Notes under the pieces: model-generated
The model's database searches: none
Told to the model about the DNA's origin: nothing
The model's input: only the letters and a program-made list of their open reading frames with translations
Origin: an uncultured Actinomycetes bacterium
GTDB taxonomy: Bacteria; Actinomycetota; Acidimicrobiia; Acidimicrobiales; Microtrichaceae
Length of the DNA stretch: 63,344 bases
Direction of reading: 5' to 3'
NCBI GenBank assembly: GCA_903852755.1
Contig: CAINRS010000130.1
Location: forward strand, 1-63,344
Made by a program: the position numbers and the translations under genes
Part shown: positions 1-63,344 of the stretch, piece by piece
Layout: each line of letters starts with the position of its first letter
Position numbering within the stretch: the first letter of the stretch is position 1

Positions 1-2
1 AC

Positions 3-830
3 TGGATCGTCGACATCGGCGCAGCGAAGCTCGCCGACGACCCGGCCTCGTTCGACGTGGTGGTGCTGCCCAACCTGTACGGGGACATCCTCTCCGACGT
101 CGCAGCCCAGATCGCCGGCTCGGTCGGTCTGGCCGGCAGTGCCAACATCGGCGCCGAGCTCGCCATGTTCGAGGCGATCCACGGCTCCGCCCCGCGCCGC
201 GCCGGCCAGAACCTGGCCAACCCCTCGGGGTTGTTCCTCGGTGCGGTGCAGATGCTCGTCCACATCGGCCAGGGCGACGTCGCCACGACAGTCCACAACG
301 CCTGGCTGAAGACCATCGAGGACGGCATCCACACCTACGACATCTACGATCCCGAGGTCTCCACGGCCAAGGTCGGCACGTCGGAGTTCGCCAGCGCGGT
401 GATCGAGCGGATCGGCCAGGTCCCCGAGACGCTGCCGGCGGTGTCGTACCGGACCGAGGAGCCCATCCACGTGGTTGCGTCCCCTGTCCGCCGGGCGGTC
501 AAGCACCAGGTCGGCATCGACGTGTTCCTGAACTGGGACTCGGGTTCACCCGATGACCTGGCGCAGCTGCTGCTGCCGCACGAGTCGGCGGACCTGAAGC
601 TCGACATGGTCTCCAACCGGGGTCAGAAGGTGTGGCCCGGTGGTGCGCCGGAGACGCTGACCACCGACCACTGGCGGTGCCGGTTCCTCTCACCCGGCGA
701 CTCGGTCGCCGCCATCGAGGTGGTCGAACTCCAGCGCCGTCTGGTCGACGCCGGACTGAACCCGATCAAGACCGAGGGGCTCTTCACCTTCGACGGCCAG
801 CCCGGATTCACCAAGGGTCAGGGGCAGTGA
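3..830 (+). CDS. icd: NADP-dependent isocitrate dehydrogenase, C-terminal part (5' truncated by window)
   Basis: Cytosolic TCA-cycle enzyme oxidising isocitrate to 2-oxoglutarate. The frame is open from base 3, so the start lies outside the window. The visible 275 residues contain the isopropylmalate/isocitrate dehydrogenase signature (NLYGDILSD), the following FEAIHGSAP cofactor segment and NLANPSG. About 140 further residues after the conserved core include a LNWDSGSPDDLAQLL segment, like the C-terminal extension of Thermus-type isocitrate dehydrogenases (family knowledge). That extension favours isocitrate over isopropylmalate dehydrogenase. The stop is TGA and a hairpin follows. Confidence 0.85.
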   Translation, partial: WIVDIGAAKLADDPASFDVVVLPNLYGDILSDVAAQIAGSVGLAGSANIGAELAMFEAIHGSAPRRAGQNLANPSGLFLGAVQMLVHIGQGDVATTVHNAWLKTIEDGIHTYDIYDPEVSTAKVGTSEFASAVIERIGQVPETLPAVSYRTEEPIHVVASPVRRAVKHQVGIDVFLNWDSGSPDDLAQLLLPHESADLKLDMVSNRGQKVWPGGAPETLTTDHWRCRFLSPGDSVAAIEVVELQRRLVDAGLNPIKTEGLFTFDGQPGFTKGQGQ

Positions 831-837
831 CGGTCCT

Positions 838-864
838 GGCGGCTCGAATCCTCTCGGAGCCGCC
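838..864 (+). terminator. possible intrinsic hairpin after icd
   Basis: A perfect 8-bp stem (GGCGGCTC / GAGCCGCC) with an 11-base loop lies 8 bases after the icd stop codon and before the SDR gene. There is no T-tract, which is usual in high-GC actinobacteria, so termination is inferred from structure and position only. Confidence 0.35.
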
Positions 865-900
865 GTTCGGTGTCCCGGTGCACGCGACTCGGAGGTCGGT

Positions 901-1683
901 GTGAGCATCCTGCAGGGCAAGCGGATCCTCGTCACGGGGGTCGTGAACACGGAGTCGATCGCCTGGGCGTTCGCCGAGCGGGCGCAGGAACTGGGTGCGG
1001 AGGTCCTCCTCACCGCCTTCGAGCGCGACCGTGAGCGGACGCTGGAGGCGAGGGACCAACTCACGACCCCGGTCGACGTGCTCGAGCTCGACGTGACCGA
1101 ACCCGAGCACTACGAGCGGTTGAGCGGCGAGTTGCGCGAGCGCTGGGGTCGCCTCGACGCTGCGCTCCACGCCGTGGCGTTCGCGCCGCGTGCGGCGCTC
1201 GCCGGTGACTTCCTCGAGGCGGACCTGGACTCGGTGCAGCGAGCCTTCGCCACGTCGACCTACTCGTACGCGTCGCTCGCCCGGGTGCTGTCGGACCTGG
1301 CCCCCGAGACCGGGGGGTCGCTCGTCGGCCTGGACTTCGACGCAGCGGCGGCGTGGCCCATCTACAACTGGATGGGGGTCTGCAAGGCCGCCCTCGAGGC
1401 AGCGAGCCGCTACATCGCCCGGGACCTGGGGCCGCGGGGGATCCGGAGCAACCTGGTGGCGGCCGGTCCGCTGACCACCCGGGCGGCCGGAGGGATCCCG
1501 GAGTTCGAGCGGCTGACCGACGCCTGGGAGGCCAACGCCCCGGTGCCGTGGGATCCGGCGGACACCGGGCCGGTGGCCGACGCCGTGTGCTTCCTGTGCT
1601 CGGACCTGTCGCGTTCGGTGACGGGGGAGATCCTCCACGTCGACGGCGGCTTCCACGCCATGGCGGCGCCACTCCGGAAGTAA
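901..1683 (+). CDS. fabI: enoyl-ACP reductase-like short-chain dehydrogenase (FabI/InhA family)
   Basis: Predicted NAD(P)H-dependent reductase of the 2-enoyl-ACP in type II fatty acid elongation. The N-terminus (LQGKRILVTGVVNTESIAWA) matches the FabI/InhA nucleotide-binding pattern, in which the glycine-rich loop is replaced by G-V-V-N-T-E-S-I-A. The catalytic Tyr-x6-Lys is present as YNWMGVCK around residue 157. The C-terminus HVDGGFHAM is typical of the family. The length of 260 aa is normal. The start is GTG, and the stop is TAA, the only TAA among the complete genes here. No fatty-acid genes adjoin it, so assignment as the sole FabI is an inference. Confidence 0.75.
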   Translation: MSILQGKRILVTGVVNTESIAWAFAERAQELGAEVLLTAFERDRERTLEARDQLTTPVDVLELDVTEPEHYERLSGELRERWGRLDAALHAVAFAPRAALAGDFLEADLDSVQRAFATSTYSYASLARVLSDLAPETGGSLVGLDFDAAAAWPIYNWMGVCKAALEAASRYIARDLGPRGIRSNLVAAGPLTTRAAGGIPEFERLTDAWEANAPVPWDPADTGPVADAVCFLCSDLSRSVTGEILHVDGGFHAMAAPLRK

Positions 1684-1687
1684 GAAC

Positions 1688-1717
1688 TTGATTACAGGTA
1701 TCTGAACTCGCTACTTT
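1688..1717 (+). promoter_or_regulatory. sbtA promoter, leaderless
   Basis: TTGATT (1688-1693), an 18-bp spacer and TACTTT (1712-1717), followed by 6 bases and the GTG start. This is the only promoter in the window where a -35 close to TTGACA is visible together with a -10. Transcription would begin at or next to the start codon. Confidence 0.6.
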
Positions 1718-1723
1718 GACGGC

Positions 1724-2884
1724 GTGAGTTCGGGGGCCCTGTCCAGTCTCGTCGATCCGGCGATCCTGTTCTTCCTGGTCGGGGTGTTCGCCGGTGCCGT
1801 CCGGTCCAACCTGGAGATCCCACCCCAGATCGCCAAGTTCCTGTCGCTGTACCTGCTCGTCGCGCTCGGGTTCAAGGGTGGTCAGCAGCTCGCCGAGGCG
1901 GGGCTGGGTGTCGAGGGACTCAAGGTGGTCGGCATCGCCCTGGTGCTCGCCGCGCTCATCCCGGTGCTGTCGTTCCTCGTGCTGCGCCGTCGGATCGACG
2001 CCTTCGACGCCGCCGCCATCTCCGCCACGTACGGCTCGGTCAGCGCCGTGACCTTCATCGCTGCGTCCAACTTCGTCGCCGGGCAGGGTGAGACCGCCGG
2101 TGGCTACACGACGGTGGCGCTCGTCCTGATGGAGTCACCGGCGATCGTCATGGCCGTGCTGCTGGCGTCGTGGGTCCGGGCCCGGGCGAGCGACGGCGCA
2201 GCGGTCCCGGCGGTGGAGGTGGTCGACCGCGCCGAGGTGGGCGTTCCGTCCTCGGTGGGAGCGCACGCGGGAGTGCCGTTGCCGGCTGACCCGGGGACGG
2301 TCGTGGAGTCGCACGCGACCGGTGAGACGGCGCTCGCCCGTGAAGCGCTCTCGGACGGCCGGACCCCGGTCGATGCGACCGGTTCGGCCCCGTTGTCGAT
2401 CAGGGCGGTGCTCCACGAGGCGTTCACCGATGGTGCGCACCTCCTCCTGATCGGTTCGCTGGTCGTGGGTTTCGTCGCCGGTGACGCGGGTGGTGAGGCC
2501 ATGGCCCCGTTCACCACCGGCATCTTCAAGGGGTTGCTGGCATTCTTCCTGCTCGAGATGGGCCTGCTCGTGAGTCGACAGCTGCGCGAGCTCCGGGATG
2601 TCGGACCGTTCCTGATCGGCTTCGGCCTGATCATGCCGCTGTGCTCGGCATCGATCGCCATGCTGCTCGGTGGGCTCGCCGGGCTCTCGGTGGGCGACCT
2701 GACCGTGTTGACCGTGCTGGCGGCGAGCGCGTCCTACATCGTGGTGCCGGCCGTCATCCGCTACGCCATCCCCGAGGCCCGACCCTCGAGGTACTTCACG
2801 ATGGCGCTCGCCGTGACGTTCCCGTTCAACATCGTGGTCGGCATCCCGCTCTACTTCGCCGTGGCCCGGGTGGTCGCCGGGTGA
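1724..2884 (+). CDS. sbtA: SbtA-family sodium-dependent bicarbonate transporter
   Basis: Predicted inner-membrane Na+/HCO3- symporter. The first 40 residues (FFLVGVFAGAVRSNLEIPPQ, then FLSLYLLVALGFKGG) match the SbtA N-terminal helices closely. Around ten hydrophobic segments flank a hydrophilic central stretch of roughly 80 residues (about 145-230) that should be cytoplasmic. The total of 386 aa fits the family. In cyanobacteria SbtA is usually next to its PII-like partner SbtB; no such gene is in the window. The GTG start is set by the -10 box six bases upstream; there is no Shine-Dalgarno sequence. Confidence 0.85.
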   Translation: MSSGALSSLVDPAILFFLVGVFAGAVRSNLEIPPQIAKFLSLYLLVALGFKGGQQLAEAGLGVEGLKVVGIALVLAALIPVLSFLVLRRRIDAFDAAAISATYGSVSAVTFIAASNFVAGQGETAGGYTTVALVLMESPAIVMAVLLASWVRARASDGAAVPAVEVVDRAEVGVPSSVGAHAGVPLPADPGTVVESHATGETALAREALSDGRTPVDATGSAPLSIRAVLHEAFTDGAHLLLIGSLVVGFVAGDAGGEAMAPFTTGIFKGLLAFFLLEMGLLVSRQLRELRDVGPFLIGFGLIMPLCSASIAMLLGGLAGLSVGDLTVLTVLAASASYIVVPAVIRYAIPEARPSRYFTMALAVTFPFNIVVGIPLYFAVARVVAG

Positions 2885-2972
2885 TCGTGGTGGCGCACCG
2901 ACCCCGGGGAGTGTCCGGGCGGCGAGGAGCGGTACCTGTGTGTGCGACCGGTCACCGAACCGGGGCTGCGGG

Positions 2973-2978
2973 TAGCGT
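2973..2978 (+). promoter_or_regulatory. possible -10 box for the cupin-P450 pair
   Basis: TAGCGT about 57 bases upstream of the cupin GTG. The resulting leader would hold the strong GGGGAGGAG Shine-Dalgarno sequence. No clear -35 is seen. Confidence 0.35.
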
Positions 2979-3035
2979 GACCCGATTCCGACACGACGAC
3001 GGCGCCGGACCCCGGCGCCGGGGGAGGAGTTCGAG

Positions 3036-3497
3036 GTGACGACGACGGAGACCGGGCGGCCCGAGGCGCTCCACATCGGGGCGGAGGACCTGCCCTTCGT
3101 GGAGATCGGCGACGGCAACAAGCTCAAGGTGATCCACGTGGACACGGGTCAGGGCCTGTGGATCGTGGAGAACATCTTCCAGGCCGGGTACGTGGTGCAG
3201 ACGCACCGTCACACCGGCTCGGTGTTCGCCTACACCACACGCGGTGCGTGGCGCTACCAGGAGTACGACTACGTGAACCGGGCGGGGTCGTACCTGTTCG
3301 AGCCGGCCGGGTCGCTGCACACCCTGGAGTGCATCGAGGACGACACCCACGTGTGGTTCCAGATCTACGGCGCCAACCTGAACCTGGACGCCGAGGGCAA
3401 CGTGGAGAGCATCTTCGACGGCCCCGGGGCCCTCGAGGCGTACTACGCGCTCGCCGAGGCCGAGGGTCACCCGCGGCCGAACGTACTGGTGTACTGA
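3036..3497 (+). CDS. cupin-domain protein, dihydroxyacetophenone dioxygenase-like
   Basis: Small single-domain cupin (153 aa). Metal-ligand candidates are the two histidines of QTHRHTGSVF (motif 1, around residues 57-60) and the histidine of GSLHTLE (motif 2, around 95). The sequence resembles the 2,4'-dihydroxyacetophenone dioxygenase-like cupins, but the substrate cannot be told. It has a GGGGAGGAG ribosome-binding site ahead of GTG. Its stop codon is two bases from the start of the next gene, a P450, so the two are surely co-transcribed and may act on the same pathway. Confidence 0.65.
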   Translation: MTTTETGRPEALHIGAEDLPFVEIGDGNKLKVIHVDTGQGLWIVENIFQAGYVVQTHRHTGSVFAYTTRGAWRYQEYDYVNRAGSYLFEPAGSLHTLECIEDDTHVWFQIYGANLNLDAEGNVESIFDGPGALEAYYALAEAEGHPRPNVLVY

Positions 3498-3499
3498 TC

Positions 3500-4738
3500 G
3501 TGGGTGCCGACGGCGCCGCGACCGGCGGACTGCGTCTCGGCGATCCCGATGCGTTCCTCGACGGGGTGCCGTTCGAGGAGCTCGCCGAGCTCCGCCGGAG
3601 CACCCCGGTGCTCTGGCAGGACCTGGACGGCCAGCCGGGGTTCTGGGCGGTGCTCCGGCACGCCGACGTGGTGACCGTCGCCCGCCGGACCGACGTCTTC
3701 TCGGCGTCGCTCGGCGGCATCGTGGTCGAGGACATGGACCCCGAGACCCTGGAGATGGTCCGGGGGATGCTCCTCGCCATGGACCCACCCCGGCACAACG
3801 TCTACCGCACCCCATTGGCGGACACCTTCCGGGCGGCGGTCATGGCCACGCTCGAGCCGACCATCCGGTCGATCTGCCGGGAGATCATGGAGCGGGCGGC
3901 CGAGCAGGTCGACGTCGAGTTCGTCCACGACGTGACGTCGGCCCTGCCCACCCGGGTGATCGGCCAGTTGATGGGCGTACCCGAGGCCGACTGGGATCGA
4001 CTCCACGAGCTCGCCCAGCAGCAGGCCGCCGGGCAGGACCCCGACCTGGCCGGTGACGCCGACCTGAGTGCCGCCTCGATCGAGATGGCCATGTACGCCA
4101 TCGAGTTCGCGGCCGAGCGACGGGCCGCGGCCGAACGCCACCCGGACGCCGAGCCCCCAGCCGACCTGACGACCCTCGTGCTGGCCCAGGAGTTCGACGG
4201 CGTGCCGATGAACGAGATCGACTTCGGCAGCTTCTTCGTGCAGCTCGTGACCGCCGGCAACGACACCAGCCGCACGATGCTCTCGTCGGGCCTGCAGGTG
4301 CTGCTCGAGCACCCCGAGCAGCTCGAAGCACTGCGAGGCGACCCGACGGGCATTCCTGTGGCCGTCGAGGAGATCCTCCGCTACGCCAATCCCCTCCACT
4401 ACTTCCGGCGGACGGCGACGTGCGACACGGAGCTCGGTGGCGTCGCCATCGCTGCGGGCGACAAGGTGGCGATGTACTACACCTCGGCCAACCGCGACGA
4501 GCTGGTGTTCGACCAGCCCGAGCGGTTCGACGTGACGCGTTCGCCCAACCCGCACCTGTCGTTCGGGATCGGGTCACACTTCTGTCTGGGGGTGCACCTG
4601 GCCCGTCTCGAGGGCCGGGTCTTCTTCGAGGAGCTGCTCGCGGCGTTCCCGGAGATCGAGCTCGCCGGCCCACCGGTCCGGATCCGCTCGAACCTCAACA
4701 ACGGCCTGAAGCAGCTGCCGGTCCGGCTCCTCCGGTGA
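3500..4738 (+). CDS. cytochrome P450 (CYP124/125/142-like)
   Basis: Soluble haem monooxygenase of 412 aa. Hallmarks in order: the I-helix oxygen-activation motif AGNDTS (around residue 252), the K-helix ExxR as EEILR, and the haem-cysteine loop FGIGSHFCLG (around 355). N-terminal features (LLAMDPPRHNVYR) and the ANRDELVF-PERFD region resemble actinobacterial P450s of sterol or fatty-acid side-chain oxidation, so a lipid or steroid substrate is an inference. An in-frame reading continues upstream into the cupin gene, but the GTG two bases after the cupin stop gives the expected length. Confidence 0.85.
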   Translation: MGADGAATGGLRLGDPDAFLDGVPFEELAELRRSTPVLWQDLDGQPGFWAVLRHADVVTVARRTDVFSASLGGIVVEDMDPETLEMVRGMLLAMDPPRHNVYRTPLADTFRAAVMATLEPTIRSICREIMERAAEQVDVEFVHDVTSALPTRVIGQLMGVPEADWDRLHELAQQQAAGQDPDLAGDADLSAASIEMAMYAIEFAAERRAAAERHPDAEPPADLTTLVLAQEFDGVPMNEIDFGSFFVQLVTAGNDTSRTMLSSGLQVLLEHPEQLEALRGDPTGIPVAVEEILRYANPLHYFRRTATCDTELGGVAIAAGDKVAMYYTSANRDELVFDQPERFDVTRSPNPHLSFGIGSHFCLGVHLARLEGRVFFEELLAAFPEIELAGPPVRIRSNLNNGLKQLPVRLLR

Positions 4739-4829
4739 GCGGAGCCGGTTCGCACCGGCGTTCGGGCCGGTCCCGGCGACCGACGGGAACACCCGGCACG
4801 CAGCAGGCGGTGACGCCGGGTCGCCAACC

Positions 4830-5696
4830 GTGGTGACGGCCGACCCCGCGGGAACCGACCGGTTCCCGCCCCCGCCGTACCGCGGCGCCACCGCAGGATT
4901 CGCCACCGTGCACCACAAGGAGCACGTGGTCGCGCCGGTGCTCGACCGCGTCGGACTGGTGGTCGAGGTGGTCCCGTTCGACACCGACTCGCTCGGCACC
5001 TTCTCGGGCGAGGTCCCCCGCCCCGGTCCGGCCGTCGAGGTGCTGCGCACCAAGGCGGTGGCCGGAGCCGCTGCGTCCGGTCGCTTCGGCCTGGCGTCCG
5101 AGGGGTCGTTCGGACCCGACCCGTCGCTCCCCGTCACCGTGGACGTCGAACTGGTCGGCCTCCTCGACGCGTCCTCCGAGGTGCTCGTGGTCGGTCGGGC
5201 GGTCTCCCCGGCACCGTGGGCGGTGACGGTGACGGTGCATGGGGACGTCGACGACCGGATCGTCGAGCTGCTCCACCGTGCCGGCCTGCCCGACCAACGG
5301 ATGATCGTGACCTCGGCCGAGCGGTCGGCCGTCGCTCCGGTGAAGGGCCTCGCCGACCTCGACAGCGTCCGACGTGCCGTGCACGACGTGCTCCGTGCCG
5401 GTCACGGAGCGACCATCTCGAGTGACCTGCGGGCGGACCGGTCACCGGGCCGACGAGCGGTGATCCACGACGCCGCCGTCGACCTGGCCGAGCGGCTCTC
5501 GACGGTGTGCCCGACCTGTGGTGCCGGCGGATTCGGTCCCGAGTCCACCGAGCCCGGCCTGCCGTGCTCGTGGTGTGACAGTCCCACCTCGGCGACCCTC
5601 CACCGGGTGCACCGCTGCCCCTCGTGCACCCACGAGGAGCGACGCACCGTCGAGGGTGCGGCCGACCCGGCGCACTGCGCTCGGTGCAACCCCTGA
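4830..5696 (+). CDS. DUF6671-like protein with C-terminal zinc ribbons
   Basis: Conserved protein of unknown function, 288 aa. The N-terminal part has the YRGATAGFATVHHKEHVVAP segment followed by FDTDSLGTFSGEV, as I recall for the DUF6671 family. The last 75 residues hold four CxxC pairs (CPTC, CSWC, CPSC, CARC), enough for two zinc ribbons. Two GTG codons in tandem (4830, 4833) could start it; no strong ribosome-binding site precedes either. It lies downstream of the P450 on the same strand and converges with the next gene. Confidence 0.55.
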   Translation: MVTADPAGTDRFPPPPYRGATAGFATVHHKEHVVAPVLDRVGLVVEVVPFDTDSLGTFSGEVPRPGPAVEVLRTKAVAGAAASGRFGLASEGSFGPDPSLPVTVDVELVGLLDASSEVLVVGRAVSPAPWAVTVTVHGDVDDRIVELLHRAGLPDQRMIVTSAERSAVAPVKGLADLDSVRRAVHDVLRAGHGATISSDLRADRSPGRRAVIHDAAVDLAERLSTVCPTCGAGGFGPESTEPGLPCSWCDSPTSATLHRVHRCPSCTHEERRTVEGAADPAHCARCNP

Positions 5697-5720
5697 CTGC
5701 ATCCTCCTCGGCGCGGCGGT

Positions 5721-6923
5721 TCAGCTCGGGTGCACGAGCAGCCGGTCGACCCCGCGGAACGGCCCCCGCTGGTGCCAGGTCGGCGGCTCGGCGAGTCGGA
5801 GGTCCGGCCACCGTCCACTCACCGCAGCGAGCATGACCTCGACCTCGGCCCGGGCCAGGTTGGCGCCCAGGCAGTAGTGGGCGCCGAAGGCGAACGAGAG
5901 CGGCTGGGGGCCGGGACGTCCCGGTCGGAACACGTCCGGCTCGTCGTACGCGGCCGGGTCGCGGTTCGCTGCGGCGAGGAACACGAGCACGGGCGACCCC
6001 GCCGGGACACCCACGCTGTCGAGGACGCAGTCCTCTCCCGCGACCCGCGCCACGTAGAGCGTCGGGGTGCAGGCGCGGAGGAACTCCGACACGGTGTCGG
6101 CGATGCTCCAGCTGCCCGACGCCACCGCTGCGTACCGTCGCGGTTCGTCGAGCAGTGTGGCGAGGCCGTTGGTGAAGAGGTCCCGGGTGGTCCGGTGACC
6201 TGCGGAGTAGAGCGTCGCTGCCAGCGAGAGCAGCTCGGCCCTGGTGAGTCGGTCACCGTCGAGCTCGGAGCTGCTCAGCGCCGAGAGCAGGTCACCGCCG
6301 GGCCGGGTCCGCCGCTCGTCGAGGAGTCGACCGAGGTAGGTGTGGAACCGTTCGGCTGCGGCGACCGCTGCGTCGAGCTCACCGGGGTCGACCCGGACCG
6401 ACAGGAGCGGGCTGACCGCATCGCTCCACGCCGTGAGCTCGTCGCGGTCCTCGGCCGGGACCCCGAGCAGTTCGGAGATCACCAGCGACGGCACCTGGTG
6501 GGCGAACTCGGCGAGCAGGTCGACCGGTGCGGACCCCCGTCGGCGGTCGACGGCCTCGAGCAGTGAACCAGCGGTCGACTCGACCCACGGCCGCACGGCC
6601 TGGACGCGTCTCGGGGTGAACGCCGTCGAGACGAGCGACCGAACCCGCGGGTGGTCCGGTGGGTCCAGGAAGTTGATCCGGTGGACCATCTCGTCCCGGG
6701 CGGCGCCGGGTGGCAGGAGCGATGTGTAGAGCTCACCGATCGGTGCGCTGTGCAGGCCGGGGTGCCGGAGCGCCTCGGACGCAGCTGCGTGGCCGGTCAC
6801 GGCCCAGAAGCCGCTCGCCAGGGGCCGCACCGTGCCGCCCGAACGCAGCGCGGCCAGAGTGCCGTGGGGGTCGGGGTCGTCGGTGAGCGACCCGGGGTCC
6901 CAGTCGGTCGGCTCCGGTTGCAC
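5721..6923 (-). CDS. cytochrome P450 with an atypical I-helix
   Basis: 400-aa P450. It has ExxR (EFLR), the haem loop FAFGAHYCLG with the ligand cysteine, and the LDPPDHPRVRSLV substrate-access region. The I-helix motif reads AGHRTT: the acidic residue that normally precedes the threonine (AGxE/DT) is arginine here, which should alter proton delivery. The GTG start has GGGGCGAGG just upstream and lies 14 bases after the alkylsulfatase stop, so both are on one transcript. The frame stays open further upstream, but the reading there overlaps the sulfatase gene and is not coding. Confidence 0.8.
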   Translation of the reverse strand: MQPEPTDWDPGSLTDDPDPHGTLAALRSGGTVRPLASGFWAVTGHAAASEALRHPGLHSAPIGELYTSLLPPGAARDEMVHRINFLDPPDHPRVRSLVSTAFTPRRVQAVRPWVESTAGSLLEAVDRRRGSAPVDLLAEFAHQVPSLVISELLGVPAEDRDELTAWSDAVSPLLSVRVDPGELDAAVAAAERFHTYLGRLLDERRTRPGGDLLSALSSSELDGDRLTRAELLSLAATLYSAGHRTTRDLFTNGLATLLDEPRRYAAVASGSWSIADTVSEFLRACTPTLYVARVAGEDCVLDSVGVPAGSPVLVFLAAANRDPAAYDEPDVFRPGRPGPQPLSFAFGAHYCLGANLARAEVEVMLAAVSGRWPDLRLAEPPTWHQRGPFRGVDRLLVHPS

Positions 6924-6937
6924 GTCCTCGCCCCGGA

Positions 6938-8830
6938 CTACGGGGTCACGATCGCGAAGTTCGGGTCGACGTCGTCGGCCAGGCCGACCAGCGTCAGCAG
7001 CACGCCGGCGTCGCCGTCGATGACCAGGGTGCCCTCGTCCAGCGCCGCGGCCAGGTCGAGCTGCTGGGTGACGATCCCGAGCAGGGTCGCCGCGTCGAGC
7101 GTCAGGGTGACCTGCGGTGCGGCGACCGTCTCGAGGTCCTCGACGGGATGGTGCACCAGCACGCCGTTGCGCAGCTCCATCATGAAGGACGCCTCGGGAT
7201 CGGTGAACCGCCATCCGATCCGCAGGTGCTCGTCCCACGCCCGTGGTCCGTCGATGCGCACGGCGATCGCATCGAAGATCTGCTGGGGTGACAGGGCGAG
7301 GGCGAAGTCGGCCGGTGACACGTTCGACGGTGTGCCGAACACCCCGTGGCGCAGTTCGTGGGCGCCGGCGAGGAACGCGTTCCGCCAGGTCCCGTTCTCG
7401 GCGCCGAATCCGAGCTGCTCCATGGCGTCGGCGAGCAGTGCCCGCCCGTCCTGGTTGGACTCGTCGTCGAACACGACGTGCTTGCACACCTCGACGACCC
7501 ACCGGTAGTCGCCCTGGTCGTAGGCGCGGCGGGCGAGCTCGACGGCGGCGTCGGGTCCCCCGAACGCGGCCACGTAGCGGTGGGCGGCCTCGACCGGCGG
7601 ATGGGCCCACAGGTTGGCGGGGTTGGCGTCGTACCAGCCCATGTAGCGCTGGTAGATCGCCTTCACGTTGTGGCTCACCGAGCCGTAGTAGCCGTGGGTG
7701 TGCCACGCCCTGGTCAGCGCCGGCGGAGTCTCGATCATCTCGGCGATCTCGGGTCCGGTGTGACCCTGGTTCAGGAGCCGGAGCGTCTGGTCGTGCAGGT
7801 ACAGGTACATGTCGCGCTGCACGCCGATGAACTCGAGGGCCTGATCGTGCCCCCAGGTCGGCCAGTGGTGGGAGGCGAACACCACGTCGGTCCGGTCACC
7901 GAACAGCTCGATGGTCTCGGTGAGGTAGTGGGCCCAGGCGTGGGCGTCGCGCACCTGGGCACCCCGGATGGTGAGGATGTTGTGCATGGTGTGCGAGGTG
8001 TTCTCGGCCATGCACAGCGCGCGGTGGTCGGGGAACAGGAAGTTCATCTCGGCGGGTGCCTCGGTGCCGGGGGTGACCTGGAACACCATCCGGACTCCGT
8101 CGACGACGAGCTCCTCACCGGTGTGACCGATCTCGACCGTCGGGGCGATCAGCGAGGGTGTGCCGGTCGAGGTGGTCTGGCCGAGTCCCGAGCCGATCTG
8201 GCCATCGGGCCCCTTGGGGAGCGCGGCGCCGTACATGTACCCGGCGCGGCGGGCCATGGCCGGTCCGGCGAAGACGTTCTCGGACACGGCGGCCTCCATG
8301 AAGCCGACGGGAGCGATCACCTGGACGGCCCCGGACACGACGTCGGAGTCGGAGATGATCCCCTTGACGCCGCCGAAGTGGTCGATGTGCGAGTGCGTGT
8401 AGATCATCGCCCGGACCGGTCGGTCACCCCGGTGCTCGCGGTACAGCGCGAACGCGGCGGCGGCGGTCTCCTGGGAGATGAGCGGGTCGATGACGACCAC
8501 TCCGGTGTCGCCCTCGACGACGGTCATGACCGACAGGTCGAAGCCGCGCAGCTGGTAGATGCCGGGTACGACCTCGAAGAGTCCGTCCTGGATCAGCAGT
8601 TGCCCCTGGCGCCAGAGGCTCGGGTTGGCGGTGTCGGGTGCGTCGTCCTCGAGGAACGAGTAGGCGTCGAGGTCCCAGACGACCCGACCGTCGTCGGCCC
8701 GGACCTGTCGATCGGTCGACCGGGCGACGAACCCCCGGGTTGCGTCGTCGAAGTCCTGGCGGTCGTCGAACGGGAAGTCGGCGGTGGACTCGGCGATGGA
8801 CCGACGGGTGGATTCCGTGCTGGGTGACAT
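6938..8830 (-). CDS. metallo-beta-lactamase-fold alkyl sulfatase (SdsA1/BDS1 type)
   Basis: Predicted hydrolase of linear alkyl sulfates such as SDS, releasing sulfate and the alcohol. The 630-aa length and layout match the family: an MBL domain with the zinc motif THSHIDHFGG (around 168-177), further ligands in AENTSHTMHN and SHHWPTWG, an alpha-helical dimerisation region (about 370-510), and a C-terminal SCP2-like lipid-binding domain. There is no obvious signal peptide, so it is probably cytoplasmic. The ATG start lies 7 bases from a TAGCAT -10 box, so the mRNA is probably leaderless. The stop is TAG. Confidence 0.85.
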   Translation of the reverse strand: MSPSTESTRRSIAESTADFPFDDRQDFDDATRGFVARSTDRQVRADDGRVVWDLDAYSFLEDDAPDTANPSLWRQGQLLIQDGLFEVVPGIYQLRGFDLSVMTVVEGDTGVVVIDPLISQETAAAAFALYREHRGDRPVRAMIYTHSHIDHFGGVKGIISDSDVVSGAVQVIAPVGFMEAAVSENVFAGPAMARRAGYMYGAALPKGPDGQIGSGLGQTTSTGTPSLIAPTVEIGHTGEELVVDGVRMVFQVTPGTEAPAEMNFLFPDHRALCMAENTSHTMHNILTIRGAQVRDAHAWAHYLTETIELFGDRTDVVFASHHWPTWGHDQALEFIGVQRDMYLYLHDQTLRLLNQGHTGPEIAEMIETPPALTRAWHTHGYYGSVSHNVKAIYQRYMGWYDANPANLWAHPPVEAAHRYVAAFGGPDAAVELARRAYDQGDYRWVVEVCKHVVFDDESNQDGRALLADAMEQLGFGAENGTWRNAFLAGAHELRHGVFGTPSNVSPADFALALSPQQIFDAIAVRIDGPRAWDEHLRIGWRFTDPEASFMMELRNGVLVHHPVEDLETVAAPQVTLTLDAATLLGIVTQQLDLAAALDEGTLVIDGDAGVLLTLVGLADDVDPNFAIVTP

Positions 8831-8837
8831 GTGCCGG

Positions 8838-8843
8838 ATGCTA
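8838..8843 (-). promoter_or_regulatory. -10 box of the alkylsulfatase-P450 transcript, leaderless
   Basis: TAGCAT on the minus strand, 7 bases before the ATG start of the sulfatase. Confidence 0.45.
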
Positions 8844-8870
8844 CGGCAGCGTCCGTGACCGCTCCGGGCG

Positions 8871-8912
8871 GGCTGCTCCGGACAGGCTGCTCCGGGTGGG
8901 CTGCCCCGGGTG
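8871..8912. repeat. 14-bp tandem repeat, three copies
   Basis: Three adjacent 14-base units with consensus GGCTGCTCCGGGTG (8871-8884, 8885-8898, 8899-8912), differing at one to three positions. They lie in the 137-base gap between the divergent sulfatase and DUF2237 genes. Confidence 0.6.
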
Positions 8913-8967
8913 GCGACCGCCGGCCGGTGGGTCGGCCCTCGGGTCCGAGCGGTGCGAGACTGCGCCC

Positions 8968-9360
8968 ATGTCGCAGCGCAACGTGCTCGGTGGCGAGCTC
9001 CAGGAGTGTGGGACCGATCCGGTGACGGGGTTCTTCCGGGACGGGTGCTGCAACTGGTCGCCCGAGAACATCGGCTACCACACGATCTGTGCCGTGGTGA
9101 CCGCCGAGTTCCTCGACCACCAGGTCTCGATCGGCAACGACCTGGTGACCCCGAACCCCGACTTCAACTTCCCGGGCCTGCGCCCCGGGGACCGGTGGTG
9201 CGTCACGGCCCGCAACTGGCTACGGGCCCACCAGGACGGTGCGGCGGCTCCGGTGGTGCTGGCGTCGACCAACGAACGCACGCTCGACGTCGTCGACCTG
9301 CCGACGCTGCTCGAGTACGCCGTCGACGTGCCGCCGGATCCGGGTGCTCTGCTGGACTGA
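8968..9360 (+). CDS. DUF2237 family protein
   Basis: 130-aa soluble protein of unknown function. It has the family's LGGELQECGTDPVTGFFRDG N-terminus, a cysteine-rich GCCNW, an EFL segment and a closing RTLDVVDLPTLLEYA stretch. The ATG start is preceded by GAGACT at the spacing of a leaderless -10 box, but the first T is missing, so the promoter is doubtful. It converges with the AAA ATPase gene, with only 9 bases between the stop codons. Confidence 0.7.
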   Translation: MSQRNVLGGELQECGTDPVTGFFRDGCCNWSPENIGYHTICAVVTAEFLDHQVSIGNDLVTPNPDFNFPGLRPGDRWCVTARNWLRAHQDGAAAPVVLASTNERTLDVVDLPTLLEYAVDVPPDPGALLD

Positions 9361-9369
9361 CGTCGCCGT

Positions 9370-10980
9370 TCAGCGTTGCGGGGCGTCGATGTCCTCGGGC
9401 AGCAGCAGCGAGAGCTGCTCGGCAGTGAGCGGTCCGGGCAGGGGTGCCAGTCGGTTGGCCTGGAGCGCGAGGGCGTGCTCGAAGAGCTTGCGCATGGTGC
9501 GGCCGTTGCCGAAGTCCCGACCGCGGGGGAGATCGGCCACGACCGCCCGCAGCCGACCGAGGGCCTCGGGGCTGAGCTCCATGGCGTTGTCGGTGCAGTT
9601 CTTCAGGAAGATCGCCACGAGCTCGTCGTCGGAGTAGTCGGGGAACTCGATCGTCTGCTTGAACCGTGACTCGAGCCCCGGGTTGGAACGGATGAACTCG
9701 TCCATCAGGTCGGTGTACCCGGCGACGACGACCACGACCTCGTCGCGGTGGTCCTCCATGAGCTTGACGAGGGTGGCGATCGCCTCGTTCCCGTAGTCCT
9801 GTTCGCCGCCGCCGACGAGGCTGTAGGCCTCGTCGATGAACAGCGTGCCGCCGAGCGCAGAGGTGAAGACCTGTTCCGTCTTGATGGCGGTCTGGCCGAC
9901 GAACCCGGCGACCAGGTCGGCGCGTGACGTCTCGACCAGATGGCCGCGGTCGAGCACCCCGAGCGCTGCGTAGATCCGAGACAGCAACCGGGCGATCGTG
10001 GTCTTGCCCGTTCCCGGGTTGCCCGAGAACACCAGGTGGTTCGACACCGGTGCGACGGGGAGCCCGGCGTTGCGGCGCTGTTGGTCGATCTGGGCCAGGT
10101 TCGTCAGCGTCCGGACCTCGGCCTTGACCTCGGTCAGGCCGATCCGGGCGTCGAGTTCCTGCAGCAGGTCCTCGAGCGACTCACCGTCGTCGGGGGCGTC
10201 CTCGACGTCGACCACGGTGTCACGCACGTCGAGACCGACCGACTCGGCTTGGTCGCGGAGGAACCGGTGGAACGAGTCCTCGGTCTCGGATCCGACCAGC
10301 GCCGTCTGGGTGATGGCGTAGCGGCCCAGTCGTTCGAGCGCCTGCAGGTAGCTCCGGGTGAGGCGAGACTCCGTGCCCTCGGTGGCCCGGGCGACGCCGT
10401 CGTCGACCTGCTTGCAGAGCCGGAGCGTCTCGGTGGGTGCCGGTGGGAACCCCCGCTCGACCCCCTCGATCAGCGTCCGGATCGCCTCGTCGTCGAGCGC
10501 CTCCGGTGGCTCCTGCAGGAAGTACCCGAGGAGTCCGTGGAACAGCGGCAGCTCGAACTCCGAGACCTCGTCGTCGTCGAGCACGAGCGCCGTGACCAGA
10601 CGCAGGGCGTCGTAGCGGACGACCGACTGGATCGCGTCCCGGTAGTCGCCCCCCGACGAGCTCGTCACCCGCAGGTTCAACTCGCTCGCCGTGGTGGTGA
10701 ACTCGTCGACGACGGCGTCGTGGAACTCCCGCTGGATCCACTCCTCGGCCTCGGCCGGGCGGACGGCCCGGGGTGGGCCGATGCCGGCCACCGGAGGTCC
10801 GGGACGGGCGATCCGGGTCGCGTCGGGGCCGGGTGGCGGCGTGCGCGGTGGAGGCGGCAGGACGGCGACCGCCGGGTCACTGCCGACCACGCCGAGGTCG
10901 GCGACGTGGTGCGTCCACGCGGCGCCGTCGAAGTACCGGTGCTCGTGGCGGCCGAACGGATCGTCGTACCAACCTTCCAC
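9370..10980 (-). CDS. DUF2510-AAA ATPase of the CbbX/SpoVK/EccA class
   Basis: 536-aa AAA+ ATPase. Residues 1-25 are a DUF2510 module (WYDDPFGRHEHRYFDGAAWT). About 75-250 is helical and includes a stretch resembling TerB (LVTALVLDDDEVSEFELPLF). About 290-536 is a CbbX-type AAA domain with Walker A GNPGTGKT, Walker B LFIDEAY, and an arginine-finger region near NPGLESRFK. Members of this class remodel protein complexes (CbbX for Rubisco, EccA in type VII secretion); neither system is in the window, so the client is unknown. The start is GTG with GGAGG nine bases upstream. Confidence 0.8.
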   Translation of the reverse strand: MEGWYDDPFGRHEHRYFDGAAWTHHVADLGVVGSDPAVAVLPPPPRTPPPGPDATRIARPGPPVAGIGPPRAVRPAEAEEWIQREFHDAVVDEFTTTASELNLRVTSSSGGDYRDAIQSVVRYDALRLVTALVLDDDEVSEFELPLFHGLLGYFLQEPPEALDDEAIRTLIEGVERGFPPAPTETLRLCKQVDDGVARATEGTESRLTRSYLQALERLGRYAITQTALVGSETEDSFHRFLRDQAESVGLDVRDTVVDVEDAPDDGESLEDLLQELDARIGLTEVKAEVRTLTNLAQIDQQRRNAGLPVAPVSNHLVFSGNPGTGKTTIARLLSRIYAALGVLDRGHLVETSRADLVAGFVGQTAIKTEQVFTSALGGTLFIDEAYSLVGGGEQDYGNEAIATLVKLMEDHRDEVVVVVAGYTDLMDEFIRSNPGLESRFKQTIEFPDYSDDELVAIFLKNCTDNAMELSPEALGRLRAVVADLPRGRDFGNGRTMRKLFEHALALQANRLAPLPGPLTAEQLSLLLPEDIDAPQR

Positions 10981-11029
10981 GTGCCTGGTCCTCCCGGGTC
11001 CGGTCCGCTCGGTGTCGAGCGCCCGGTGG

Positions 11030-11035
11030 AGGCTA
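11030..11035 (-). promoter_or_regulatory. possible -10 box of the AAA ATPase gene
   Basis: TAGCCT on the minus strand, about 49 bases before the GTG start. It would give a leader carrying the GGAGG ribosome-binding site. Confidence 0.3.
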
Positions 11036-11066
11036 CCGGCGCTGCGGAGTGGTCAGGCGCGGTCGC

Positions 11067-12698
11067 TCATCCGGCACCGGTACCGGCATCCGCGACGGCC
11101 TGGGCCTTGGCCCAGCGGTAGTCGGCCTTCCCCGAGGGGGAGCGGACCATCTCGTCGACGAACACGAGCCCCTTGGGCAGTTTGTAGGACGCGATCAGCT
11201 CGGCGGCGAAGTCGTGGAGTTCCTCGACCGAGGGCCGCACGTCGCCGCGCACCACCACCACTGCGGTGACGCGCTCACCCCACCGCTCGTCGGGGACGCC
11301 GACGACCACGGCGTCGAAGATCTCCGGGTGGCCCTTGATGACGAGCTCGACCTCCTCGGGGAAGATCTTCTCGCCGCCCGAGTTGATGCTCACCGAGCCG
11401 CGCCCGAGGAGCGTGATCTTGCCGTCGGCCTCGGTGATCGCCATGTCGCCGGGGATGACCCACCGCTGCCCGTTGATCGTGGGGAAGGTCTCCTCGGTCT
11501 TGGCCTCGTCCTTGTAGTAGCCGAGCGGGATGTGGCCCCGTCGGGCGAGGCGGCCGACGACGCCGTCGCCGGGCGTGGTGGGGTTGCCCTCGTCGTCGAT
11601 GACGATCGTGTGGTCGCCGAAGGCGAACTGCGGCCGACCCTGGGCGTCGCTGCCGGCGTTGGACCCCTGGAAGCCGGTCTCGGACGCACCGAGCGCATCG
11701 AGCAGGATCACGTGGGGGAGCAGCTCGGCGTACTTGGCCTTGACCGCCGGCGACAGGATGGCGCCACCCGAGCTGATGAGGAACATCCCGGACAGGTCGA
11801 CCTCGTCCGACAGGTGTTCGAGGGCGTCGGCGAGCGGCCGGGCCTGGGCGTCGCCGACCAGGTTGAGCACCTGGGCTCCCTCACGGGCCACGATGCCCCA
11901 CACCTCGACGGGGTCCATGCGCCGTGCGGCGCTGAGCACCATCACGTTGCCGCCGAGCGCGCCCTGGATCGAGGACCACTGCGCGGCGCCGTGCATGAGC
12001 GGGGCGAGTGGGAAGCCGATCATCGGGTTGTTGGTCGGGGCCCGCTCGGCCACCTCCTCGGCCCGCTCGATCGGGTCGGCGAGCACGGTGAGCATCGGGC
12101 CGACGGTCGCCTTGAAGAAGTCCTCGTGGCGCCACATCACCCCCTTGGGCATCCCGGTCGTCCCGCCCGTGTAGAGCATGTACAGGTCGTCGTCGCTGCG
12201 CGGCCCGAAGTCCCGGTCGGGTGATGCCCCGGCGAGCGCCGCCTCGTAGTCGAGTGCACCGCAGATCGAGATGTCGGCCGCCGAGCCGTCGTCCCAGGCC
12301 ACACAGGTCTGCAGCAGCGGGCAGTCGTCCCGCACCGCGGCGATGCGCTGGGAGAACTCCGCTCCGTGGACCACCGCAGCCAGGTCGGCGTTGTCGAACA
12401 GGTAGCGGAGCTCACCCTCGACGTAGCGGTAGTTCACGTTCACCGGGACGGCCCGCAGCTTCCACGCCGCCCACTGGGCCTCGGCCCACTCGTTGGTGTT
12501 GTACCCGTAGACGCCGACCTTGTCGCCCGGCTGCACCCCGCCGTCGGCGAGCACGTGGGCGAGCCGGTTCGCCCGCTGCTCGAACTCGGCGAAGGTGAAC
12601 GAACGCCGCCCGTCGGGGGCGTTGGCGACCACCACCGCCGTGCGGTCGGGGATGACGTCGACGACGGACTCGAACAGATCTGCCAGGTTCCAGCTCAT
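11067..12698 (-). CDS. acyl-CoA synthetase, FadD19-like
   Basis: ATP-dependent acyl-CoA ligase (543 aa) of the ANL superfamily. The P-loop-like motif YTGGTTGMPKGVMWRHED is close to that of mycobacterial FadD19/FadD17, which activate sterol side-chain or long-chain acids (family knowledge). The A5 segment and the C-terminal GRGSVSINSGGEKIFPEEVE followed by the catalytic lysine of PKGLVFVDE/SGKADYRW are present. It lies 14 bases downstream of its neighbouring tetR gene but also has its own TAGATT box 6 bases before the ATG. The exact substrate is not determinable. Confidence 0.85.
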   Translation of the reverse strand: MSWNLADLFESVVDVIPDRTAVVVANAPDGRRSFTFAEFEQRANRLAHVLADGGVQPGDKVGVYGYNTNEWAEAQWAAWKLRAVPVNVNYRYVEGELRYLFDNADLAAVVHGAEFSQRIAAVRDDCPLLQTCVAWDDGSAADISICGALDYEAALAGASPDRDFGPRSDDDLYMLYTGGTTGMPKGVMWRHEDFFKATVGPMLTVLADPIERAEEVAERAPTNNPMIGFPLAPLMHGAAQWSSIQGALGGNVMVLSAARRMDPVEVWGIVAREGAQVLNLVGDAQARPLADALEHLSDEVDLSGMFLISSGGAILSPAVKAKYAELLPHVILLDALGASETGFQGSNAGSDAQGRPQFAFGDHTIVIDDEGNPTTPGDGVVGRLARRGHIPLGYYKDEAKTEETFPTINGQRWVIPGDMAITEADGKITLLGRGSVSINSGGEKIFPEEVELVIKGHPEIFDAVVVGVPDERWGERVTAVVVVRGDVRPSVEELHDFAAELIASYKLPKGLVFVDEMVRSPSGKADYRWAKAQAVADAGTGAG

Positions 12699-12704
12699 TG
12701 CCGA

Positions 12705-12710
12705 AATCTA
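12705..12710 (-). promoter_or_regulatory. -10 box of fadD, leaderless
   Basis: TAGATT on the minus strand, 6 bases before the fadD ATG, in the short gap after the tetR stop codon. It suggests fadD can be transcribed apart from tetR. Confidence 0.45.
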
Positions 12711-12712
12711 TG

Positions 12713-13414
12713 TCAGTGGTGGCCCGGTGTGCCCGTCGGCACATCCGGTGGTGGCTCGCGACCTCCCGCGGGTCCGGGTGGCCGGATGCCGACCTGCTGG
12801 ATCGCCTCCACGACTGCGACCCACGACTCGTCGTCGCACTCGTCGAGGTCGGCGAGCACCGAGCCCAGGAAGAGTCCCTGCACGGCGATCGCCCACGCCC
12901 GGGCGTCGAGGTCCTCGGTGAACCAGCCCTGTGCCCGGGCGCGCTCCACCAGCTCGGTGAGCCCGTCGGTGAGTTGCCGTTGCGCCCAGCGCACCTCGTC
13001 CGCCGTCTCGTGGTCCTCGATGGCCGCGGCCAGGACGGCGAGTCGTTGCCGTCGGGCCGCCCGCCGCTCCGGGGACCGGTTGGTCCGGACCAGCCGCCGG
13101 TTCCACTCGAGGAACTGCTCGAAGGTCTCGGCGTCGTCGAGCCCGCGGCGGATCCACTCGATGTCGGCCGCCGTCGTGCGACGGAACTGCTCGGCGCGTG
13201 CCGCAGCAACCAGTCCGGCCCGGCCGGAGAAGTGGTGGTAGACGGCGCCCACGGAGACACCCGCCTCACGGGCGATCTGCGTCACCACCACCCCGCCCGG
13301 CCCGTCGCGGTCGAACCGCTCCACGGCCCGGTCGAGGATCCGGCGGTACGTGCGGTCGGCTCCTCGCCGGCGTTCGACCGAATCCGGGGGCCGATCATTC
13401 GGTTCGCTGGTCAC
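12713..13414 (-). CDS. TetR-family transcriptional regulator
   Basis: 233 aa. The N-terminal helix-turn-helix (QIAREAGVSVGAVYHHFSGRAGL, about residues 47-69, quoted in part) is typical of TetR. A long C-terminal ligand domain follows, ending in a Pro/Gly-rich tail. The GTG start lies 6 bases from a TACGGA hexamer, so translation is probably leaderless; the reading frame remains open upstream but overlaps the divergent lipoprotein gene. It precedes the acyl-CoA synthetase and most likely controls it in response to an acyl-CoA or related lipid (inference). Confidence 0.8.
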   Translation of the reverse strand: MTSEPNDRPPDSVERRRGADRTYRRILDRAVERFDRDGPGGVVVTQIAREAGVSVGAVYHHFSGRAGLVAAARAEQFRRTTAADIEWIRRGLDDAETFEQFLEWNRRLVRTNRSPERRAARRQRLAVLAAAIEDHETADEVRWAQRQLTDGLTELVERARAQGWFTEDLDARAWAIAVQGLFLGSVLADLDECDDESWVAVVEAIQQVGIRPPGPAGGREPPPDVPTGTPGHH

Positions 13415-13420
13415 GACCGC

Positions 13421-13430
13421 TCCGTAGCCT
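13421..13430. promoter_or_regulatory. shared divergent -10 core, tetR / lipoprotein
   Basis: TCCGTAGCCT. Read on the plus strand it gives TAGCCT for the lipoprotein gene (30-base leader with a strong ribosome-binding site). Read on the minus strand it gives TACGGA, six bases before the tetR start. The two hexamers share the central TA. The minus hexamer lacks the final consensus T, so this is the weakest of three such sites. Confidence 0.4.
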
Positions 13431-13460
13431 CTGCATCGTTCACCCGCCGAGGAGGTCACC

Positions 13461-13994
13461 ATGCAGCCCCGTTCCGTGTCCAGCCGCATCACCGGTGCGA
13501 TCGCCGTCGCGATCCTCGCCCTGGCCGTGACCGCCTGCGGCGGTTCCGACGAGTCGTCCTCGTCGAGCACGACCGCACCGTCCACCACCACCGCCGAGTC
13601 GACCACGACCACGGCCGCTGGGGGTACGACGGGAGCGGTCGACTGCACGGCGGTGCAGACAGCGCTCACCTCCGTCAGCCAGATCGAGCAGCAGGCCACC
13701 AGCGAGGGGTCCTCGTTCAACCTCGAGCAGTTCGAGTCGGACCTGCCGCAGCTGCGCGAGCAGGCCGGTGTGATCGAGCAGCAGGCGCAGGCCGCAGGGG
13801 CTCCTGCCGAGGCCGTCCAGCTCTACACCGAGCGCAACAACGCCGTGATCGGGCTGCTGGAGCAGCTCGCCCAGACCGAGAACCAGCAGGAGTTCCAGAC
13901 GCAGTACGCCGCGTACCAGACGCCGGAGTACTCCACGGCCGCCGAGACGGTCGGAGCGGCGCTCAAGGCGGAGTGCCCGACGCTCAGCGACTGA
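13461..13994 (+). CDS. small lipoprotein with Ser/Thr-rich linker
   Basis: 177-aa exported lipoprotein of unknown function. A signal peptide ends in the lipobox LAVTAC, so Cys-27 should be lipidated and anchored to the outer face of the membrane. A 30-residue Ser/Thr-rich linker follows, then a mainly helical, Gln/Glu-rich domain (about 60-170) with two cysteines, one near each end, that may pair. AGGAGG, 6 bases before the ATG, is one of the best ribosome-binding sites in the window. A strong hairpin begins right after the stop. Confidence 0.75.
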   Translation: MQPRSVSSRITGAIAVAILALAVTACGGSDESSSSSTTAPSTTTAESTTTTAAGGTTGAVDCTAVQTALTSVSQIEQQATSEGSSFNLEQFESDLPQLREQAGVIEQQAQAAGAPAEAVQLYTERNNAVIGLLEQLAQTENQQEFQTQYAAYQTPEYSTAAETVGAALKAECPTLSD

Positions 13995-14024
13995 GGCGAT
14001 GCGGACCGTTCGGTCCGCGTCGCC
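13995..14024. terminator. bidirectional hairpin terminator
   Basis: A 13-bp stem (GGCGATGCGGACC / GGTCCGCGTCGCC, one T-G wobble) with a 4-base loop begins at the base after the lipoprotein stop codon and lies before the stop of the convergent PhoX-like gene. It has no T-tract. Position and stability support termination for both genes. Confidence 0.6.
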
Positions 14025-14050
14025 CCCGACCTGATCCTCGGGGAGCGGGC

Positions 14051-15211
14051 TCAGCCGCTGAAGGGCCCGAGGACCTCGTAGGTGATCCCACCGTCGCCGG
14101 TGCGGTCACCGCTGGGTCCCCGTTGCGAACTGAAGTACAGCCGTGTCCCGTCCGGTGAGAACGCTGGGCCCGCGAGCTCACTCTCGGGTTGACCTGTCAC
14201 GCGGAGCAGTGGGACCACGGCACCCTCCGGTGTGACGAGGACCAGCTCCTGGTTCCCGCCGTCCTCCCCAACGACGACGTCGCCACGGGGGCTGACCGTC
14301 ACGTTGTCGACCCCGCGCAGAACCCCTGCGGGGTCGCGTTCGGGGCGGTGGATCACTCGCAGCGTCTGGCTCGCCGTCTGCAGCGCCCAGACCCGGTTGT
14401 CGCCCTTGGTCGTGAAGTAGATCGTCCCGGAGTCGTACCAGCATCCTTCGCCCCCTCGGAACACCGTCGTCCCCGGGGGCCGGCCCAGGCTCTGCGGGAA
14501 CTCCTGGTCGAGCGGACCGACCCAGGTGACCTGGTCACCGTCGAGCGCTGCAGCCTCGAGCACGCCACTGCCGAGGTCGGGGTACCGGGTCGGCCGGAAC
14601 CGGTACAGGCGGCCGTCCTTGGCGTCCTCGGTCAGGTAGACGTGACCAGCGACCGGATCGATGGCTGCGGCCTCGTGGTTGAACCTTCCGAGGGTCGGAC
14701 GCAGCCGCCCCTGACCCGGCTTGGTCGGGTCACACTCGTAGACCTGTCCGAACAGGTTCTCCTCGCACGACAACCAGGTCCCCCACGGTGTCGGCCCGCC
14801 AGCGCAGTTGTTGTTGGTACCTCCCAGGATCCGGTACGCCTGATCGACCTCCCCGTCCGTTCCGAACGACAGGGCGCTGGCCCCGGCACCGAGTGGTGCC
14901 AAGGTCTCGCTGTTCGAGACGTAGATCCAGCCGCCGCCGGGCCGGGGGAAGCACGCACCGCCATCGGGTGCGGCGTGCCACTCGTAGGTGGTGCCCGGCA
15001 CCACTTCGCGGCTCCGGGCCACCTCCCGGGCGGTGAACCCGGCAGGGAGCTGGATCCCCAGTTCGTCGGGCTCGCCGAGCGATCCGAACGGTCCCAGACT
15101 GTCGTCCCGGGTCGTCGTCTCGGGCGCACGGCTGCACCCCACGGCCAACAGGGCCGCCCCGACGGCGCCGAGCGTGAGCAGATTCCGACGATCGATCCGT
15201 ACTTCGGTCAC
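14051..15211 (-). CDS. PhoX-like (DUF839) Tat-exported lipoprotein
   Basis: 386 aa with a twin-arginine signal (DRRNLLTLGAVGAALLAVGC) that also contains a lipobox cysteine. The mature part is a DUF839/PhoX beta-propeller: motifs NCAGGPTPWGTWLSCEE, FNHEAAAIDP, YLTEDAKDGRLYRF and SPDGTRLYFSSQRG are recognisable. PhoX proteins are Ca/Fe phosphatases, but many DUF839 members are uncharacterised, so phosphatase activity is inferred. The GTG start lies 6 bases from TAGGTT (leaderless). It is a paralogue of the gene at 19164 and lies downstream of PhoD. Confidence 0.75.
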   Translation of the reverse strand: MTEVRIDRRNLLTLGAVGAALLAVGCSRAPETTTRDDSLGPFGSLGEPDELGIQLPAGFTAREVARSREVVPGTTYEWHAAPDGGACFPRPGGGWIYVSNSETLAPLGAGASALSFGTDGEVDQAYRILGGTNNNCAGGPTPWGTWLSCEENLFGQVYECDPTKPGQGRLRPTLGRFNHEAAAIDPVAGHVYLTEDAKDGRLYRFRPTRYPDLGSGVLEAAALDGDQVTWVGPLDQEFPQSLGRPPGTTVFRGGEGCWYDSGTIYFTTKGDNRVWALQTASQTLRVIHRPERDPAGVLRGVDNVTVSPRGDVVVGEDGGNQELVLVTPEGAVVPLLRVTGQPESELAGPAFSPDGTRLYFSSQRGPSGDRTGDGGITYEVLGPFSG

Positions 15212-15217
15212 GGACGC

Positions 15218-15223
15218 AACCTA
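15218..15223 (-). promoter_or_regulatory. -10 box of the PhoX-like gene, leaderless
   Basis: TAGGTT on the minus strand, 6 bases before the GTG start at 15211. Confidence 0.45.
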
Positions 15224-15285
15224 GGGGCGCCGTCGGCCTCGTGCGTGACCCCCGAGTGGCCGCAGTCTGGCGAGTCGGTGAATCC

Positions 15286-16755
15286 TCAGCCGGTCGCCTG
15301 GCGACGGGCGAGTTGGAGTCCAGGGGCGCCACGACGGCTCGTGAAGCCGCCGAGCCAGCGCTCTGCCGGCCTGCGGGCGAGGAGCTTCTCCGGGTCGGGG
15401 AATCCGTAGAAGTCGCTCTGGACCCGCTCCGGGGTGAGGTCCACCACGAGGTAGCCGCGGTGGTCGCCCGCACTCCACCGGACCTGCGGTCCGAACCCGG
15501 AGCCGTTGGAGCCCCCGGACGAGATCGATCCTGCGGCGAACTCGACGGCTCCGACTCCGGCGGACTCCCCCGGGATGTAGCTCTCCGGATCGTCGAGCAC
15601 GTCGATGGCGTGGAACCGGTGGATGTCCCCGGTCAGGACGACCAGGTCGGAGCCGGACGGCGCCTGGCGGGCGAGGACGCGACCACGATCTCGTTCACCC
15701 CATCCGCCCGAACGACGGTTCGGCGCAGTCGCCGCGAACGTGGTCTGCTGGGCCAGGACGGTCCAGTCGCTGGTGGCTGCGCCCAGTTGGTCGTCGAGCC
15801 AGTCGAACTGGGCTCGTCCCAGGTACAGGTCGCCGTCGTCGGGTTCGGGCCAGATGAAGCGGCGCTGGCGGTCCACTCCGACGATCGTGGCCAGGTCGCC
15901 GTAGCGCAGCGTCCGGTAGATCCGGTTGCCGTCGAGTCGTGTGGGCATCCACTCCGAGTAGGCCTGGAGCGCAGCGGCGACCCGGAGGTCCCAGTCGCCG
16001 TCCTCGGGCTGGTGGTTGCTGGCTCCTCCGACGAACGGGTCGTCGGCGAACTCGTGGTCGTCCCAGACGTGGATGACCGGGTGGAGTCGGTGGAGTTCCT
16101 GCAGGTCGGCGTCGGCCCGGTAGCACGCGTAGCGGCGGCGGTAGTCACTCAGCGACCTGATCTCGTTCACCGGATCGTTGAGGCGGTACTCGCCGTAGGT
16201 CTCGCCCGCACCGGGGTTGGCGTATTCGTAGATGTAGTCACCGAGGTGGATCCAGGCGTCGAGGTCCGACCGCTCGGCCATGTGTCCGTAGGCGTGGAAG
16301 TTGCCGAACGCGAAGTTTGAGCACGAGGCGACGCCGAAGCGGAGCCGGTCGACGCCTCCGGACGGGGCGGTCCGGGTGCGGCCCGATGGGGAGGTGTTCC
16401 CGGCGTCGTCGACGAACCGGTACCAGTACGTGCGGCCACTGGACAGACCACCTGCCACCACGTTGACGGTCCAGTCGCGCACCGCACCCGTGCTCGTGGT
16501 CCCCTGTGTGACGACGGTCCCGAACGACTCGTCCTCAGCCACCTGCCAGAGGACCGGGACTGTTCCGCTCCGCCCGGACGGGTCGAGTCGCGTCCACAGG
16601 ACGACCGAGTCGGGGTGTGGATCCCCCGATGCCACTGCGTGGCTGAATCCGGGCACGCCGCGATTCGGGATCGTCGGCGAACAGGCCGACACCATCGCAG
16701 CAGAGGCGGTGGCCGCCGCCGTGCCGAGCAGGAATCCTCGTCGGCTGGTCTCCAC
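15286..16755 (-). CDS. phoD: PhoD-family alkaline phosphatase/phosphodiesterase
   Basis: Exported metallophosphatase, 489 aa. The Tat signal SRRGFLLGTAAATASAAMVSAC starts at residue 4 (22 residues, shown here by its first and last parts: twin arginine, then lipobox-like SAC). A fibronectin-like N-terminal PhoD domain (GVASGDPHPDSVVLWTRLDP) precedes the catalytic domain with GVASCSN, HLGDYIYEYA, HVWDDHEFADD and LTGDIHRFHA metal-binding motifs. I chose the GTG that puts the Tat motif at the very N-terminus and has GAGGAG nine bases upstream; a TTG 33 bases earlier is the alternative. Confidence 0.85.
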   Translation of the reverse strand: METSRRGFLLGTAAATASAAMVSACSPTIPNRGVPGFSHAVASGDPHPDSVVLWTRLDPSGRSGTVPVLWQVAEDESFGTVVTQGTTSTGAVRDWTVNVVAGGLSSGRTYWYRFVDDAGNTSPSGRTRTAPSGGVDRLRFGVASCSNFAFGNFHAYGHMAERSDLDAWIHLGDYIYEYANPGAGETYGEYRLNDPVNEIRSLSDYRRRYACYRADADLQELHRLHPVIHVWDDHEFADDPFVGGASNHQPEDGDWDLRVAAALQAYSEWMPTRLDGNRIYRTLRYGDLATIVGVDRQRRFIWPEPDDGDLYLGRAQFDWLDDQLGAATSDWTVLAQQTTFAATAPNRRSGGWGERDRGRVLARQAPSGSDLVVLTGDIHRFHAIDVLDDPESYIPGESAGVGAVEFAAGSISSGGSNGSGFGPQVRWSAGDHRGYLVVDLTPERVQSDFYGFPDPEKLLARRPAERWLGGFTSRRGAPGLQLARRQATG

Positions 16756-16813
16756 GTCGTCGCTCTCCTCGGCCCGGGTCCCGTCCAACTGGACTCACGT
16801 GCCCAGCGTCTGG

Positions 16814-16819
16814 AACGTA
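16814..16819 (-). promoter_or_regulatory. possible -10 box of phoD
   Basis: TACGTT on the minus strand, 58 bases before the chosen GTG start. No convincing -35 or PHO box is seen here. Confidence 0.35.
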
Positions 16820-16885
16820 GGGGTGTTTCGCAGGGACGATCACCCGAAACGGGGAGGTTTCATCGAGGGTTCAGGCCACAGCCGC

Positions 16886-19051
16886 TCACGCGCCACTCCG
16901 GTTCCGGGTGCCGGAGGCTCGCACCTCGATCACTCGTGCCGTGAGCGCCCGGGTGAGCCCCCACCCGAGCGCGCCCCGCCGGATCTCCGAACCGGGCACT
17001 GATCTGACGGACTCACGCCGTGACGTGAGGTCGGTGACGGCGACCTCGTAGGTCGCGTCGTCGTCGAGTCCCGCGAGGAGCAGGTCGGGCGGCGGGTCCG
17101 TCGGTTCGTCGAGCTGGAAGCAGAACACCACGGCACGGTCGCCGTCGGGGGACAGGTACGCCAGCGCCGCCCGGCTCCGGTCCTCGCCCTCGACGGGGCT
17201 CACGAGCCGCCGGAGCCGGCCGTGCTGGACCAGGTCCTGGGTCCTGCGGGCCAGGGCGACGGCCCGACGACACACCGCTGTGCCCTCCTCGTCGAGCGCC
17301 TCGAGGTCGAGGTCGAACCCGAACCGGGCGGAGAGCGCGACCGCGCAGGCGAAGGGGAGGGGCCGACCACCCCAGGCGGTGACGTGGGCGGCGATGGTGC
17401 TCGCCGGGAACCAGTGGCCGCACGCCCACTGCATCCGGATGCGCGCCACCGGGTCCGTGTTGTCGGACGTCCAGAACTCGTGGAAGAAGCGGAGCGTGCC
17501 GTGGTCGGTGCGGCCACCCCCGGAGGCACACAGCATCAGTTCCACGTCCGGGTGGGCGGTCGCGACCCGCTCCATCACCTCCCAGGTGGCGTGCACCCAG
17601 TCGACCCAGGCGTTCGACTGTCGGTCGGGAGGGAGCGCCCGGGATCCCGGGTCCGTCACGGGCCGGTTGGCGTCCCACTTCAGGTACGAGGTGCCCGGTG
17701 CGATCCCGAGCACCCGGTCGACCACCCCGACCTCGAAGTCGCGGACCTCTCCCAGGAGCGGGTCGAGTGCCAGCTGGTTCCGGTGCTCACGTGGTGTCCG
17801 ACGGTCCCGGATGACCCAGTCCGGGTGGGCGTCGAACAGGTCGCTGCGCGGGTTCACCATCTCCGGTTCGACCCAGATGCCGAAACGGAGACCCCGCTCC
17901 GATGCGGCCGACACCAGGCCCGGGAGACCCTCGGGGAGCTTGCGGCGGTCGACGTCCCAGTCGCCGAGTCCGGCGGTGTCGTCGTCGCGCGGATGGGAGG
18001 TGCCGAACCAGCCGTCGTCGAGCAGGAACACGTCGGCGCCCAGGTCGGCCGAGCGGTCGACGAGTCCGACGATCCGGTCGTGGTCGAACGAGAAGAACGT
18101 GGTCTCCCAGTTGTTCACGACGATCGGCCGGGTCCGGTCCGGATCACGCAGGACCCGGGCCCGGGTCCAGTCGTGGAACCGGTCGGTCAACTCCTGCCGG
18201 CCGTCGGCCCACGTCCACGCCACCACCGGCGAGGTGAAGGTGCGCCCGGGGTCGAGCACGTAGTGGGCGCCGAGCGGGTTGGCGCCCGCCCGGAGCCGGA
18301 GGTCCCTGGCCTGCTCGCCGCTGCGGGGGCGGACGTCCACGGCGAACCGGGTGTTGCCTCCCCACAGGATCGAGCAGCCGACGGTGTCCCCCGAGGTCTC
18401 CGAGGCCGGACCGTTCGGCTCGAGCAGCAGGAACGGTGACCGCTGCAGGTGCGGCTGGATCCCACCCAGACTGTCGAACACCTTGGTGCCGGGGGTGAGC
18501 CGCTCGGCGCTCCACGCCCACTCGTCGGCCCAGCCGGACCCGCCGAACTGGACCACGCTGGCCTCGGGGCCGACCAGGAACGCCGGGGCGATCGAGTCGA
18601 CGTCCCACACCGTGACGGCTCCCGACTCGTCGTTGAGGACCTCGACCCACTGCTCGAGGACACCCGATGCCCGGTGGGTCCGGGTGCAGAAGGTGACCCG
18701 CAGGTCGACCTCATCGTCGATGGTGGTGATCCGGACCACCTCGTCACCGACGTCCGGTCCCGGCCGTCGCTCGACTCCCGAGAACCGCAGCCGGGTCGTG
18801 GTCGTCCCGTCCGTGTGGGTGATCCGCAGGGCCGGTGGACGGTAGGGGTCGGGACCGCCCCAGGTGGGGTGCGCGTCCGGGTACCAGACGGCGTCGACGT
18901 CGAGTGCGGCGCCGGCACCGGAGGGACCGAGCCCGACCTGGTGGAGTCGGCCGTCGTCGTCCGCCGACCACGTCCAGCCCCAACTCCCGGCGTCGAGGCG
19001 GATCGTCCGGTCGTCCGGTCGGGTCGGTGCCCGGTCACCCGTGTCCTGCAC
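16886..19051 (-). CDS. alpha-galactosidase, GH36 family
   Basis: 721-aa glycoside hydrolase cleaving terminal alpha-galactosides. It has the N-terminal beta-supersandwich, the (beta/alpha)8 barrel with LLDDGWFG, GIWVEPEMVNP, the nucleophile aspartate in SYLKWDANR (around residue 467) and the acid/base aspartate in FWTSDNTD (around 530), and a C-terminal beta domain. No signal peptide is visible, so it is probably cytoplasmic and acts on imported oligosaccharides, though no sugar transporter is nearby. The GTG start is tentative; no ribosome-binding site is evident. Confidence 0.88.
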   Translation of the reverse strand: MQDTGDRAPTRPDDRTIRLDAGSWGWTWSADDDGRLHQVGLGPSGAGAALDVDAVWYPDAHPTWGGPDPYRPPALRITHTDGTTTTRLRFSGVERRPGPDVGDEVVRITTIDDEVDLRVTFCTRTHRASGVLEQWVEVLNDESGAVTVWDVDSIAPAFLVGPEASVVQFGGSGWADEWAWSAERLTPGTKVFDSLGGIQPHLQRSPFLLLEPNGPASETSGDTVGCSILWGGNTRFAVDVRPRSGEQARDLRLRAGANPLGAHYVLDPGRTFTSPVVAWTWADGRQELTDRFHDWTRARVLRDPDRTRPIVVNNWETTFFSFDHDRIVGLVDRSADLGADVFLLDDGWFGTSHPRDDDTAGLGDWDVDRRKLPEGLPGLVSAASERGLRFGIWVEPEMVNPRSDLFDAHPDWVIRDRRTPREHRNQLALDPLLGEVRDFEVGVVDRVLGIAPGTSYLKWDANRPVTDPGSRALPPDRQSNAWVDWVHATWEVMERVATAHPDVELMLCASGGGRTDHGTLRFFHEFWTSDNTDPVARIRMQWACGHWFPASTIAAHVTAWGGRPLPFACAVALSARFGFDLDLEALDEEGTAVCRRAVALARRTQDLVQHGRLRRLVSPVEGEDRSRAALAYLSPDGDRAVVFCFQLDEPTDPPPDLLLAGLDDDATYEVAVTDLTSRRESVRSVPGSEIRRGALGWGLTRALTARVIEVRASGTRNRSGA

Positions 19052-19141
19052 GCTGCCATCCTCGCCGATGCGCCGTGTCCCGGACCCGGTCCGACGCCCG
19101 GATGACGCCGACCCGCGAGCGCGCCATCGTGGGTTCAGTTC

Positions 19142-19160
19142 GTGAACATGTATCGTTCAC
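19142..19160. promoter_or_regulatory. inverted repeat over the -10 box
   Basis: GTGAAC-N7-GTTCAC, a perfect 6-bp dyad. It covers the -10 TATCGT (19151-19156) and ends 3 bases before the GTG start. It could be a repressor site or simply a by-product of the overlapping GTTCAC repeats. Confidence 0.4.
19151..19156 (+). promoter_or_regulatory. -10 box of the second PhoX-like gene, leaderless
   Basis: TATCGT, 7 bases before the GTG at 19164. Confidence 0.45.
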
Positions 19161-19163
19161 CTC

Positions 19164-20393
19164 GTGTTCAGCAGCGGGGCGGGGCGATCGCAGCGTCGGT
19201 CGGGTTCGGGGATCGCTGGGGCGGACACGGAGGAGCCAGCGGACCCGGGGGTCTCCCGGCGCACGATGCTCAAGTGGTCGGGTGCGGCCGGGATGCTCGC
19301 CGTCGCCGCCCCGCTCTCGCAGGCGTGCACGATGCCGTCCCCACCACCGGGGACCGATCCGAACGGACTGATCCTCTCACCGGGGTTCACGAGCCGGGTG
19401 ATCGCCAGGTCGGGCGAGGCGGTGCCGGGGACGGCGCAGTTCTACCGGTGGTTCCCCGACGGTGCCGCCACGTTCGTCGATCCCGCCGTCGCCGGCGGCT
19501 GGTACCTGACGGTCAACCACGAGGTCACGGGTGGCAACGGCGGGGTCACGAGCATCCGCTTCGCCTCCGACGGGACGGTCGTCGGCGCCCGGGCCGTGCT
19601 CTCGGACACCTCGTCCAACTGCGCCGGCGGTGCGACCCCCTGGGGGACGTGGCTGAGTTGCGAGGAGTACGACCGCGGACACGTCTGGGAGGTCGATCCG
19701 ACCGGTGCAGCTCCTGCGGTCCGGCGCACCGCCCTCGGGGCGTTCAGCCACGAAGCCGCGGCCGTGGCCGCTGACGGTCGCACCTACCTGACCGAGGACC
19801 GACCCGACGGAGCCCTCTACCGGTTCACCCCGACGACACCCGGCGACCTGTCCGCCGGACTGCTCGAGGTGGCGACCGGGACCGCCCCGGGCACCCTCAC
19901 CTGGGTGCCGGTGCCCGATCCGTCCGGATCCGTCACACCGACCCGGCTGCAGGTGCCGGGAACGACCCGGTTCGACGGTGGCGAGGGCATCGACACCCTC
20001 GGGAGTGACGTCTGGTTCACGACCAAGGGCGACCTGCGGGTCTGGCGCTACCGGATCGACACCGCCCAGGTGGACGTCCGCTACCAGGCGGGGGCGCCCA
20101 GCACGCTCGACGCCGTCGACAACCTGTGGGCCGACGAGGCCTCTGGTGCCCTCGTGGTCGCCGAGGACGGCGGCAACATGGAGCTCGTCGCCATCCGGCC
20201 CGACGACTCGGCCGTGGCGATCGTCCGCATCCCGGGACAGGACGGGAGCGAGGTGACCGGGCCCTGCTTCAGCCCTGATGGTCAGCGGCTCTACTTCAGT
20301 TCGCAGCGAGCCCCGGTCGGTCCGGTCGGTGCGCCCCTCGGCGTGACGTACGAGGTCACCGGACCGTTCGACACCCTGCTCGGCCGCGCCTGA
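19164..20393 (+). CDS. PhoX-like (DUF839) Tat-exported protein
   Basis: 409 aa. A Tat motif (SRRTMLKWSGAAG) sits about 30 residues in, followed by a hydrophobic stretch and a cysteine (SQAC) that may be lipidated. The mature region shares with the protein at 14051-15211 the motifs NCAGGATPWGTWLSCEE, FSHEAAAV, YLTEDRPDGALYRF, WFTTKGD and CFSPDGQRLYFSSQR, so the two are paralogues. Phosphatase function is inferred from the family. It has its own promoter with PHO-box-like repeats, unlike its paralogue. Its TGA stop lies in the first unit of a 26-bp tandem repeat. Confidence 0.75.
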   Translation: MFSSGAGRSQRRSGSGIAGADTEEPADPGVSRRTMLKWSGAAGMLAVAAPLSQACTMPSPPPGTDPNGLILSPGFTSRVIARSGEAVPGTAQFYRWFPDGAATFVDPAVAGGWYLTVNHEVTGGNGGVTSIRFASDGTVVGARAVLSDTSSNCAGGATPWGTWLSCEEYDRGHVWEVDPTGAAPAVRRTALGAFSHEAAAVAADGRTYLTEDRPDGALYRFTPTTPGDLSAGLLEVATGTAPGTLTWVPVPDPSGSVTPTRLQVPGTTRFDGGEGIDTLGSDVWFTTKGDLRVWRYRIDTAQVDVRYQAGAPSTLDAVDNLWADEASGALVVAEDGGNMELVAIRPDDSAVAIVRIPGQDGSEVTGPCFSPDGQRLYFSSQRAPVGPVGAPLGVTYEVTGPFDTLLGRA

Positions 20394-20494
20394 GGCTGCG
20401 CCATCCCGTCGCCTCAGGCGGCTGTGTCATCCCGTCGCCTCAGGCGGCTGCGCCATCCCGTCGCCTCAGGCGGCTGTGACATCCCGTCGCCTCA
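20391..20494. repeat. 26-bp tandem repeat, four copies, between convergent stops
   Basis: Units at 20391-20416, 20417-20442, 20443-20468 and 20469-20494, each close to GGCGGCTGTGTCATCCCGTC + GCCTCA; differences are at a few positions. The first unit begins with the TGA stop of the PhoX-like gene; the last ends with the TCA that is the stop of the minus-strand AIM24-like gene. GCCTCAGGC in each unit is near-palindromic, so neighbouring units can pair. A bidirectional terminator made by unit duplication is the simplest reading. Confidence 0.75.
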
Positions 20495-21328
20495 GGCGAC
20501 GGTGTGCACGACTCCCTCGGGTTCGACGATGACGAACCCGCCGGGTGAGAACTCCAGCTGGAACGCCTCGCCCGACCCCCGGCCGATCAGGGCACCGGCG
20601 CTGAACGACGACCGCACCGTCACCTGCAGCCCGGCGGTCCACGCCACGACGGCGTTGGGGTCGACACAGGTCCTCGCCTCGGACGTGTCGAGCACCACGG
20701 GCCAGTCGGACGCGAGGATCACGGTCCCCGGCCCGGTCAGCGTCACGTTGAACAGGCCACCGGCCGCCGCGGCACCGATGCCCCCCTTGATGGCGTTGAT
20801 GTCCCACGACACGGAGTCGTCGAAGCCGAGCAGGGCGCGCGACGACGCGGAGATCCGTTCGCCGGGGCCCAGGTCCAGCAGGTGGAGCCGGTGGTTCCGG
20901 TGCGACACGAACAGCTCGCCGGCACCGGAGCAGCGCATGAGCCGGACGCCCTCGCCGGTCAGTGACGCCTTCACGAACCGCTTGGCTCCGGAGCCCTCGT
21001 ACGCGAACTGCACCTCACCCTGGTAGGCGATCATTGCGCCCCGGGTCACCAGGAGCGGGGTGCCGAGCGTCACCTTGACCACGGCCGGGTTCTGGCGGGT
21101 CATCCGTCCGGTGGTCGGTTGCTCCCGGTTCTCCCGGGCGAACAGGGTCGAACCCGCGAGTCCCGAGGACGGTGCCGGCGACTGTCCGCCGACGCCCGCT
21201 CCGTCGCCGTCCGGGGCGGCGGCCGCCACCTCCGGTGCCGGAGCGGTGTGCTCGGTCCACTGGGTCCCGTCCCACCACCGCAGTTGTGAGGGATCCTGGG
21301 GGTCCGGGTGCCACGCTGCCTCGTCCAC
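20492..21328 (-). CDS. DUF2510-AIM24 family protein
   Basis: 278 aa. The first 20 residues are a DUF2510 module (WHPDPQDPSQLRWWDGTQWT). After a Pro/Ala-rich linker, about 75-278 is an AIM24-type beta domain (TRGAMIAYQGEVQF, GEGVRLMRCSGAGELFVS, TVILASDWPVVLD, LIGRGSGEAFQLEF). AIM24 proteins have no firmly known bacterial function. The GTG start has GGGAGGGA upstream; the open frame upstream of it is not coding. A second DUF2510 protein, fused to an AAA ATPase, lies at 9370-10980. Confidence 0.7.
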   Translation of the reverse strand: MDEAAWHPDPQDPSQLRWWDGTQWTEHTAPAPEVAAAAPDGDGAGVGGQSPAPSSGLAGSTLFARENREQPTTGRMTRQNPAVVKVTLGTPLLVTRGAMIAYQGEVQFAYEGSGAKRFVKASLTGEGVRLMRCSGAGELFVSHRNHRLHLLDLGPGERISASSRALLGFDDSVSWDINAIKGGIGAAAAGGLFNVTLTGPGTVILASDWPVVLDTSEARTCVDPNAVVAWTAGLQVTVRSSFSAGALIGRGSGEAFQLEFSPGGFVIVEPEGVVHTVA

Positions 21329-21386
21329 GGTCGTTCCCTCCCGCCCGGACGGGTGGACGGGACTGACCACCCCTCGACGCCTGGGG

Positions 21387-21396
21387 AATCTACCCT
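21387..21396. promoter_or_regulatory. shared divergent -10 core, AIM24-like / LAxTG protein
   Basis: AATCTACCCT. The plus-strand reading is TACCCT (21391-21396), 60 bases before the GTG at 21457. The minus-strand reading is TAGATT (21387-21392), 58 bases before the start at 21328. The hexamers share the central TA. Confidence 0.45.
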
Positions 21397-21456
21397 GAGC
21401 GACGATCACATCGGGATTGCGCGACGAAGCGGCCGGGTCCACCATGGAGGGGCCGA

Positions 21457-22461
21457 GTGTCGGCGAGAGCGGGAGATGACGTGGGAACCAGCAGCGACCT
21501 GCAGACGGAGCGCAAGGTGCGAGGTGCGCGGATCGGCGTGTCCGCACTCCTCGTGCTGCTCGGCGCCGCGTTGCTCGTCGGACCGCTGGCGGGAAGCGCC
21601 CAGGGTGCGGGTTCGAGCGGGGCTGCTGCGTCGCAGCCCGGTTCGCTGATCGCGGTCACGTTCACCCCCAAGGCCTCACCGCCCGACTGCGTGCCCTTCC
21701 CCGCCGACGTGGTGCACTCCGCCGGGAGCACGGCCACGGTGTTCGCCATCACCATCACCGTCGACCGGCGGCTGTGCGCTCCCGTCGGTGCGACCGCAGC
21801 GGTGTACGACATGCCGAGCACCACACAGGCCTGGCCCCAGACGCTCTCCGAGCGCAAGGTCCTCACCCTGCAGGACAGCGGCACCTACGTGGTGAGCTTC
21901 ACCAAGGCCTGCCGTCGGATGCAGTTCGACCTGATCGCCGGGACGTCCAACTCGGTCACGCCCCAGCAGATCTCGCCGACCGGCCCCTGGCACGGGCCCC
22001 TCCTGTTCCCCTTCGACCTCAACACCGCGCTGCAGTGGACCGGGTGCACCCCGTTCACCACCACCGTCCCGTCGACGACCACGAGCGTCCCAGGGCCGAC
22101 GACCAGCAGCACCACCTCCTCGACCACCACCTCCTCGACCACCACGTCGTCGACCACGACCTCCTCCACGACCTCCTCCACGACCTCCTCGACCACGACC
22201 TCCTCGACCACGGTGCCGAGTTCGACGACCACACCGTCGTCGACGACGACCGTTCCCGGCTCGACCACCACGGTGCCGGCCGACGTCGCCGGTGAGACCA
22301 CGGTGCCGACGAACCGGGCCGAGGTGGCCGGCATCACCGCCACCTCGAACCGCCTGGCGTTCACCGGCATCAACCCGGTCAACTTCGTGGTCGGCGGGGG
22401 GCTGGTGGCGCTCGGCCTGCTCCTGATGATGCTGGGCCGTCGCCCGGTCGGCCACCGCTGA
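21457..22461 (+). CDS. Thr-rich surface protein with LAxTG-type sortase motif
   Basis: 334 aa. A signal-anchor-like hydrophobic segment (residues about 27-46) ends in AGSAQGA, consistent with signal peptidase cleavage. A folded domain (about 55-195, four to five cysteines) precedes a Thr/Ser-rich linker of about 75 residues. The C-terminus has LAFTG at about 300-304, a hydrophobic helix and an Arg-rich tail, the layout of a class E sortase (LAxTG) substrate. No sortase gene is nearby. GGAGG six bases before GTG 21457 supports this start; GTG 21481 is possible. Confidence 0.65.
   Translation: MSARAGDDVGTSSDLQTERKVRGARIGVSALLVLLGAALLVGPLAGSAQGAGSSGAAASQPGSLIAVTFTPKASPPDCVPFPADVVHSAGSTATVFAITITVDRRLCAPVGATAAVYDMPSTTQAWPQTLSERKVLTLQDSGTYVVSFTKACRRMQFDLIAGTSNSVTPQQISPTGPWHGPLLFPFDLNTALQWTGCTPFTTTVPSTTTSVPGPTTSSTTSSTTTSSTTTSSTTTSSTTSSTTSSTTTSSTTVPSSTTTPSSTTTVPGSTTTVPADVAGETTVPTNRAEVAGITATSNRLAFTGINPVNFVVGGGLVALGLLLMMLGRRPVGHR
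22057..22290 (+). repeat. Thr/Ser-codon repeat tract
   Basis: Low-complexity run of ACC/ACG/TCC/TCG codons encoding TTSS and TTT repeats in the surface protein linker. The boundaries are approximate. Slippage is likely to make its length vary between strains. Confidence 0.7.
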
Positions 22462-22522
22462 CCGCTGCGTCCTCACGCTCACGTCGCCCCGGAGTCCCCG
22501 TCGGCGTCCGGAGCTGAGACGC

Positions 22523-23623
22523 TCAGGCCGACGAACGGTCTCGCTCGACCTCGTCGAGCGACTCGTACTCCTCGCTGGTGTCGACCCAGTGCTCGAACTC
22601 GATGATCCCGAGTTCGGTGAAGCGGTCACGCAGCCACCCGTCACCGGCGTCGATCAGCCCGAGCTTCCTGCAGTTCGGGACGATCTTCGAGAACAGCATG
22701 GTCCGGAACACCCGCTCCTCATCGGAGCGCTCGGCGAGCATCACCCGGACGATGGGCTCCGGGTCGACGCCCATCCGTTCCCAGGTGTCGGTGTGGAACC
22801 ACCTGTCGCGCAACCGGAGCACCGCCTCGTAGGCGAACTCCTGACGTTCCCGGAGCTCCGCTGCGGACATCGACTCGTAGAGTTCCTGGAGTGACAGTAC
22901 GCCGAAGGCCACGTGCCGCGCCTCGTCGCTCATCACGTACCGGAGGAGTTGCTTGAGCAGTGGTTCGTCGGTGATCGAGTGGATGAACCCGAACGCGGCG
23001 AGCGCCAGACCCTCGACCATGATCTGCATGCCCAGGTAGGTGATGTCCCACCGCTCGTCGGCGATGATCGCGTCGAGCAGCCGACCGAGGTGCGGGTTGA
23101 TCGGGTGTTCGCCCGACATCTTCTCGTCGAGGTAGCGGGCGAAGACCTCGACGTGCCGGGCCTCGTCGATGACCTGGGTGGCGCCGTAGTACTTGGCATC
23201 GATCCACGGGACCTGTTCGACCAGCTTGGCCGTGCAGATGAGCGCTCCCTGCTCGCCGTGCAGGAAGTTCGAGAGCATGGCGTTCTGCTGCTGGATCCCG
23301 AACTCCGTCCACTCGGCGTCGGTCCATCGCGCGACCTCGGAGCCGTAGCTCGCCGCGAGCTCCTTGAACCGGGTCGTCGCCGGTGTGACCGTCATCTGGG
23401 CCGCCATCCGCTCCTGGTCGACGTCCGTGTCCCACGGGAGGTCGGTGGCCCCGTTCCACTGCGAGGTCTTGGCCTTCTCGTAGAGCCTCGAGAGCCCGTC
23501 CCGGCTGCGGTCGTAGTCCCACGTGAAGGCGATGTCGCCGGCACTCGTCACGGCGTGTTCCTCGCCGGGCACGCTCCGCCCTGCCGCCAGGATCGACTGG
23601 ATCTCGTCCTCGGTCGTGCTCAC
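22523..23623 (-). CDS. ferritin-like diiron protein (oxygenase/RNR-like fold)
   Basis: 366 aa with two copies of a diiron ligand set: E in HGEQG and ExxH in DEARHVEVF (about 120-165), then E in MVEGLAL and ExxH in DEARHVAFG (about 215-260). This is the four-helix arrangement of ribonucleotide-reductase-like and AurF-like N-oxygenases. The substrate is unknown. GGGGAGG precedes the GTG start by five bases, so I did not use the longer upstream frame. It diverges from the zinc-ribbon/sigma operon. Confidence 0.65.
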   Translation of the reverse strand: MSTTEDEIQSILAAGRSVPGEEHAVTSAGDIAFTWDYDRSRDGLSRLYEKAKTSQWNGATDLPWDTDVDQERMAAQMTVTPATTRFKELAASYGSEVARWTDAEWTEFGIQQQNAMLSNFLHGEQGALICTAKLVEQVPWIDAKYYGATQVIDEARHVEVFARYLDEKMSGEHPINPHLGRLLDAIIADERWDITYLGMQIMVEGLALAAFGFIHSITDEPLLKQLLRYVMSDEARHVAFGVLSLQELYESMSAAELRERQEFAYEAVLRLRDRWFHTDTWERMGVDPEPIVRVMLAERSDEERVFRTMLFSKIVPNCRKLGLIDAGDGWLRDRFTELGIIEFEHWVDTSEEYESLDEVERDRSSA

Positions 23624-23831
23624 GGTGCCTCCCCTGTGGCCCGATCGTGGTGGTGGGAGTCGCCCCTGCCCGGTCACGGACCCGTTCTCGTGGATGCATG
23701 TTCGCACAGGTCCCCCGGGTGGATCTTCCCGGGTGCCACCGATTCCGGGCTGCGGGGCGGTTCACTGGAGGGGTCCGGCCTCCCGGACGGGCAGGCGGCA
23801 ACGGGGCCGACTGCGAACAGGAGGAACTGCC

Positions 23832-23972
23832 GTGCACAGCTCGACCAACTGCCGTCAGTGTCGTGGACTCGCCGCCGGAGCAGCCGACCGGTGTCCGGAG
23901 TGCGGGAAGTGGGTGCGCCGACCCGACTACTTCCCGACCGCGGCTGCGGCCTCGAGGACCAGGGGTAGCTAG
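23832..23972 (+). CDS. 46-aa zinc-ribbon protein
   Basis: A tiny protein with two CxxC pairs, CRQC near residue 8 and CPEC near 26, followed by KWVRRPDYF, enough for one zinc ribbon. AGGAGG seven to eight bases ahead of the GTG start makes translation likely. The gene ends in TAG at 23970, which overlaps a TAGCCT hexamer just upstream of the sigma-factor gene, 12 bases away. A redox-related role next to a SigR/RsrA-type pair is conceivable but unproven. Confidence 0.6.
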   Translation: MHSSTNCRQCRGLAAGAADRCPECGKWVRRPDYFPTAAAASRTRGS

Positions 23973-23975
23973 CCT
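23970..23975 (+). promoter_or_regulatory. possible -10 box of the sigma-factor gene
   Basis: TAGCCT, whose TAG is the stop codon of the zinc-ribbon gene. It lies 9 bases before the sigma-factor ATG, slightly further than the 6-8 seen elsewhere. Confidence 0.35.
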
Positions 23976-23984
23976 CTCCCCTCC

Positions 23985-24611
23985 ATGGCAGATCGAGCCC
24001 GCTTCGCTGAGCAGGCCTCGCCGTTCATCGATCAGCTCTACGGCGCCGCGCTCCGGATGACCAGGAACCCGGCCGACGCCGAGGACCTGGTGCAGGAGAC
24101 GTTCGTGCGCGCCTACCGCGGGTACGAGTCCTTCCAGGACGGGACCAACCTCCGCGCCTGGCTGTTCCGGATCCTCACCAACACCTTCATCAACAGCTAC
24201 CGAGCCGCCCAGCGGCGACCGGAGCAGAGCGAACTCGACGACGTCGAGGAACTCTTCCTCTACCGCCGGATCGGGGGCCTCGAGGCGGCGGCGCTCGGCC
24301 GGAGTGCCGAGGACGAGCTGATGGACCTGTTCACCGACAGCCAGGTCCACGATGCGCTCGAGGCGCTCCCCGAGCAGTTCCGGCTGGCCGTGCTGCTCGC
24401 CGACGTGGAGGGCTTCTCCTACAAGGAGATCGCCGAGATCCTCGACGTCCCGATCGGCACGGTCATGAGCCGGCTCCACCGTGGAAGAAGAGCGCTCCAG
24501 AAATCGTTGTACGAATTCGCCCGGGAGCGAGGTGCGATCCGGGGCCCGTCGCCGGACGCCGGCGCGGGCGGAGCCGAGGACCCGGGGCGGCCGGGGCCGG
24601 AGACACCATGA
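23985..24611 (+). CDS. sigR: ECF sigma factor, SigR/SigH type
   Basis: 208 aa, group IV sigma-70. Region 2 (about 12-80) includes [20 protein letters not shown] and [19 protein letters not shown], with the Gln-Arg-Arg-Pro that follows, the pattern of the thiol-oxidative-stress sigma factors SigR/SigH. Region 4 (about 125-185) has [20 protein letters not shown] as its helix-turn-helix. The stop overlaps the ATG of the anti-sigma gene by 4 bases (ATGA), indicating translational coupling. The thiol-stress regulon is inferred from family and partner. Confidence 0.85.
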
Positions 24612-24907
24612 CGACGAACGCCCACGACCACGACGAGCACGCCCACGGCGATTCGGTGCACGAGCACCGATGCGACGACGCCATCGCCCAGGTGCAGGCG
24701 TTCCTCGACGGCGAGCTCGACGAGCAGACCGTCGCCAGCATCGAGGCGCACCTCCAGGAGTGCTCCCCGTGCCTCGAGGCCTACGACTTCGAGACGGAGC
24801 TCCGGAAGGTCATCGCCGCCAAGCTCTCCGACGACGTGCCCGGCGACCTGCGCACCCGGTTGATCTCGGTCCTCGACCGGCTCGAGTCCGAGGGCGTGGA
24901 GGACTGA
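24608..24907 (+). CDS. rsrA: zinc-binding anti-sigma factor, RsrA type
   Basis: 99 aa. The zinc-binding set is Cys-22, His-48, Cys-52 and Cys-55 (HLQECSPC), with the same 26-residue Cys-to-His spacing and H-x3-C-x2-C as Streptomyces RsrA. In RsrA, disulfide formation between these cysteines frees the sigma factor under oxidative stress. The N-terminus is unusually rich in His and Asp (six His in the first 20 residues). It is translationally coupled to the preceding sigma factor. Confidence 0.85.
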
Positions 24908-24949
24908 GCCGACCCGGGGCCGCGTGTGACCGGCCTCGGCGGCCCGACC

Positions 24950-24955
24950 TAGACT
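24950..24955 (+). promoter_or_regulatory. -10 box of the small membrane protein gene, leaderless
   Basis: TAGACT, 6 bases before the ATG at 24962. It would start the transcript that continues into the zincin and tilS. Confidence 0.5.
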
Positions 24956-24961
24956 GACGGC

Positions 24962-25114
24962 ATGTTCCTCGCAGCAGAGGCCTCGATGTCCCCGGTCTGG
25001 CACTTCTGGCTGGCCGTCCCGATCGCCCTGGGCGCGATCGCCGCGCTCATCGCCGTGATCGCCGGCTACGTGATCAGCGTGAGCCGGACGCGGTACCCCA
25101 AGAGCGACACCTGA
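24962..25114 (+). CDS. 50-aa single-pass membrane protein
   Basis: One transmembrane helix (about residues 12-37: FWLAVPIALGAIAALIAVIA and onward) with a short basic tail RTRYPKSDT that should face the cytoplasm. It is too short for family assignment. The ATG lies 6 bases from a TAGACT -10 box and the stop is 7 bases before the zincin start, so it heads that operon. Confidence 0.65.
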   Translation: MFLAAEASMSPVWHFWLAVPIALGAIAALIAVIAGYVISVSRTRYPKSDT

Positions 25115-25121
25115 GCGGCGC

Positions 25122-26186
25122 GTGACCGACTCGATCGACTGGGGCCTGGCAGAGCAGGTCGCACGTCGTATCGCCGGGTCGGACCCGTTCGCCGACTCGT
25201 ACCACCGTCAGGGGATGGAGCGCGACTTCCTCGAGTTCACCGAGCGCGCCCAGACCTACGTGGAGGCGGAGACCGGCCTCACCTCGTCCGCCGGCCCGGC
25301 CCGGGCCCGGGTGGTCGACCGGATCGACTGGGTCCGGGCCAACCTCGCCTCGTACCAGCGGCTGCTCCGGCCGATGCTGCGACGGCTCGAGGACCGACTC
25401 GACGGCCCGTTGTCGCTGGTGTCCAACAAGGTCGCCGGGGTCGAGCTCGGGGGGCTGCTCGGTTGGATGTCGACCCGGGTGCTCGGCCAGTACGACCTGC
25501 TGGTGCTCGAGGACGAGGATCCCGAGGAGCAGGACCTCGTCTACTACGTGGGCCCCAACATCCTGTCCCTCGAGAAGCGGCACTCGTTCCCGCCGGGTGA
25601 GTTCCGGTTGTGGGTCGCCCTCCACGAGGTGACCCACCGGACCCAGTTCACCGGTGTGCCGTGGCTCCGTCCGCACTTCCTCGGACTCGTCAATCAGCTC
25701 GTCGACTCCACCGAACCGGATCCGACCCGGTTGTTCACGGCGGTCGGTCGGGTGGCCGAGGCGGTGCGCACCCGGACGAACCCCCTGACCGACGGCGGCG
25801 TGGCCGGGCTGTTCGCATCGGCCGAGCAGCTGCAGGTGATGGAGCAGGTCGGCGGCCTGATGAGCCTGCTCGAGGGCCACGGGGACGTGACGATGGACCG
25901 GGCCGCAGCGTCACAGATCCCCTCGCAGGCGCGGTTCGCCCGGGTCCTGCGGGCCCGTCGACAGCAGGCCAACCTGGCGACCCGGCTCATCCAGCAGATC
26001 GCCGGGATCGAGGCCAAGCTCGCCCAGTACGAACAGGGGGAGCGGTTCATCGAGGCGGTGGAGCGGGCTGCAGGCCCGGAGATCGTCCGGCGGGCGTTCG
26101 AGGCGCCGGAGATGCTGCCGTCGCTCGCCGAGATCCGGGACCCGTCGCAGTGGTTGCGGCGGCTGGGTGTCCGTTCGGCGGCGTGA
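25122..26186 (+). CDS. zinc-dependent metalloprotease-like protein (Rv3626c family)
   Basis: 354 aa. It contains the zincin motif HEVTH (about residue 169) followed by FTGVPWLRPH, and a downstream glutamate-bearing helix ending EGHGD that may give the third ligand. The family (annotated as coenzyme F420 biosynthesis-associated or putative hydrolase) precedes tilS-hpt in many actinobacteria, as here. The actual substrate is unknown. The GTG start is 7 bases after the small membrane gene and the stop overlaps the tilS start (GTGA). Confidence 0.75.
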   Translation: MTDSIDWGLAEQVARRIAGSDPFADSYHRQGMERDFLEFTERAQTYVEAETGLTSSAGPARARVVDRIDWVRANLASYQRLLRPMLRRLEDRLDGPLSLVSNKVAGVELGGLLGWMSTRVLGQYDLLVLEDEDPEEQDLVYYVGPNILSLEKRHSFPPGEFRLWVALHEVTHRTQFTGVPWLRPHFLGLVNQLVDSTEPDPTRLFTAVGRVAEAVRTRTNPLTDGGVAGLFASAEQLQVMEQVGGLMSLLEGHGDVTMDRAAASQIPSQARFARVLRARRQQANLATRLIQQIAGIEAKLAQYEQGERFIEAVERAAGPEIVRRAFEAPEMLPSLAEIRDPSQWLRRLGVRSAA

Positions 26187-27124
26187 GTCCACGACGTCCT
26201 GACCCGTCGGATCCGGTCGTCGGTGCCCTGCTCGCCAGGACCACCTTCCCACCGGGCGCCGGCGAGCTCCGCTGTGCGGTGTCGGGCGGCGCCGACTCGT
26301 CGGCCCTGTTGGCGCTGGCAGTCGCGACGGGCCGACGTGTGGTCGCGGTGCACGTGGACCACGGGCTCCGTCCCGACTCGGCCGACGATGCGCGCTCCGT
26401 CGCCGAGCTGGCAGTTGCCTGGGGTGCGACGATCGAGTCGCACCGCGTCGACCTGCGTGACGGCCCCGACCTCGAGGCCCGGGCCCGGGAGGCCCGTCAC
26501 CGGGCCGTCGGTCCGGGCACCCTCTGGGGTCACACCGCCGACGACCAGGCCGAGACGGTCCTGCTGCGGCTCGTGCGGGGGACCGGTCCGGTCGGTCTGG
26601 CGGCCATGCGGCCCGGCGACCACCCCCTGCTCGCCCTGCGGCGTCACGAGACGCAGTCGCTGTGTCGGCACCTGGGCGTCGAGCCACTCGCGGATCCGGC
26701 CAATCTGGACCCCCGGTTCGACCGGGTGCGGATCCGGGCCGAGGTCCTGCCGCTCCTCGACGATGTCGCCCGACGCGACGTCGTGCCGCTGCTCGCCGGA
26801 CTGGCTCAGCGCTCGGCCGAGCTCGTCGACCTGCTCGACCTGCTCGCCGCCGAGGTGGACCCCACCTCGGTCAGCGACCTGCGGTCGGTGCCGCGGCCCG
26901 TCGCCGTGACCGCGTTCCGTCGCTGGTGGACCGAGGCCACGGGGGGACTGCCCCCACCCGACGCCGCCGCCACCGACCGGGTGTTCGCTGTGGTCGACGG
27001 GTCGGCCCGGGCCTGCGACGTGGTCCGCGGCTGGTCGCTGCACCGGACCTCCGGCCGGCTCCGGCTGGACGCCGCCGGTCCGACACCACCGGTGCGAGGG
27101 TCGGGACAGGTTGGTGGGCGGTGA
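26183..27124 (+). CDS. tilS: tRNA(Ile)-lysidine synthetase
   Basis: 313-aa PP-loop ATPase converting C34 of the AUA-reading tRNA-Ile to lysidine. The PP-loop SGGADSSALLAL is at about residues 33-44, followed by HVDHGLR and the HTADDQAETVLLRL motif. It is shorter than proteobacterial TilS, as usual in actinobacteria. The GTG start overlaps the previous stop codon by four bases. The position before hpt is conserved in mycobacteria. Confidence 0.9.
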   Translation: MSPRRPDPSDPVVGALLARTTFPPGAGELRCAVSGGADSSALLALAVATGRRVVAVHVDHGLRPDSADDARSVAELAVAWGATIESHRVDLRDGPDLEARAREARHRAVGPGTLWGHTADDQAETVLLRLVRGTGPVGLAAMRPGDHPLLALRRHETQSLCRHLGVEPLADPANLDPRFDRVRIRAEVLPLLDDVARRDVVPLLAGLAQRSAELVDLLDLLAAEVDPTSVSDLRSVPRPVAVTAFRRWWTEATGGLPPPDAAATDRVFAVVDGSARACDVVRGWSLHRTSGRLRLDAAGPTPPVRGSGQVGGR

Positions 27125-27135
27125 TCAGCGGTCGG

Positions 27136-27141
27136 TAACGT
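27136..27141 (+). promoter_or_regulatory. -10 box of hpt, leaderless
   Basis: TAACGT, 7 bases before the GTG of hpt and 11 bases after the tilS stop codon. Confidence 0.45.
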
Positions 27142-27148
27142 CGACCAC

Positions 27149-27712
27149 GTGAGCCCGGCGCCCCTCGAGTCCTTCGACGACGACCCACGTGTCGGCGACA
27201 CCGTGCTCAGCGAAACGCAGATCGCCGAGCGGATCCGGGAGCTCGGACGGGAGCTCACCGCTGACTACGCCGACGAGCGACCGCTGCTCGTGTGCGTGCT
27301 GCGGGGGGCGTACGCGTTCGTCACCGATCTGGCACGGGAGATCGACCTCCCGGTCGAGATCGATTTCATCGCGGTGTCGTCCTACGGGGCCTCGACCCGG
27401 ACCTCGGGGGTGGTCCGCCTCGTCAAGGACCTCGACGTCGACCTGACCGGCCGGCACGTCGTGCTGGTCGAGGACATCGTCGACACAGGTCTCACGCTCC
27501 GGTACCTGCGCCGCAGTCTCGAGGCACGTGGTCCCGCCAGCCTGGAGGTCTGCACCCTATTGGCCCGCGAGTCGGCGGACCTCGAGGGACTCGGTGTCCG
27601 GTACGTCGGGTTCACGATCCCCGGCGAGTTCGTCATCGGCTACGGGCTCGACGTCGACGAGCGGTACCGGAACATGCGCCACATCGCCGTCTACGTCGAC
27701 CCCGGCGTCTGA
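27149..27712 (+). CDS. hpt: hypoxanthine phosphoribosyltransferase
   Basis: 187-aa purine-salvage enzyme making IMP/GMP from hypoxanthine/guanine and PRPP. The PRPP-binding motif VVLVEDIVDTGLTL is at about residues 106-119; the flexible loop SSYGASTRTSG and the C-terminal IGYGLDVDERYRN are standard. The length is normal. It has its own leaderless promoter. The stop codon sits inside a hairpin shared with the convergent gene. Confidence 0.93.
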   Translation: MSPAPLESFDDDPRVGDTVLSETQIAERIRELGRELTADYADERPLLVCVLRGAYAFVTDLAREIDLPVEIDFIAVSSYGASTRTSGVVRLVKDLDVDLTGRHVVLVEDIVDTGLTLRYLRRSLEARGPASLEVCTLLARESADLEGLGVRYVGFTIPGEFVIGYGLDVDERYRNMRHIAVYVDPGV

Positions 27713-27732
27713 GGTGCGTCGCCGACCTCAGA
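27708..27732. terminator. bidirectional hairpin containing both stop codons
   Basis: An 8-bp perfect stem TCTGAGGT / ACCTCAGA with a 9-base loop. The hpt TGA (27710-27712) is in the left arm and the TCA that stops the minus-strand gene (27728-27730) is in the right arm. Confidence 0.5.
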
Positions 27733-30082
27733 TCCGCCCGGCCCGCAGCAGGCTGCGGTAGGCCCAGATCCCCGGGGGCACGGGGAGCCAGAACGTCAGG
27801 AGCCGGTACAGGAACACCGTCGGGATGGCGAGACCGAGCGGCACACCGAACAGGACGAGCCCGGCCACCAGGAGGAGTTCGACCACGATCAGCCCGCCGG
27901 GTGTCGGTGCCGGCGCGGCGATCACGGTGACGACCAGGAAGGTGAGTGCGAGCTCCAGGAAGTCGCCCTCGACCCCGACCGCCCACGCCGAGAACACGAG
28001 CGCGCTGCCGTACGACGCGGTGACCAGCACCGAGCCGACCAGCAGCTGGAGGATCCGGCGAGGACGGTCGACCACCGCCCGCAGGCCCCGGCCCGCCTGC
28101 CGGATCGCCGGGAGGAACGTCGCGGTGACCTGGGCTCGCCACGACGGGATGAGCGCTGCGACGGCGAGCGTGAGCACGGTGAGTGCGAGCGCCGTCAGGG
28201 CGATCCCCTGTCCCAGTGGGTCCGCAGCGAGCTGGACGGTCTGGTCGCTGATGCCGATCCGGGAGGTGACGGTCAGCAGCAGCAGGTGGACGACGAGCCC
28301 GGTCACGGTGACCAGGCCGACGGACTGCAGGGCGTCGTCCAGGGTCACCCCCTGACGGCGGAGGAACCGAACGGCCAGGCCGAGGCTGCCTCGCCGGGTC
28401 CCGGTGACCCGGTTGGCGAACGACGATGCGACCCGGGACTCGAGGGTCGGGACGAACTGGAGCGCATCCCGGAATCCACCGATCTGCGCGAGCGTCGCAC
28501 CGACGTATGTCAGCACCGAGGCCGTGACCGCAGCCGCCAGCGTGAGCGGTTCGGGTGAGGTCAGCGCTCCGAACGCCCCCAGCTCGCCGGTGAGCGCGCC
28601 GAGGGCCACCCAGAAGATCGCGGTGGCGACGACCCCGGCGAGGAGCGGGAGCGGCCTCGCAGGCTCCAGCGGTTCGAGTGGGACGTCCTCGACGCCGGTC
28701 CGGCGCTGGACCTCGGCGCGGAGCGGTTCGAACAGCTCGTTGTCCCGCAGCGCCGTGCGCGTCGCACTGCCCAGTGCGAACGGCTGCAACCTGGGCAGGC
28801 TCCGACCCAGCGTCACGGGCCCGAGGTTCCGCTCCGCGGCCGCCACGGCCGACTCGACACCCACCACCGTGGCGGTCGACCCGAGCAGTTCGGCGACGTC
28901 GGTGTCGAGCAGCAGGTCCGAGGCGGCGAGCTCGGCGAAGCCGAAGTCGATGATCCACGCCCGCCCGTCCCGGGCCAGGAACACATTGGCGAGCCGCAGG
29001 TCACGGTGGGCGATGCCGGCCTCCCGCATCGTGACGAGCTGGGCCCAGACCTCGTCGAGGGTCGCGTCGTCGAGCGCCGTGGCATCGACGCGGTCGAGTG
29101 ATGCTCCCTCGATCGCATCGAACGCGAGCAGCATGCCGGTGACGCCGACGGTCGAGACGGCCTCGAGCTCCGGCGTGCGCACCCCGACGCTGGACGCCCG
29201 GAGCGAGAGCAGGGCCTCGTGCTCGACCGCCCGCCGGAGGGACGGGAACGGCCGTTCGTCACCGGCGCTGCGCAGGGTCAGGATCCGGACCGCCCGGAAG
29301 AGCAGGTCGGCGGACCGGTTGTCCTGGTCGAGGACCTTCACGAAGAGCCGGCGACCGTCCATGGTCCTGGCGAACCACGGGGTGGACCCCCGGGCGTCGA
29401 CCGATGCCGGTGTCGCATCGGCGATGCGGAAGCCGTTCCGCGCCAGCGTCGCGGTGATCTCGGCAGCCGAGGGGCGGCTGTCGGGTGTGCCGAACGCCAG
29501 GGCGACGAGTGCTCCACAGGTGATGCCGGCGCCCACGTCGACGAGGAAGCCGACGGGCGGGATCGAGTCAGCGGTGAACCCGACGATGATCTGCGTCGCG
29601 ACCAGGCCGATGCCGAGTCGCTTCGTCGTCCGGTTCAGGTACGGCAGTCCGACGACCAGCGCTGCGACGAACGCCGCCAGGAGCGAGTCGTTCGGTGTGA
29701 GCATCACCGCAGATCCGGCCAGGTCGCTCGACGGCCGGTAGGCGTCCGGGAAGAGCGACGGCGGGGTCGTCGTCGAGATGCCAACGAGCGTCTCGCTCGT
29801 GGCGACGGCGGCGAGTGCCGCCAGGTTGACCAGTCCGAGGAGCCGCCACGAACGGGCGCGGATCAACCGGATGTTCACCACGAAGGGCGTCACCAGCAGG
29901 ATGCTCGCCACCACGACCAACGGGACGGTCGACAGCCACTCCGGCAGGAATCCCGTGGCGGAGTCCAGATCCAGGAAGAACGCTGTGACCGAGTTGTCGA
30001 AACGCCACGTCACCACGACGCCGGCGGCCAGCACGACGAGCCCGACGACCAGCCGGAACAGCGACGTCGGGCTCCGGACCAT
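27728..30082 (-). CDS. flippase-like (UPF0104/LPG-synthase TM) protein with internal kinase-like domain
   Basis: 784-aa membrane protein in three parts: N-terminal helices (about 1-200), a soluble kinase-like domain (about 210-470) with intact-looking HRDLRLANV and IIDFGFAEL motifs, and a C-terminal multi-helix domain (about 490-784) of the lysylphosphatidylglycerol synthase transmembrane type (APAPTPGGLIVVE). The last family moves or makes lipids; there is no aminoacyl-transfer domain, so it is not an MprF. Coupling of phosphorylation to lipid flipping is speculation. The ATG is the first possible start after an in-frame TAA. Confidence 0.7.
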   Translation of the reverse strand: MVRSPTSLFRLVVGLVVLAAGVVVTWRFDNSVTAFFLDLDSATGFLPEWLSTVPLVVVASILLVTPFVVNIRLIRARSWRLLGLVNLAALAAVATSETLVGISTTTPPSLFPDAYRPSSDLAGSAVMLTPNDSLLAAFVAALVVGLPYLNRTTKRLGIGLVATQIIVGFTADSIPPVGFLVDVGAGITCGALVALAFGTPDSRPSAAEITATLARNGFRIADATPASVDARGSTPWFARTMDGRRLFVKVLDQDNRSADLLFRAVRILTLRSAGDERPFPSLRRAVEHEALLSLRASSVGVRTPELEAVSTVGVTGMLLAFDAIEGASLDRVDATALDDATLDEVWAQLVTMREAGIAHRDLRLANVFLARDGRAWIIDFGFAELAASDLLLDTDVAELLGSTATVVGVESAVAAAERNLGPVTLGRSLPRLQPFALGSATRTALRDNELFEPLRAEVQRRTGVEDVPLEPLEPARPLPLLAGVVATAIFWVALGALTGELGAFGALTSPEPLTLAAAVTASVLTYVGATLAQIGGFRDALQFVPTLESRVASSFANRVTGTRRGSLGLAVRFLRRQGVTLDDALQSVGLVTVTGLVVHLLLLTVTSRIGISDQTVQLAADPLGQGIALTALALTVLTLAVAALIPSWRAQVTATFLPAIRQAGRGLRAVVDRPRRILQLLVGSVLVTASYGSALVFSAWAVGVEGDFLELALTFLVVTVIAAPAPTPGGLIVVELLLVAGLVLFGVPLGLAIPTVFLYRLLTFWLPVPPGIWAYRSLLRAGRI

Positions 30083-30193
30083 CGCCGGTCGGGCGCGGTC
30101 GCCCGGTGTGGCGATCCCGTCGGGGGCGTCGGACGGTTCGTGGTGGCTGGTCGAATCGACCGCCCGGGTGGCGTGGTCGTCAGGAACGATGCG

Positions 30194-30199
30194 ATGTTA
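30194..30199 (-). promoter_or_regulatory. possible -10 box of the flippase-like gene
   Basis: TAACAT on the minus strand, about 110 bases before the ATG at 30082. No start codon lies within leaderless distance in frame. Confidence 0.3.
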
Positions 30200-30292
30200 C
30201 CGACGCCCGTCGTGAGGACCGTCGGTGTGGCCCGCTGGCGACCGGCACTGCTCGGAAGCGTCGCCCCGGGACCGCTTCCTCGGCGGTGCCAC

Positions 30293-30298
30293 TAGCCT
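30293..30298 (+). promoter_or_regulatory. -10 box of ftsH, leaderless
   Basis: TAGCCT, 6 bases before the ATG of ftsH; it would drive the folate operon. Confidence 0.5.
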
Positions 30299-30304
30299 GC
30301 CGTC

Positions 30305-32170
30305 ATGGCGGCGTCCCCCCGACGAGGTCGGCCAGCAGGAGGCCGCCCGGCCTGGTGGTGGGTGGTCGGCGCGGTGGTGGTGCTGGCGGCCGTGGCGGGG
30401 ACGTGGTGGTGGATCGCCGGCCGGAGTGAGCCGCCGACCGAACTCCGTCTCGACGAGTTCCAGACTGCGCTCGCCGAGGACCGGGTCGCCACGGCGACGA
30501 TCGTGGATCGTTCAGCGACGCTCGAGGGCGAGCTCGTCGGAGGCGAGCGGTACACGGTGGCGTACCCGGAGGCGTTCGGCGAGCAGCTGACCAGGGAGCT
30601 GCTGCGTGCGGGCGTGCCCGCCGAGGTCGACAACTCGGAGCCGACCACATGGAGCGACATCCTGCTCGGTGTGGTCCCGACGGTCCTGATCGTCGGGGTC
30701 TTCCTCTGGTTCGTGCTCCGCATGCAGGGCGGTGGCAAGGCCGCAGGGTTCAGCCGGACCAAGGCCCGCGTGGACGGTGAGGTCCCGGTGACCTTCGACG
30801 ACGTGGCGGGAGCCGACGAGGCCACCGAGGAGCTCCGTGAGGTGGTCGAGTTCCTGCGCGACCCCGATCGGTTCGCCAGGCTCGGGGCCAGGGTCCCGGC
30901 CGGTGTGCTGCTGGTGGGTCCCCCCGGAACCGGCAAGACGTTGCTCGCCCGCGCCGTCGCCGGCGAGGCGGACGTGCCGTTCTTCTCCATCTCCGGGTCG
31001 GACTTCGTCGAGATGTACGTGGGGGTAGGTGCGTCCAGGGTCCGGGACCTGTTCCGTCAGGCGCTCGCCCGGTCGCCGTCGATCGTCTTCATCGACGAGA
31101 TCGACGCCGTCGGCCGGCACCGTGGCACCGGCGTCGGAGGCGGTCACGACGAACGGGAGCAGACGCTCAACCAGCTGCTGGTCCAGATGGACGGGTTCGC
31201 CGCCGACAGCGGCGTGGTGCTGATCGCCGCGACCAACCGGCTCGACGTGCTCGATCCGGCCCTCCTGCGCCCGGGGCGGTTCGACCGGCACGTGGTCGTC
31301 GACCCGCCGGACCGGGCCGGCCGACTGGCGATCCTCGAGGTCCACACCCGATCGACCCCGCTCGATCCGGACGTCGACCTGGATGCGGTCGCCCGCCGCA
31401 CCCCCGGCACGACAGGCGCCGACCTGGCGTCGATCGTCAACGAGGCGGCGATCACCGCGGCGCGTCGGGGGTCGACGACGGTCGCGCGGAGCGACCTGGC
31501 CCGGGCCGTCGACCGCGCGGTCGCCGGCCGGGAGCGGCCGTCCCGGGTGCTCTCCGATTCCGAACGCCGGGTGATCGCCGTCCACGAGGCGGGACACGCG
31601 CTCGTCGCCCACGTCACGCCGCACACCGACGAGGTGCACCGGATCTCGATCGTGGCCCGCGGGGTGGCGCTCGGCCACACGTTGATGCTGCCGACCGAGG
31701 ACCGGCACCTGCACAGCCGACCGGAGCTCGAGTCCCGACTGGCCGTGCTGCTCGGTGGTCGGGCCGCAGAGCAGGTGGTCGTCGGACAGGTCACGACCGG
31801 GGCGGCGGACGACATCGCCCAGGCGACCCGACTGGCGCGGTCGATGGTCACCGAGTTCGGGATGAGCGACCAGCTCGGCCCGCAGCGGATCCTCGACGGC
31901 GGCGATGCGCCGTTCCTCGGCCGGGACGCCGCCCGGCCGGGGAGCGTGTCACCCGAGACCTCGGCGCAGGTCGACGCCGAGGTGGGACGACTCGTCGACG
32001 AGGCCTCGGAGCGCGCGGTGGCGATCATCGAGGCCCACCGTGCGGTCCTCGACCGGATCGTCGGGGCCCTGCTCGAGCACGAGACACTCGAGGACGACGC
32101 GCTCGCTAGCCTGCTCGGCGCCGCCGCTCCGGCGGCACCCGGCTCGGACGGAGGTGACGGCCGTGGATGA
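30305..32170 (+). CDS. ftsH: FtsH-type membrane AAA metalloprotease
   Basis: ATP-dependent zinc protease anchored in the cell membrane, 621 aa. Two transmembrane helices (about 17-37 and 120-139) flank the small extracytoplasmic domain. The AAA module has Walker A GPPGTGKT (about 209), the pore motif [17 protein letters not shown], Walker [10 protein letters not shown] and the second region of homology. The protease site HEAGH is at about 435. It is shorter than mycobacterial FtsH, with a brief C-terminal tail. Position immediately before folE is conserved in actinobacteria. Confidence 0.93.
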
Positions 32171-32309
32171 GCAGACCTCAGGGGCCGCCGGCCCGGATCG
32201 GCCGGAACCGTCCGGAGAGCGAGCCGGTTCCGCACCGGGACCCGGTTCGACCGGGAACACCTCCGCCGTCGGTCCGGTTGGAACGGGTGTCCACCAGGGA
32301 GGTGCATCC

Positions 32310-33011
32310 GTGTCCCCAACCGATCCGACCGACGTCGCCGCATCCGGAGAGACGCTCACCGATGCCACCGCCCTGGGGGTGATCGACCCAGATCGTGACC
32401 TGCACGTGGCCGGGGCCATGCCGCTCACCGTCGAGATGGCCGGGGTCGACCACGCCCGCATCGAACGAGCGGTCCGCGAGATCCTCTACGCCATCGGCGA
32501 GGACCCCGAGCGCGACGGCTTGCAGGACACTCCGGCCCGGGTGGCGCGCATGTACGCCGAGACCTGCGCCGGCCTGCACGAGGATCCGTCACGCCACCTC
32601 AAGGTGACCTTCGACGCCGGCCACGACGAGATGATCCTGGTGCGTGACATCCCCGTGTACTCCATGTGCGAGCACCACCTCGTGCCCTTCTTCGGTCGGG
32701 CACACGTCGGGTACATCCCCAACGCCGACGGCCGGGTGACCGGGCTGTCCAAGCTGGCCCGGCTCGTCGACGGGTTCGCCAAGCGGCCCCAGGTGCAGGA
32801 GCGACTGACCACGCAGGTGGCCGATGCCATCGAGGCGGCGCTCGATCCGAGGGGTGTGCTGGTGGTCATCTCGGCCGAGCACCTCTGCATGTCCATGCGG
32901 GGTGTGCGCAAGGCCGGATCCTCGACGGTCACCTCGGCGGTTCGTGGTGTGTTCCGAACGGACCCTGCGGCACGCATGGAGGCCATGCGCTTCGTCGACC
33001 GCCCCGACTGA
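32310..33011 (+). CDS. folE: GTP cyclohydrolase I
   Basis: First enzyme of folate synthesis (GTP to dihydroneopterin triphosphate). Zinc ligands are in [11 protein letters not shown] and [16 protein letters not shown]; the C-terminal TSAVRGVF completes the site. I chose GTG 32310, preceded by GGGAGG, giving 233 aa. A GTG at 32163 with GGAGG (overlapping the ftsH stop) would add 49 Gly/Ser/Pro-rich residues, but that stretch uses many A/T-ending codons unlike neighbouring genes, so I read it as spacer. The order ftsH-folE-folP matches mycobacteria. Confidence 0.93.
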
Positions 33012-33018
33012 CGCCGCC

Positions 33019-33954
33019 GTGAGCGCTCCGCCCGGGGCGGCATCCGCGGTGGCGCCCGGCGCTGCCACTGCGTCATCCGGGGTCGAGGTGATGGGTGTCC
33101 TCAACGTGACACCGGACTCGTTCTCCGATGGAGGCGAGCACCTCGCCGTCACGGCTGCGACGCGTCGGGGTCTCGAGATGCTCACCGAGGGCGCCACCGT
33201 CGTCGACGTCGGTGGGGAGTCGACCCGGCCGGGAGCCACACCGGTCGACCCGGGCACCGAGATGTCGCGGGTCCTCCCGGTGGTCGAGGCGCTGGCATCA
33301 CCCTGCGCCGCCGTCGGCGCCCGCCTGTCGGTCGACACCCGGCACGAGGCGACCGCCCGGGCGGCGGTCGCCTGCGGGGCGACCGTGCTCAACGACGTCA
33401 GCGCGTCCCTGGCTCCGGTGGCGGCCGAGCTCGGGGTGGCGTGGATCGCCATGCACATGGCCGGCGAACCCGGGACGATGCAGCGGGACCCCCGCTACGA
33501 CGACGTCGTGGACCAGGTGCGGTCCTTCCTGGCGGACAGAGCGGACTGGGCGCGGTCGATCGGGGTCCCCGAGGTCTGGGTCGACCCCGGGATCGGGTTC
33601 GGCAAGACCACGGCCCACAACCTGGCACTGCTCGGAGCGGTCGGGGCACTCGTGTCCGACGGATCCCCGGTCGTGATCGGGACGAGTCGGAAGCGGTTCC
33701 TCGGTGTCATGGCCGCCCGTTGTCGGGCAGGCCTGCCGCCACATCCCGGTCCGGGTGACGACACGGTTGATCCGACCGCACCTGGAGTGGTGATCCAGCC
33801 ACTCGACGTGGGAGAACGGCGGATCGGTTCGCTGGTGACGGCGGGTTGGGCCATGATCCACGGGGCGCGGATGGTCCGTGTCCACGAAGTGGCGGCCACG
33901 GTCCGGCTGTCCCGGGGTCTCACCGGGGGCGAGGTCGGGACCGGACCCGGTTGA
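33019..33954 (+). CDS. folP: dihydropteroate synthase
   Basis: 311-aa TIM-barrel enzyme condensing p-aminobenzoate with dihydropterin pyrophosphate; the target of sulfonamides. Signature motifs: MGVLNVTPDSFSDGG (about 31-45), VDVGGESTRPGA, the NDVSA strand, PGIGFGKT, GTSRKRF and the C-terminal VRVHEV. About 30 Ala/Pro-rich residues precede the first strand, so the exact start (GTG seven bases after folE) is less certain than the gene. Confidence 0.93.
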   Translation: MSAPPGAASAVAPGAATASSGVEVMGVLNVTPDSFSDGGEHLAVTAATRRGLEMLTEGATVVDVGGESTRPGATPVDPGTEMSRVLPVVEALASPCAAVGARLSVDTRHEATARAAVACGATVLNDVSASLAPVAAELGVAWIAMHMAGEPGTMQRDPRYDDVVDQVRSFLADRADWARSIGVPEVWVDPGIGFGKTTAHNLALLGAVGALVSDGSPVVIGTSRKRFLGVMAARCRAGLPPHPGPGDDTVDPTAPGVVIQPLDVGERRIGSLVTAGWAMIHGARMVRVHEVAATVRLSRGLTGGEVGTGPG

Positions 33955-33969
33955 CGAGGTGACGCAGCG

Positions 33970-34473
33970 ATGGCGAAGGGCAAGTGGGCGCAGGGAATCC
34001 AGCCCCGGCACTTCCACTGGATCATCCAGGACCAGCTCGCCGTGTGCGAGCGACCCGGCGGGTTCGGGACGAACCACCGGAAGGTGCGGCGTCAGGAGGA
34101 GATCATCTGGATCCGGGAGCAGGGCTTCGACCGGGTGATCTCCCTGTCGAGTGCACCGAACAACCTGCACAACTACGACGAGCTGGGCGTGGCCTGGGCC
34201 CACTGGCCGTTCCCGTCGCACGAGGATCTGGGTGCCTACCTGGATTCGTCGTACACCAACCTCCAGCAGTTGCTGAAGGCCCGACAGAAGCTGGTGATCC
34301 ACCAGGACGAACTCTCCATGCGGCTCTGCGGGTTCCTGGCCGGCTACCTGGTCTGGAGTGATCTGGTGCCCGAACCGCCCAAGGCCATCTCGGTCGTCGA
34401 ACACCTGACCGGCCGCCAGCTCGAGGCGGACGGCCGGGAGGTCGTCGGCGAGAGCATCCGGCTGGCCAACTGA
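33970..34473 (+). CDS. phosphatase-like protein lacking the catalytic cysteine
   Basis: 167 aa. RVISLSSAPNNLHNYDELGV, then AHWPFPSHED and the segment LVIHQDELSMRLCGFLAGYL, follow the plan of dual-specificity/tyrosine phosphatases, whose active site is HC-x5-R. Here the cysteine position is glutamine (H-Q-DELSM-R), so cysteine-based phosphatase activity is not expected. A basic N-terminus includes PRHFHWI. It sits between folP and folB, 15 bases after one and 8 before the other. A role as a phospho-binding pseudo-enzyme is inference; the family assignment rests on pattern only. Confidence 0.5.
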   Translation: MAKGKWAQGIQPRHFHWIIQDQLAVCERPGGFGTNHRKVRRQEEIIWIREQGFDRVISLSSAPNNLHNYDELGVAWAHWPFPSHEDLGAYLDSSYTNLQQLLKARQKLVIHQDELSMRLCGFLAGYLVWSDLVPEPPKAISVVEHLTGRQLEADGREVVGESIRLAN

Positions 34474-34481
34474 CGGGCCGG

Positions 34482-34856
34482 GTGGTCGGTGTGCCGGGTG
34501 ACGTGATCGAGCTGCGCGGACTCCGGTTCGCCGCGGTCGTGGGCGTGCTGCCCGAGGAACGCGAGCGGGCGCAGCCGCTCGAGTTCGACCTCGACGTGGT
34601 CGCCGATCTGGCTGCGGCCGGACGGTCGGACGACCTGTCCGACACGATCGACTACGGCGCGCTCTGCGAGCTCGTCCAGCGGGTGGTCGAGGATCTGCAG
34701 CCGCTGCTGCTGGAACGGCTCGCCGAGCGGGTCGCCGCAGCGGTGCTCGCCGCTGACGAACGGATCACGTCGGTCGACCTGGTCGTGCGGAAGCTGCGAC
34801 CCCCGGTGCCCCAGCAGCTCGACACGTCGGGTGTGCGGATCCGGAGGAGTCGGTGA
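34482..34856 (+). CDS. folB: dihydroneopterin aldolase
   Basis: 124-aa enzyme converting dihydroneopterin to 6-hydroxymethyl-dihydropterin. Family features: ELRGLRFAAVVGVLPEERER (about 9-28), SDTIDYGALCELV and the C-terminal VDLVVRKLRPPVP, with the catalytic lysine in the last. The start is one of two close GTGs; its TGA overlaps the folK GTG (GTGA). Confidence 0.9.
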   Translation: MVGVPGDVIELRGLRFAAVVGVLPEERERAQPLEFDLDVVADLAAAGRSDDLSDTIDYGALCELVQRVVEDLQPLLLERLAERVAAAVLAADERITSVDLVVRKLRPPVPQQLDTSGVRIRRSR

Positions 34857-35344
34857 GCAGCGCCCGGCGACGTGTGTTCCTGTCCCTCGGCTCGAACCTG
34901 GGCGACCGGTTGGCCCACCTCTCCCAGGCGATCGACTCGCTCCCGGACGTGGTCGCCGTGTCACCCGTCTACGAGACCGACCCGGTGGGCGGACCCGACC
35001 AGGACGCGTTCCTGAACGTCGTCGTGGAGCTCGTCACGGCGATCGAGCCACGTGACCTGCTCGCCATCTGCCACCGGATCGAGGCGAACGCCGAGCGGGT
35101 GCGGGAGGAGCGCTGGGGGCCACGCACGCTCGACATCGACGTGATCTGGGTCGAGGGCGTGCAGAGTGACGACCCGGCGCTGACGCTCCCGCATCCGCGC
35201 TGGATGGAGCGCCGGTTCGTCCTGGCGCCGCTCCGGGACCTCGCCCCCGAGCTGGTGAGCGAGCGGGATCTGCACCTGGCCCACGGGAGTGTCCGGCGGA
35301 CCGACGACGACCTGTCGACCTCGGGTGGTGCCGGTGTCGCGTGA
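34853..35344 (+). CDS. folK: HPPK, 2-amino-4-hydroxy-6-hydroxymethyldihydropteridine pyrophosphokinase
   Basis: 163-aa pyrophosphokinase making the pterin pyrophosphate used by FolP. Motifs: FLSLGSNLGDRLAHL, VYETDPVGGPDQDAFLNVVV and the signature RWGPRTLDIDV, followed by LPHPRWMERRFVLAPL. It is translationally coupled to folB; its tail beyond residue 140 is variable. Confidence 0.93.
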   Translation: MSSARRRVFLSLGSNLGDRLAHLSQAIDSLPDVVAVSPVYETDPVGGPDQDAFLNVVVELVTAIEPRDLLAICHRIEANAERVREERWGPRTLDIDVIWVEGVQSDDPALTLPHPRWMERRFVLAPLRDLAPELVSERDLHLAHGSVRRTDDDLSTSGGAGVA

Positions 35345-35368
35345 GCGGGGGAACCGAGCGGGATCCCG

Positions 35369-36139
35369 GTGAGGGTCTCGCCCCGGCGTGTCCGGATCGT
35401 CGGTCGTGGCCGGGCCGGGGGGAGTTTCGCCGCTGCACTGTCGGCCGCCGGGTGGTCCGTCGACCTGGTCCCCGGTGGCGGCCGTCCCGAGGATCGCCGG
35501 TCCGTGCCCTCGGCTGACGTGGACCTGGTGTTGCTCGCCGTCCCCGACGGCGCCGTCGCCGAGGCGGCGTCCCGGGTCGAACGTTCGGCTGCGGTGGTGG
35601 CCCACTGTTCCGGATCCTCGACGCTCGAGGTCCTCGCGCCCCACCGGTTCGTGGGCTCGGTCCACCCACTGGTCTCGTTGCGTTCACCCGAGTCCGGGTC
35701 CGAACGGCTCCGGGGCGCCTGGTTCGCCGTCGCCGGCGACCCCGATCGGGGGCAGCAGGTCGTGACCGACGTCGTGGAGTCGCTCGAGGGCAGGTCGGTC
35801 GAGGTTCCCGATGAGCACCGGGCCCGCTACCACGCAACGGCCGCGGTGGCGTCCAACCACCTGGTGGCGCTGCTCGGTCAGGTGGAACGGCTCGCAGCCG
35901 ACATCGACGTGCCGGTGGCGGCGTACCACGCCCTGATCGCCGGGACGGTCGCCAACGTCGAGTCGGTCGGTGCGGCCGCTGCGCTCACCGGTCCGGTGGC
36001 TCGCGGTGACTGGGACACGGTGCGACGTCACGTGGCCGCCCTGCCGGCGGACGAGCGCGACACCTACCTGGCCCTGGCGCGGTCGGCGGCACGGCTCGCC
36101 GGCCGGTCGTTGCCCGACGACCTGGACGCCCCCACCTAG
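35369..36139 (+). CDS. DUF2520 Rossmann-fold protein
   Basis: 256 aa. The N-terminal dinucleotide-binding loop RIVGRGRAGGSFAAALSAAG and SADVDLVLLAVPD resemble oxidoreductases; the C-terminal DUF2520 helical domain has YHATAAVASNHLVALL. The family lies directly upstream of panC in mycobacteria too (Rv3603c), so a link to pantothenate synthesis is often supposed but not shown. The TAG stop is also the start of the panC -10 box. Confidence 0.8.
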   Translation: MRVSPRRVRIVGRGRAGGSFAAALSAAGWSVDLVPGGGRPEDRRSVPSADVDLVLLAVPDGAVAEAASRVERSAAVVAHCSGSSTLEVLAPHRFVGSVHPLVSLRSPESGSERLRGAWFAVAGDPDRGQQVVTDVVESLEGRSVEVPDEHRARYHATAAVASNHLVALLGQVERLAADIDVPVAAYHALIAGTVANVESVGAAAALTGPVARGDWDTVRRHVAALPADERDTYLALARSAARLAGRSLPDDLDAPT

Positions 36140-36142
36140 GCT
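36137..36142 (+). promoter_or_regulatory. -10 box of panC overlapping a stop codon
   Basis: TAGGCT, 8 bases before the panC GTG. Its first three bases are the stop codon of the DUF2520 gene. Confidence 0.45.
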
Positions 36143-36150
36143 CGGTCGTC

Positions 36151-37026
36151 GTGCAGGTCCTCCACCGTGTCGACGAGGTCCGTCGCCACGTCGACGCCGC
36201 CCGGTTCCGGGGTGCGTCGGTCGGGCTGGTGCCCACGATGGGCGCCCTCCACGCCGGGCACGCGTCGCTCGTCGAGCGCGCTGCGGCCGAGTGCGACGAG
36301 GTGGTCGTGACCGTCTTCGTGAACCCGTTGCAGTTCGCCACAGGCGAGGATCTGGCCGCCTACCCCCGGACCCTCGACGGGGACGTCCGGCTCGCCGACA
36401 CCCACGGGGCGTCGGTGGTGTTCGCCCCCGAGGAGTCCGAGATGTACCCAGGAGGACGCGACGCAGTGCTCACCGAGGTCACCGTCGCCGGGCTCTCGCG
36501 CCGGTGGGAGGGGTCGTCACGTCCGACGCACTTCGCCGGGGTCTGCACCGTCGTCGCCAAGCTGTTCAACATCGTCGGCCCCTGCCGGGCGTACTTCGGG
36601 GAGAAGGACTTCCAGCAGCTCGCGGTGCTGACACGCATGGTCGATGACCTCTCGTTCCCCGTCCACGTCGTGGGGTGTCCGACGGTCCGTGAACCGGACG
36701 GCCTGGCCCTGTCGAGTCGGAACGTCTACCTGGATCCGGACCAGCGGAGGGAGGCCCGGGTCCTCTCCGCAGCGCTGCGCGACGCCGTGTCGGCCTACCG
36801 ATCGGGAGTCCGCGACGCTGCGGGACTCCGGGAGGTGATGGGCAACCGGATCGCCACGGCCACGGGCGGTGTGGTCGACTACGCAGTGGTGGTGGACCGA
36901 CGCACCCTCGAACCGGTGGACCGCGCCGATGCCGACAGTCGGCTGCTCGTCGCCGTGGCGTTCGGGGCGACGCGTCTGCTCGACAACGCGTCGGTGATCG
37001 GTCCTGTCGGGGGGGACGATGCCTGA
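36151..37026 (+). CDS. panC: pantothenate synthetase
   Basis: 291-aa ligase joining pantoate and beta-alanine with ATP. Motifs: PTMGALHAGHASLV (about 28-41), VFVNPLQF, THFAGVCTVVAKLFNIV and GEKDFQQL, ALSSRNVYL. There is no panD (beta-alanine source) after it, unlike mycobacteria; nadB follows, overlapping by 8 bases. Confidence 0.95.
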   Translation: MQVLHRVDEVRRHVDAARFRGASVGLVPTMGALHAGHASLVERAAAECDEVVVTVFVNPLQFATGEDLAAYPRTLDGDVRLADTHGASVVFAPEESEMYPGGRDAVLTEVTVAGLSRRWEGSSRPTHFAGVCTVVAKLFNIVGPCRAYFGEKDFQQLAVLTRMVDDLSFPVHVVGCPTVREPDGLALSSRNVYLDPDQRREARVLSAALRDAVSAYRSGVRDAAGLREVMGNRIATATGGVVDYAVVVDRRTLEPVDRADADSRLLVAVAFGATRLLDNASVIGPVGGDDA

Positions 37027-38713
37027 GGTGGTCGGGCGACTCGCCGGATCGGACGAGGTGCTCGACCTGCTGGTGCTCGGCAGCGGCGTCGCCGGGCTGT
37101 CGGCGGCGGTCCGGGCAGCGACCGAACACGACATGGCCACCGGCGTGCTCACCAAGGGAACGCTCGAGCAGGCGACGACCCGGTGGGCCCAGGGTGGTGT
37201 TGCCGCAGCGCTCTCGCAGGACCCCGAGGAGATCGACCTGCACCTGGCCGACACGCTCGCCGCCGGCGCCGGCCTGTGCGACCTCGACGCCGTCCGGGTG
37301 CTCGTCGACGAGGGTCCCCGTCGCGTCGAGGACCTGATCGCGCTCGGGGCCGAGTTCGACCGGGACGAACGTGGCGAGCTGGACCTGGCCCGGGAGGGCG
37401 GCCACTCGGTCGCCCGGGTGGTCCACGCCGGCGTGGCGACCGGTGCGGAGGTCGAGCGGGCGCTCGTCGGTGCCGTGCAGCGGACCGCCGTGGCGATCTA
37501 CGAGCACGCGTACGCACTCGACCTGCTGGTCGAGGACGGCCGGTGCGTCGGCGTGCTCGCGACGACCGACGGCAGGGTGCGACCCGTCCGGGCCCGTCAC
37601 GTCCTGCTCGCCACGGGTGGGGCCGGACAGCTCTTCGCCGTCACCACCAACCCGCCTGAGGCGACGGGTGACGGCCTGGCCATGGCACTCCGGTCGGGGG
37701 TGGCGGCGGCCGACATCGAGTTCTTCCAGTTCCACCCCACCGCCCTGGCGCTGCCGTCGATGCCGCGCCCGCTGCTGTCCGAGGCGCTCCGGGGGCACGG
37801 GGCGATCCTGCGCGACGTCCGGGGCGAACGGTTCGTGGACGAGCTCCTGCCCCGTGACGTGGTCTCCCGGGCGATCCTCCTCCAGATGTTCACCGACGGC
37901 ACCGACCACGTCTGGCTCGACGCCACCGGGCTCGACCACTTCGCCGAGCGGTTCCCGACGATCCACGCCGACCTGCAGCGCCTCGGGCTGGACCCCGCGA
38001 CCGACCTGCTCCCGGTGGCCCCGGCGGCCCACCACCAGTGCGGCGGCGTGGTCACCGACCTGCGCGGGGCCACGTCGCTGCCGGGCCTGTGGGCCGCCGG
38101 CGAGCTGGCCTGCACCGGGGTCAACGGAGCCAACCGGTTGGCGTCGAACTCACTGCTCGAGGGCATGGTGTTCGGACCGCGCGCCGTCGAGTCGATCGCC
38201 GCCGGGCACGACGGCCCCGAGGCGACCGGCGCCATGCGGACCGTGGTGGGATTCCCGTCCGGCGCTCCGTCCGCCGAGTCGCTCGACATCCCGGGGGTCC
38301 CGCTGGGCGTCGAACCCCTCGTCCCGTCCGGTCCGGCGTCCGGCGCTGCGTTCGACGCCGACGTCGTGCAGCAGGTGCGGGCCCGCATCCAGTCGGTGAT
38401 GTCGTCCTACGCCGGAGTGAGTCGGTCGGCGGACGGGCTGGCCACTGCCGCCGCCGAACTCGCCGACGTGACGGGAGTGCTCGACACGGCGGGACCGATC
38501 GAGCGACCCGAGGTGGCCGAGGTCAGGAACCTGCTCACCGTCGGCGTGGCGCTCGTGGCGGCCGCCACGGCGAGGTGTGAGACCCGGGGGACGCACGCAC
38601 GGGTCGACCACCCCGAGGCCTCGGACGAGTTCCGCCACCGGTTCGTCCTGGGGGGCGTCGCCGCAGACGCTCGGGTCGACGACGGTGGAACGGACCCGGA
38701 GGCGCGACGGTGA
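37019..38713 (+). CDS. nadB: L-aspartate oxidase
   Basis: 564-aa FAD enzyme oxidising aspartate to iminoaspartate, the first step of de novo NAD synthesis. The FAD-binding GSGVAGLSAAV is at about 21-31; TRWAQGGVAAAL, HPTALALP, HHQCGGVVTDL and NGANRLASNSLLEG are the family signatures. The C-terminal helical domain is present. NadA, its usual partner, is not in the window; nadC follows with a 4-base overlap. Confidence 0.93.
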   Translation: MPEVVGRLAGSDEVLDLLVLGSGVAGLSAAVRAATEHDMATGVLTKGTLEQATTRWAQGGVAAALSQDPEEIDLHLADTLAAGAGLCDLDAVRVLVDEGPRRVEDLIALGAEFDRDERGELDLAREGGHSVARVVHAGVATGAEVERALVGAVQRTAVAIYEHAYALDLLVEDGRCVGVLATTDGRVRPVRARHVLLATGGAGQLFAVTTNPPEATGDGLAMALRSGVAAADIEFFQFHPTALALPSMPRPLLSEALRGHGAILRDVRGERFVDELLPRDVVSRAILLQMFTDGTDHVWLDATGLDHFAERFPTIHADLQRLGLDPATDLLPVAPAAHHQCGGVVTDLRGATSLPGLWAAGELACTGVNGANRLASNSLLEGMVFGPRAVESIAAGHDGPEATGAMRTVVGFPSGAPSAESLDIPGVPLGVEPLVPSGPASGAAFDADVVQQVRARIQSVMSSYAGVSRSADGLATAAAELADVTGVLDTAGPIERPEVAEVRNLLTVGVALVAAATARCETRGTHARVDHPEASDEFRHRFVLGGVAADARVDDGGTDPEARR

Positions 38714-39627
38714 ACGACGACGAGTGGCTGCACCCGCCCCGGCACGAGGTCGTCGCTGCCGTCGGCCGAGCCCTGGCCGAGGACCTCGCACCGCTCGGCG
38801 ACCTGACGGCATCGCTGTTGCAGGACCAGCGGGCCGAGGCCGCCGTGACCGCCCGTGTCGCCGGGACCATCGCCGGGACCCGCTGCGCCGAGGAGGCCTT
38901 CCGGCAGGTCGACCCGTCGGTCCGGGTCGACTGGCGACGTCCAGAGGGAGGGCAGGTCGGCCCGGGAGACGTCGTCGGGGTGGTCACCGGACGCCTGGCC
39001 TCGATCGTCACCGCCGAGCGGACGGCGCTCAACTTCCTCGGGTTCCTCTCGGGCATCGCCACCCAGACGCGTCGGTACGTCGACGCCGCTGCCGCCGGGG
39101 GGCCCGCCCGGGTGTGGGACACCCGCAAGACGGTCCCCGGACTCCGGTCCCTGTCCAAGGCGGCCGTCCGTGCGGGCGGCGGCCGCAACCACCGGGGCAA
39201 CCTGTCGGACTGGCTGATGCTCAAGGACAACCACCTGAGCGAGCTCGGCATCACGGCGTCGGTGGCGCTCGCCCGGGACCGCTGGCCGGGACGGACGATC
39301 CACGTGGAGTGCGACCGGCTCGAGCAGGTGGTCGAGGCCCTCAGGGCCGGCGCGGACGCCGTCCTGTGCGACAACATGCCCCCGGACGAGGTCCGGGCCT
39401 GTGTGGCCGCGGCCCGTGATCTCCAGGGGGATGGCCCCCGCCGCACGCTGCTCGAGGTCTCCGGAGGGATCACGCTCGCCACCATCGGCGAGTACGCCGC
39501 GACGGGGGTGGACGTCATCTCGGCCGGAGCGCTGACCAATGCCGCCGGTGTGCTCGACCTCGGCCTGGACATCGGGCTCGTGGGTCCCGACGGTCGGGCC
39601 CGGCCCGACGGAGTCGACCCGACCTGA
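38710..39627 (+). CDS. nadC: nicotinate-nucleotide pyrophosphorylase (quinolinate phosphoribosyltransferase)
   Basis: 305-aa enzyme making nicotinate mononucleotide from quinolinate and PRPP. Motifs: GDLTASLL, ERTALNFLGFLSGIATQTR, DTRKTVPGLRSL, GGGRNHRGNLSDWLMLKDNH (20 residues of the active-site region) and LEVSGGITLATI. The GTG start overlaps the nadB stop codon. Confidence 0.95.
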   Translation: MNDDEWLHPPRHEVVAAVGRALAEDLAPLGDLTASLLQDQRAEAAVTARVAGTIAGTRCAEEAFRQVDPSVRVDWRRPEGGQVGPGDVVGVVTGRLASIVTAERTALNFLGFLSGIATQTRRYVDAAAAGGPARVWDTRKTVPGLRSLSKAAVRAGGGRNHRGNLSDWLMLKDNHLSELGITASVALARDRWPGRTIHVECDRLEQVVEALRAGADAVLCDNMPPDEVRACVAAARDLQGDGPRRTLLEVSGGITLATIGEYAATGVDVISAGALTNAAGVLDLGLDIGLVGPDGRARPDGVDPT

Positions 39628-39695
39628 CCGCAGCGAGCAATCTGGAGGTCCTGCGTCCCGACGACGGGGCCACCAGTTCGACCCAGGGAGCCCGA

Positions 39696-40475
39696 GTGCT
39701 GCTCGTCATCGATGTGGGGAACACCCAGACCGTGGTGGGCCTCTACGACTCCGGCGATCGCCGGCACCAGCTCCTCGACCACTGGCGGCTCGCCACCCGG
39801 ACCGAGCGGACGAGCGACGAGCACCTGCTGACCCTCAGCCAGCTCCTCGAGACCCGGGACCTCGACCTGCGATCCGACGTGCGCGGGGTCGCGATCTCCT
39901 CGGGGGTGCCGACGGTGACCTTCGAGCTGCGCCGCATGTGCGATCGCTACCTCGACCTCGAGCCGGTCGTCCTGGGGGCCGGGGTCCGCACCGGGATGTC
40001 GGTGCTCTACGACAACCCCAAGGAGGTCGGCGCCGACCGCATCGCGAACGCCGTCGGTGCCTACGACCTGTACGGCGGGCCGACCATCGTCGTCGACTTC
40101 GGCACGGCCACCACGTTCGACGTGATCTCGGCCAACGGTGAGTACCTCGGCGGAGCGATCGTCCCGGGCATCGAGATCTCGCTCGACGCCCTGTTCGGCC
40201 GGGCCGCAGCGCTGCGTCAGGTGGAGCTCGTCGAACCCCGGTCCGTGATCGGCAAGACCACCGTGGAGTCGGTCCAGTCGGGGGCGCTGTACGGCTACGC
40301 GTCGCTGGTCGACGGCATGTGCGACCGGATCGAGGAGCAGATCGGCGAGGCGACGGTCATCTCGACCGGCGGGTTGGCCGGACTGATCGGACCGATCACG
40401 TCGACGATCGAGCACGAGGAGCCGTGGCTCACCCTGCACGGCCTCCGTCTGGTCTGGGAGAAGAACCAACCGTGA
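39696..40475 (+). CDS. coaX: type III pantothenate kinase
   Basis: 259-aa kinase phosphorylating pantothenate, the first CoA step after PanC. Signatures: VIDVGNTQTVVG (phosphate 1), GADRIANAVGA and the phosphate-2 region VVDFGTATTFDV, then GGAIVPGI. AGGGAG precedes the GTG start. The four-base overlap with lysS suggests coupling. Confidence 0.93.
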   Translation: MLLVIDVGNTQTVVGLYDSGDRRHQLLDHWRLATRTERTSDEHLLTLSQLLETRDLDLRSDVRGVAISSGVPTVTFELRRMCDRYLDLEPVVLGAGVRTGMSVLYDNPKEVGADRIANAVGAYDLYGGPTIVVDFGTATTFDVISANGEYLGGAIVPGIEISLDALFGRAAALRQVELVEPRSVIGKTTVESVQSGALYGYASLVDGMCDRIEEQIGEATVISTGGLAGLIGPITSTIEHEEPWLTLHGLRLVWEKNQP

Positions 40476-41968
40476 CGACGCCCGAGCCCGACGGGTCGGC
40501 GCCCGAGGACGCCGCCCGCGTCCACCCCGACGTGGCGCGGGCTGGCGCGTTCGACCAGCCCTACACCTACGACGTCGACACCCGTGCCGCGCAGATCCAC
40601 GACCGATTCGGTGACCTCGAGCCCGGTGTCGAGACGGGCGAGGTCGTCGGTGTCGCCGGTCGGCTGATGTTGCGTCGGGTGCAGGGCAAGTTGGCCTTCG
40701 GCACCCTGCAGGACTCCTCGGGTCAGGTGCAGTTGTTCGCCACCGCTGCGGGGACGCCCGGCTTCGGTGAGTTCTGCGACCTGAACCTCGGTGACTGGAT
40801 CGGGGTGCGCGGCGAGGTCATGACCACCCGCCGCGGGGAGGTCTCGGTGCGGGTCGACGACTGGACGCTCCTCGCTCCGACCCGTCGGCCGTTCCCCGAC
40901 AAGTGGCACGGGATCACCGATCCCGACACGAGGTTCCGCCAGCGCTACGTCGACCTGTGGGTGACCCCTGAGGCCCGCCGGACCTTCGAGCTCCGGTCGC
41001 GGATGGTCTCGGCGATCCGCCGGTTCCTCGAGGACCGGGACTACCTCGAGGTCGAGACCCCGGTCTTCCACCCCATCCCGGGGGGCGCACTCGCCCGGCC
41101 GTTCGAGACGCACCACCAGGCGCTCGACGCGCAGCTGTACCTGCGGATCGCGCCGGAGCTGTACCTCAAGCGACTGGTCGTCGGCGGATTCGAGCGGGTG
41201 TTCGAGATCGCCCGGGTGTTCCGCAACGAGGGCATCTCGACGCGCCACAACCCCGAGTTCACGATGCTCGAGTGCTACGAGGCCTACGCCGACTACCACA
41301 CCCACATGGCGCTCACCGAGGAGTTGGTGGCACACCTCGCCGAGCAACTGTGCGGAACGACGTCGCTCAGCCACGGTGGTCGACCGCTCGACCTGTCGGC
41401 GCCGTGGCGGCGGGCGACGCTCGCGGACCTGACCTCGGAGCGCGTCGGAGAGGAGGTGTCGATCCACACGCCGCTCGACCGGTTGCGGACGCTGTGCGTC
41501 GACCACGGCGTCCCGGCCGACGACAGCTGGGGTCCGGGCAAGCTCCTGCTCGAGCTCTACGAGAAGACGACCGAGGGTGACCTGTGGGATCCGACGTTCG
41601 TCACCGACTACCCCGAGGAGGTCTCGCCGCTGTCGCGACGCCACCGGTCCGAGCCGGGGTTGGTCGAACGCTTCGAGGGCATCGTCGTGGGCCGCGAGTT
41701 GTGCAACGGCTTCTCGGAGTTGACCGACCCGACCGTCCAGCGGGAGCGGTTCGTCGAGCAGGCCGGTCGCCGGGACGCCGGCGACGACGAGGCCATGGTG
41801 GTCGACCGGGACTACCTGCGGGCACTCGACTACGGACTGCCGCCGACGGTCGGACTGGGCATCGGCATCGACCGGCTCGTCATGCTGCTCGCCGACGTCG
41901 GGTCGATCCGTGACGTGGTGCTCTTCCCCACCCTCCGCCCGGAACCGACCGACCACGGAGCAGACTGA
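40472..41968 (+). CDS. lysS: lysyl-tRNA synthetase, class II
   Basis: 498 aa. N-terminal OB-fold anticodon domain (about 45-155: VAGRLMLRRVQGKLAFGTLQ). Class II motif 1 around RFRQRYVDLW, motif 2 FRNEGISTRHNPEFTMLE and motif 3 GLGIGIDRLVMLL. Position after coaX matches mycobacterial lysS. An open frame extends upstream in coaX, but the GTG overlapping the coaX stop gives the normal length. Confidence 0.95.
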   Translation: MTTPEPDGSAPEDAARVHPDVARAGAFDQPYTYDVDTRAAQIHDRFGDLEPGVETGEVVGVAGRLMLRRVQGKLAFGTLQDSSGQVQLFATAAGTPGFGEFCDLNLGDWIGVRGEVMTTRRGEVSVRVDDWTLLAPTRRPFPDKWHGITDPDTRFRQRYVDLWVTPEARRTFELRSRMVSAIRRFLEDRDYLEVETPVFHPIPGGALARPFETHHQALDAQLYLRIAPELYLKRLVVGGFERVFEIARVFRNEGISTRHNPEFTMLECYEAYADYHTHMALTEELVAHLAEQLCGTTSLSHGGRPLDLSAPWRRATLADLTSERVGEEVSIHTPLDRLRTLCVDHGVPADDSWGPGKLLLELYEKTTEGDLWDPTFVTDYPEEVSPLSRRHRSEPGLVERFEGIVVGRELCNGFSELTDPTVQRERFVEQAGRRDAGDDEAMVVDRDYLRALDYGLPPTVGLGIGIDRLVMLLADVGSIRDVVLFPTLRPEPTDHGAD

Positions 41969-41972
41969 CCCC

Positions 41973-43073
41973 GTGGGTTCCGCCGTCATCGACACCGACC
42001 GGTCGGCCCGGGTCGACGTCGAGGGTGTGTCCAAGTCGTTCTCGGGAACAGCGGTCCTCGAGGACGTGACGCTGTCGGTCGAGCCGGGGAGCACCGTGGC
42101 GCTGCTCGGGCCGTCGGGCTGCGGCAAGACGACCCTGCTCCGCATCATCGCCGGACTCGAGACCGCGGACTCGGGGTCCGTCGTCGTGGGTGAGGAGCTG
42201 CTCACCGGTCCGAGCACGTTCGTGGTGCCAGAGGCCCGGCGGGTCGGCATGGTGTTCCAGGACTGGGCGCTCTTCCCGCACCTGACCGTGGCGCGCAACG
42301 TGGGTTTCGGCCTGCCGCGCGCCGAGCGTCGGAGCTCGCCGCGGATCGACGAGGCGCTCCGGCTCGTGGGCATGGAGGGCTTCGCCGAACGGATGCCCGA
42401 CACCCTCTCGGGCGGGCAGCAGCAGCGCGTCGCCCTGGCCCGTGCCGTCGCGCCCCGACCCCGGGTCCTGTTGCTCGACGAACCGTTCTCCAACCTGGAC
42501 GCCACGCTGCGCGTGCGCGTCCGGGGCGAGATCCACGACCTGTTGCACCAGCTCGGCATCACGTCGATCTTCGTGACCCACGACCAGGACGAGGCCTTCG
42601 TCCTCGGCGACCGGGTGGCGGTGGTGAGCGAGGGTCGGATCGTCCAGACCGGCGTACCGGAGGAGATCTACGAGCGCCCGGCGACGCCGTGGGTGGCCGG
42701 GTTCGTCGGGGCGGCGGACTTCCTGCCGGGTGACCTCGACCGGGGCGTCGTCGCGACCGCCCTGGGCCGTCTCCCGGTCGCGGCGACCGCCGCGTCCGGG
42801 GTCGCAGAGGGGCCGGCCTCGGTCCTGATCCGCCCCGAGCACCTGACGCTGACCGCGAACGGTGCACCGGACGCTACGACCGGGACGACCGGGATCGTGC
42901 GGACCGTGGAGTACGTCGGCCGCGACACCGTCTACGTCGTCGAGGCCGCCGGTGTCCTGCTGCGGGCCCGGGAGCTCGGCCCACCGCGTTTCGGCGTCGG
43001 TGATCCGGTCCACCTCGGACACCGGGGTGGACCGGTCCAGGTGTTCGCCGCCGGTCCGTCGGTCCCGGTGTGA
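41973..43073 (+). CDS. ABC transporter ATPase, FbpC/PotA-like, without permease genes nearby
   Basis: 366-aa ATPase for an importer of the iron(III)/spermidine/sulfate class. Walker A GPSGCGKTTLLR (about 47), Q-loop VFQDWALFPHLTV, signature LSGGQQQRVALARA, Walker B VLLLDEPF and H-loop VTHDQDEAF are complete. A TOBE-type domain (about 245-366: VAGFVGAADFLPG, SVLIRPEHL) follows. Neither permease nor binding-protein gene lies nearby, so its partner is unknown. The GTG start is 4 bases after lysS. Confidence 0.85.
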   Translation: MGSAVIDTDRSARVDVEGVSKSFSGTAVLEDVTLSVEPGSTVALLGPSGCGKTTLLRIIAGLETADSGSVVVGEELLTGPSTFVVPEARRVGMVFQDWALFPHLTVARNVGFGLPRAERRSSPRIDEALRLVGMEGFAERMPDTLSGGQQQRVALARAVAPRPRVLLLDEPFSNLDATLRVRVRGEIHDLLHQLGITSIFVTHDQDEAFVLGDRVAVVSEGRIVQTGVPEEIYERPATPWVAGFVGAADFLPGDLDRGVVATALGRLPVAATAASGVAEGPASVLIRPEHLTLTANGAPDATTGTTGIVRTVEYVGRDTVYVVEAAGVLLRARELGPPRFGVGDPVHLGHRGGPVQVFAAGPSVPV

Positions 43074-43083
43074 TGGAGTCCGG

Positions 43084-43803
43084 GTGACCCTCTTCCTCGC
43101 CCTCGGGGCCGAGGAACGCACCGTCGCCGACGGTGACTCCCTGACGTTCGGCCGCGACGCCGACTGGGTGGTCGGTGTCGACAACCGCCACCTGCACCGG
43201 GTCCTGGGTTGTTTCGTGGACCACGCCGGGGTGTGGTTCGTCCAGAACCTGGGGCGGTTCATCCCGTTGTGGATCGACGACGCCGACTCGGCGTCGAGGG
43301 TGGAGATCGCGCCGGGTGAGCAGGCGCCGGTGGCGTTCAGCGAGTTCACGCTGTGGTTCTGCGCCGGTGTCGAGGAGTACCGGATCAGCGGTGCACTGTC
43401 CGAACCGACGCCGCTCGAACGCGGGCACTCGGCGCCGAGCGACACCGAGGAGTTCGGTCTGGGCTCGCTCAACCTCGAGCAACGGACGCTCGTGGCGGCG
43501 CTCGCCGAGGGTCGCCTCCGTGGTGACCCCGACTGGCGGTTCCACCTGCCGACCAACCGTGAGGTGGCGCACCGGCTCGGGTGGACCATCACCAAGTTCA
43601 ACCGGAAGCTCGACTACCTGTGTCGTCGGTTGGCGGAGGCCGGAGTGTCCGGGGTCGCCGGTGACGTCTCGGACCTGGCGGTCCACCGACGCCAGGTCCT
43701 GGTCGACCACGCAGTGTCACGGCGGCTCGTGGTCCCGTCCGACCTCGACGACCTGCCACCGCCGCTCGCCGCAGAGGAATCCGGGGGGTCTCCGGTATCC
43801 TGA
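43084..43803 (+). CDS. FHA-like domain protein with C-terminal winged helix
   Basis: 239 aa. About 1-105 reads as an FHA-type fold: SLTFGRDADWVVGVDNRHLHRV, then GVWFVQNLGRFIPLWI. The phosphothreonine-contact positions are only partly conserved. About 140-215 has a helix-turn-helix-like stretch (LPTNREVAHRLGWTITKFNR, then LDYLCRRL). GGAG lies five bases ahead of the GTG start. Directly followed by the kinase gene, it is a good candidate substrate or effector (inference). Confidence 0.65.
   Translation: MTLFLALGAEERTVADGDSLTFGRDADWVVGVDNRHLHRVLGCFVDHAGVWFVQNLGRFIPLWIDDADSASRVEIAPGEQAPVAFSEFTLWFCAGVEEYRISGALSEPTPLERGHSAPSDTEEFGLGSLNLEQRTLVAALAEGRLRGDPDWRFHLPTNREVAHRLGWTITKFNRKLDYLCRRLAEAGVSGVAGDVSDLAVHRRQVLVDHAVSRRLVVPSDLDDLPPPLAAEESGGSPVS
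43796..43801 (+). promoter_or_regulatory. -10 box of the kinase gene, leaderless
   Basis: TATCCT, 6 bases before GTG 43808. Its last T is the first base of the FHA-like gene's TGA stop. Confidence 0.5.
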
Positions 43804-43807
43804 GCCC

Positions 43808-45655
43808 GTGGCTCGAGTGGCTGGGGCGCCCCACATCGCCGGCGTGGAACTCAGCGAGGTGGTCGGCCGGGGAGCCTCGAGCATCGTCTACCGGGGCCGT
43901 CAGGTCCGGTTCAACCGACCGGTCGCCGTGAAGGTGCTCGACCTGGCCGGTCAGCCCGAACTCGTCGGTCGGCTCTTCCTGAACGAGTGTCGGGTGGTCG
44001 GTCGGCTGGCGACCCACCCGAGCATCATCACGGTCTACGACGGCGATCTCGACGAGGACGGCCGGCCGTACCTGGTCATGGAGTTCCTGCCGGGCGGGTC
44101 CCTCGCCCAGGTGGTCCACCGGGACGGTCCGCTGCCTGTCCGGCGGGTGCTGCAGCACGGCGTCGAGCTCGCCGGTGCGCTCGAGTCGGCGCACCGCAAC
44201 GGCATCATCCACGGTGACGTGAAGCCGCACAACGTCCTGGTCGGTCGCTCGGGTCAGGCCGTCCTCGGCGACTTCGGCATCGCCCGGTTGGGGACCGGCT
44301 CGTCGAGCCGCAGCCTCTCCGTGTTCACCCCGTTGCACGCCGCCCCGGAGCTCTTCGACGGGGTCGGGGTGACGCCTGCAGCGGACCTCTACGGACTCGG
44401 TTCGACGATGTTCGAGCTCCTCGACGGCCGATCGGCGGTCGGCGATGCGGAGGAGAGCCCGCTCGTCATCGTGCGGCGGGTCGCCATGGAGCAGCGACGA
44501 CTCCTGGAGCGGGACGACCTGCCGGCGGCACTGGTGGACCTGGTGCACCATTGCATGTCGACCGACCCCGCCGCCCGACCTGCCTCGGCGGTCGAGCTGG
44601 GTGAGTCACTCCGGGCGGTCGAGTTGGAACTGGGTCTGGAACCGACCCCGCTCGTGGTGCTCGAGGAACTCTCGCTGGACGAGGACGAGCCCCCGGTGCG
44701 CGAGGTGGTCACCGCCTCGAATGCTGCGGCGCAGACACTCCCCCCGGTCCCGCGTCGTCCGGGGGTCGCCAGGGCCGTGACCTCTGTCGCGCTCCTCGCC
44801 GTGGCCGTCCTGCTCGTCGGCGTCGCTGCCCTCCTGGTCCGCAACGACGGCCGGGCACCCGGTGACGGCGAGGTCGCTGCGGAGTCGACGTCGACGCCGC
44901 CGTCGTCGGTGCGAGACGGTCGGATCCCGACGGGTGCCGCCGGGGTCGGTGCACCGACGACCGTGTTCGATCTGGTCCCGGAGGGCGAGGCGCCGACCCG
45001 CGAGAACTCCGGGAGCGGGCCGCTCCCGGGGATCTCCTACGACGTCCCCGGGGTCGCCGACCGGTCGTCGGTGCTCCTCGCCGAACTCGGTGACGGAACC
45101 GAGGTGCTGCGGCCGTTCAGCCCCCAGGCGTCGGTCGTGAACGTCGCCATCCCCGTCCTGCCCCAGCTGCCGGCACGCGGCCGGTGGCGGGCGTTCAACG
45201 GCGCTGAGAACCCGGAGTGTCCCGGGTTCGACACACCGGACCTGGTGCTCAGCGGACTCTGGGACAAGCTCGCCGTGTGGCCCGGTGGTCAGGGGGGAGC
45301 CAGAGTCATCGAGCTCGGTTCGGCCGACGACGCCCGCTGGCTCTTCAACGCGTGGTCGATGGAGCAGGGGGCCGGCCCGGGCGAGTGCGCCGGGTTCGTC
45401 GCCCCCTTCGGCGTCGAGGACCCGGCGGCCGTCATCGTCCACCAGGACACTCCGATCGACCTCGGTCCCGACGTCCGCGTCAACACGTGGCTCCAGCCAC
45501 CTCCGGCAGGGAGCCCGGAATTCCGGTCCGTGCGCACGTTCCTGGCCCAGAGCGGCAACCTGCTGATCGGTGGCGCGGTCGGGGACCAGGCCGGTGCGGT
45601 CGGGGTGGACGAGGTGGGCGCCGTCATCACGAACGTCCTGGACCGGCTCCGCTAG
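43808..45655 (+). CDS. membrane Ser/Thr protein kinase (PknB-like)
   Basis: 615 aa. Kinase domain about 10-275: glycine loop VVGRGASSIVYRG, lysine in VAVKVLD, catalytic loop IIHGDVKPHNVLV (HGD instead of HRD), GDFGIARLG and APE as HAAPELFD. One transmembrane helix (about 320-342) precedes an extracytoplasmic domain of about 240 residues with two cysteines (NPECPGF, GPGECAGF). Its end (LLIGGAVGDQAG...VITNVLDRLR) recalls PknH-type sensor domains, tentatively. Its TAG stop overlaps the next gene's -10 box. Confidence 0.88.
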   Translation: MARVAGAPHIAGVELSEVVGRGASSIVYRGRQVRFNRPVAVKVLDLAGQPELVGRLFLNECRVVGRLATHPSIITVYDGDLDEDGRPYLVMEFLPGGSLAQVVHRDGPLPVRRVLQHGVELAGALESAHRNGIIHGDVKPHNVLVGRSGQAVLGDFGIARLGTGSSSRSLSVFTPLHAAPELFDGVGVTPAADLYGLGSTMFELLDGRSAVGDAEESPLVIVRRVAMEQRRLLERDDLPAALVDLVHHCMSTDPAARPASAVELGESLRAVELELGLEPTPLVVLEELSLDEDEPPVREVVTASNAAAQTLPPVPRRPGVARAVTSVALLAVAVLLVGVAALLVRNDGRAPGDGEVAAESTSTPPSSVRDGRIPTGAAGVGAPTTVFDLVPEGEAPTRENSGSGPLPGISYDVPGVADRSSVLLAELGDGTEVLRPFSPQASVVNVAIPVLPQLPARGRWRAFNGAENPECPGFDTPDLVLSGLWDKLAVWPGGQGGARVIELGSADDARWLFNAWSMEQGAGPGECAGFVAPFGVEDPAAVIVHQDTPIDLGPDVRVNTWLQPPPAGSPEFRSVRTFLAQSGNLLIGGAVGDQAGAVGVDEVGAVITNVLDRLR

Positions 45656-45658
45656 GTT
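45653..45658 (+). promoter_or_regulatory. -10 box of the ABM gene overlapping the kinase stop codon
   Basis: TAGGTT, 7 bases before the ATG at 45666. The TAG is the kinase stop codon. Confidence 0.5.
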
Positions 45659-45665
45659 CGTCCGT

Positions 45666-45971
45666 ATGTTGATCGTCAGTGGAGTGATCGAGTTCGACCC
45701 CGAGGACCACGCCGCCGCCGAAGAGCTCTTCCGGCCCCTCGTCGCCGAGACGCTCGCCGAGCCCGGCAACGTGACGTACGGCTTCTGGGCCGACATCGAC
45801 CAGCCGGGTCGCTTCCGCGTCTACGAGGAGTGGGAATCCACCGATGCCATGGCCGAGCACATGGGCTCCGCCCACATGGCGGCGTTCCTCGGTGGCATCG
45901 GCACGCTGCGGGTGGTCGGTGGGACGGGCATCTTCCAGCACACCGTCACCGACACCACCCAGTTGATGTAG
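45666..45971 (+). CDS. antibiotic-biosynthesis-monooxygenase (ABM) domain protein
   Basis: 101-aa ferredoxin-like-fold protein. VSGVIEFDPEDHAAAEELF, NVTYGFWADIDQPGRFRVYE and WESTDAMAEHMGSAHM follow the YgiN/quinol-monooxygenase pattern. Such proteins act as small cofactor-free oxygenases or stress proteins; the specific function is unknown. It is leaderless from its own promoter and ends in TAG. Confidence 0.75.
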   Translation: MLIVSGVIEFDPEDHAAAEELFRPLVAETLAEPGNVTYGFWADIDQPGRFRVYEEWESTDAMAEHMGSAHMAAFLGGIGTLRVVGGTGIFQHTVTDTTQLM

Positions 45972-46042
45972 CCGTCCTGCCGTCGGGCTCGTCGCCCGGC
46001 TGGCGGTCGGTCAGGGAGTGGCGGGACGGACGGGGCAGGCGT

Positions 46043-47035
46043 TCAGGCTGCAGCGAGTTCGACCCGTGCGAGCAGGTAGTCGGCCGCTGCCCGCAGGCCC
46101 CGGATCCCCGGTCCGTCGGGGAGCGCGTCGAGCGACCGTGCGGCCTCGGCGGCGAACGATCGGGCCCGTTCGATCGACTGCGTGACACCGTCGCTGTCTC
46201 GGACGATGTCCAGGGCCTTGTCCCTGGTGGCGGTGTCCACCGGTCCTCCGAGCAGCGACCGCAGGTCCTCGCCGTGTCCGGAGGTCAGGGCGATGATCAC
46301 GGGCAGCGTGTAGACGCCCTCCTCGAGGTCGTGCCCGGCCGGTTTGCCCAGGTCGGCCTCGGTGGCCACCACGTCCAACACGTCGTCGACGATCTGGAAG
46401 GCCATGCCGTAGTGGCTCCCGAAGGACGTGAGCGCCTCGGTGTGGTCGGTGTCGAGTTCGGCCACGATGGCTCCGATCCGGCACGCCGCCGACAGCAGGG
46501 ACGCCGTCTTGCCCTCGATGGCGGCGAGGTACTGCTCCTCGCTGCGGTCGATGTCGAAGGAGTGCTTGAGCTCGAGGACCTGACCCTCGCAGAGCCGACC
46601 GATCGTCGCAGCGAGGAGCGCCGCCACCTCGACGCCGAGGGACGCAGCGAGCTCCGAGGCGCGGGCGAGGAGGAAGTCCCCCGCCAGGATCGCCCGGATG
46701 TTGCCCCACCGGGCGTTGACGCTCTCCACCTGACGTCGGACCACGGCCTCGTCCATCACGTCGTCGTGGTAGAGGGAGCCGAGGTGGACCAGTTCCACGG
46801 CGGTGGCCCCGGCCACCGCCTCGGGCGATGACGCGCCGCCGTCGTCGAGCCGGACGGCGGCGGATGCCAGACAGAACCCCGGTCGGACCCGCTTGCCGCC
46901 GGCGGCTACCAGGTGCGAGCAGATCTCGGTGAGGTACGGGTCCGCCGAGGCGGCGCTGACCGCCAGGTGCTCCTCGACCCGGGCCAGGTCCGTCGCCATG
47001 AAGGGCACGGCGTCGAGGGGGTTGGGTCCGGCCAC
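46043..47035 (-). CDS. polyprenyl diphosphate synthase
   Basis: 330-aa trans-prenyltransferase making the C40-C50 side chain of menaquinone (function inferred from family). First Asp-rich motif HDDVMDEA (about 100), [11 protein letters not shown] upstream, second motif QIVDDVLDV (about 222). The GTG start is chosen because TATCCT lies six bases upstream; a longer in-frame reading exists but lacks a ribosome-binding site. Chain length cannot be told from the sequence by eye. Confidence 0.88.
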
Positions 47036-47041
47036 GTGCGA

Positions 47042-47047
47042 AGGATA
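47042..47047 (-). promoter_or_regulatory. -10 box of the polyprenyl synthase gene, leaderless
   Basis: TATCCT on the minus strand, 6 bases before GTG 47035. Confidence 0.5.
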
Positions 47048-47191
47048 CAGGCGGGCCGGGAGATCGACCCATGCGACGCCGGACGCCGGATCGGACATCG
47101 GACATTCCGGGACGTGTGTCACATCTGGACGGTTCCTCACTCGGGTTGGTGGAACCCGGAACTCGCGGAACGGCGCGTCCGGGGGCAGGGG

Positions 47192-47197
47192 TACACT
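47192..47197 (+). promoter_or_regulatory. possible -10 box of clpC
   Basis: TACACT, 28 bases before the clpC GTG, giving a short leader with GGGAGG as ribosome-binding site. No clear -35, SigR or ClgR site could be defended. Confidence 0.4.
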
Positions 47198-47225
47198 GAG
47201 TTTCGTCTACACCGGGAGGTTCTGG

Positions 47226-49750
<2,525 letters not shown>

Positions 49751-49754
<4 letters not shown>

Positions 49755-50551
49755 CCCCGGGAACCGGCCGGCCCCGGCGACGGGGCGGTCCGAGCGCAGT
49801 CTCCATCTCCGGCGCATCGCGTCGCCCGTTCGTTCATCGGCTCGCCTCGTCGGCGGTGGTGCTCGTCGGGTTGGCAGTGGTGCTCGTGGTGAGTGCGTGC
49901 CAGGTCCGGGCCGAGACGGTCGTCGACGTGGCGCCCGACGGGTCGGGGCTCATCACCGTGACGGTCACGCTCGACCGTGCGGCGGCCGAGGCGCTCGGCG
50001 ATCCGGCGCAGGTCGACCTGGCCGACCTCGGGCCGGGGGGATGGGAGGCGGTGCCTCCGGCGCCCACGGCCGACGGTGGCCTGGTCGTCGTGGCGCGGCG
50101 CCGCTTCACCACCCCCGAGCAGGTGCCCGTTCTGCTCGACCAGCTCGCTGGTCCGGGGACGCTCGTCCGGGACGCATCCCTGACGGTCGACTCGTCGCAG
50201 CTCGCGACGAGCTACCGGTGGAGGTCCGAGCTCCGGTCGGACGGTGACCCGGCGGTGCTGTCGGACCCCGACCTGGCCGCAGTGCTCGAGGGCCTGCCGC
50301 TCGGCCGGACCGCCGAGGAGCTCGCAGCTGCCGGCGCCGACCGACCGGACTCGGTGACCGCGACGCTCGTGGTCAGGCTCCCCGGTGGTGTCGAGGAGTC
50401 GGGGTCCGTCCCGCTCACCGGTGGTGCGCCGGCGGAGGCCGAGGTCGTCGCCGAGTCCACCGTGGTGAGCACCGTCCGGGTGGCCGGACTGGTCGGTGTG
50501 GTGGCGCTGCTCGCCGCTGCCGCCGTCCTGACGGTCCGGGCCCGGCGCTGA
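49751..50551 (+). CDS. LppM-like lipoprotein with C-terminal membrane helix
   Basis: 266 aa. The signal peptide ends in the lipobox LVVSAC (about residue 50); the mature domain opens [20 protein letters not shown] and continues with alternating beta-strand pattern, as in LppM/DUF3153 proteins. A hydrophobic helix (about 240-260) with a short basic end closes it, so it would be anchored at both ends. The GTG start overlaps the clpC stop by four bases, giving an unusually long (about 25 residues) basic N-region. Confidence 0.6.
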
Positions 50552-50572
50552 TCCACTGTCACAGCACGTCGG

Positions 50573-50578
50573 TACGTT
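50573..50578 (+). promoter_or_regulatory. -10 box of radA, leaderless
   Basis: TACGTT, 6 bases before the GTG at 50585. Confidence 0.5.
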
Positions 50579-50584
50579 CGCCGT

Positions 50585-51952
50585 GTGTCCAGATCCCGAC
50601 TCGTCTTCCGTTGCCTGAGCTGCGGTGCCAGTGCGCCCAAGTGGTCCGGACAGTGCCACGCCTGCGGTGACTGGAACACGCTCTCCGAGGAGTTCGAGGC
50701 TCCGGTACCGGAGGTCCGGGAGGGTGGTGCCGCCTCACCGCCCACACCGGTGACCGATGTCCCACCGCTCGAGGGCCGGCCCGTTCCGACGGGGGTCCAC
50801 GAGTTCGACCGGGTCCTCGGCGGGGGGCTCGTCCCGGGGAGCGTCACGCTGCTCTCGGGCGAACCGGGAGTCGGTAAGTCGACCCTCGTGCTGCACCTGC
50901 TCTCGGCGGTCGCCGCCGTCGGCGGCACCGGTCTGTACGTCACCGGAGAGGAGTCCGCAGCGCAGGTCCGCCTGCGTGCCGAGCGGATCGGGGCGCTGCA
51001 CCCCGGGGTGCTGCTCGCCTCGAGCACCTCGCTCGCCGATGTCCTCGTGCACCTCGACGCCGTCCGGCCGGCCGTGTGCATCGTCGACTCGATCCAGACC
51101 CTCCACGACGCCACCGTCGGTTCCGCGCCCGGGACGGTCGTCCAGGTCCGGGAGTGCGCCCATCGTCTGGTAGGTGCGGCCAAGCGGCTCGGCGTGCCCG
51201 TGGTCGTCGTCGGCCACGTCACCAAGGAGGGTCAGGTGGCGGGTCCGCAGACGCTGGCCCACGTGGTCGACACGGTCCTGACGCTCGAGGGTGATCGTCA
51301 CCACGAGCTCCGGATCCTCCGGGCCTCCAAGCACCGGTTCGGCTCCACCGACGAGGTCGGTGTCCTGCGCGCCGCTCCGAGCGGCCTGGTCGCCGTGGCC
51401 GACCCGTCGGAGCTGTTCCTCGCCGACCGACACGCCCTCCGCCCGGGATCCGCAGTGTGTGCATCCTGCGACGGCACGCGGTCGATGCTGGTGGAGGTGC
51501 AGGGTCTGGTCGTCGGGTCTCCGCACCCACAGCCACGCCGGTCGGGCCAGGGCATCGACCAGGGTCGCCTCGGTCTGCTCATCGCCGTCCTGCAGCAACG
51601 TGCCGGCGTCAACCTGTCGCGCCACGACGTCTACACCGCCACCGTGGGGGGCGCCCGACTCGTCGAGCCGGCCGCCGACCTGGCGGTCTGCGTCGCCCTG
51701 GCCTCGGCGGCGTTCGAGGTCCCGGTCCCCGACGGCGTCGTCGTGTGCGGGGAGGTCGGCCTGGGAGGGGAACTCCGGCAGGTCATCCGGGTCGACGCCC
51801 GGGTCGCCGAGGCCGCCCGGATCGGAGCGGCCAGGGTCGTCGTTCCGCGTTCCACACCACCCCTCGACGTCGAGTCCGACGGCGCTGCCGCCGTCGAGAT
51901 CCTCCGCGCCGCCAGCCTGCCGGAAGCGCTCCACGACCTGCTGGCCGCCTGA
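50585..51952 (+). CDS. radA: DNA repair protein RadA (Sms)
   Basis: 455-aa RecA-like helicase that aids recombination branch migration. The N-terminal zinc finger CLSCGASAPKWSGQCHACG is at about 9-27; Walker A is GEPGVGKST (about 95). The RadA motif KNRFG reads KHRFG, a conservative change. A Lon-protease-like C-terminal domain (about 290-455: GGARLVEPAADLAVCVALAS) is present. It precedes disA, as in many actinobacteria and firmicutes. Confidence 0.95.
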   Translation: MSRSRLVFRCLSCGASAPKWSGQCHACGDWNTLSEEFEAPVPEVREGGAASPPTPVTDVPPLEGRPVPTGVHEFDRVLGGGLVPGSVTLLSGEPGVGKSTLVLHLLSAVAAVGGTGLYVTGEESAAQVRLRAERIGALHPGVLLASSTSLADVLVHLDAVRPAVCIVDSIQTLHDATVGSAPGTVVQVRECAHRLVGAAKRLGVPVVVVGHVTKEGQVAGPQTLAHVVDTVLTLEGDRHHELRILRASKHRFGSTDEVGVLRAAPSGLVAVADPSELFLADRHALRPGSAVCASCDGTRSMLVEVQGLVVGSPHPQPRRSGQGIDQGRLGLLIAVLQQRAGVNLSRHDVYTATVGGARLVEPAADLAVCVALASAAFEVPVPDGVVVCGEVGLGGELRQVIRVDARVAEAARIGAARVVVPRSTPPLDVESDGAAAVEILRAASLPEALHDLLAA

Positions 51953-52002
51953 CCGGCCGCGGCCCCGACGATCCCCACGGCGTGATCCGACCGGTCCTCA
52001 CC

Positions 52003-52008
52003 TACACT
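52003..52008 (+). promoter_or_regulatory. -10 box of disA, leaderless
   Basis: TACACT, 6 bases before GTG 52015. Confidence 0.5.
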
Positions 52009-52014
52009 GCGGGC

Positions 52015-53085
52015 GTGGAACACCGGGATCCCGACCTACTGGAGGCGTTGGCGGCCGTTGCGCCGGGTCAACCCCTCCGTGAGGGTCTCGACCGGATCCT
52101 CAAGGCCAAGATGGGTGCCCTCATCGTGATCGGTGACGGTCCCGAGGTGCTCAACATCTCCTCGGGTGGCTTCCTGGTCAACGCCGCGTACAACGCCCAG
52201 CGGCTGTCGGAACTGGCCAAGACCGACGGTGCGATCGTGCTCACGCCCGACGTCAGCTACATCGCCCGGGCCAACGTGCACCTGATGCCCAACCCGAACG
52301 TCCCCACCGAGGAGACGGGGACGCGGCACCGCACGGCTGAGCGGGTGGCCAGGTCGATCGGCGTCCCGGTGATCTCGGTGTCCGAGGACATGGCGGTCGT
52401 GACCGTCTACACGCGCAACTCCCGCTACCAACTCGAGCCGATCCCGGCGATCCTCAGCAGGTGCGACCTGGCGCTCCAGACCCTGGAGCGCTACAAGCAG
52501 CGGCTCAACGAGGAGTCCAACAACCTCAGCTACCTCGAGGTCGAGGACCAGGTGACGCTCCGCGACGTGGTGACGCTGCTCCAGCGTGCGGAGATGGTGG
52601 CCCGCATCTCCGACGAGATCGAGCGACACCTCGTGGAACTCGGCACCGACGGTCGCCTCATCCGGCTCCAGCTCAACGAGATGCTCGCCGGGGTCGAGGA
52701 CGAACGTCTGCTCGTGGTCAGGGACTACGTCCAGGACGACGCAGCGTGGGATCTGGAACAGGCCATCGAGACCCTCGGCCAACTCGACACCGACCACCTG
52801 TTCGATGCAGAGGAGATCGCCCACCTGCTGCACCTCTCCGGCGAGGCCGACGAGCTCGACTCGCCGGTCGCCCCCAAGGGTCACCGCATGCTGGCACGGG
52901 TCCAGCGGGTGCCCGAGGAGGTCCGCAGTGCGGTGGTGGCCCACTGCGGTTCGCTCGAGAAGCTCATGCGTTCGTCGGTCGACGAGCTCGCCGCCGTCGA
53001 CGGCGTGGGTGAGGTGTGGGCCAGGACCATCAAGGACGCGCTCGACCGGATCGCCGAGTCGAGCATCCTCGACCGGTACGCCTGA
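52015..53085 (+). CDS. disA: DNA-integrity scanning diadenylate cyclase
   Basis: 356-aa enzyme producing cyclic di-AMP from ATP and inhibited by branched DNA. The catalytic DAC domain (about 8-150) has the DGA motif KTDGAIVLTPD and the RHR motif TGTRHRTAERVAR. A helical linker and a C-terminal helix-hairpin-helix DNA-binding domain (about 300-356: SSVDELAAVDGVGEVWARTI) follow. The start is set by the -10 box six bases upstream. No c-di-AMP phosphodiesterase is seen nearby. Confidence 0.95.
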   Translation: MEHRDPDLLEALAAVAPGQPLREGLDRILKAKMGALIVIGDGPEVLNISSGGFLVNAAYNAQRLSELAKTDGAIVLTPDVSYIARANVHLMPNPNVPTEETGTRHRTAERVARSIGVPVISVSEDMAVVTVYTRNSRYQLEPIPAILSRCDLALQTLERYKQRLNEESNNLSYLEVEDQVTLRDVVTLLQRAEMVARISDEIERHLVELGTDGRLIRLQLNEMLAGVEDERLLVVRDYVQDDAAWDLEQAIETLGQLDTDHLFDAEEIAHLLHLSGEADELDSPVAPKGHRMLARVQRVPEEVRSAVVAHCGSLEKLMRSSVDELAAVDGVGEVWARTIKDALDRIAESSILDRYA

Positions 53086-53122
53086 TCCCGACCGACGGGG
53101 CGGGACCGGGCAGGTCACCCCG

Positions 53123-53128
53123 TAGGCT
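53123..53128 (+). promoter_or_regulatory. -10 box of the dienelactone-hydrolase-like gene, leaderless
   Basis: TAGGCT, 6 bases before the GTG at 53135. Confidence 0.5.
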
Positions 53129-53134
53129 CGGAGT

Positions 53135-53806
53135 GTGCAGGTGGAACTCGCATCCGGGACCCCGGGGCACGTCGCCCGGACCGAGGGCGCCGAGCGCGGG
53201 CTCGTGGTCGTCCCCGACATCTGGGGACTCCGGCCGCTGTTCACCGACCTCTGCCACACGCTGGCAGCGCGCACCGGGTGGACGGTCGCGACCTTCGAGC
53301 CGTTCCCCGGACAGGTGCTCCCCGACGCCGATGACCCGGATGCTGCGGCGGCCCGGTTCGCTGCGCTCGCCGGGCTCCGGGACGACGACCTGCTCGGCGA
53401 CGCCGTCGCCGCTGCCGACCTGACCGACGCCCCCCGGGTGGGACTCGTCGGGTTCTGCATGGGTGGGATGTACGCCCTGCTCGCATCGGCGACCGGTCGG
53501 TTCGACCGGATCGTCTCGTGCTACGGGATGATCGAGGTGCCCGAGGCGTGGCGAGGTCCGGGTCACGGTGAACCGCTCGACGCCCTGGCCGCACGTGGAC
53601 CGGTGCAGGTGGCCGCGGTGGTGGGGACGGCGGACCACTGGACACCTGCCGAGCAGGTCGACCGGCTCGAGGCGGCCGGTGTGAGCGTGCTGCGGTACGA
53701 GGGTGCGGACCACGGGTTCATCCACGACCCGGCCCGTCCGACGCACCGGGCGGACGACGCGGCGGACGCCTGGGACCGGATCCTCGCGTTCCTCGCCGGT
53801 GTGTGA
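53135..53806 (+). CDS. dienelactone hydrolase family protein
   Basis: 223-aa alpha/beta hydrolase. The nucleophile elbow is GFCMGG with cysteine, as in dienelactone hydrolases; the acid is probably the Asp of VGTADHWTP and the base the His of GADHGFIHD. PDIWGLRPLF at about 27-36 fits the oxyanion region. The natural substrate is unknown. Leaderless promoter; the TGA stop is in the first unit of a 20-bp tandem repeat. Confidence 0.82.
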   Translation: MQVELASGTPGHVARTEGAERGLVVVPDIWGLRPLFTDLCHTLAARTGWTVATFEPFPGQVLPDADDPDAAAARFAALAGLRDDDLLGDAVAAADLTDAPRVGLVGFCMGGMYALLASATGRFDRIVSCYGMIEVPEAWRGPGHGEPLDALAARGPVQVAAVVGTADHWTPAEQVDRLEAAGVSVLRYEGADHGFIHDPARPTHRADDAADAWDRILAFLAGV

Positions 53807-53860
53807 CCGGTCAGGCCGGCGAGTGACCGGTCAGGCCGGCGAACGACCGGTCAGGTCGAG
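53801..53860. repeat. 20-bp tandem repeat, three copies, between convergent stops
   Basis: Units at 53801-53820, 53821-53840 and 53841-53860, the first two differing at only two bases. Each carries TGACCGGTCA (CGACCGGTCA in the third), a perfect 10-bp palindrome. The TGA of the hydrolase is in unit 1 and the TCA stopping the Crp-like gene in unit 3. Two neighbouring palindromes can fold into a 10-bp stem with a 10-base loop, so this can act as a terminator in both directions. Confidence 0.8.
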
Positions 53861-54510
53861 CGGATCTCGAGCTCGCGGCGGTTGAGGATCCGGTAGTTCC
53901 GGTCCTCCTGTTCGATCCACCCGAGCTTGAGGAAGCTGGCGATCGCCTTGTTGACCCGCTCACGCGAGGCGCCGACCAGACCGGCGAGCTCCTCCTGGGT
54001 GATCGGGATCTCGAACTCCTCACGGTCGCCCGCCAGATCCAGGAGGTGCTTGGCCGTCCGGCCCGTGACGTCCAGGAAGAAGGCGTCGGCCAGTGCCTCG
54101 TCGGTCGAGCGGATCCGTTGGCTCAGCAGGCCGACCACCGACCACAACAGCTCGGGGCGGTCGTCCCACACGGCCCGGAGCGCCTCGTAGGGGATGCGGA
54201 TCGCCTGGGAGGACTCGAGCGCGCGGGCCTCGGCCGAGCGACCCAGCCCGTCGAAGAGCCCCATCTCCCCGAACAGGTCACCGCGTTCCATGAGGGCGAC
54301 CATCGACTCGCGTCCGTCGACGGACCGGTTCGAGATGGCGATCCGACCGTCGGTCACGACGTAGCAGGCGTCGGCCTCGGCGCCCTCGGTGAACAGCACG
54401 TCGCCCCGGACCAGGTCCATCAGGTCGGCGGCATCGGCGAGGCGACGGTGCTCGTCGTCACTGAAGCCGCCGAAGAGCTCGACGGTGCGGAGCAGGCTCA
54501 TGTCGGACAC
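53851..54510 (-). CDS. Crp/Fnr-family transcriptional regulator
   Basis: 219 aa. Cyclic-nucleotide-binding beta-roll (about 15-125: GDVLFTEGAEADACYVVTDG, GDLFGEMGLFDGLGRSAEARA) and C-terminal winged helix (about 150-219: ITQEELAGLVGASRERVNKA). The phosphate-binding cassette position (GEMGLF...RSAEA) is Crp-like, so cAMP or a similar ligand is possible. I start it at GTG 54510, seven bases from TACAGT; ATG 54501 is the alternative. It is divergent from ispD across 24 bases. Confidence 0.88.
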   Translation of the reverse strand: MSDMSLLRTVELFGGFSDDEHRRLADAADLMDLVRGDVLFTEGAEADACYVVTDGRIAISNRSVDGRESMVALMERGDLFGEMGLFDGLGRSAEARALESSQAIRIPYEALRAVWDDRPELLWSVVGLLSQRIRSTDEALADAFFLDVTGRTAKHLLDLAGDREEFEIPITQEELAGLVGASRERVNKAIASFLKLGWIEQEDRNYRILNRRELEIRST

Positions 54511-54517
54511 CGCGCAG

Positions 54518-54527
54518 ACTGTACCGT
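54518..54527. promoter_or_regulatory. shared divergent -10 core, crp-like / ispD
   Basis: ACTGTACCGT. Minus-strand TACAGT (54518-54523) lies 7 bases before the Crp-like GTG; plus-strand TACCGT (54522-54527) lies 7 bases before the ispD GTG at 54535. The two share the central TA, so polymerase cannot occupy both at once. Confidence 0.55.
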
Positions 54528-54534
54528 GCCGGTG

Positions 54535-55263
54535 GTGACGGGAATTCTCGCCCCCGAGGGCTCGGTCTGGTGCGTCGTCGTCGCAGCCGGCTCCGGTCGG
54601 CGATACGGCGGAGCCAAGCAGTTCGAGTCGGTCGGGGGCGTCCGGGTGCTCGATCGGAGCCTCGACGTGGCGCTCGATCGCTGCGACGGGGTGGTCCTCG
54701 TCGTGGCCGCCGACGCCGTCGAAGGCGAGCGACGGCTGGCTGCGGCCCGGCGGGCCGAGGGCGTCGCTGCCCCTGCGGCCGTGGTGGCCGGTGGGTCCAC
54801 ACGTTCGGAGTCGGTCCGACGGGGTCTGGACGAGGTCCCCGCGGATGCCGACGTGGTGGTGGTCCACGACGCCGCCCGACCGCTCGCCCCGGCGGAGTTG
54901 TTCGACCGTGTCGTGCGGGCGGTCCGGTCGGGTGCAGCGGGGGCGGTCCCCGTGGTGCCCGTCGTCGACACCATCAGGGACGTCGACGGTGGTGTCGTCG
55001 ATCGTGAACGGCTCCGGGCGGTGCAGACCCCCCAGGCGTTCGACGCGGCGGCTCTGCGGGCAGCGCACGCCGGAGTGTCGGAGGCGACCGACGACGCCGC
55101 CCTCGTGCAGGCGGCCGGAGGCACGCTGGCCATGGTCGAGGGAGCGGTCCGCAACATCAAGCTGACGACCCCGGAGGACCGGATCGTCATCGACGCCTTC
55201 CTCGCCGCCGGTGACGGCGGCTCGGAGTCGGCGCCCGACGCCCCGGGTGGGGGAGACTCGTGA
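54535..55263 (+). CDS. ispD: 2-C-methyl-D-erythritol 4-phosphate cytidylyltransferase
   Basis: 242-aa MEP-pathway enzyme. Nucleotide-binding motif VVAAGSGRRYGGAKQFESVG at about 17-36, VVVHDAARPLAP, and C-terminal VRNIKLTTPEDRIVI are diagnostic. Of two tandem GTGs I chose the second, 7 bases from the -10 box. In mycobacteria carD precedes ispD; here the preceding gene is the divergent Crp-like regulator. The stop overlaps the ispF start. Confidence 0.95.
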   Translation: MTGILAPEGSVWCVVVAAGSGRRYGGAKQFESVGGVRVLDRSLDVALDRCDGVVLVVAADAVEGERRLAAARRAEGVAAPAAVVAGGSTRSESVRRGLDEVPADADVVVVHDAARPLAPAELFDRVVRAVRSGAAGAVPVVPVVDTIRDVDGGVVDRERLRAVQTPQAFDAAALRAAHAGVSEATDDAALVQAAGGTLAMVEGAVRNIKLTTPEDRIVIDAFLAAGDGGSESAPDAPGGGDS

Positions 55264-55745
55264 CCGTGACCATGCGAGTCGGCAACGGGTTCGACATCCA
55301 CCGGTTCGGCGATGATCCCGACCGTCCGCTGGTCCTCGCCGGTGTCGTGGTTCCCGGAACCCCCGGCCTGCTCGGCCACTCCGACGCCGATGTCGTCGCC
55401 CACGCCGTGGCCGATGCGCTGCTCGGATCGGTTGGCCTGGGCGACATCGGGATGCTGTTCCCCGACACCGACGATCGGTGGCGGGGCGCCGACAGCATCG
55501 AGCTGCTCGCCGAGGTCGTTCGTCGACTCCGCGCCGACGGGTGGCGGGTGGTCAACGTGGACTGCTCGGTGATCGCCGAGCGTCCGGCGATCGCGCCGCA
55601 TCGTGAGCAGATGCGGGAGCGGCTCGCCGAGGTGGTCGAGGCTCCCGTGTCGGTCAAGGGTCGTCGGGCCGAGGGGATCGGTGGCCTCGGCCGGGCCGAG
55701 GGGATCGCGTGTCTGGCGAGCGTCCTGGTGGAGCGCGACCGGTGA
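55260..55745 (+). CDS. ispF: 2-C-methyl-D-erythritol 2,4-cyclodiphosphate synthase
   Basis: 161-aa trimeric zinc enzyme following IspD/IspE in isoprenoid synthesis. Zinc ligands in GFDIHRF and GHSDADVVAHAV; LGDIGMLFPDTD and the C-terminal GRAEGIACLA are standard. Starts by GTGA overlap with ispD; the ATG nine bases later is possible. Confidence 0.95.
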   Translation: MTVTMRVGNGFDIHRFGDDPDRPLVLAGVVVPGTPGLLGHSDADVVAHAVADALLGSVGLGDIGMLFPDTDDRWRGADSIELLAEVVRRLRADGWRVVNVDCSVIAERPAIAPHREQMRERLAEVVEAPVSVKGRRAEGIGGLGRAEGIACLASVLVERDR

Positions 55746-56809
55746 GTCGTCGTGCCGGGGGCAGCGGCCGAGGTGGCCGATCCGGTGGCGGATCCGGTGG
55801 CGGATCCGGTGGTCGTCCGCCGGGTGGCCGCGGTGCGCCGGGCCGGGGTGGCGGGCGCGGTGGCGCCGGTGGCTCCTCCGGTCGGGGCGGTGCCCGGAGT
55901 GCCGGTGGTCGGAGCGGCGGCACCCGCGGGGGTGCACCCGGGTCCCGCAGCGGCGGCACCCGCGGGGGTGCGCCCGGGTCCCGCAGCGGCGGTGGCAGGC
56001 CGGACCGGGCGACCGGACCCAGGCCGACCGGTCGCACGACTCCACCCAAGGAGCGCGGCGTCGGCGGCACGCAGGTCGAGGGTCGTCAGGCGGTCCGGGA
56101 GCTGCTGCTCGCCGGCCGTCGGACGGTCTACGAGCTGCTGGTCGCCGGTGACGTCGAGGAGGGGAGCACGCTCGAGGACATCGTCGAGCTGGCGGACGAA
56201 CTCCGTGTCCCGGTGACCTCGGTGTCGGCCGGTCGGCTCGAGTCGGTGGCCCGCACCGAGGCACCGCAGGGCGTCGTGGCGCGTGCGGCGGAGCTGCCCG
56301 ACGTCGAGCTCGCCGACCTGGTGCGGACGACGGGTCGGGGCGGCCCGGCCGGACCGCCGTTCCTGTTGGCGGTGGACGGGGTGACCGACCCGGGCAACCT
56401 GGGGGCGCTCCTGCGGATCGCCGAGTGTGCCGGTGTCACGGGCGTCGTCCTGCCCCGGCACCGGACGGTCCACGTCACCCCGACCGTGACGAAGGCCGCC
56501 GCCGGGGCGGTCGAGTACCTGTCCTTCGCCCTCCCGGCCGGACTGCCACGAGCGGTCAGCGACCTGCGCGAGCTCGGTGTCTGGGTGGTCGGCCTCGATG
56601 CGGATGGCCCGACGCCCGTCCACGACCTCGCGGTGGCGGACCAGCCGGTCTGCCTGGTGGTCGGGGCCGAGGGCCCCGGACTCTCCAGGCTGGTGCGGGA
56701 ACGGTGCGACGTCGTGGCGTCGATCCCACTCCACGGACGGCTGGCCTCGCTCAACGTGGCGAGCGCCGGCGCGATCGCGTGCTACGAGGTCGCCCGACGC
56801 CGGGCGTGA
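55742..56809 (+). CDS. rlmB: 23S rRNA 2'-O-methyltransferase RlmB-like (SpoU family) with long Gly/Arg/Ser N-terminus
   Basis: 355 aa. The first about 100 residues are Gly/Ser/Arg-rich and repetitive, probably disordered and RNA-binding. GVGGTQVEGRQAVRELLLAG starts the substrate-binding domain (about 100-185). The SPOUT knot domain has VDGVTDPGNLGALLR, VVGAEGPGLSRLVRERCD and SIPLHGRLASLNVASAGAI. The GTG start overlaps ispF; a start just before the folded domain cannot be excluded. cysS, which lies between ispF and rlmB in mycobacteria, is missing. Confidence 0.85.
   Translation: MSRRAGGSGRGGRSGGGSGGGSGGRPPGGRGAPGRGGGRGGAGGSSGRGGARSAGGRSGGTRGGAPGSRSGGTRGGAPGSRSGGGRPDRATGPRPTGRTTPPKERGVGGTQVEGRQAVRELLLAGRRTVYELLVAGDVEEGSTLEDIVELADELRVPVTSVSAGRLESVARTEAPQGVVARAAELPDVELADLVRTTGRGGPAGPPFLLAVDGVTDPGNLGALLRIAECAGVTGVVLPRHRTVHVTPTVTKAAAGAVEYLSFALPAGLPRAVSDLRELGVWVVGLDADGPTPVHDLAVADQPVCLVVGAEGPGLSRLVRERCDVVASIPLHGRLASLNVASAGAIACYEVARRRA
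55772..55807 (+). repeat. 12-bp tandem repeat, three copies
   Basis: GGTGGCGGATCC-type units at 55772, 55784 and 55796 encoding GSGG repeats in the rlmB N-terminus; the first unit has one mismatch. Confidence 0.65.
55916..55987 (+). repeat. 36-bp tandem duplication in the rlmB N-terminus
   Basis: Two adjacent 36-base units (55916-55951, 55952-55987) that differ at a single base, encoding GGTRGGAPGSRS twice. The near identity points to a recent in-frame duplication. Confidence 0.75.
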
Positions 56810-56826
56810 CGTGGCAGAGTGACCGG

Positions 56827-57564
56827 GTGTCCGACGCCGCACTCCGAGTCGCCGGTTCGACCGTCCCCGCCGTGGTCGGCGTGCCGTCGAAGTTCATGCT
56901 CGATCCCGCCACCTACGCCGCGGGTGCCGCCGCCGGTCACGACGGGATGAACTTCTACGTCGCAGGCCGTGGTGGCGCCCTCGGTGACGTCGACGCCGCC
57001 GTCGTGTCGCATGAGTTCGGCGTCTTCGAACCGGAGATGGTCGCTGCGGCCTGGGGCGCGTCCGCCGGTGTCGAGTCCCGATCGGCGGCGGCCCAGCGCT
57101 TCGCCGACGCCGCGGCGGCGTGGGCGGGCGAGCACCTCGATCCCGATGCCCTCGACTACGACCGGTTGGCGGAGCTCGCCGGTGCCGTGCTCGATCGGGC
57201 CGACCTCACCGGGAGCGGTCTGGCGAGCGGGTGGGTCACGCTCAGTGAACCGGACGCTGCGCCGGCGTTGGCGCTCCACCGGCTCAACGGCCTCCGTGAG
57301 CTGCGCTTCGCCCGTCACCGCGAGGCGCTCGCTGCCCGAGGGGTCGGACCGCTCGACGCCGTCCTGGTGTCCTCACCGTTCATGGCCGGCATCTTCGGCT
57401 GGCCGGAGCCGCACCCCGAGCCGGACGAAGCGGTCCGGGAGCAGTGGGCCGCGGCCGAGGCCGAGACCCAGGAGCGGTTCGCTGCGGACCTCGCCACGCT
57501 GTCCGGGGACGAACTCGGCGAGTTCGAGTCGCTGTGCGCAGCACTGGTGCAGGCGGCCGGGTGA
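56827..57564 (+). CDS. SCO6745-like conserved protein
   Basis: 245-aa protein of unknown function, resembling the actinobacterial SCO6745 family: DGMNFYVAGRGGALGDVDAA (about 41-60), FGVFEPEMVAAAWG and LRFARHREALAARGV. It is mostly helical, without cysteines, signal or membrane segments. It starts 17 bases after rlmB with GTG; GACCGG is a poor ribosome-binding site. It converges with the DUF1501 gene, with 9 bases between stops. Confidence 0.6.
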   Translation: MSDAALRVAGSTVPAVVGVPSKFMLDPATYAAGAAAGHDGMNFYVAGRGGALGDVDAAVVSHEFGVFEPEMVAAAWGASAGVESRSAAAQRFADAAAAWAGEHLDPDALDYDRLAELAGAVLDRADLTGSGLASGWVTLSEPDAAPALALHRLNGLRELRFARHREALAARGVGPLDAVLVSSPFMAGIFGWPEPHPEPDEAVREQWAAAEAETQERFAADLATLSGDELGEFESLCAALVQAAG

Positions 57565-57573
57565 CCGGCTGCG

Positions 57574-58860
57574 TCACTGGCAGACGTTGACCCAGGTCGC
57601 CGGTGACGTGGAGAACCCGGGGAACACCGACGACAGGTGGCTGCTCGTCGCCCCGAGCCGCCGTGAGAGCACCTCGCTGAGCACGGTCCGGTAGTCGACC
57701 ATCAGCCGGAGGTCGCCGTCGACGAGCTGGTTGTCGGCGAGACCCGGCCAGGGTCCCACAACTCCCGGTCGTACCCCACCGCCGATCACCATCATGGGGA
57801 AGGCGGTGCCGTGGTCGGTCCCCCCGGAGGAGTTGACCTCGGCCCGCCTGCCGAACTCGCTCATCACCACGACGGTGGTGTCGGCGATCCGGGAGCCGAT
57901 CCGGTCGACGAAGGCGCCGATGGCACCGTCGAGCTGCGCGACCAGGCTCGCCATGTTCCCGGAGGCCTCGTCCGGGGTGCCCTGGGCGCTGTGGGTGTCC
58001 CAGCCGTCGAGTTCGGCGTGGGAGAACTCGACGGGGAAGCCCGCCTCGATCAGGCGGGCGACCGGCCACAGTCGCTTCCCGAGTTGGGTGTTCGGCCAGC
58101 CGGTCGGGAGGCTGGTGTCGCCCAGGGTGGCGAGTGAGTCGATGGTGTCGAGCGTGGGTTCGCTCCAGGTTGAGAACAATGGGTGGGTCCCGCCTGCGGC
58201 GAGTCGTTCCGTCTGGTTGGTGCGGACCTGGGTCCGGTTCGGTCCCCAGCTGAGCAGCGACAGGTCGGCGAGGGAGTAGGCGACCATCGACGGGTAGCCG
58301 CGCAGCGACGCCGGGGTCGTCCCGCCGAAGCCGATGGAGCGGAGCACGTGGTCGTCGGTCGCCCCGGTCGCAGCCAGCCAACGCCCGGCCCAGCCGCTGC
58401 CGTGGGCGAGTCCGAACGAACCGGCCTCCATCATCAGCTGCGCGTCGAAGTGGCTGCGGTTGATCACGGGCAGGCCGGCAGCGGGCACGACCGCCACCCG
58501 ACCTGCGGCGTACAGCTCGGCGAGCCGCTGGGCGCGGGGGTGCAGTGCGAAGTACGAGTTGGCGGCGGGTCCGGTGAGGGCTCTCGCCGTGCTCGACTGC
58601 ACCCGCAGCGGCCCACGGCGCGTGGCGTATGCGGGGTCACCGAGCGGCGCGAGCAGCGTGAGTCCGTCCGCGCCGCCCCGCAGGAAGATCACGATGAGCG
58701 AGCGGCCCGTGGCGGGCGCAGCTGCCCCGACCAGCCCCGACTGAGAGAGCACGACCGTGGTCCCGGCGGCAGCGGCGGCGCCCACCAGGAAGTGTCGACG
58801 GGACGGCCCGGTGGACCCCTCGTGCTGGTCGGTGGGTTGGGTGGTTCGTGTCGTGCGCAC
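57574..58860 (-). CDS. DUF1501 Tat-exported protein
   Basis: 428 aa. Tat signal PSRRHFLVGAAAAAGTTVVL at about 19-38. The mature region belongs to the DUF1501 (alkaline-phosphatase-superfamily-like) proteins: IVIFLRGGADGLTLLAPLGD, WDTHSAQGT, VVMSEFGRR and the closing GGTDHGTAFPMMVIG. It lies 45 bases downstream of a DUF1800 gene; the two families are very commonly paired, which supports co-export or a complex, of unknown function. The GTG start is tentative. Confidence 0.8.
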   Translation of the reverse strand: MRTTRTTQPTDQHEGSTGPSRRHFLVGAAAAAGTTVVLSQSGLVGAAAPATGRSLIVIFLRGGADGLTLLAPLGDPAYATRRGPLRVQSSTARALTGPAANSYFALHPRAQRLAELYAAGRVAVVPAAGLPVINRSHFDAQLMMEAGSFGLAHGSGWAGRWLAATGATDDHVLRSIGFGGTTPASLRGYPSMVAYSLADLSLLSWGPNRTQVRTNQTERLAAGGTHPLFSTWSEPTLDTIDSLATLGDTSLPTGWPNTQLGKRLWPVARLIEAGFPVEFSHAELDGWDTHSAQGTPDEASGNMASLVAQLDGAIGAFVDRIGSRIADTTVVVMSEFGRRAEVNSSGGTDHGTAFPMMVIGGGVRPGVVGPWPGLADNQLVDGDLRLMVDYRTVLSEVLSRRLGATSSHLSSVFPGFSTSPATWVNVCQ

Positions 58861-58905
58861 GTGCGTGTCCTGTCCGTTCGTGGAGTCGGTGCTGCGGGCA
58901 GGCCC

Positions 58906-60684
58906 TCAGCGGGTCTGGTAATCGGGCGCCTGCAGCAGCTGGATGAGCAGGTTCTCCATGGTCCACTGGGTGCCGGTCGCCGAGAGCGGGGTTGTCGCAG
59001 TCCGGTACAGCTCGCCGAGCATCCGGTCCCGTGCGGTGTTCGCAACCGTGACGCCGAGCCGACCGCACGCTGCTGCGAACCACTCGCCGATCGTCGTGCC
59101 GGTCGTCCAGTTCCTGATCGCCGTCCAGTCGACGGTGACCACCGCCGAAGGGCTCCGGACCACCCAGGTCGCCATGTTCCAGCGGCTGATCATCGAGCCG
59201 ACGCTCACCCAGTTGGCGTCACGGTCGGGGTAGCCGTCCGGGTCCGGCCACCAGTGGGGCACCTGGTTCAGGCTGTCGGTCGCACCGACCAGACCCCACC
59301 GGGCGTCTCGCAGGGCACCCGGGTTCCACGTGGGTCGGGCGAGGGCTCTGACCATCGAGGCGTACAACTCGAGTGGTCGTCGGATCCGTCGGTTCGCCGA
59401 TGCGGCGAACTCGTTGGAGGTCAGCAGTGACCGCAGGGTCGCCCGGATCGACGTGTCGTTCGTCAGGTAGACCCCGGCCGCTGCGGTGACGACGGCGTCG
59501 TCACGCTGGACGTGGTCGCCGATGAAACGGATCGCGAGTTCGTGCGCCAGCCGCTGCGCCGTCGTCGGGTGTCGGGCGAGGTGGTCGATGAAGCCCACCC
59601 CGGCGGCCTCACCCGTCAGCGCACCCCGGGACCAGCCGAGCACGGTGTGGGTCGGGTCCTGAAAGGGCCCGAGGTTGTGCGCAGCGGCGTCGAAGCGGAA
59701 CGGCCCGATCGGCATCCAGTCCACGAGCTGCCGGGTCCACCCGCTCAGCAGATGGGCGACCGCCTTGACGTCGTCCTCGTCGTAGCCGCCGTCGACGCCG
59801 ACGGTGTGCAGCTCCATGAGCTCACGGGCGAAGTTCTCGACGGGGACGTTGGTGCCGTCGGCCCGGCTGGTCGCCTGGTTGAGGTAGTTCATCATCGCCG
59901 CCGAGCGGGCGACGGCGAGCAGCAGGTCCGAGAATCTTCCGAACGCACCGGCCCGGATCAGTTGGTCGTAGGCGCCGCAGCTCGCCTGGGCCCGGTCGTT
60001 GCGCAGATCCACGTTGAAGTGGTCCCAGAAGAAGCCCACGGTCTGCTCGAACAGCTGCCGCTGGGCGAAGATCGCCCGCACGGTGGTGGCGGCGGGGAGC
60101 TCGGAGATGATCTCCCACGCCTCACCGAGCGCGAAGTTGCCGATTGCATCGTTGAAGGTGCGCGGGTAGGAGCTGCGGATCTGGTCGTCGAGCGCAGCGT
60201 CGACCGAGGCCGGCATCTCGAGCTGGGCATCGATCCACTGCGCAGGACCTCCCGCAGCGGCGATCGCGGACATCACGGCGGGTGTCGGCCCGAATGTCAG
60301 CCGTCGGGCGACGTGTTCGGCACGCAGCGCCGTCGGTGGCGTCGGTGGGTTGGTTGTGGGCGGGGGCGTGGTCGGCGGCACCGTGCTCGTGGTGGTCGTG
60401 CTGGTCGTGCGCGGGAGCGTGGTGGTGGTTCGGGGGAGGGTCGTCGTGGTCCTCGGGGGCAGCGTCGTGGTCGGCCGTGGCCGGGGAGGTGCCGGCGGAT
60501 TGATGGTGCGGGGTGGGTCCGGACGGACGTTGCAGGCCGTGGCTGCGACGGCGAGGCCTCCCAGGATCAGTCCCCGACGCGCTGCCCGCCGTGCTGCGAC
60601 CGGGTCGAAGTCGCCACCGGACGGTGCTCCGGAGTCGCTGGTGTCGGACTCGGTTTCCTGGTCGGTGGTGCTCGTCGTCGACAC
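58906..60684 (-). CDS. DUF1800 exported lipoprotein with Thr-rich linker
   Basis: 592 aa. A twin-arginine-like ARRGLILGGLAVAATAC (about 34-50) ends in a lipobox cysteine. A Thr/Pro-rich linker (about 62-115) leads to a DUF1800 domain: HVARRLTFGPTPAVMSAI, FFWDHFNVDL, FARELMELHTVGVDGGY and VLGWSRGAL. GTG with GAGGGG seven bases upstream is preferred over an ATG 66 bases earlier. It forms a two-gene unit with DUF1501. Confidence 0.8.
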   Translation of the reverse strand: MSTTSTTDQETESDTSDSGAPSGGDFDPVAARRAARRGLILGGLAVAATACNVRPDPPRTINPPAPPRPRPTTTLPPRTTTTLPRTTTTLPRTTSTTTTSTVPPTTPPPTTNPPTPPTALRAEHVARRLTFGPTPAVMSAIAAAGGPAQWIDAQLEMPASVDAALDDQIRSSYPRTFNDAIGNFALGEAWEIISELPAATTVRAIFAQRQLFEQTVGFFWDHFNVDLRNDRAQASCGAYDQLIRAGAFGRFSDLLLAVARSAAMMNYLNQATSRADGTNVPVENFARELMELHTVGVDGGYDEDDVKAVAHLLSGWTRQLVDWMPIGPFRFDAAAHNLGPFQDPTHTVLGWSRGALTGEAAGVGFIDHLARHPTTAQRLAHELAIRFIGDHVQRDDAVVTAAAGVYLTNDTSIRATLRSLLTSNEFAASANRRIRRPLELYASMVRALARPTWNPGALRDARWGLVGATDSLNQVPHWWPDPDGYPDRDANWVSVGSMISRWNMATWVVRSPSAVVTVDWTAIRNWTTGTTIGEWFAAACGRLGVTVANTARDRMLGELYRTATTPLSATGTQWTMENLLIQLLQAPDYQTR

Positions 60685-60801
60685 GATCCGTCCCCTCGTC
60701 GTGGTGCGGTCCCACCAGCGTCGGGGGGAGCGTGGCGAGAGGATCGGCAATCGGGGGGGACGAACTTGAGTGACGCCCGCGGACCGAACCGGAGCGGACG
60801 G

Positions 60802-61731
60802 TCAGATCCCGAGCTGGTGCGCCGGCGGGAGTTCGCCCCGCCCGATCGCGTCGGCCCGGCGATGCAGGAGCTCGGCGCTCTGGTCCAGCTCGGTGCCGAT
60901 CACGAAGCGCCGCTCACTGGCTCCGTCGACGGCCGTCCGGGCCAGTTGCCCCAGGTCGGCGATCGGCGGAGGCGTTCCCCGGGCCCGCGTCACCTGCTCG
61001 ACGAGCTGGTCGAAGGTCCAACCGGAGCGCCCGGTGCCCGCTCCCCGACGCTGCAGGTGATCCGGCCGGTTCCGGGCGGCGGTGTAGAGCCCCGAGTCGA
61101 TCAGCCCGCCCGACGGGTAGAACACCGATGCGCCGACGTCACCGTCGGCGGTGCGCAGGTTGAGTTGCAGCGCCTCGGTGAAGCACGTGATCGCTGCCTT
61201 GGATGCGGCGTAGACGGATGCTGTCGCCACGGGCGCGATGCCCCCGTCCTTCGACGAGGTCACGACCACCTGGGCGGGTGTGCCCGCAGCGAGCATGCGG
61301 GGCACGAACTCGCTGACGCCGATGGCGACACCGAAGACGTTCACCCCGAAGCACCAGCGCCAGTCGTTGGGCTCCTGCTGCCACGGCAGCCCACCTCCGC
61401 CGGAGGTGACTCCGGCGTTGAGGAACAGGAGGTCACACGAGCCGAACCCGGTGTAGGTGCGCTCGGCGAGGTCGTGGACCGAGGTCTCGTCGGTCACGTC
61501 GGTGCGGACACCGAGCACGTGGTCGGCGCCGTGGTCCGCAGCCAGTTCGCCGACCGTGCGCTCGAGCGCGTCCGACTCGACGTCGGCGAGCACCACTGTC
61601 GCGCCACGTGCGAGCAGGTCGCCGGAGATCGCCCGACCGATGCCGCTCGCGGCACCGGTGACGACGGCGGTGCTCCCGTCCACCTCGATCCGTTCGGCGC
61701 GCTCCTCGGCGACGGGCCCGGGTCCGGTCAC
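60802..61731 (-). CDS. short-chain dehydrogenase/reductase
   Basis: 309-aa classical SDR. TGAASGIG cofactor loop (about 26-33), NAG motif LFLNAGVTS, and catalytic S..YxxxK as SVYAASK (about 170). The C-terminal 80 residues beyond the core are specific to this subgroup. The GTG start overlaps the amidohydrolase stop by four bases (GTGA), so the two form an operon, likely for breakdown of a cyclic compound (inference). Confidence 0.85.
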   Translation of the reverse strand: MTGPGPVAEERAERIEVDGSTAVVTGAASGIGRAISGDLLARGATVVLADVESDALERTVGELAADHGADHVLGVRTDVTDETSVHDLAERTYTGFGSCDLLFLNAGVTSGGGGLPWQQEPNDWRWCFGVNVFGVAIGVSEFVPRMLAAGTPAQVVVTSSKDGGIAPVATASVYAASKAAITCFTEALQLNLRTADGDVGASVFYPSGGLIDSGLYTAARNRPDHLQRRGAGTGRSGWTFDQLVEQVTRARGTPPPIADLGQLARTAVDGASERRFVIGTELDQSAELLHRRADAIGRGELPPAHQLGI

Positions 61732-63017
61732 GACGCCGGCCAGTCGATGTCGTACGCGTCGAACCACCACCGGGCCGTGCGGATGGCATCCGGAGCGGTG
61801 CGGAGGTCGGGGTCCTGGTGCAGCTCGGACGGCCGTGGCCCGACCTCGGCGGCGATCTGCTCGAGCGCCGGGAGGTCCAGGTCGTAGCAGCGGACGGCGT
61901 TGAGGCCGAGCAGCAGCCGGGTGTCCTCGATGGACACCTGCTGGAAGTCGCGTTCGAGTCGTTCCCTGGTGTGGGGCCAGGATCCCTCGGGGTGCGGGTA
62001 GTCGGTGCCCCACATGAGCGCGTCGACCCCGTTGGCGTGGCGTCGCCGGATCTCCTCGGGACTCATCGTCGATGCTCCGATGAAGACGTTCTCGCCCACG
62101 TACTCCGACGGCAGCCGCTGGATCAGGCCCTTGGTCCGGGAGTTGAGCTTCTTGACCTTGAAGTTGGCACCGAAGGTCGTGTCGGCCTTCCACAGGAGGT
62201 CACCCAGCCAGTACGAGCCGCACTCGACCACGGCGTAACGGAGTCCTGGGAACCGGTCGAACTTCCCCGATAGCAGGAGCTGCCAGAGCGCCCGGTGTGT
62301 CCAGAAGGGCACCTCGAGCACGAACTGGGCGATGTTGTCGTTGTACGACGCCCAGTCGCCCTCACCGGAGTGCGTGTGCACCACCAGCCCGGCCTCGGCG
62401 CAGCGGGCCCAGACCGGGTCGTACTGCGGGTGGCCGTAGGACGGGTTGTCGTGCCACATGGTCGGGATCATGATCCCGGCGATTCCCGGCCGGCCGGCGA
62501 TCCACTCGACCTCCTCGACCGCCCGGTCGACGTCGTGGATGATCGGCACGAGCGCGACGCCGGCCCGTCGGGCGGGGTTGGTCGCGCAGAACTCGACGAG
62601 CCAGCGGTTGTGGGCCCGGGCCCCGGCGAAGGCCAGGTCCGGGTCGGTGATCTGGCCCGCCGCGAGGCCTGCCCCGAAGGGCGGCGACTCCTGGCCGGTG
62701 ACGGAGTCGCCGTCGGCGAAGATCACCTCGCCGGCGATGCCGTCGGCGTCGAGCTCCTTGTCCCGGATCGCTGGGTCGTAGGCGCCCTTGAGACCCTCGG
62801 CGTTCTCGCCCTCCCACTTGGCCACGTACTCGCCGTTGACCTCCTCGACGAGTCGGCGGTGGTCGTGCCGCTCGACGACCCACTCGTCGAACTGTGGGAG
62901 GAACCGCGGGTCGAGGTACTCCCGGTACTCCTCGACCTGCAGTCCTGCGTGGGTGTCGGACGAGACGATGACGTAGGGGGCGTCGCTCGTGTCGACGCCC
63001 TCGAGCGGATGGCCCAC
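61728..63017 (-). CDS. amidohydrolase-2 family (TIM-barrel) hydrolase
   Basis: 429-aa metal-dependent hydrolase or decarboxylase of the ACMSD/amidohydrolase-2 family. Metal-binding D-x-H as SSDTHAG near the N-terminus, HTHSGEGDW (about 214), ECGSYWLGDLLWKAD and the terminal-domain aspartate in MWGTDYPHPEGSWP. AAGGAG precedes the GTG start by seven bases; the open frame further upstream overlaps the divergent regulator and is not coding. The substrate is unknown. Confidence 0.82.
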   Translation of the reverse strand: MGHPLEGVDTSDAPYVIVSSDTHAGLQVEEYREYLDPRFLPQFDEWVVERHDHRRLVEEVNGEYVAKWEGENAEGLKGAYDPAIRDKELDADGIAGEVIFADGDSVTGQESPPFGAGLAAGQITDPDLAFAGARAHNRWLVEFCATNPARRAGVALVPIIHDVDRAVEEVEWIAGRPGIAGIMIPTMWHDNPSYGHPQYDPVWARCAEAGLVVHTHSGEGDWASYNDNIAQFVLEVPFWTHRALWQLLLSGKFDRFPGLRYAVVECGSYWLGDLLWKADTTFGANFKVKKLNSRTKGLIQRLPSEYVGENVFIGASTMSPEEIRRRHANGVDALMWGTDYPHPEGSWPHTRERLERDFQQVSIEDTRLLLGLNAVRCYDLDLPALEQIAAEVGPRPSELHQDPDLRTAPDAIRTARWWFDAYDIDWPAS

Positions 63018-63083
63018 GGTGCGGCTCCTTCCCGGCGGCCTCGCCGAGTCCACGGCGTCGACGTGTACCGACCCCGGTTCTTG

Positions 63084-63102
63084 AACACTGTGCAAGAGTG
63101 TT
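63084..63102. promoter_or_regulatory. palindromic operator between amidohydrolase and tetR
   Basis: AACACT-N7-AGTGTT, perfect 6-bp half-sites, ending two bases before the ATG of the TetR gene and 66 bases before the amidohydrolase start. This is the expected place for a TetR autoregulatory site that also controls the divergent operon. Confidence 0.5.
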
Positions 63103-63104
63103 GC

Positions 63105-63344
63105 ATGCTGTCGGACGTGCCGTCCACCACTCGTTCCCGAGCGACGACCGGGCCGCGGGGAAGGGTCGCTCCCACGGCGAGGCGGGCCGGTCTGGAGCGC
63201 ACCGACGTGGTCGACGCAGCACTGGCGATCGTCTCGGCCGACGGTGCGGACGCACTCACGATGCGACGACTCGCCACCGAGCTGGGTGTCACGACCACGA
63301 CCATCTACTGGCACGTCGGCAACCGCGAGCAGCTCGTCGTGGCC
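63105..63344 (+). CDS. TetR-family regulator, N-terminal part (3' truncated by window)
   Basis: 80 codons are visible and the frame is open to the last base. After a basic N-terminus, the helix-turn-helix MRRLATELGVTTTTIYWHVG (about 54-73) is typical of TetR, of the subgroup with YWHV instead of YYHF. ATG 63105 lacks a good ribosome-binding site; GTG 63117 is an alternative start. It is divergent from the amidohydrolase-SDR operon, the likely target. Confidence 0.75.
   Translation, partial: MLSDVPSTTRSRATTGPRGRVAPTARRAGLERTDVVDAALAIVSADGADALTMRRLATELGVTTTTIYWHVGNREQLVVA

Follow-up and report, generated by a model that had tools for sequence, protein, structure and literature searches.

The Array at the Convergent Junction

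Analysis of the window, as we call the whole 63,344-nt stretch of DNA examined here, led to a 20-bp tandem array lying across the ends of two head-on genes, which appears to be an ordinary short duplication of the sort present at several gene ends of this genome, and not a dedicated switch. Quite probably a compact convergent junction was locally duplicated in tandem, and the result was tolerated since the outer stop codons protect both proteins, the hairpin being a by-product. The first of the two genes (53135-53806, forward strand) is an ORF of the dienelactone hydrolase family (Pfam DLH, PF01738, E-value = 2e-21). The second (53851-54501, reverse strand) encodes a Crp/FNR-like regulator harboring the cNMP-binding (PF00027, E-value = 1.1e-21) and Crp HTH (HTH_Crp_2, PF13545, E-value = 2.9e-15) domains; its start was set at 54501 by homology, as close relatives align from residue 1-3.

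Tandem Repeats Finder (TRF) delimited the array at 53795-53855, with 3.0 copies, 90% matches, a score of 94 and the consensus GCCGGCGAGTGACCGGTCAG, and a separate repeat search placed three copies in register, starting at 53795, 53815 and 53835. Copy 1 (53795-53814) consists of the final three codons of the hydrolase, its stop TGA (53804-53806), CCGG, TCA and one more base, G, so that the unit contains both stops; its palindrome TGACCGGTCA occupies 53804-53813. Copy 2 (53815-53834) carries the same palindrome, exact, at 53824-53833, and the unit GCCGGYGWGTGACCGGTCAG is present in both of these copies. Copy 3 (53835-53854) differs at two further places besides the changed first base of its palindrome, CGACCGGTCA at 53844-53853, and it supplies the stop of the Crp-like gene (TCA, 53851-53853). 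The three palindromic units, the last off by one base, and the assignment of the two stops to the first and third unit thus agree with the preliminary description, although the array, present as described, sits slightly further left than the 53801-53860 given there. The spacer between the stop codons (53807-53850) measures 44 bp, i.e., 4 bp plus two 20-bp units, and reducing the array to one unit leaves TGA-CCGG-TCA with a 4-bp spacer. The tail LAGV followed by the stop is common to the hydrolases of three of the five congeners (L003, L004, and L005), which argues that copy 1 holds the ancestral stop.

The palindrome itself is partly automatic: two TGA stops on opposite strands necessarily give TGA...TCA, which leaves the CCGG core and its 4-bp spacing as all that has to match. 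TGA/TCA is the ending of 90 of the 103 convergent pairs sampled in this genome. The array is beyond chance. Its tandem score of 29 was not attained in any of 100 dinucleotide shuffles made from the junction, and the top score in three shuffles of the whole window was 13. Among the nine arrays of the window that score at least 13 it ranks fourth. A stronger sibling lies at 20394-20498, where four copies of a 26-bp unit occupy a second convergent junction and the minus-strand stop is copied. Arrays of 12-bp and 36-bp units were also seen at 55772-55992, inside a called ORF after a gene that we take to be ispF-like.

The Hydrolase/Crp Junction in Related Genomes

Of the 61 genomes searched, the window's own included, 59 gave a match to the Crp-like protein (E-value up to 0.001), a few matches being weak and probably paralogues. 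From 110 loci (30 + 80), 67 distinct convergent hydrolase/Crp junctions were kept; four loci were dropped with Crp off the contig end, 23 with no hydrolase match in the locus DNA examined and 16 as duplicates. Spacers at the 67 junctions range from -4 to 966 bp, 18 of them being at most 10 bp long and one exactly 4 bp. In nine cases (L010-L013, L020, L115-L117, and L121) the two stops overlap as TTAG or CTAA (spacer -4). The junction sequence is not conserved: it looks unrelated between most species, congeners included, and the 20-bp unit of the window was not found, in one or two copies, at any of the relatives' junctions examined. Tandem scores of at least 13 were obtained at 7 of 50 orthologous junctions with spacers of 5-130 bp (the window's counted), with units that differ from one another; the array of L114 likewise copies the hydrolase stop.

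Gene content at this place varies as well. In four of the five congeners other genes separate the hydrolase from Crp, namely one small gene in all four and a second one in two of these. The first (L131:3238-3630 in G002, forward strand, approximately 131 codons) has homologues in G003, G004, and G005, and the second (L131:2737-3156, reverse strand, 140 codons) adjoins it and occurs also in G005. Searches of the window's genome and of G001 gave no homologue of either gene, and a Pfam search with both gave no match. In a tree built from concatenated hydrolase and Crp proteins, with the hydrolase sequences of L005 and L006 cut by the locus end, the window's genome falls beside G004 and G005 (support 99/99). 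As both of these carry the first small gene, the simplest account of its absence from the window's genome is a loss, and hydrolase and Crp probably became direct neighbors there secondarily.

Inverted repeats were seen at some of the relatives' junctions. One inverted repeat of G004, TGAGCCG-GT-CGGCTCA, contains the ends of both the hydrolase and the small gene; this may be due to chance. The long hairpins at the junctions of L008 and L009, from two other genera, have common arms (GTTCTGTTC...GAACAGAAC) and may represent a terminator or a repeat element that the two share.

Tandem Arrays at Gene Ends

Arrays of this kind were then counted in samples from three genomes. The own-genome (G000) sample covers 686 kb. 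Counts in all three genomes are confined to spacers of 5-130 bp, a range into which, in G000, 70 of the 103 convergent junctions fall, 48 of the 89 divergent ones and 209 of the 361 co-directional ones. Genes in the samples were called by a simple codon-score ORF caller and some junctions may be wrong; the caller gave the Crp-like gene an over-long start and missed a neighboring gene, with stop positions unaffected. At a tandem score of at least 13, a threshold picked after arrays had already appeared in an earlier junction sample, G000 has arrays at 7/70 convergent junctions (the one under study and that at 20394 included), 10/209 co-directional junctions, 0/48 divergent junctions and 1/210 matched coding segments. 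The corresponding counts are 4/42, 4/112, 1/24, and 1/126 in G009 and 1/51, 5/122, 0/25, and 0/153 in G034. The excess of convergent over coding in G000 (Fisher P = 3e-4) has the same direction in G009 and, weakly, in G034, and pooling gives P = 2e-6 against coding and a marginal P = 0.02 against divergent junctions. Convergent and co-directional junctions do not differ significantly when pooled (P = 0.10), so the data show nothing that is peculiar to convergent junctions. When arrays were instead required to beat all 100 shuffles, the convergent-versus-coding contrast was smaller than by score 13, with convergent, co-directional, divergent and coding counts of 8/70, 13/209, 0/48, and 7/210 for G000, 6/42, 4/112, 2/24, and 3/126 for G009, and 2/51, 3/122, 1/25, and 4/153 for G034.

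Concerning the stop codons, one is copied in 5/7 convergent arrays of G000, 3/4 of G009 and 0/1 of G034. Over all gene-end arrays a stop is copied in 17/31, with 12.7 expected under random placement (P = 0.05), in a test whose null requires positional overlap only while the observed count also requires identical letters. By class, this corresponds to 8/12 convergent arrays (8.2 expected) and 9/19 co-directional ones (4.5 expected); the five seen in convergent arrays of G000 equal random placement (5.3 expected). Special targeting of stop codons by duplication was rejected, with no excess over random placement in convergent arrays. A supply of backup stops in all frames was rejected too, because the third TGA on the forward strand reads CGA and multiples of three are not avoided among the periods of the stop-copying arrays (5/17 by manual count, no frame preference).

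A Probable Origin by Duplication

Taken together, origin of the array by duplication is well supported. The starting point would have been a short convergent junction, TGA-CCGG-TCA, whose 20-bp unit (three final hydrolase codons, both stops and a base) was duplicated in tandem twice, the likeliest route being replication slippage or template switching. Translation would not notice a duplication that takes in both stop codons: either ribosome would still terminate at the outermost stop of its gene, both proteins would stay unchanged, and such events would hence be tolerated at gene ends. Since the unit contains a palindrome, extra copies inevitably can form hairpins, which may contribute somewhat to transcription termination as a side effect. 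Near-neutrality of the event, like slippage from a single-unit ancestor, is presumed in this scheme, and selection on the hairpin is possible.

The comparative data bear on this origin in both directions. The collapsed 4-bp spacer falls within the range of the relatives, and arrays with differing units do occur at orthologous junctions, but no one-copy or two-copy intermediate was found at those of the relatives. Given that hydrolase and Crp are not adjacent in four of the five congeners, the ancestor with a single palindrome is one that we infer. The preliminary description had proposed expansion from a junction where one palindrome ended both genes: expansion is supported by the spacer range and by the arrays, and its ancestor stays conjectural. 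It had also counted as adverse any finding that the relatives' junctions are unrelated and free of signs of expansion; unrelated they are, but signs of expansion are there.

The array thus illustrates how a spacer between head-on genes can grow without harm to either protein. With roughly one in ten sampled convergent junctions of its genome bearing a short array, gene ends may be where hairpins and spacer DNA keep arising. Terminators could evolve by a simple route through such arrays if copy number affected termination, although nothing in the analysis shows an effect of this kind.

Predicted Hairpin and Possible Termination

A different reading, which we consider unlikely, is that the array is a selected bidirectional terminator, in which the hairpin of paired copies would stop RNA polymerase in either transcript and block antisense read-through. 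Copies 1 and 2 are indeed predicted to pair, in line with the two-unit hairpin of the preliminary description, in a 10-bp stem at 53804-53833 with 10 nt between the arms (-17.1 kcal/mol, z = -3.1). Folding of 53795-53864 gives z = -3.6 on the forward and -2.8 on the reverse strand, so that a stable stem-loop is predicted on both, but it is weaker in a 100-nt context (z = -1.3 and -1.6 in one run, -1.4 and -1.8 in another), where it is unremarkable. Centred 100-nt windows with z below -2 on the given strand were obtained at 11/48 convergent junctions of the genome (48 of the 65 in the structure sample), against 5/80 mid-gene segments and 1/39 divergent junctions; the higher structure of convergent junctions makes termination by hairpins plausible in this organism. 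At another convergent junction of the genome (contig C137, 6858-6915, L143), a hairpin that is long, GC-rich and nearly perfect (z = -6.8 and -5.2), with no visible T-run, is a good candidate terminator of the organism.

The T-tract is absent on both strands, and no terminator-like site with a T-run was found on either strand in 52400-55400. A published survey, on the other hand, reports that many bacterial terminators do without poly-U trails, which are often absent (PMC8355165). The hydrolase stop codon is where the stem of copies 1 and 2 begins, and in Escherichia coli a terminator a few bp after a stop is reported to be almost fully repressed by ribosomes, with full efficiency reached beyond 27 nt from the stop in the system used there (PMC4824070). 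Past copy 1, structure on the forward strand is no better than in shuffles (z = -0.11). Conservation of a hairpin was not found among the 59 orthologous junctions scored; z below -2 was seen on some strand at 11 of them, the window's not being one, and on both strands at five. Where the spacer is shorter than 15 bp, unusual structure is the exception (z below -2 on either strand at 3/21). An Rfam search returned eight matches, all far below the gathering scores, and a known RNA family was rejected. The bidirectional terminator of the preliminary description, a possible role, thus finds support in the predicted hairpin and none in the T-tract, the context or the conservation.

A narrower version, that triplication built the bidirectional terminator, appears quite improbable. 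A ribosome at either stop would cover one outer unit, and the other two would pair approximately 20 nt downstream in each transcript; were this so, copy number would tune termination, and palindromic convergent stops would seed terminators via duplication. Folding beyond the outer unit does not favor this model on the forward strand, as given above, and favors it only mildly on the reverse strand, where z = -1.50 was obtained for the corresponding stretch and a different pairing wins.

Other Explanations

We attach very little probability to an array of protein-binding sites, in which the palindrome every 20 bp (about two helical turns) would be recognized by a dimeric regulator. The perfect palindrome, the near-integral helical spacing and the adjoining regulator gene suit such an arrangement, and the genome has six sites against none for the control (the pattern read backwards). 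Two of the six, however, are the array itself and about three are expected by chance on a base-composition estimate; the other four lie in a convergent junction (C21), inside called genes (C69 and C162) and on a 3-kb contig (C41). No site with at most one mismatch exists from 53854 to the end of the window, hence none upstream of the Crp-like gene. An operator or iteron reading was set aside, sites being few and none of the other four being shown to lie at a promoter. Just as slight is the chance of an artefact of a fragmented assembly: the genome is in 168 contigs and the records of the named relatives are mostly metagenome-assembled, but the array, at 61 bp, is shorter than usual reads, its copies differ, and similar arrays exist in the single-contig genome G009.

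REP elements are repeat units found at gene boundaries. Mycobacterial MIRU units are likewise known there (PMC12548453), and a mobile or interspersed repeat of either kind, inserted at the junction, is the explanation to which we give the least credence. The double palindrome at the spacing of the array occurs once in the genome, and other 19-mer matches in this genome all have two mismatches. One-mismatch matches exist in other genomes (L123 and L124 among them), and an exact 19-mer in the congener G003 sits in an ORF that we take to encode ribosomal protein S9. A mobile repeat was rejected, as there is a single locus in the genome.

Comparison with Known Systems

Bacterial intergenic short tandem repeats, or VNTR loci, form a known class, and a junction array arisen by local duplication resembles them: both consist of near-identical units, tens of bp long, that follow one another head to tail within a spacer, as the copy number and match percentage from TRF indicate. 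The present comparison covers one genome per species. Mycobacterial MIRUs share with the array repeat units that are tied to a gene boundary codon, but they are described as apparently mobile, inserted at start codons and coupled to the gene there (PMC12548453), whereas the unit studied here was found at a single locus, between convergent genes. Bidirectional intrinsic terminators, in the account given of them in PMC5381666, place one inverted repeat between two convergent genes, as does the junction; it differs from them in having no T-tract, no conservation and a stem that begins on a stop codon. In prokaryotes at large, inverted repeats are reported to be over-represented between genes, and tandem repeats of longer unit to be mostly normally represented (PMC4060949).

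Our literature search, made in open-licence papers, did not find tandem stop-carrying units at a convergent junction described. The closest published parallel that we saw is the tandem repeats of Borg elements, the first unit of which is reported to lie within or partly within gene ends (PMC9879509). Of their intergenic unit lengths, only 14-38% are divisible by three, and one intergenic array has a 20-nt unit (PMC9879509). Borg repeats are many, perfect and A-rich (PMC9879509), whereas the array of the window is single, GC-rich and imperfect and belongs to a bacterial genome.
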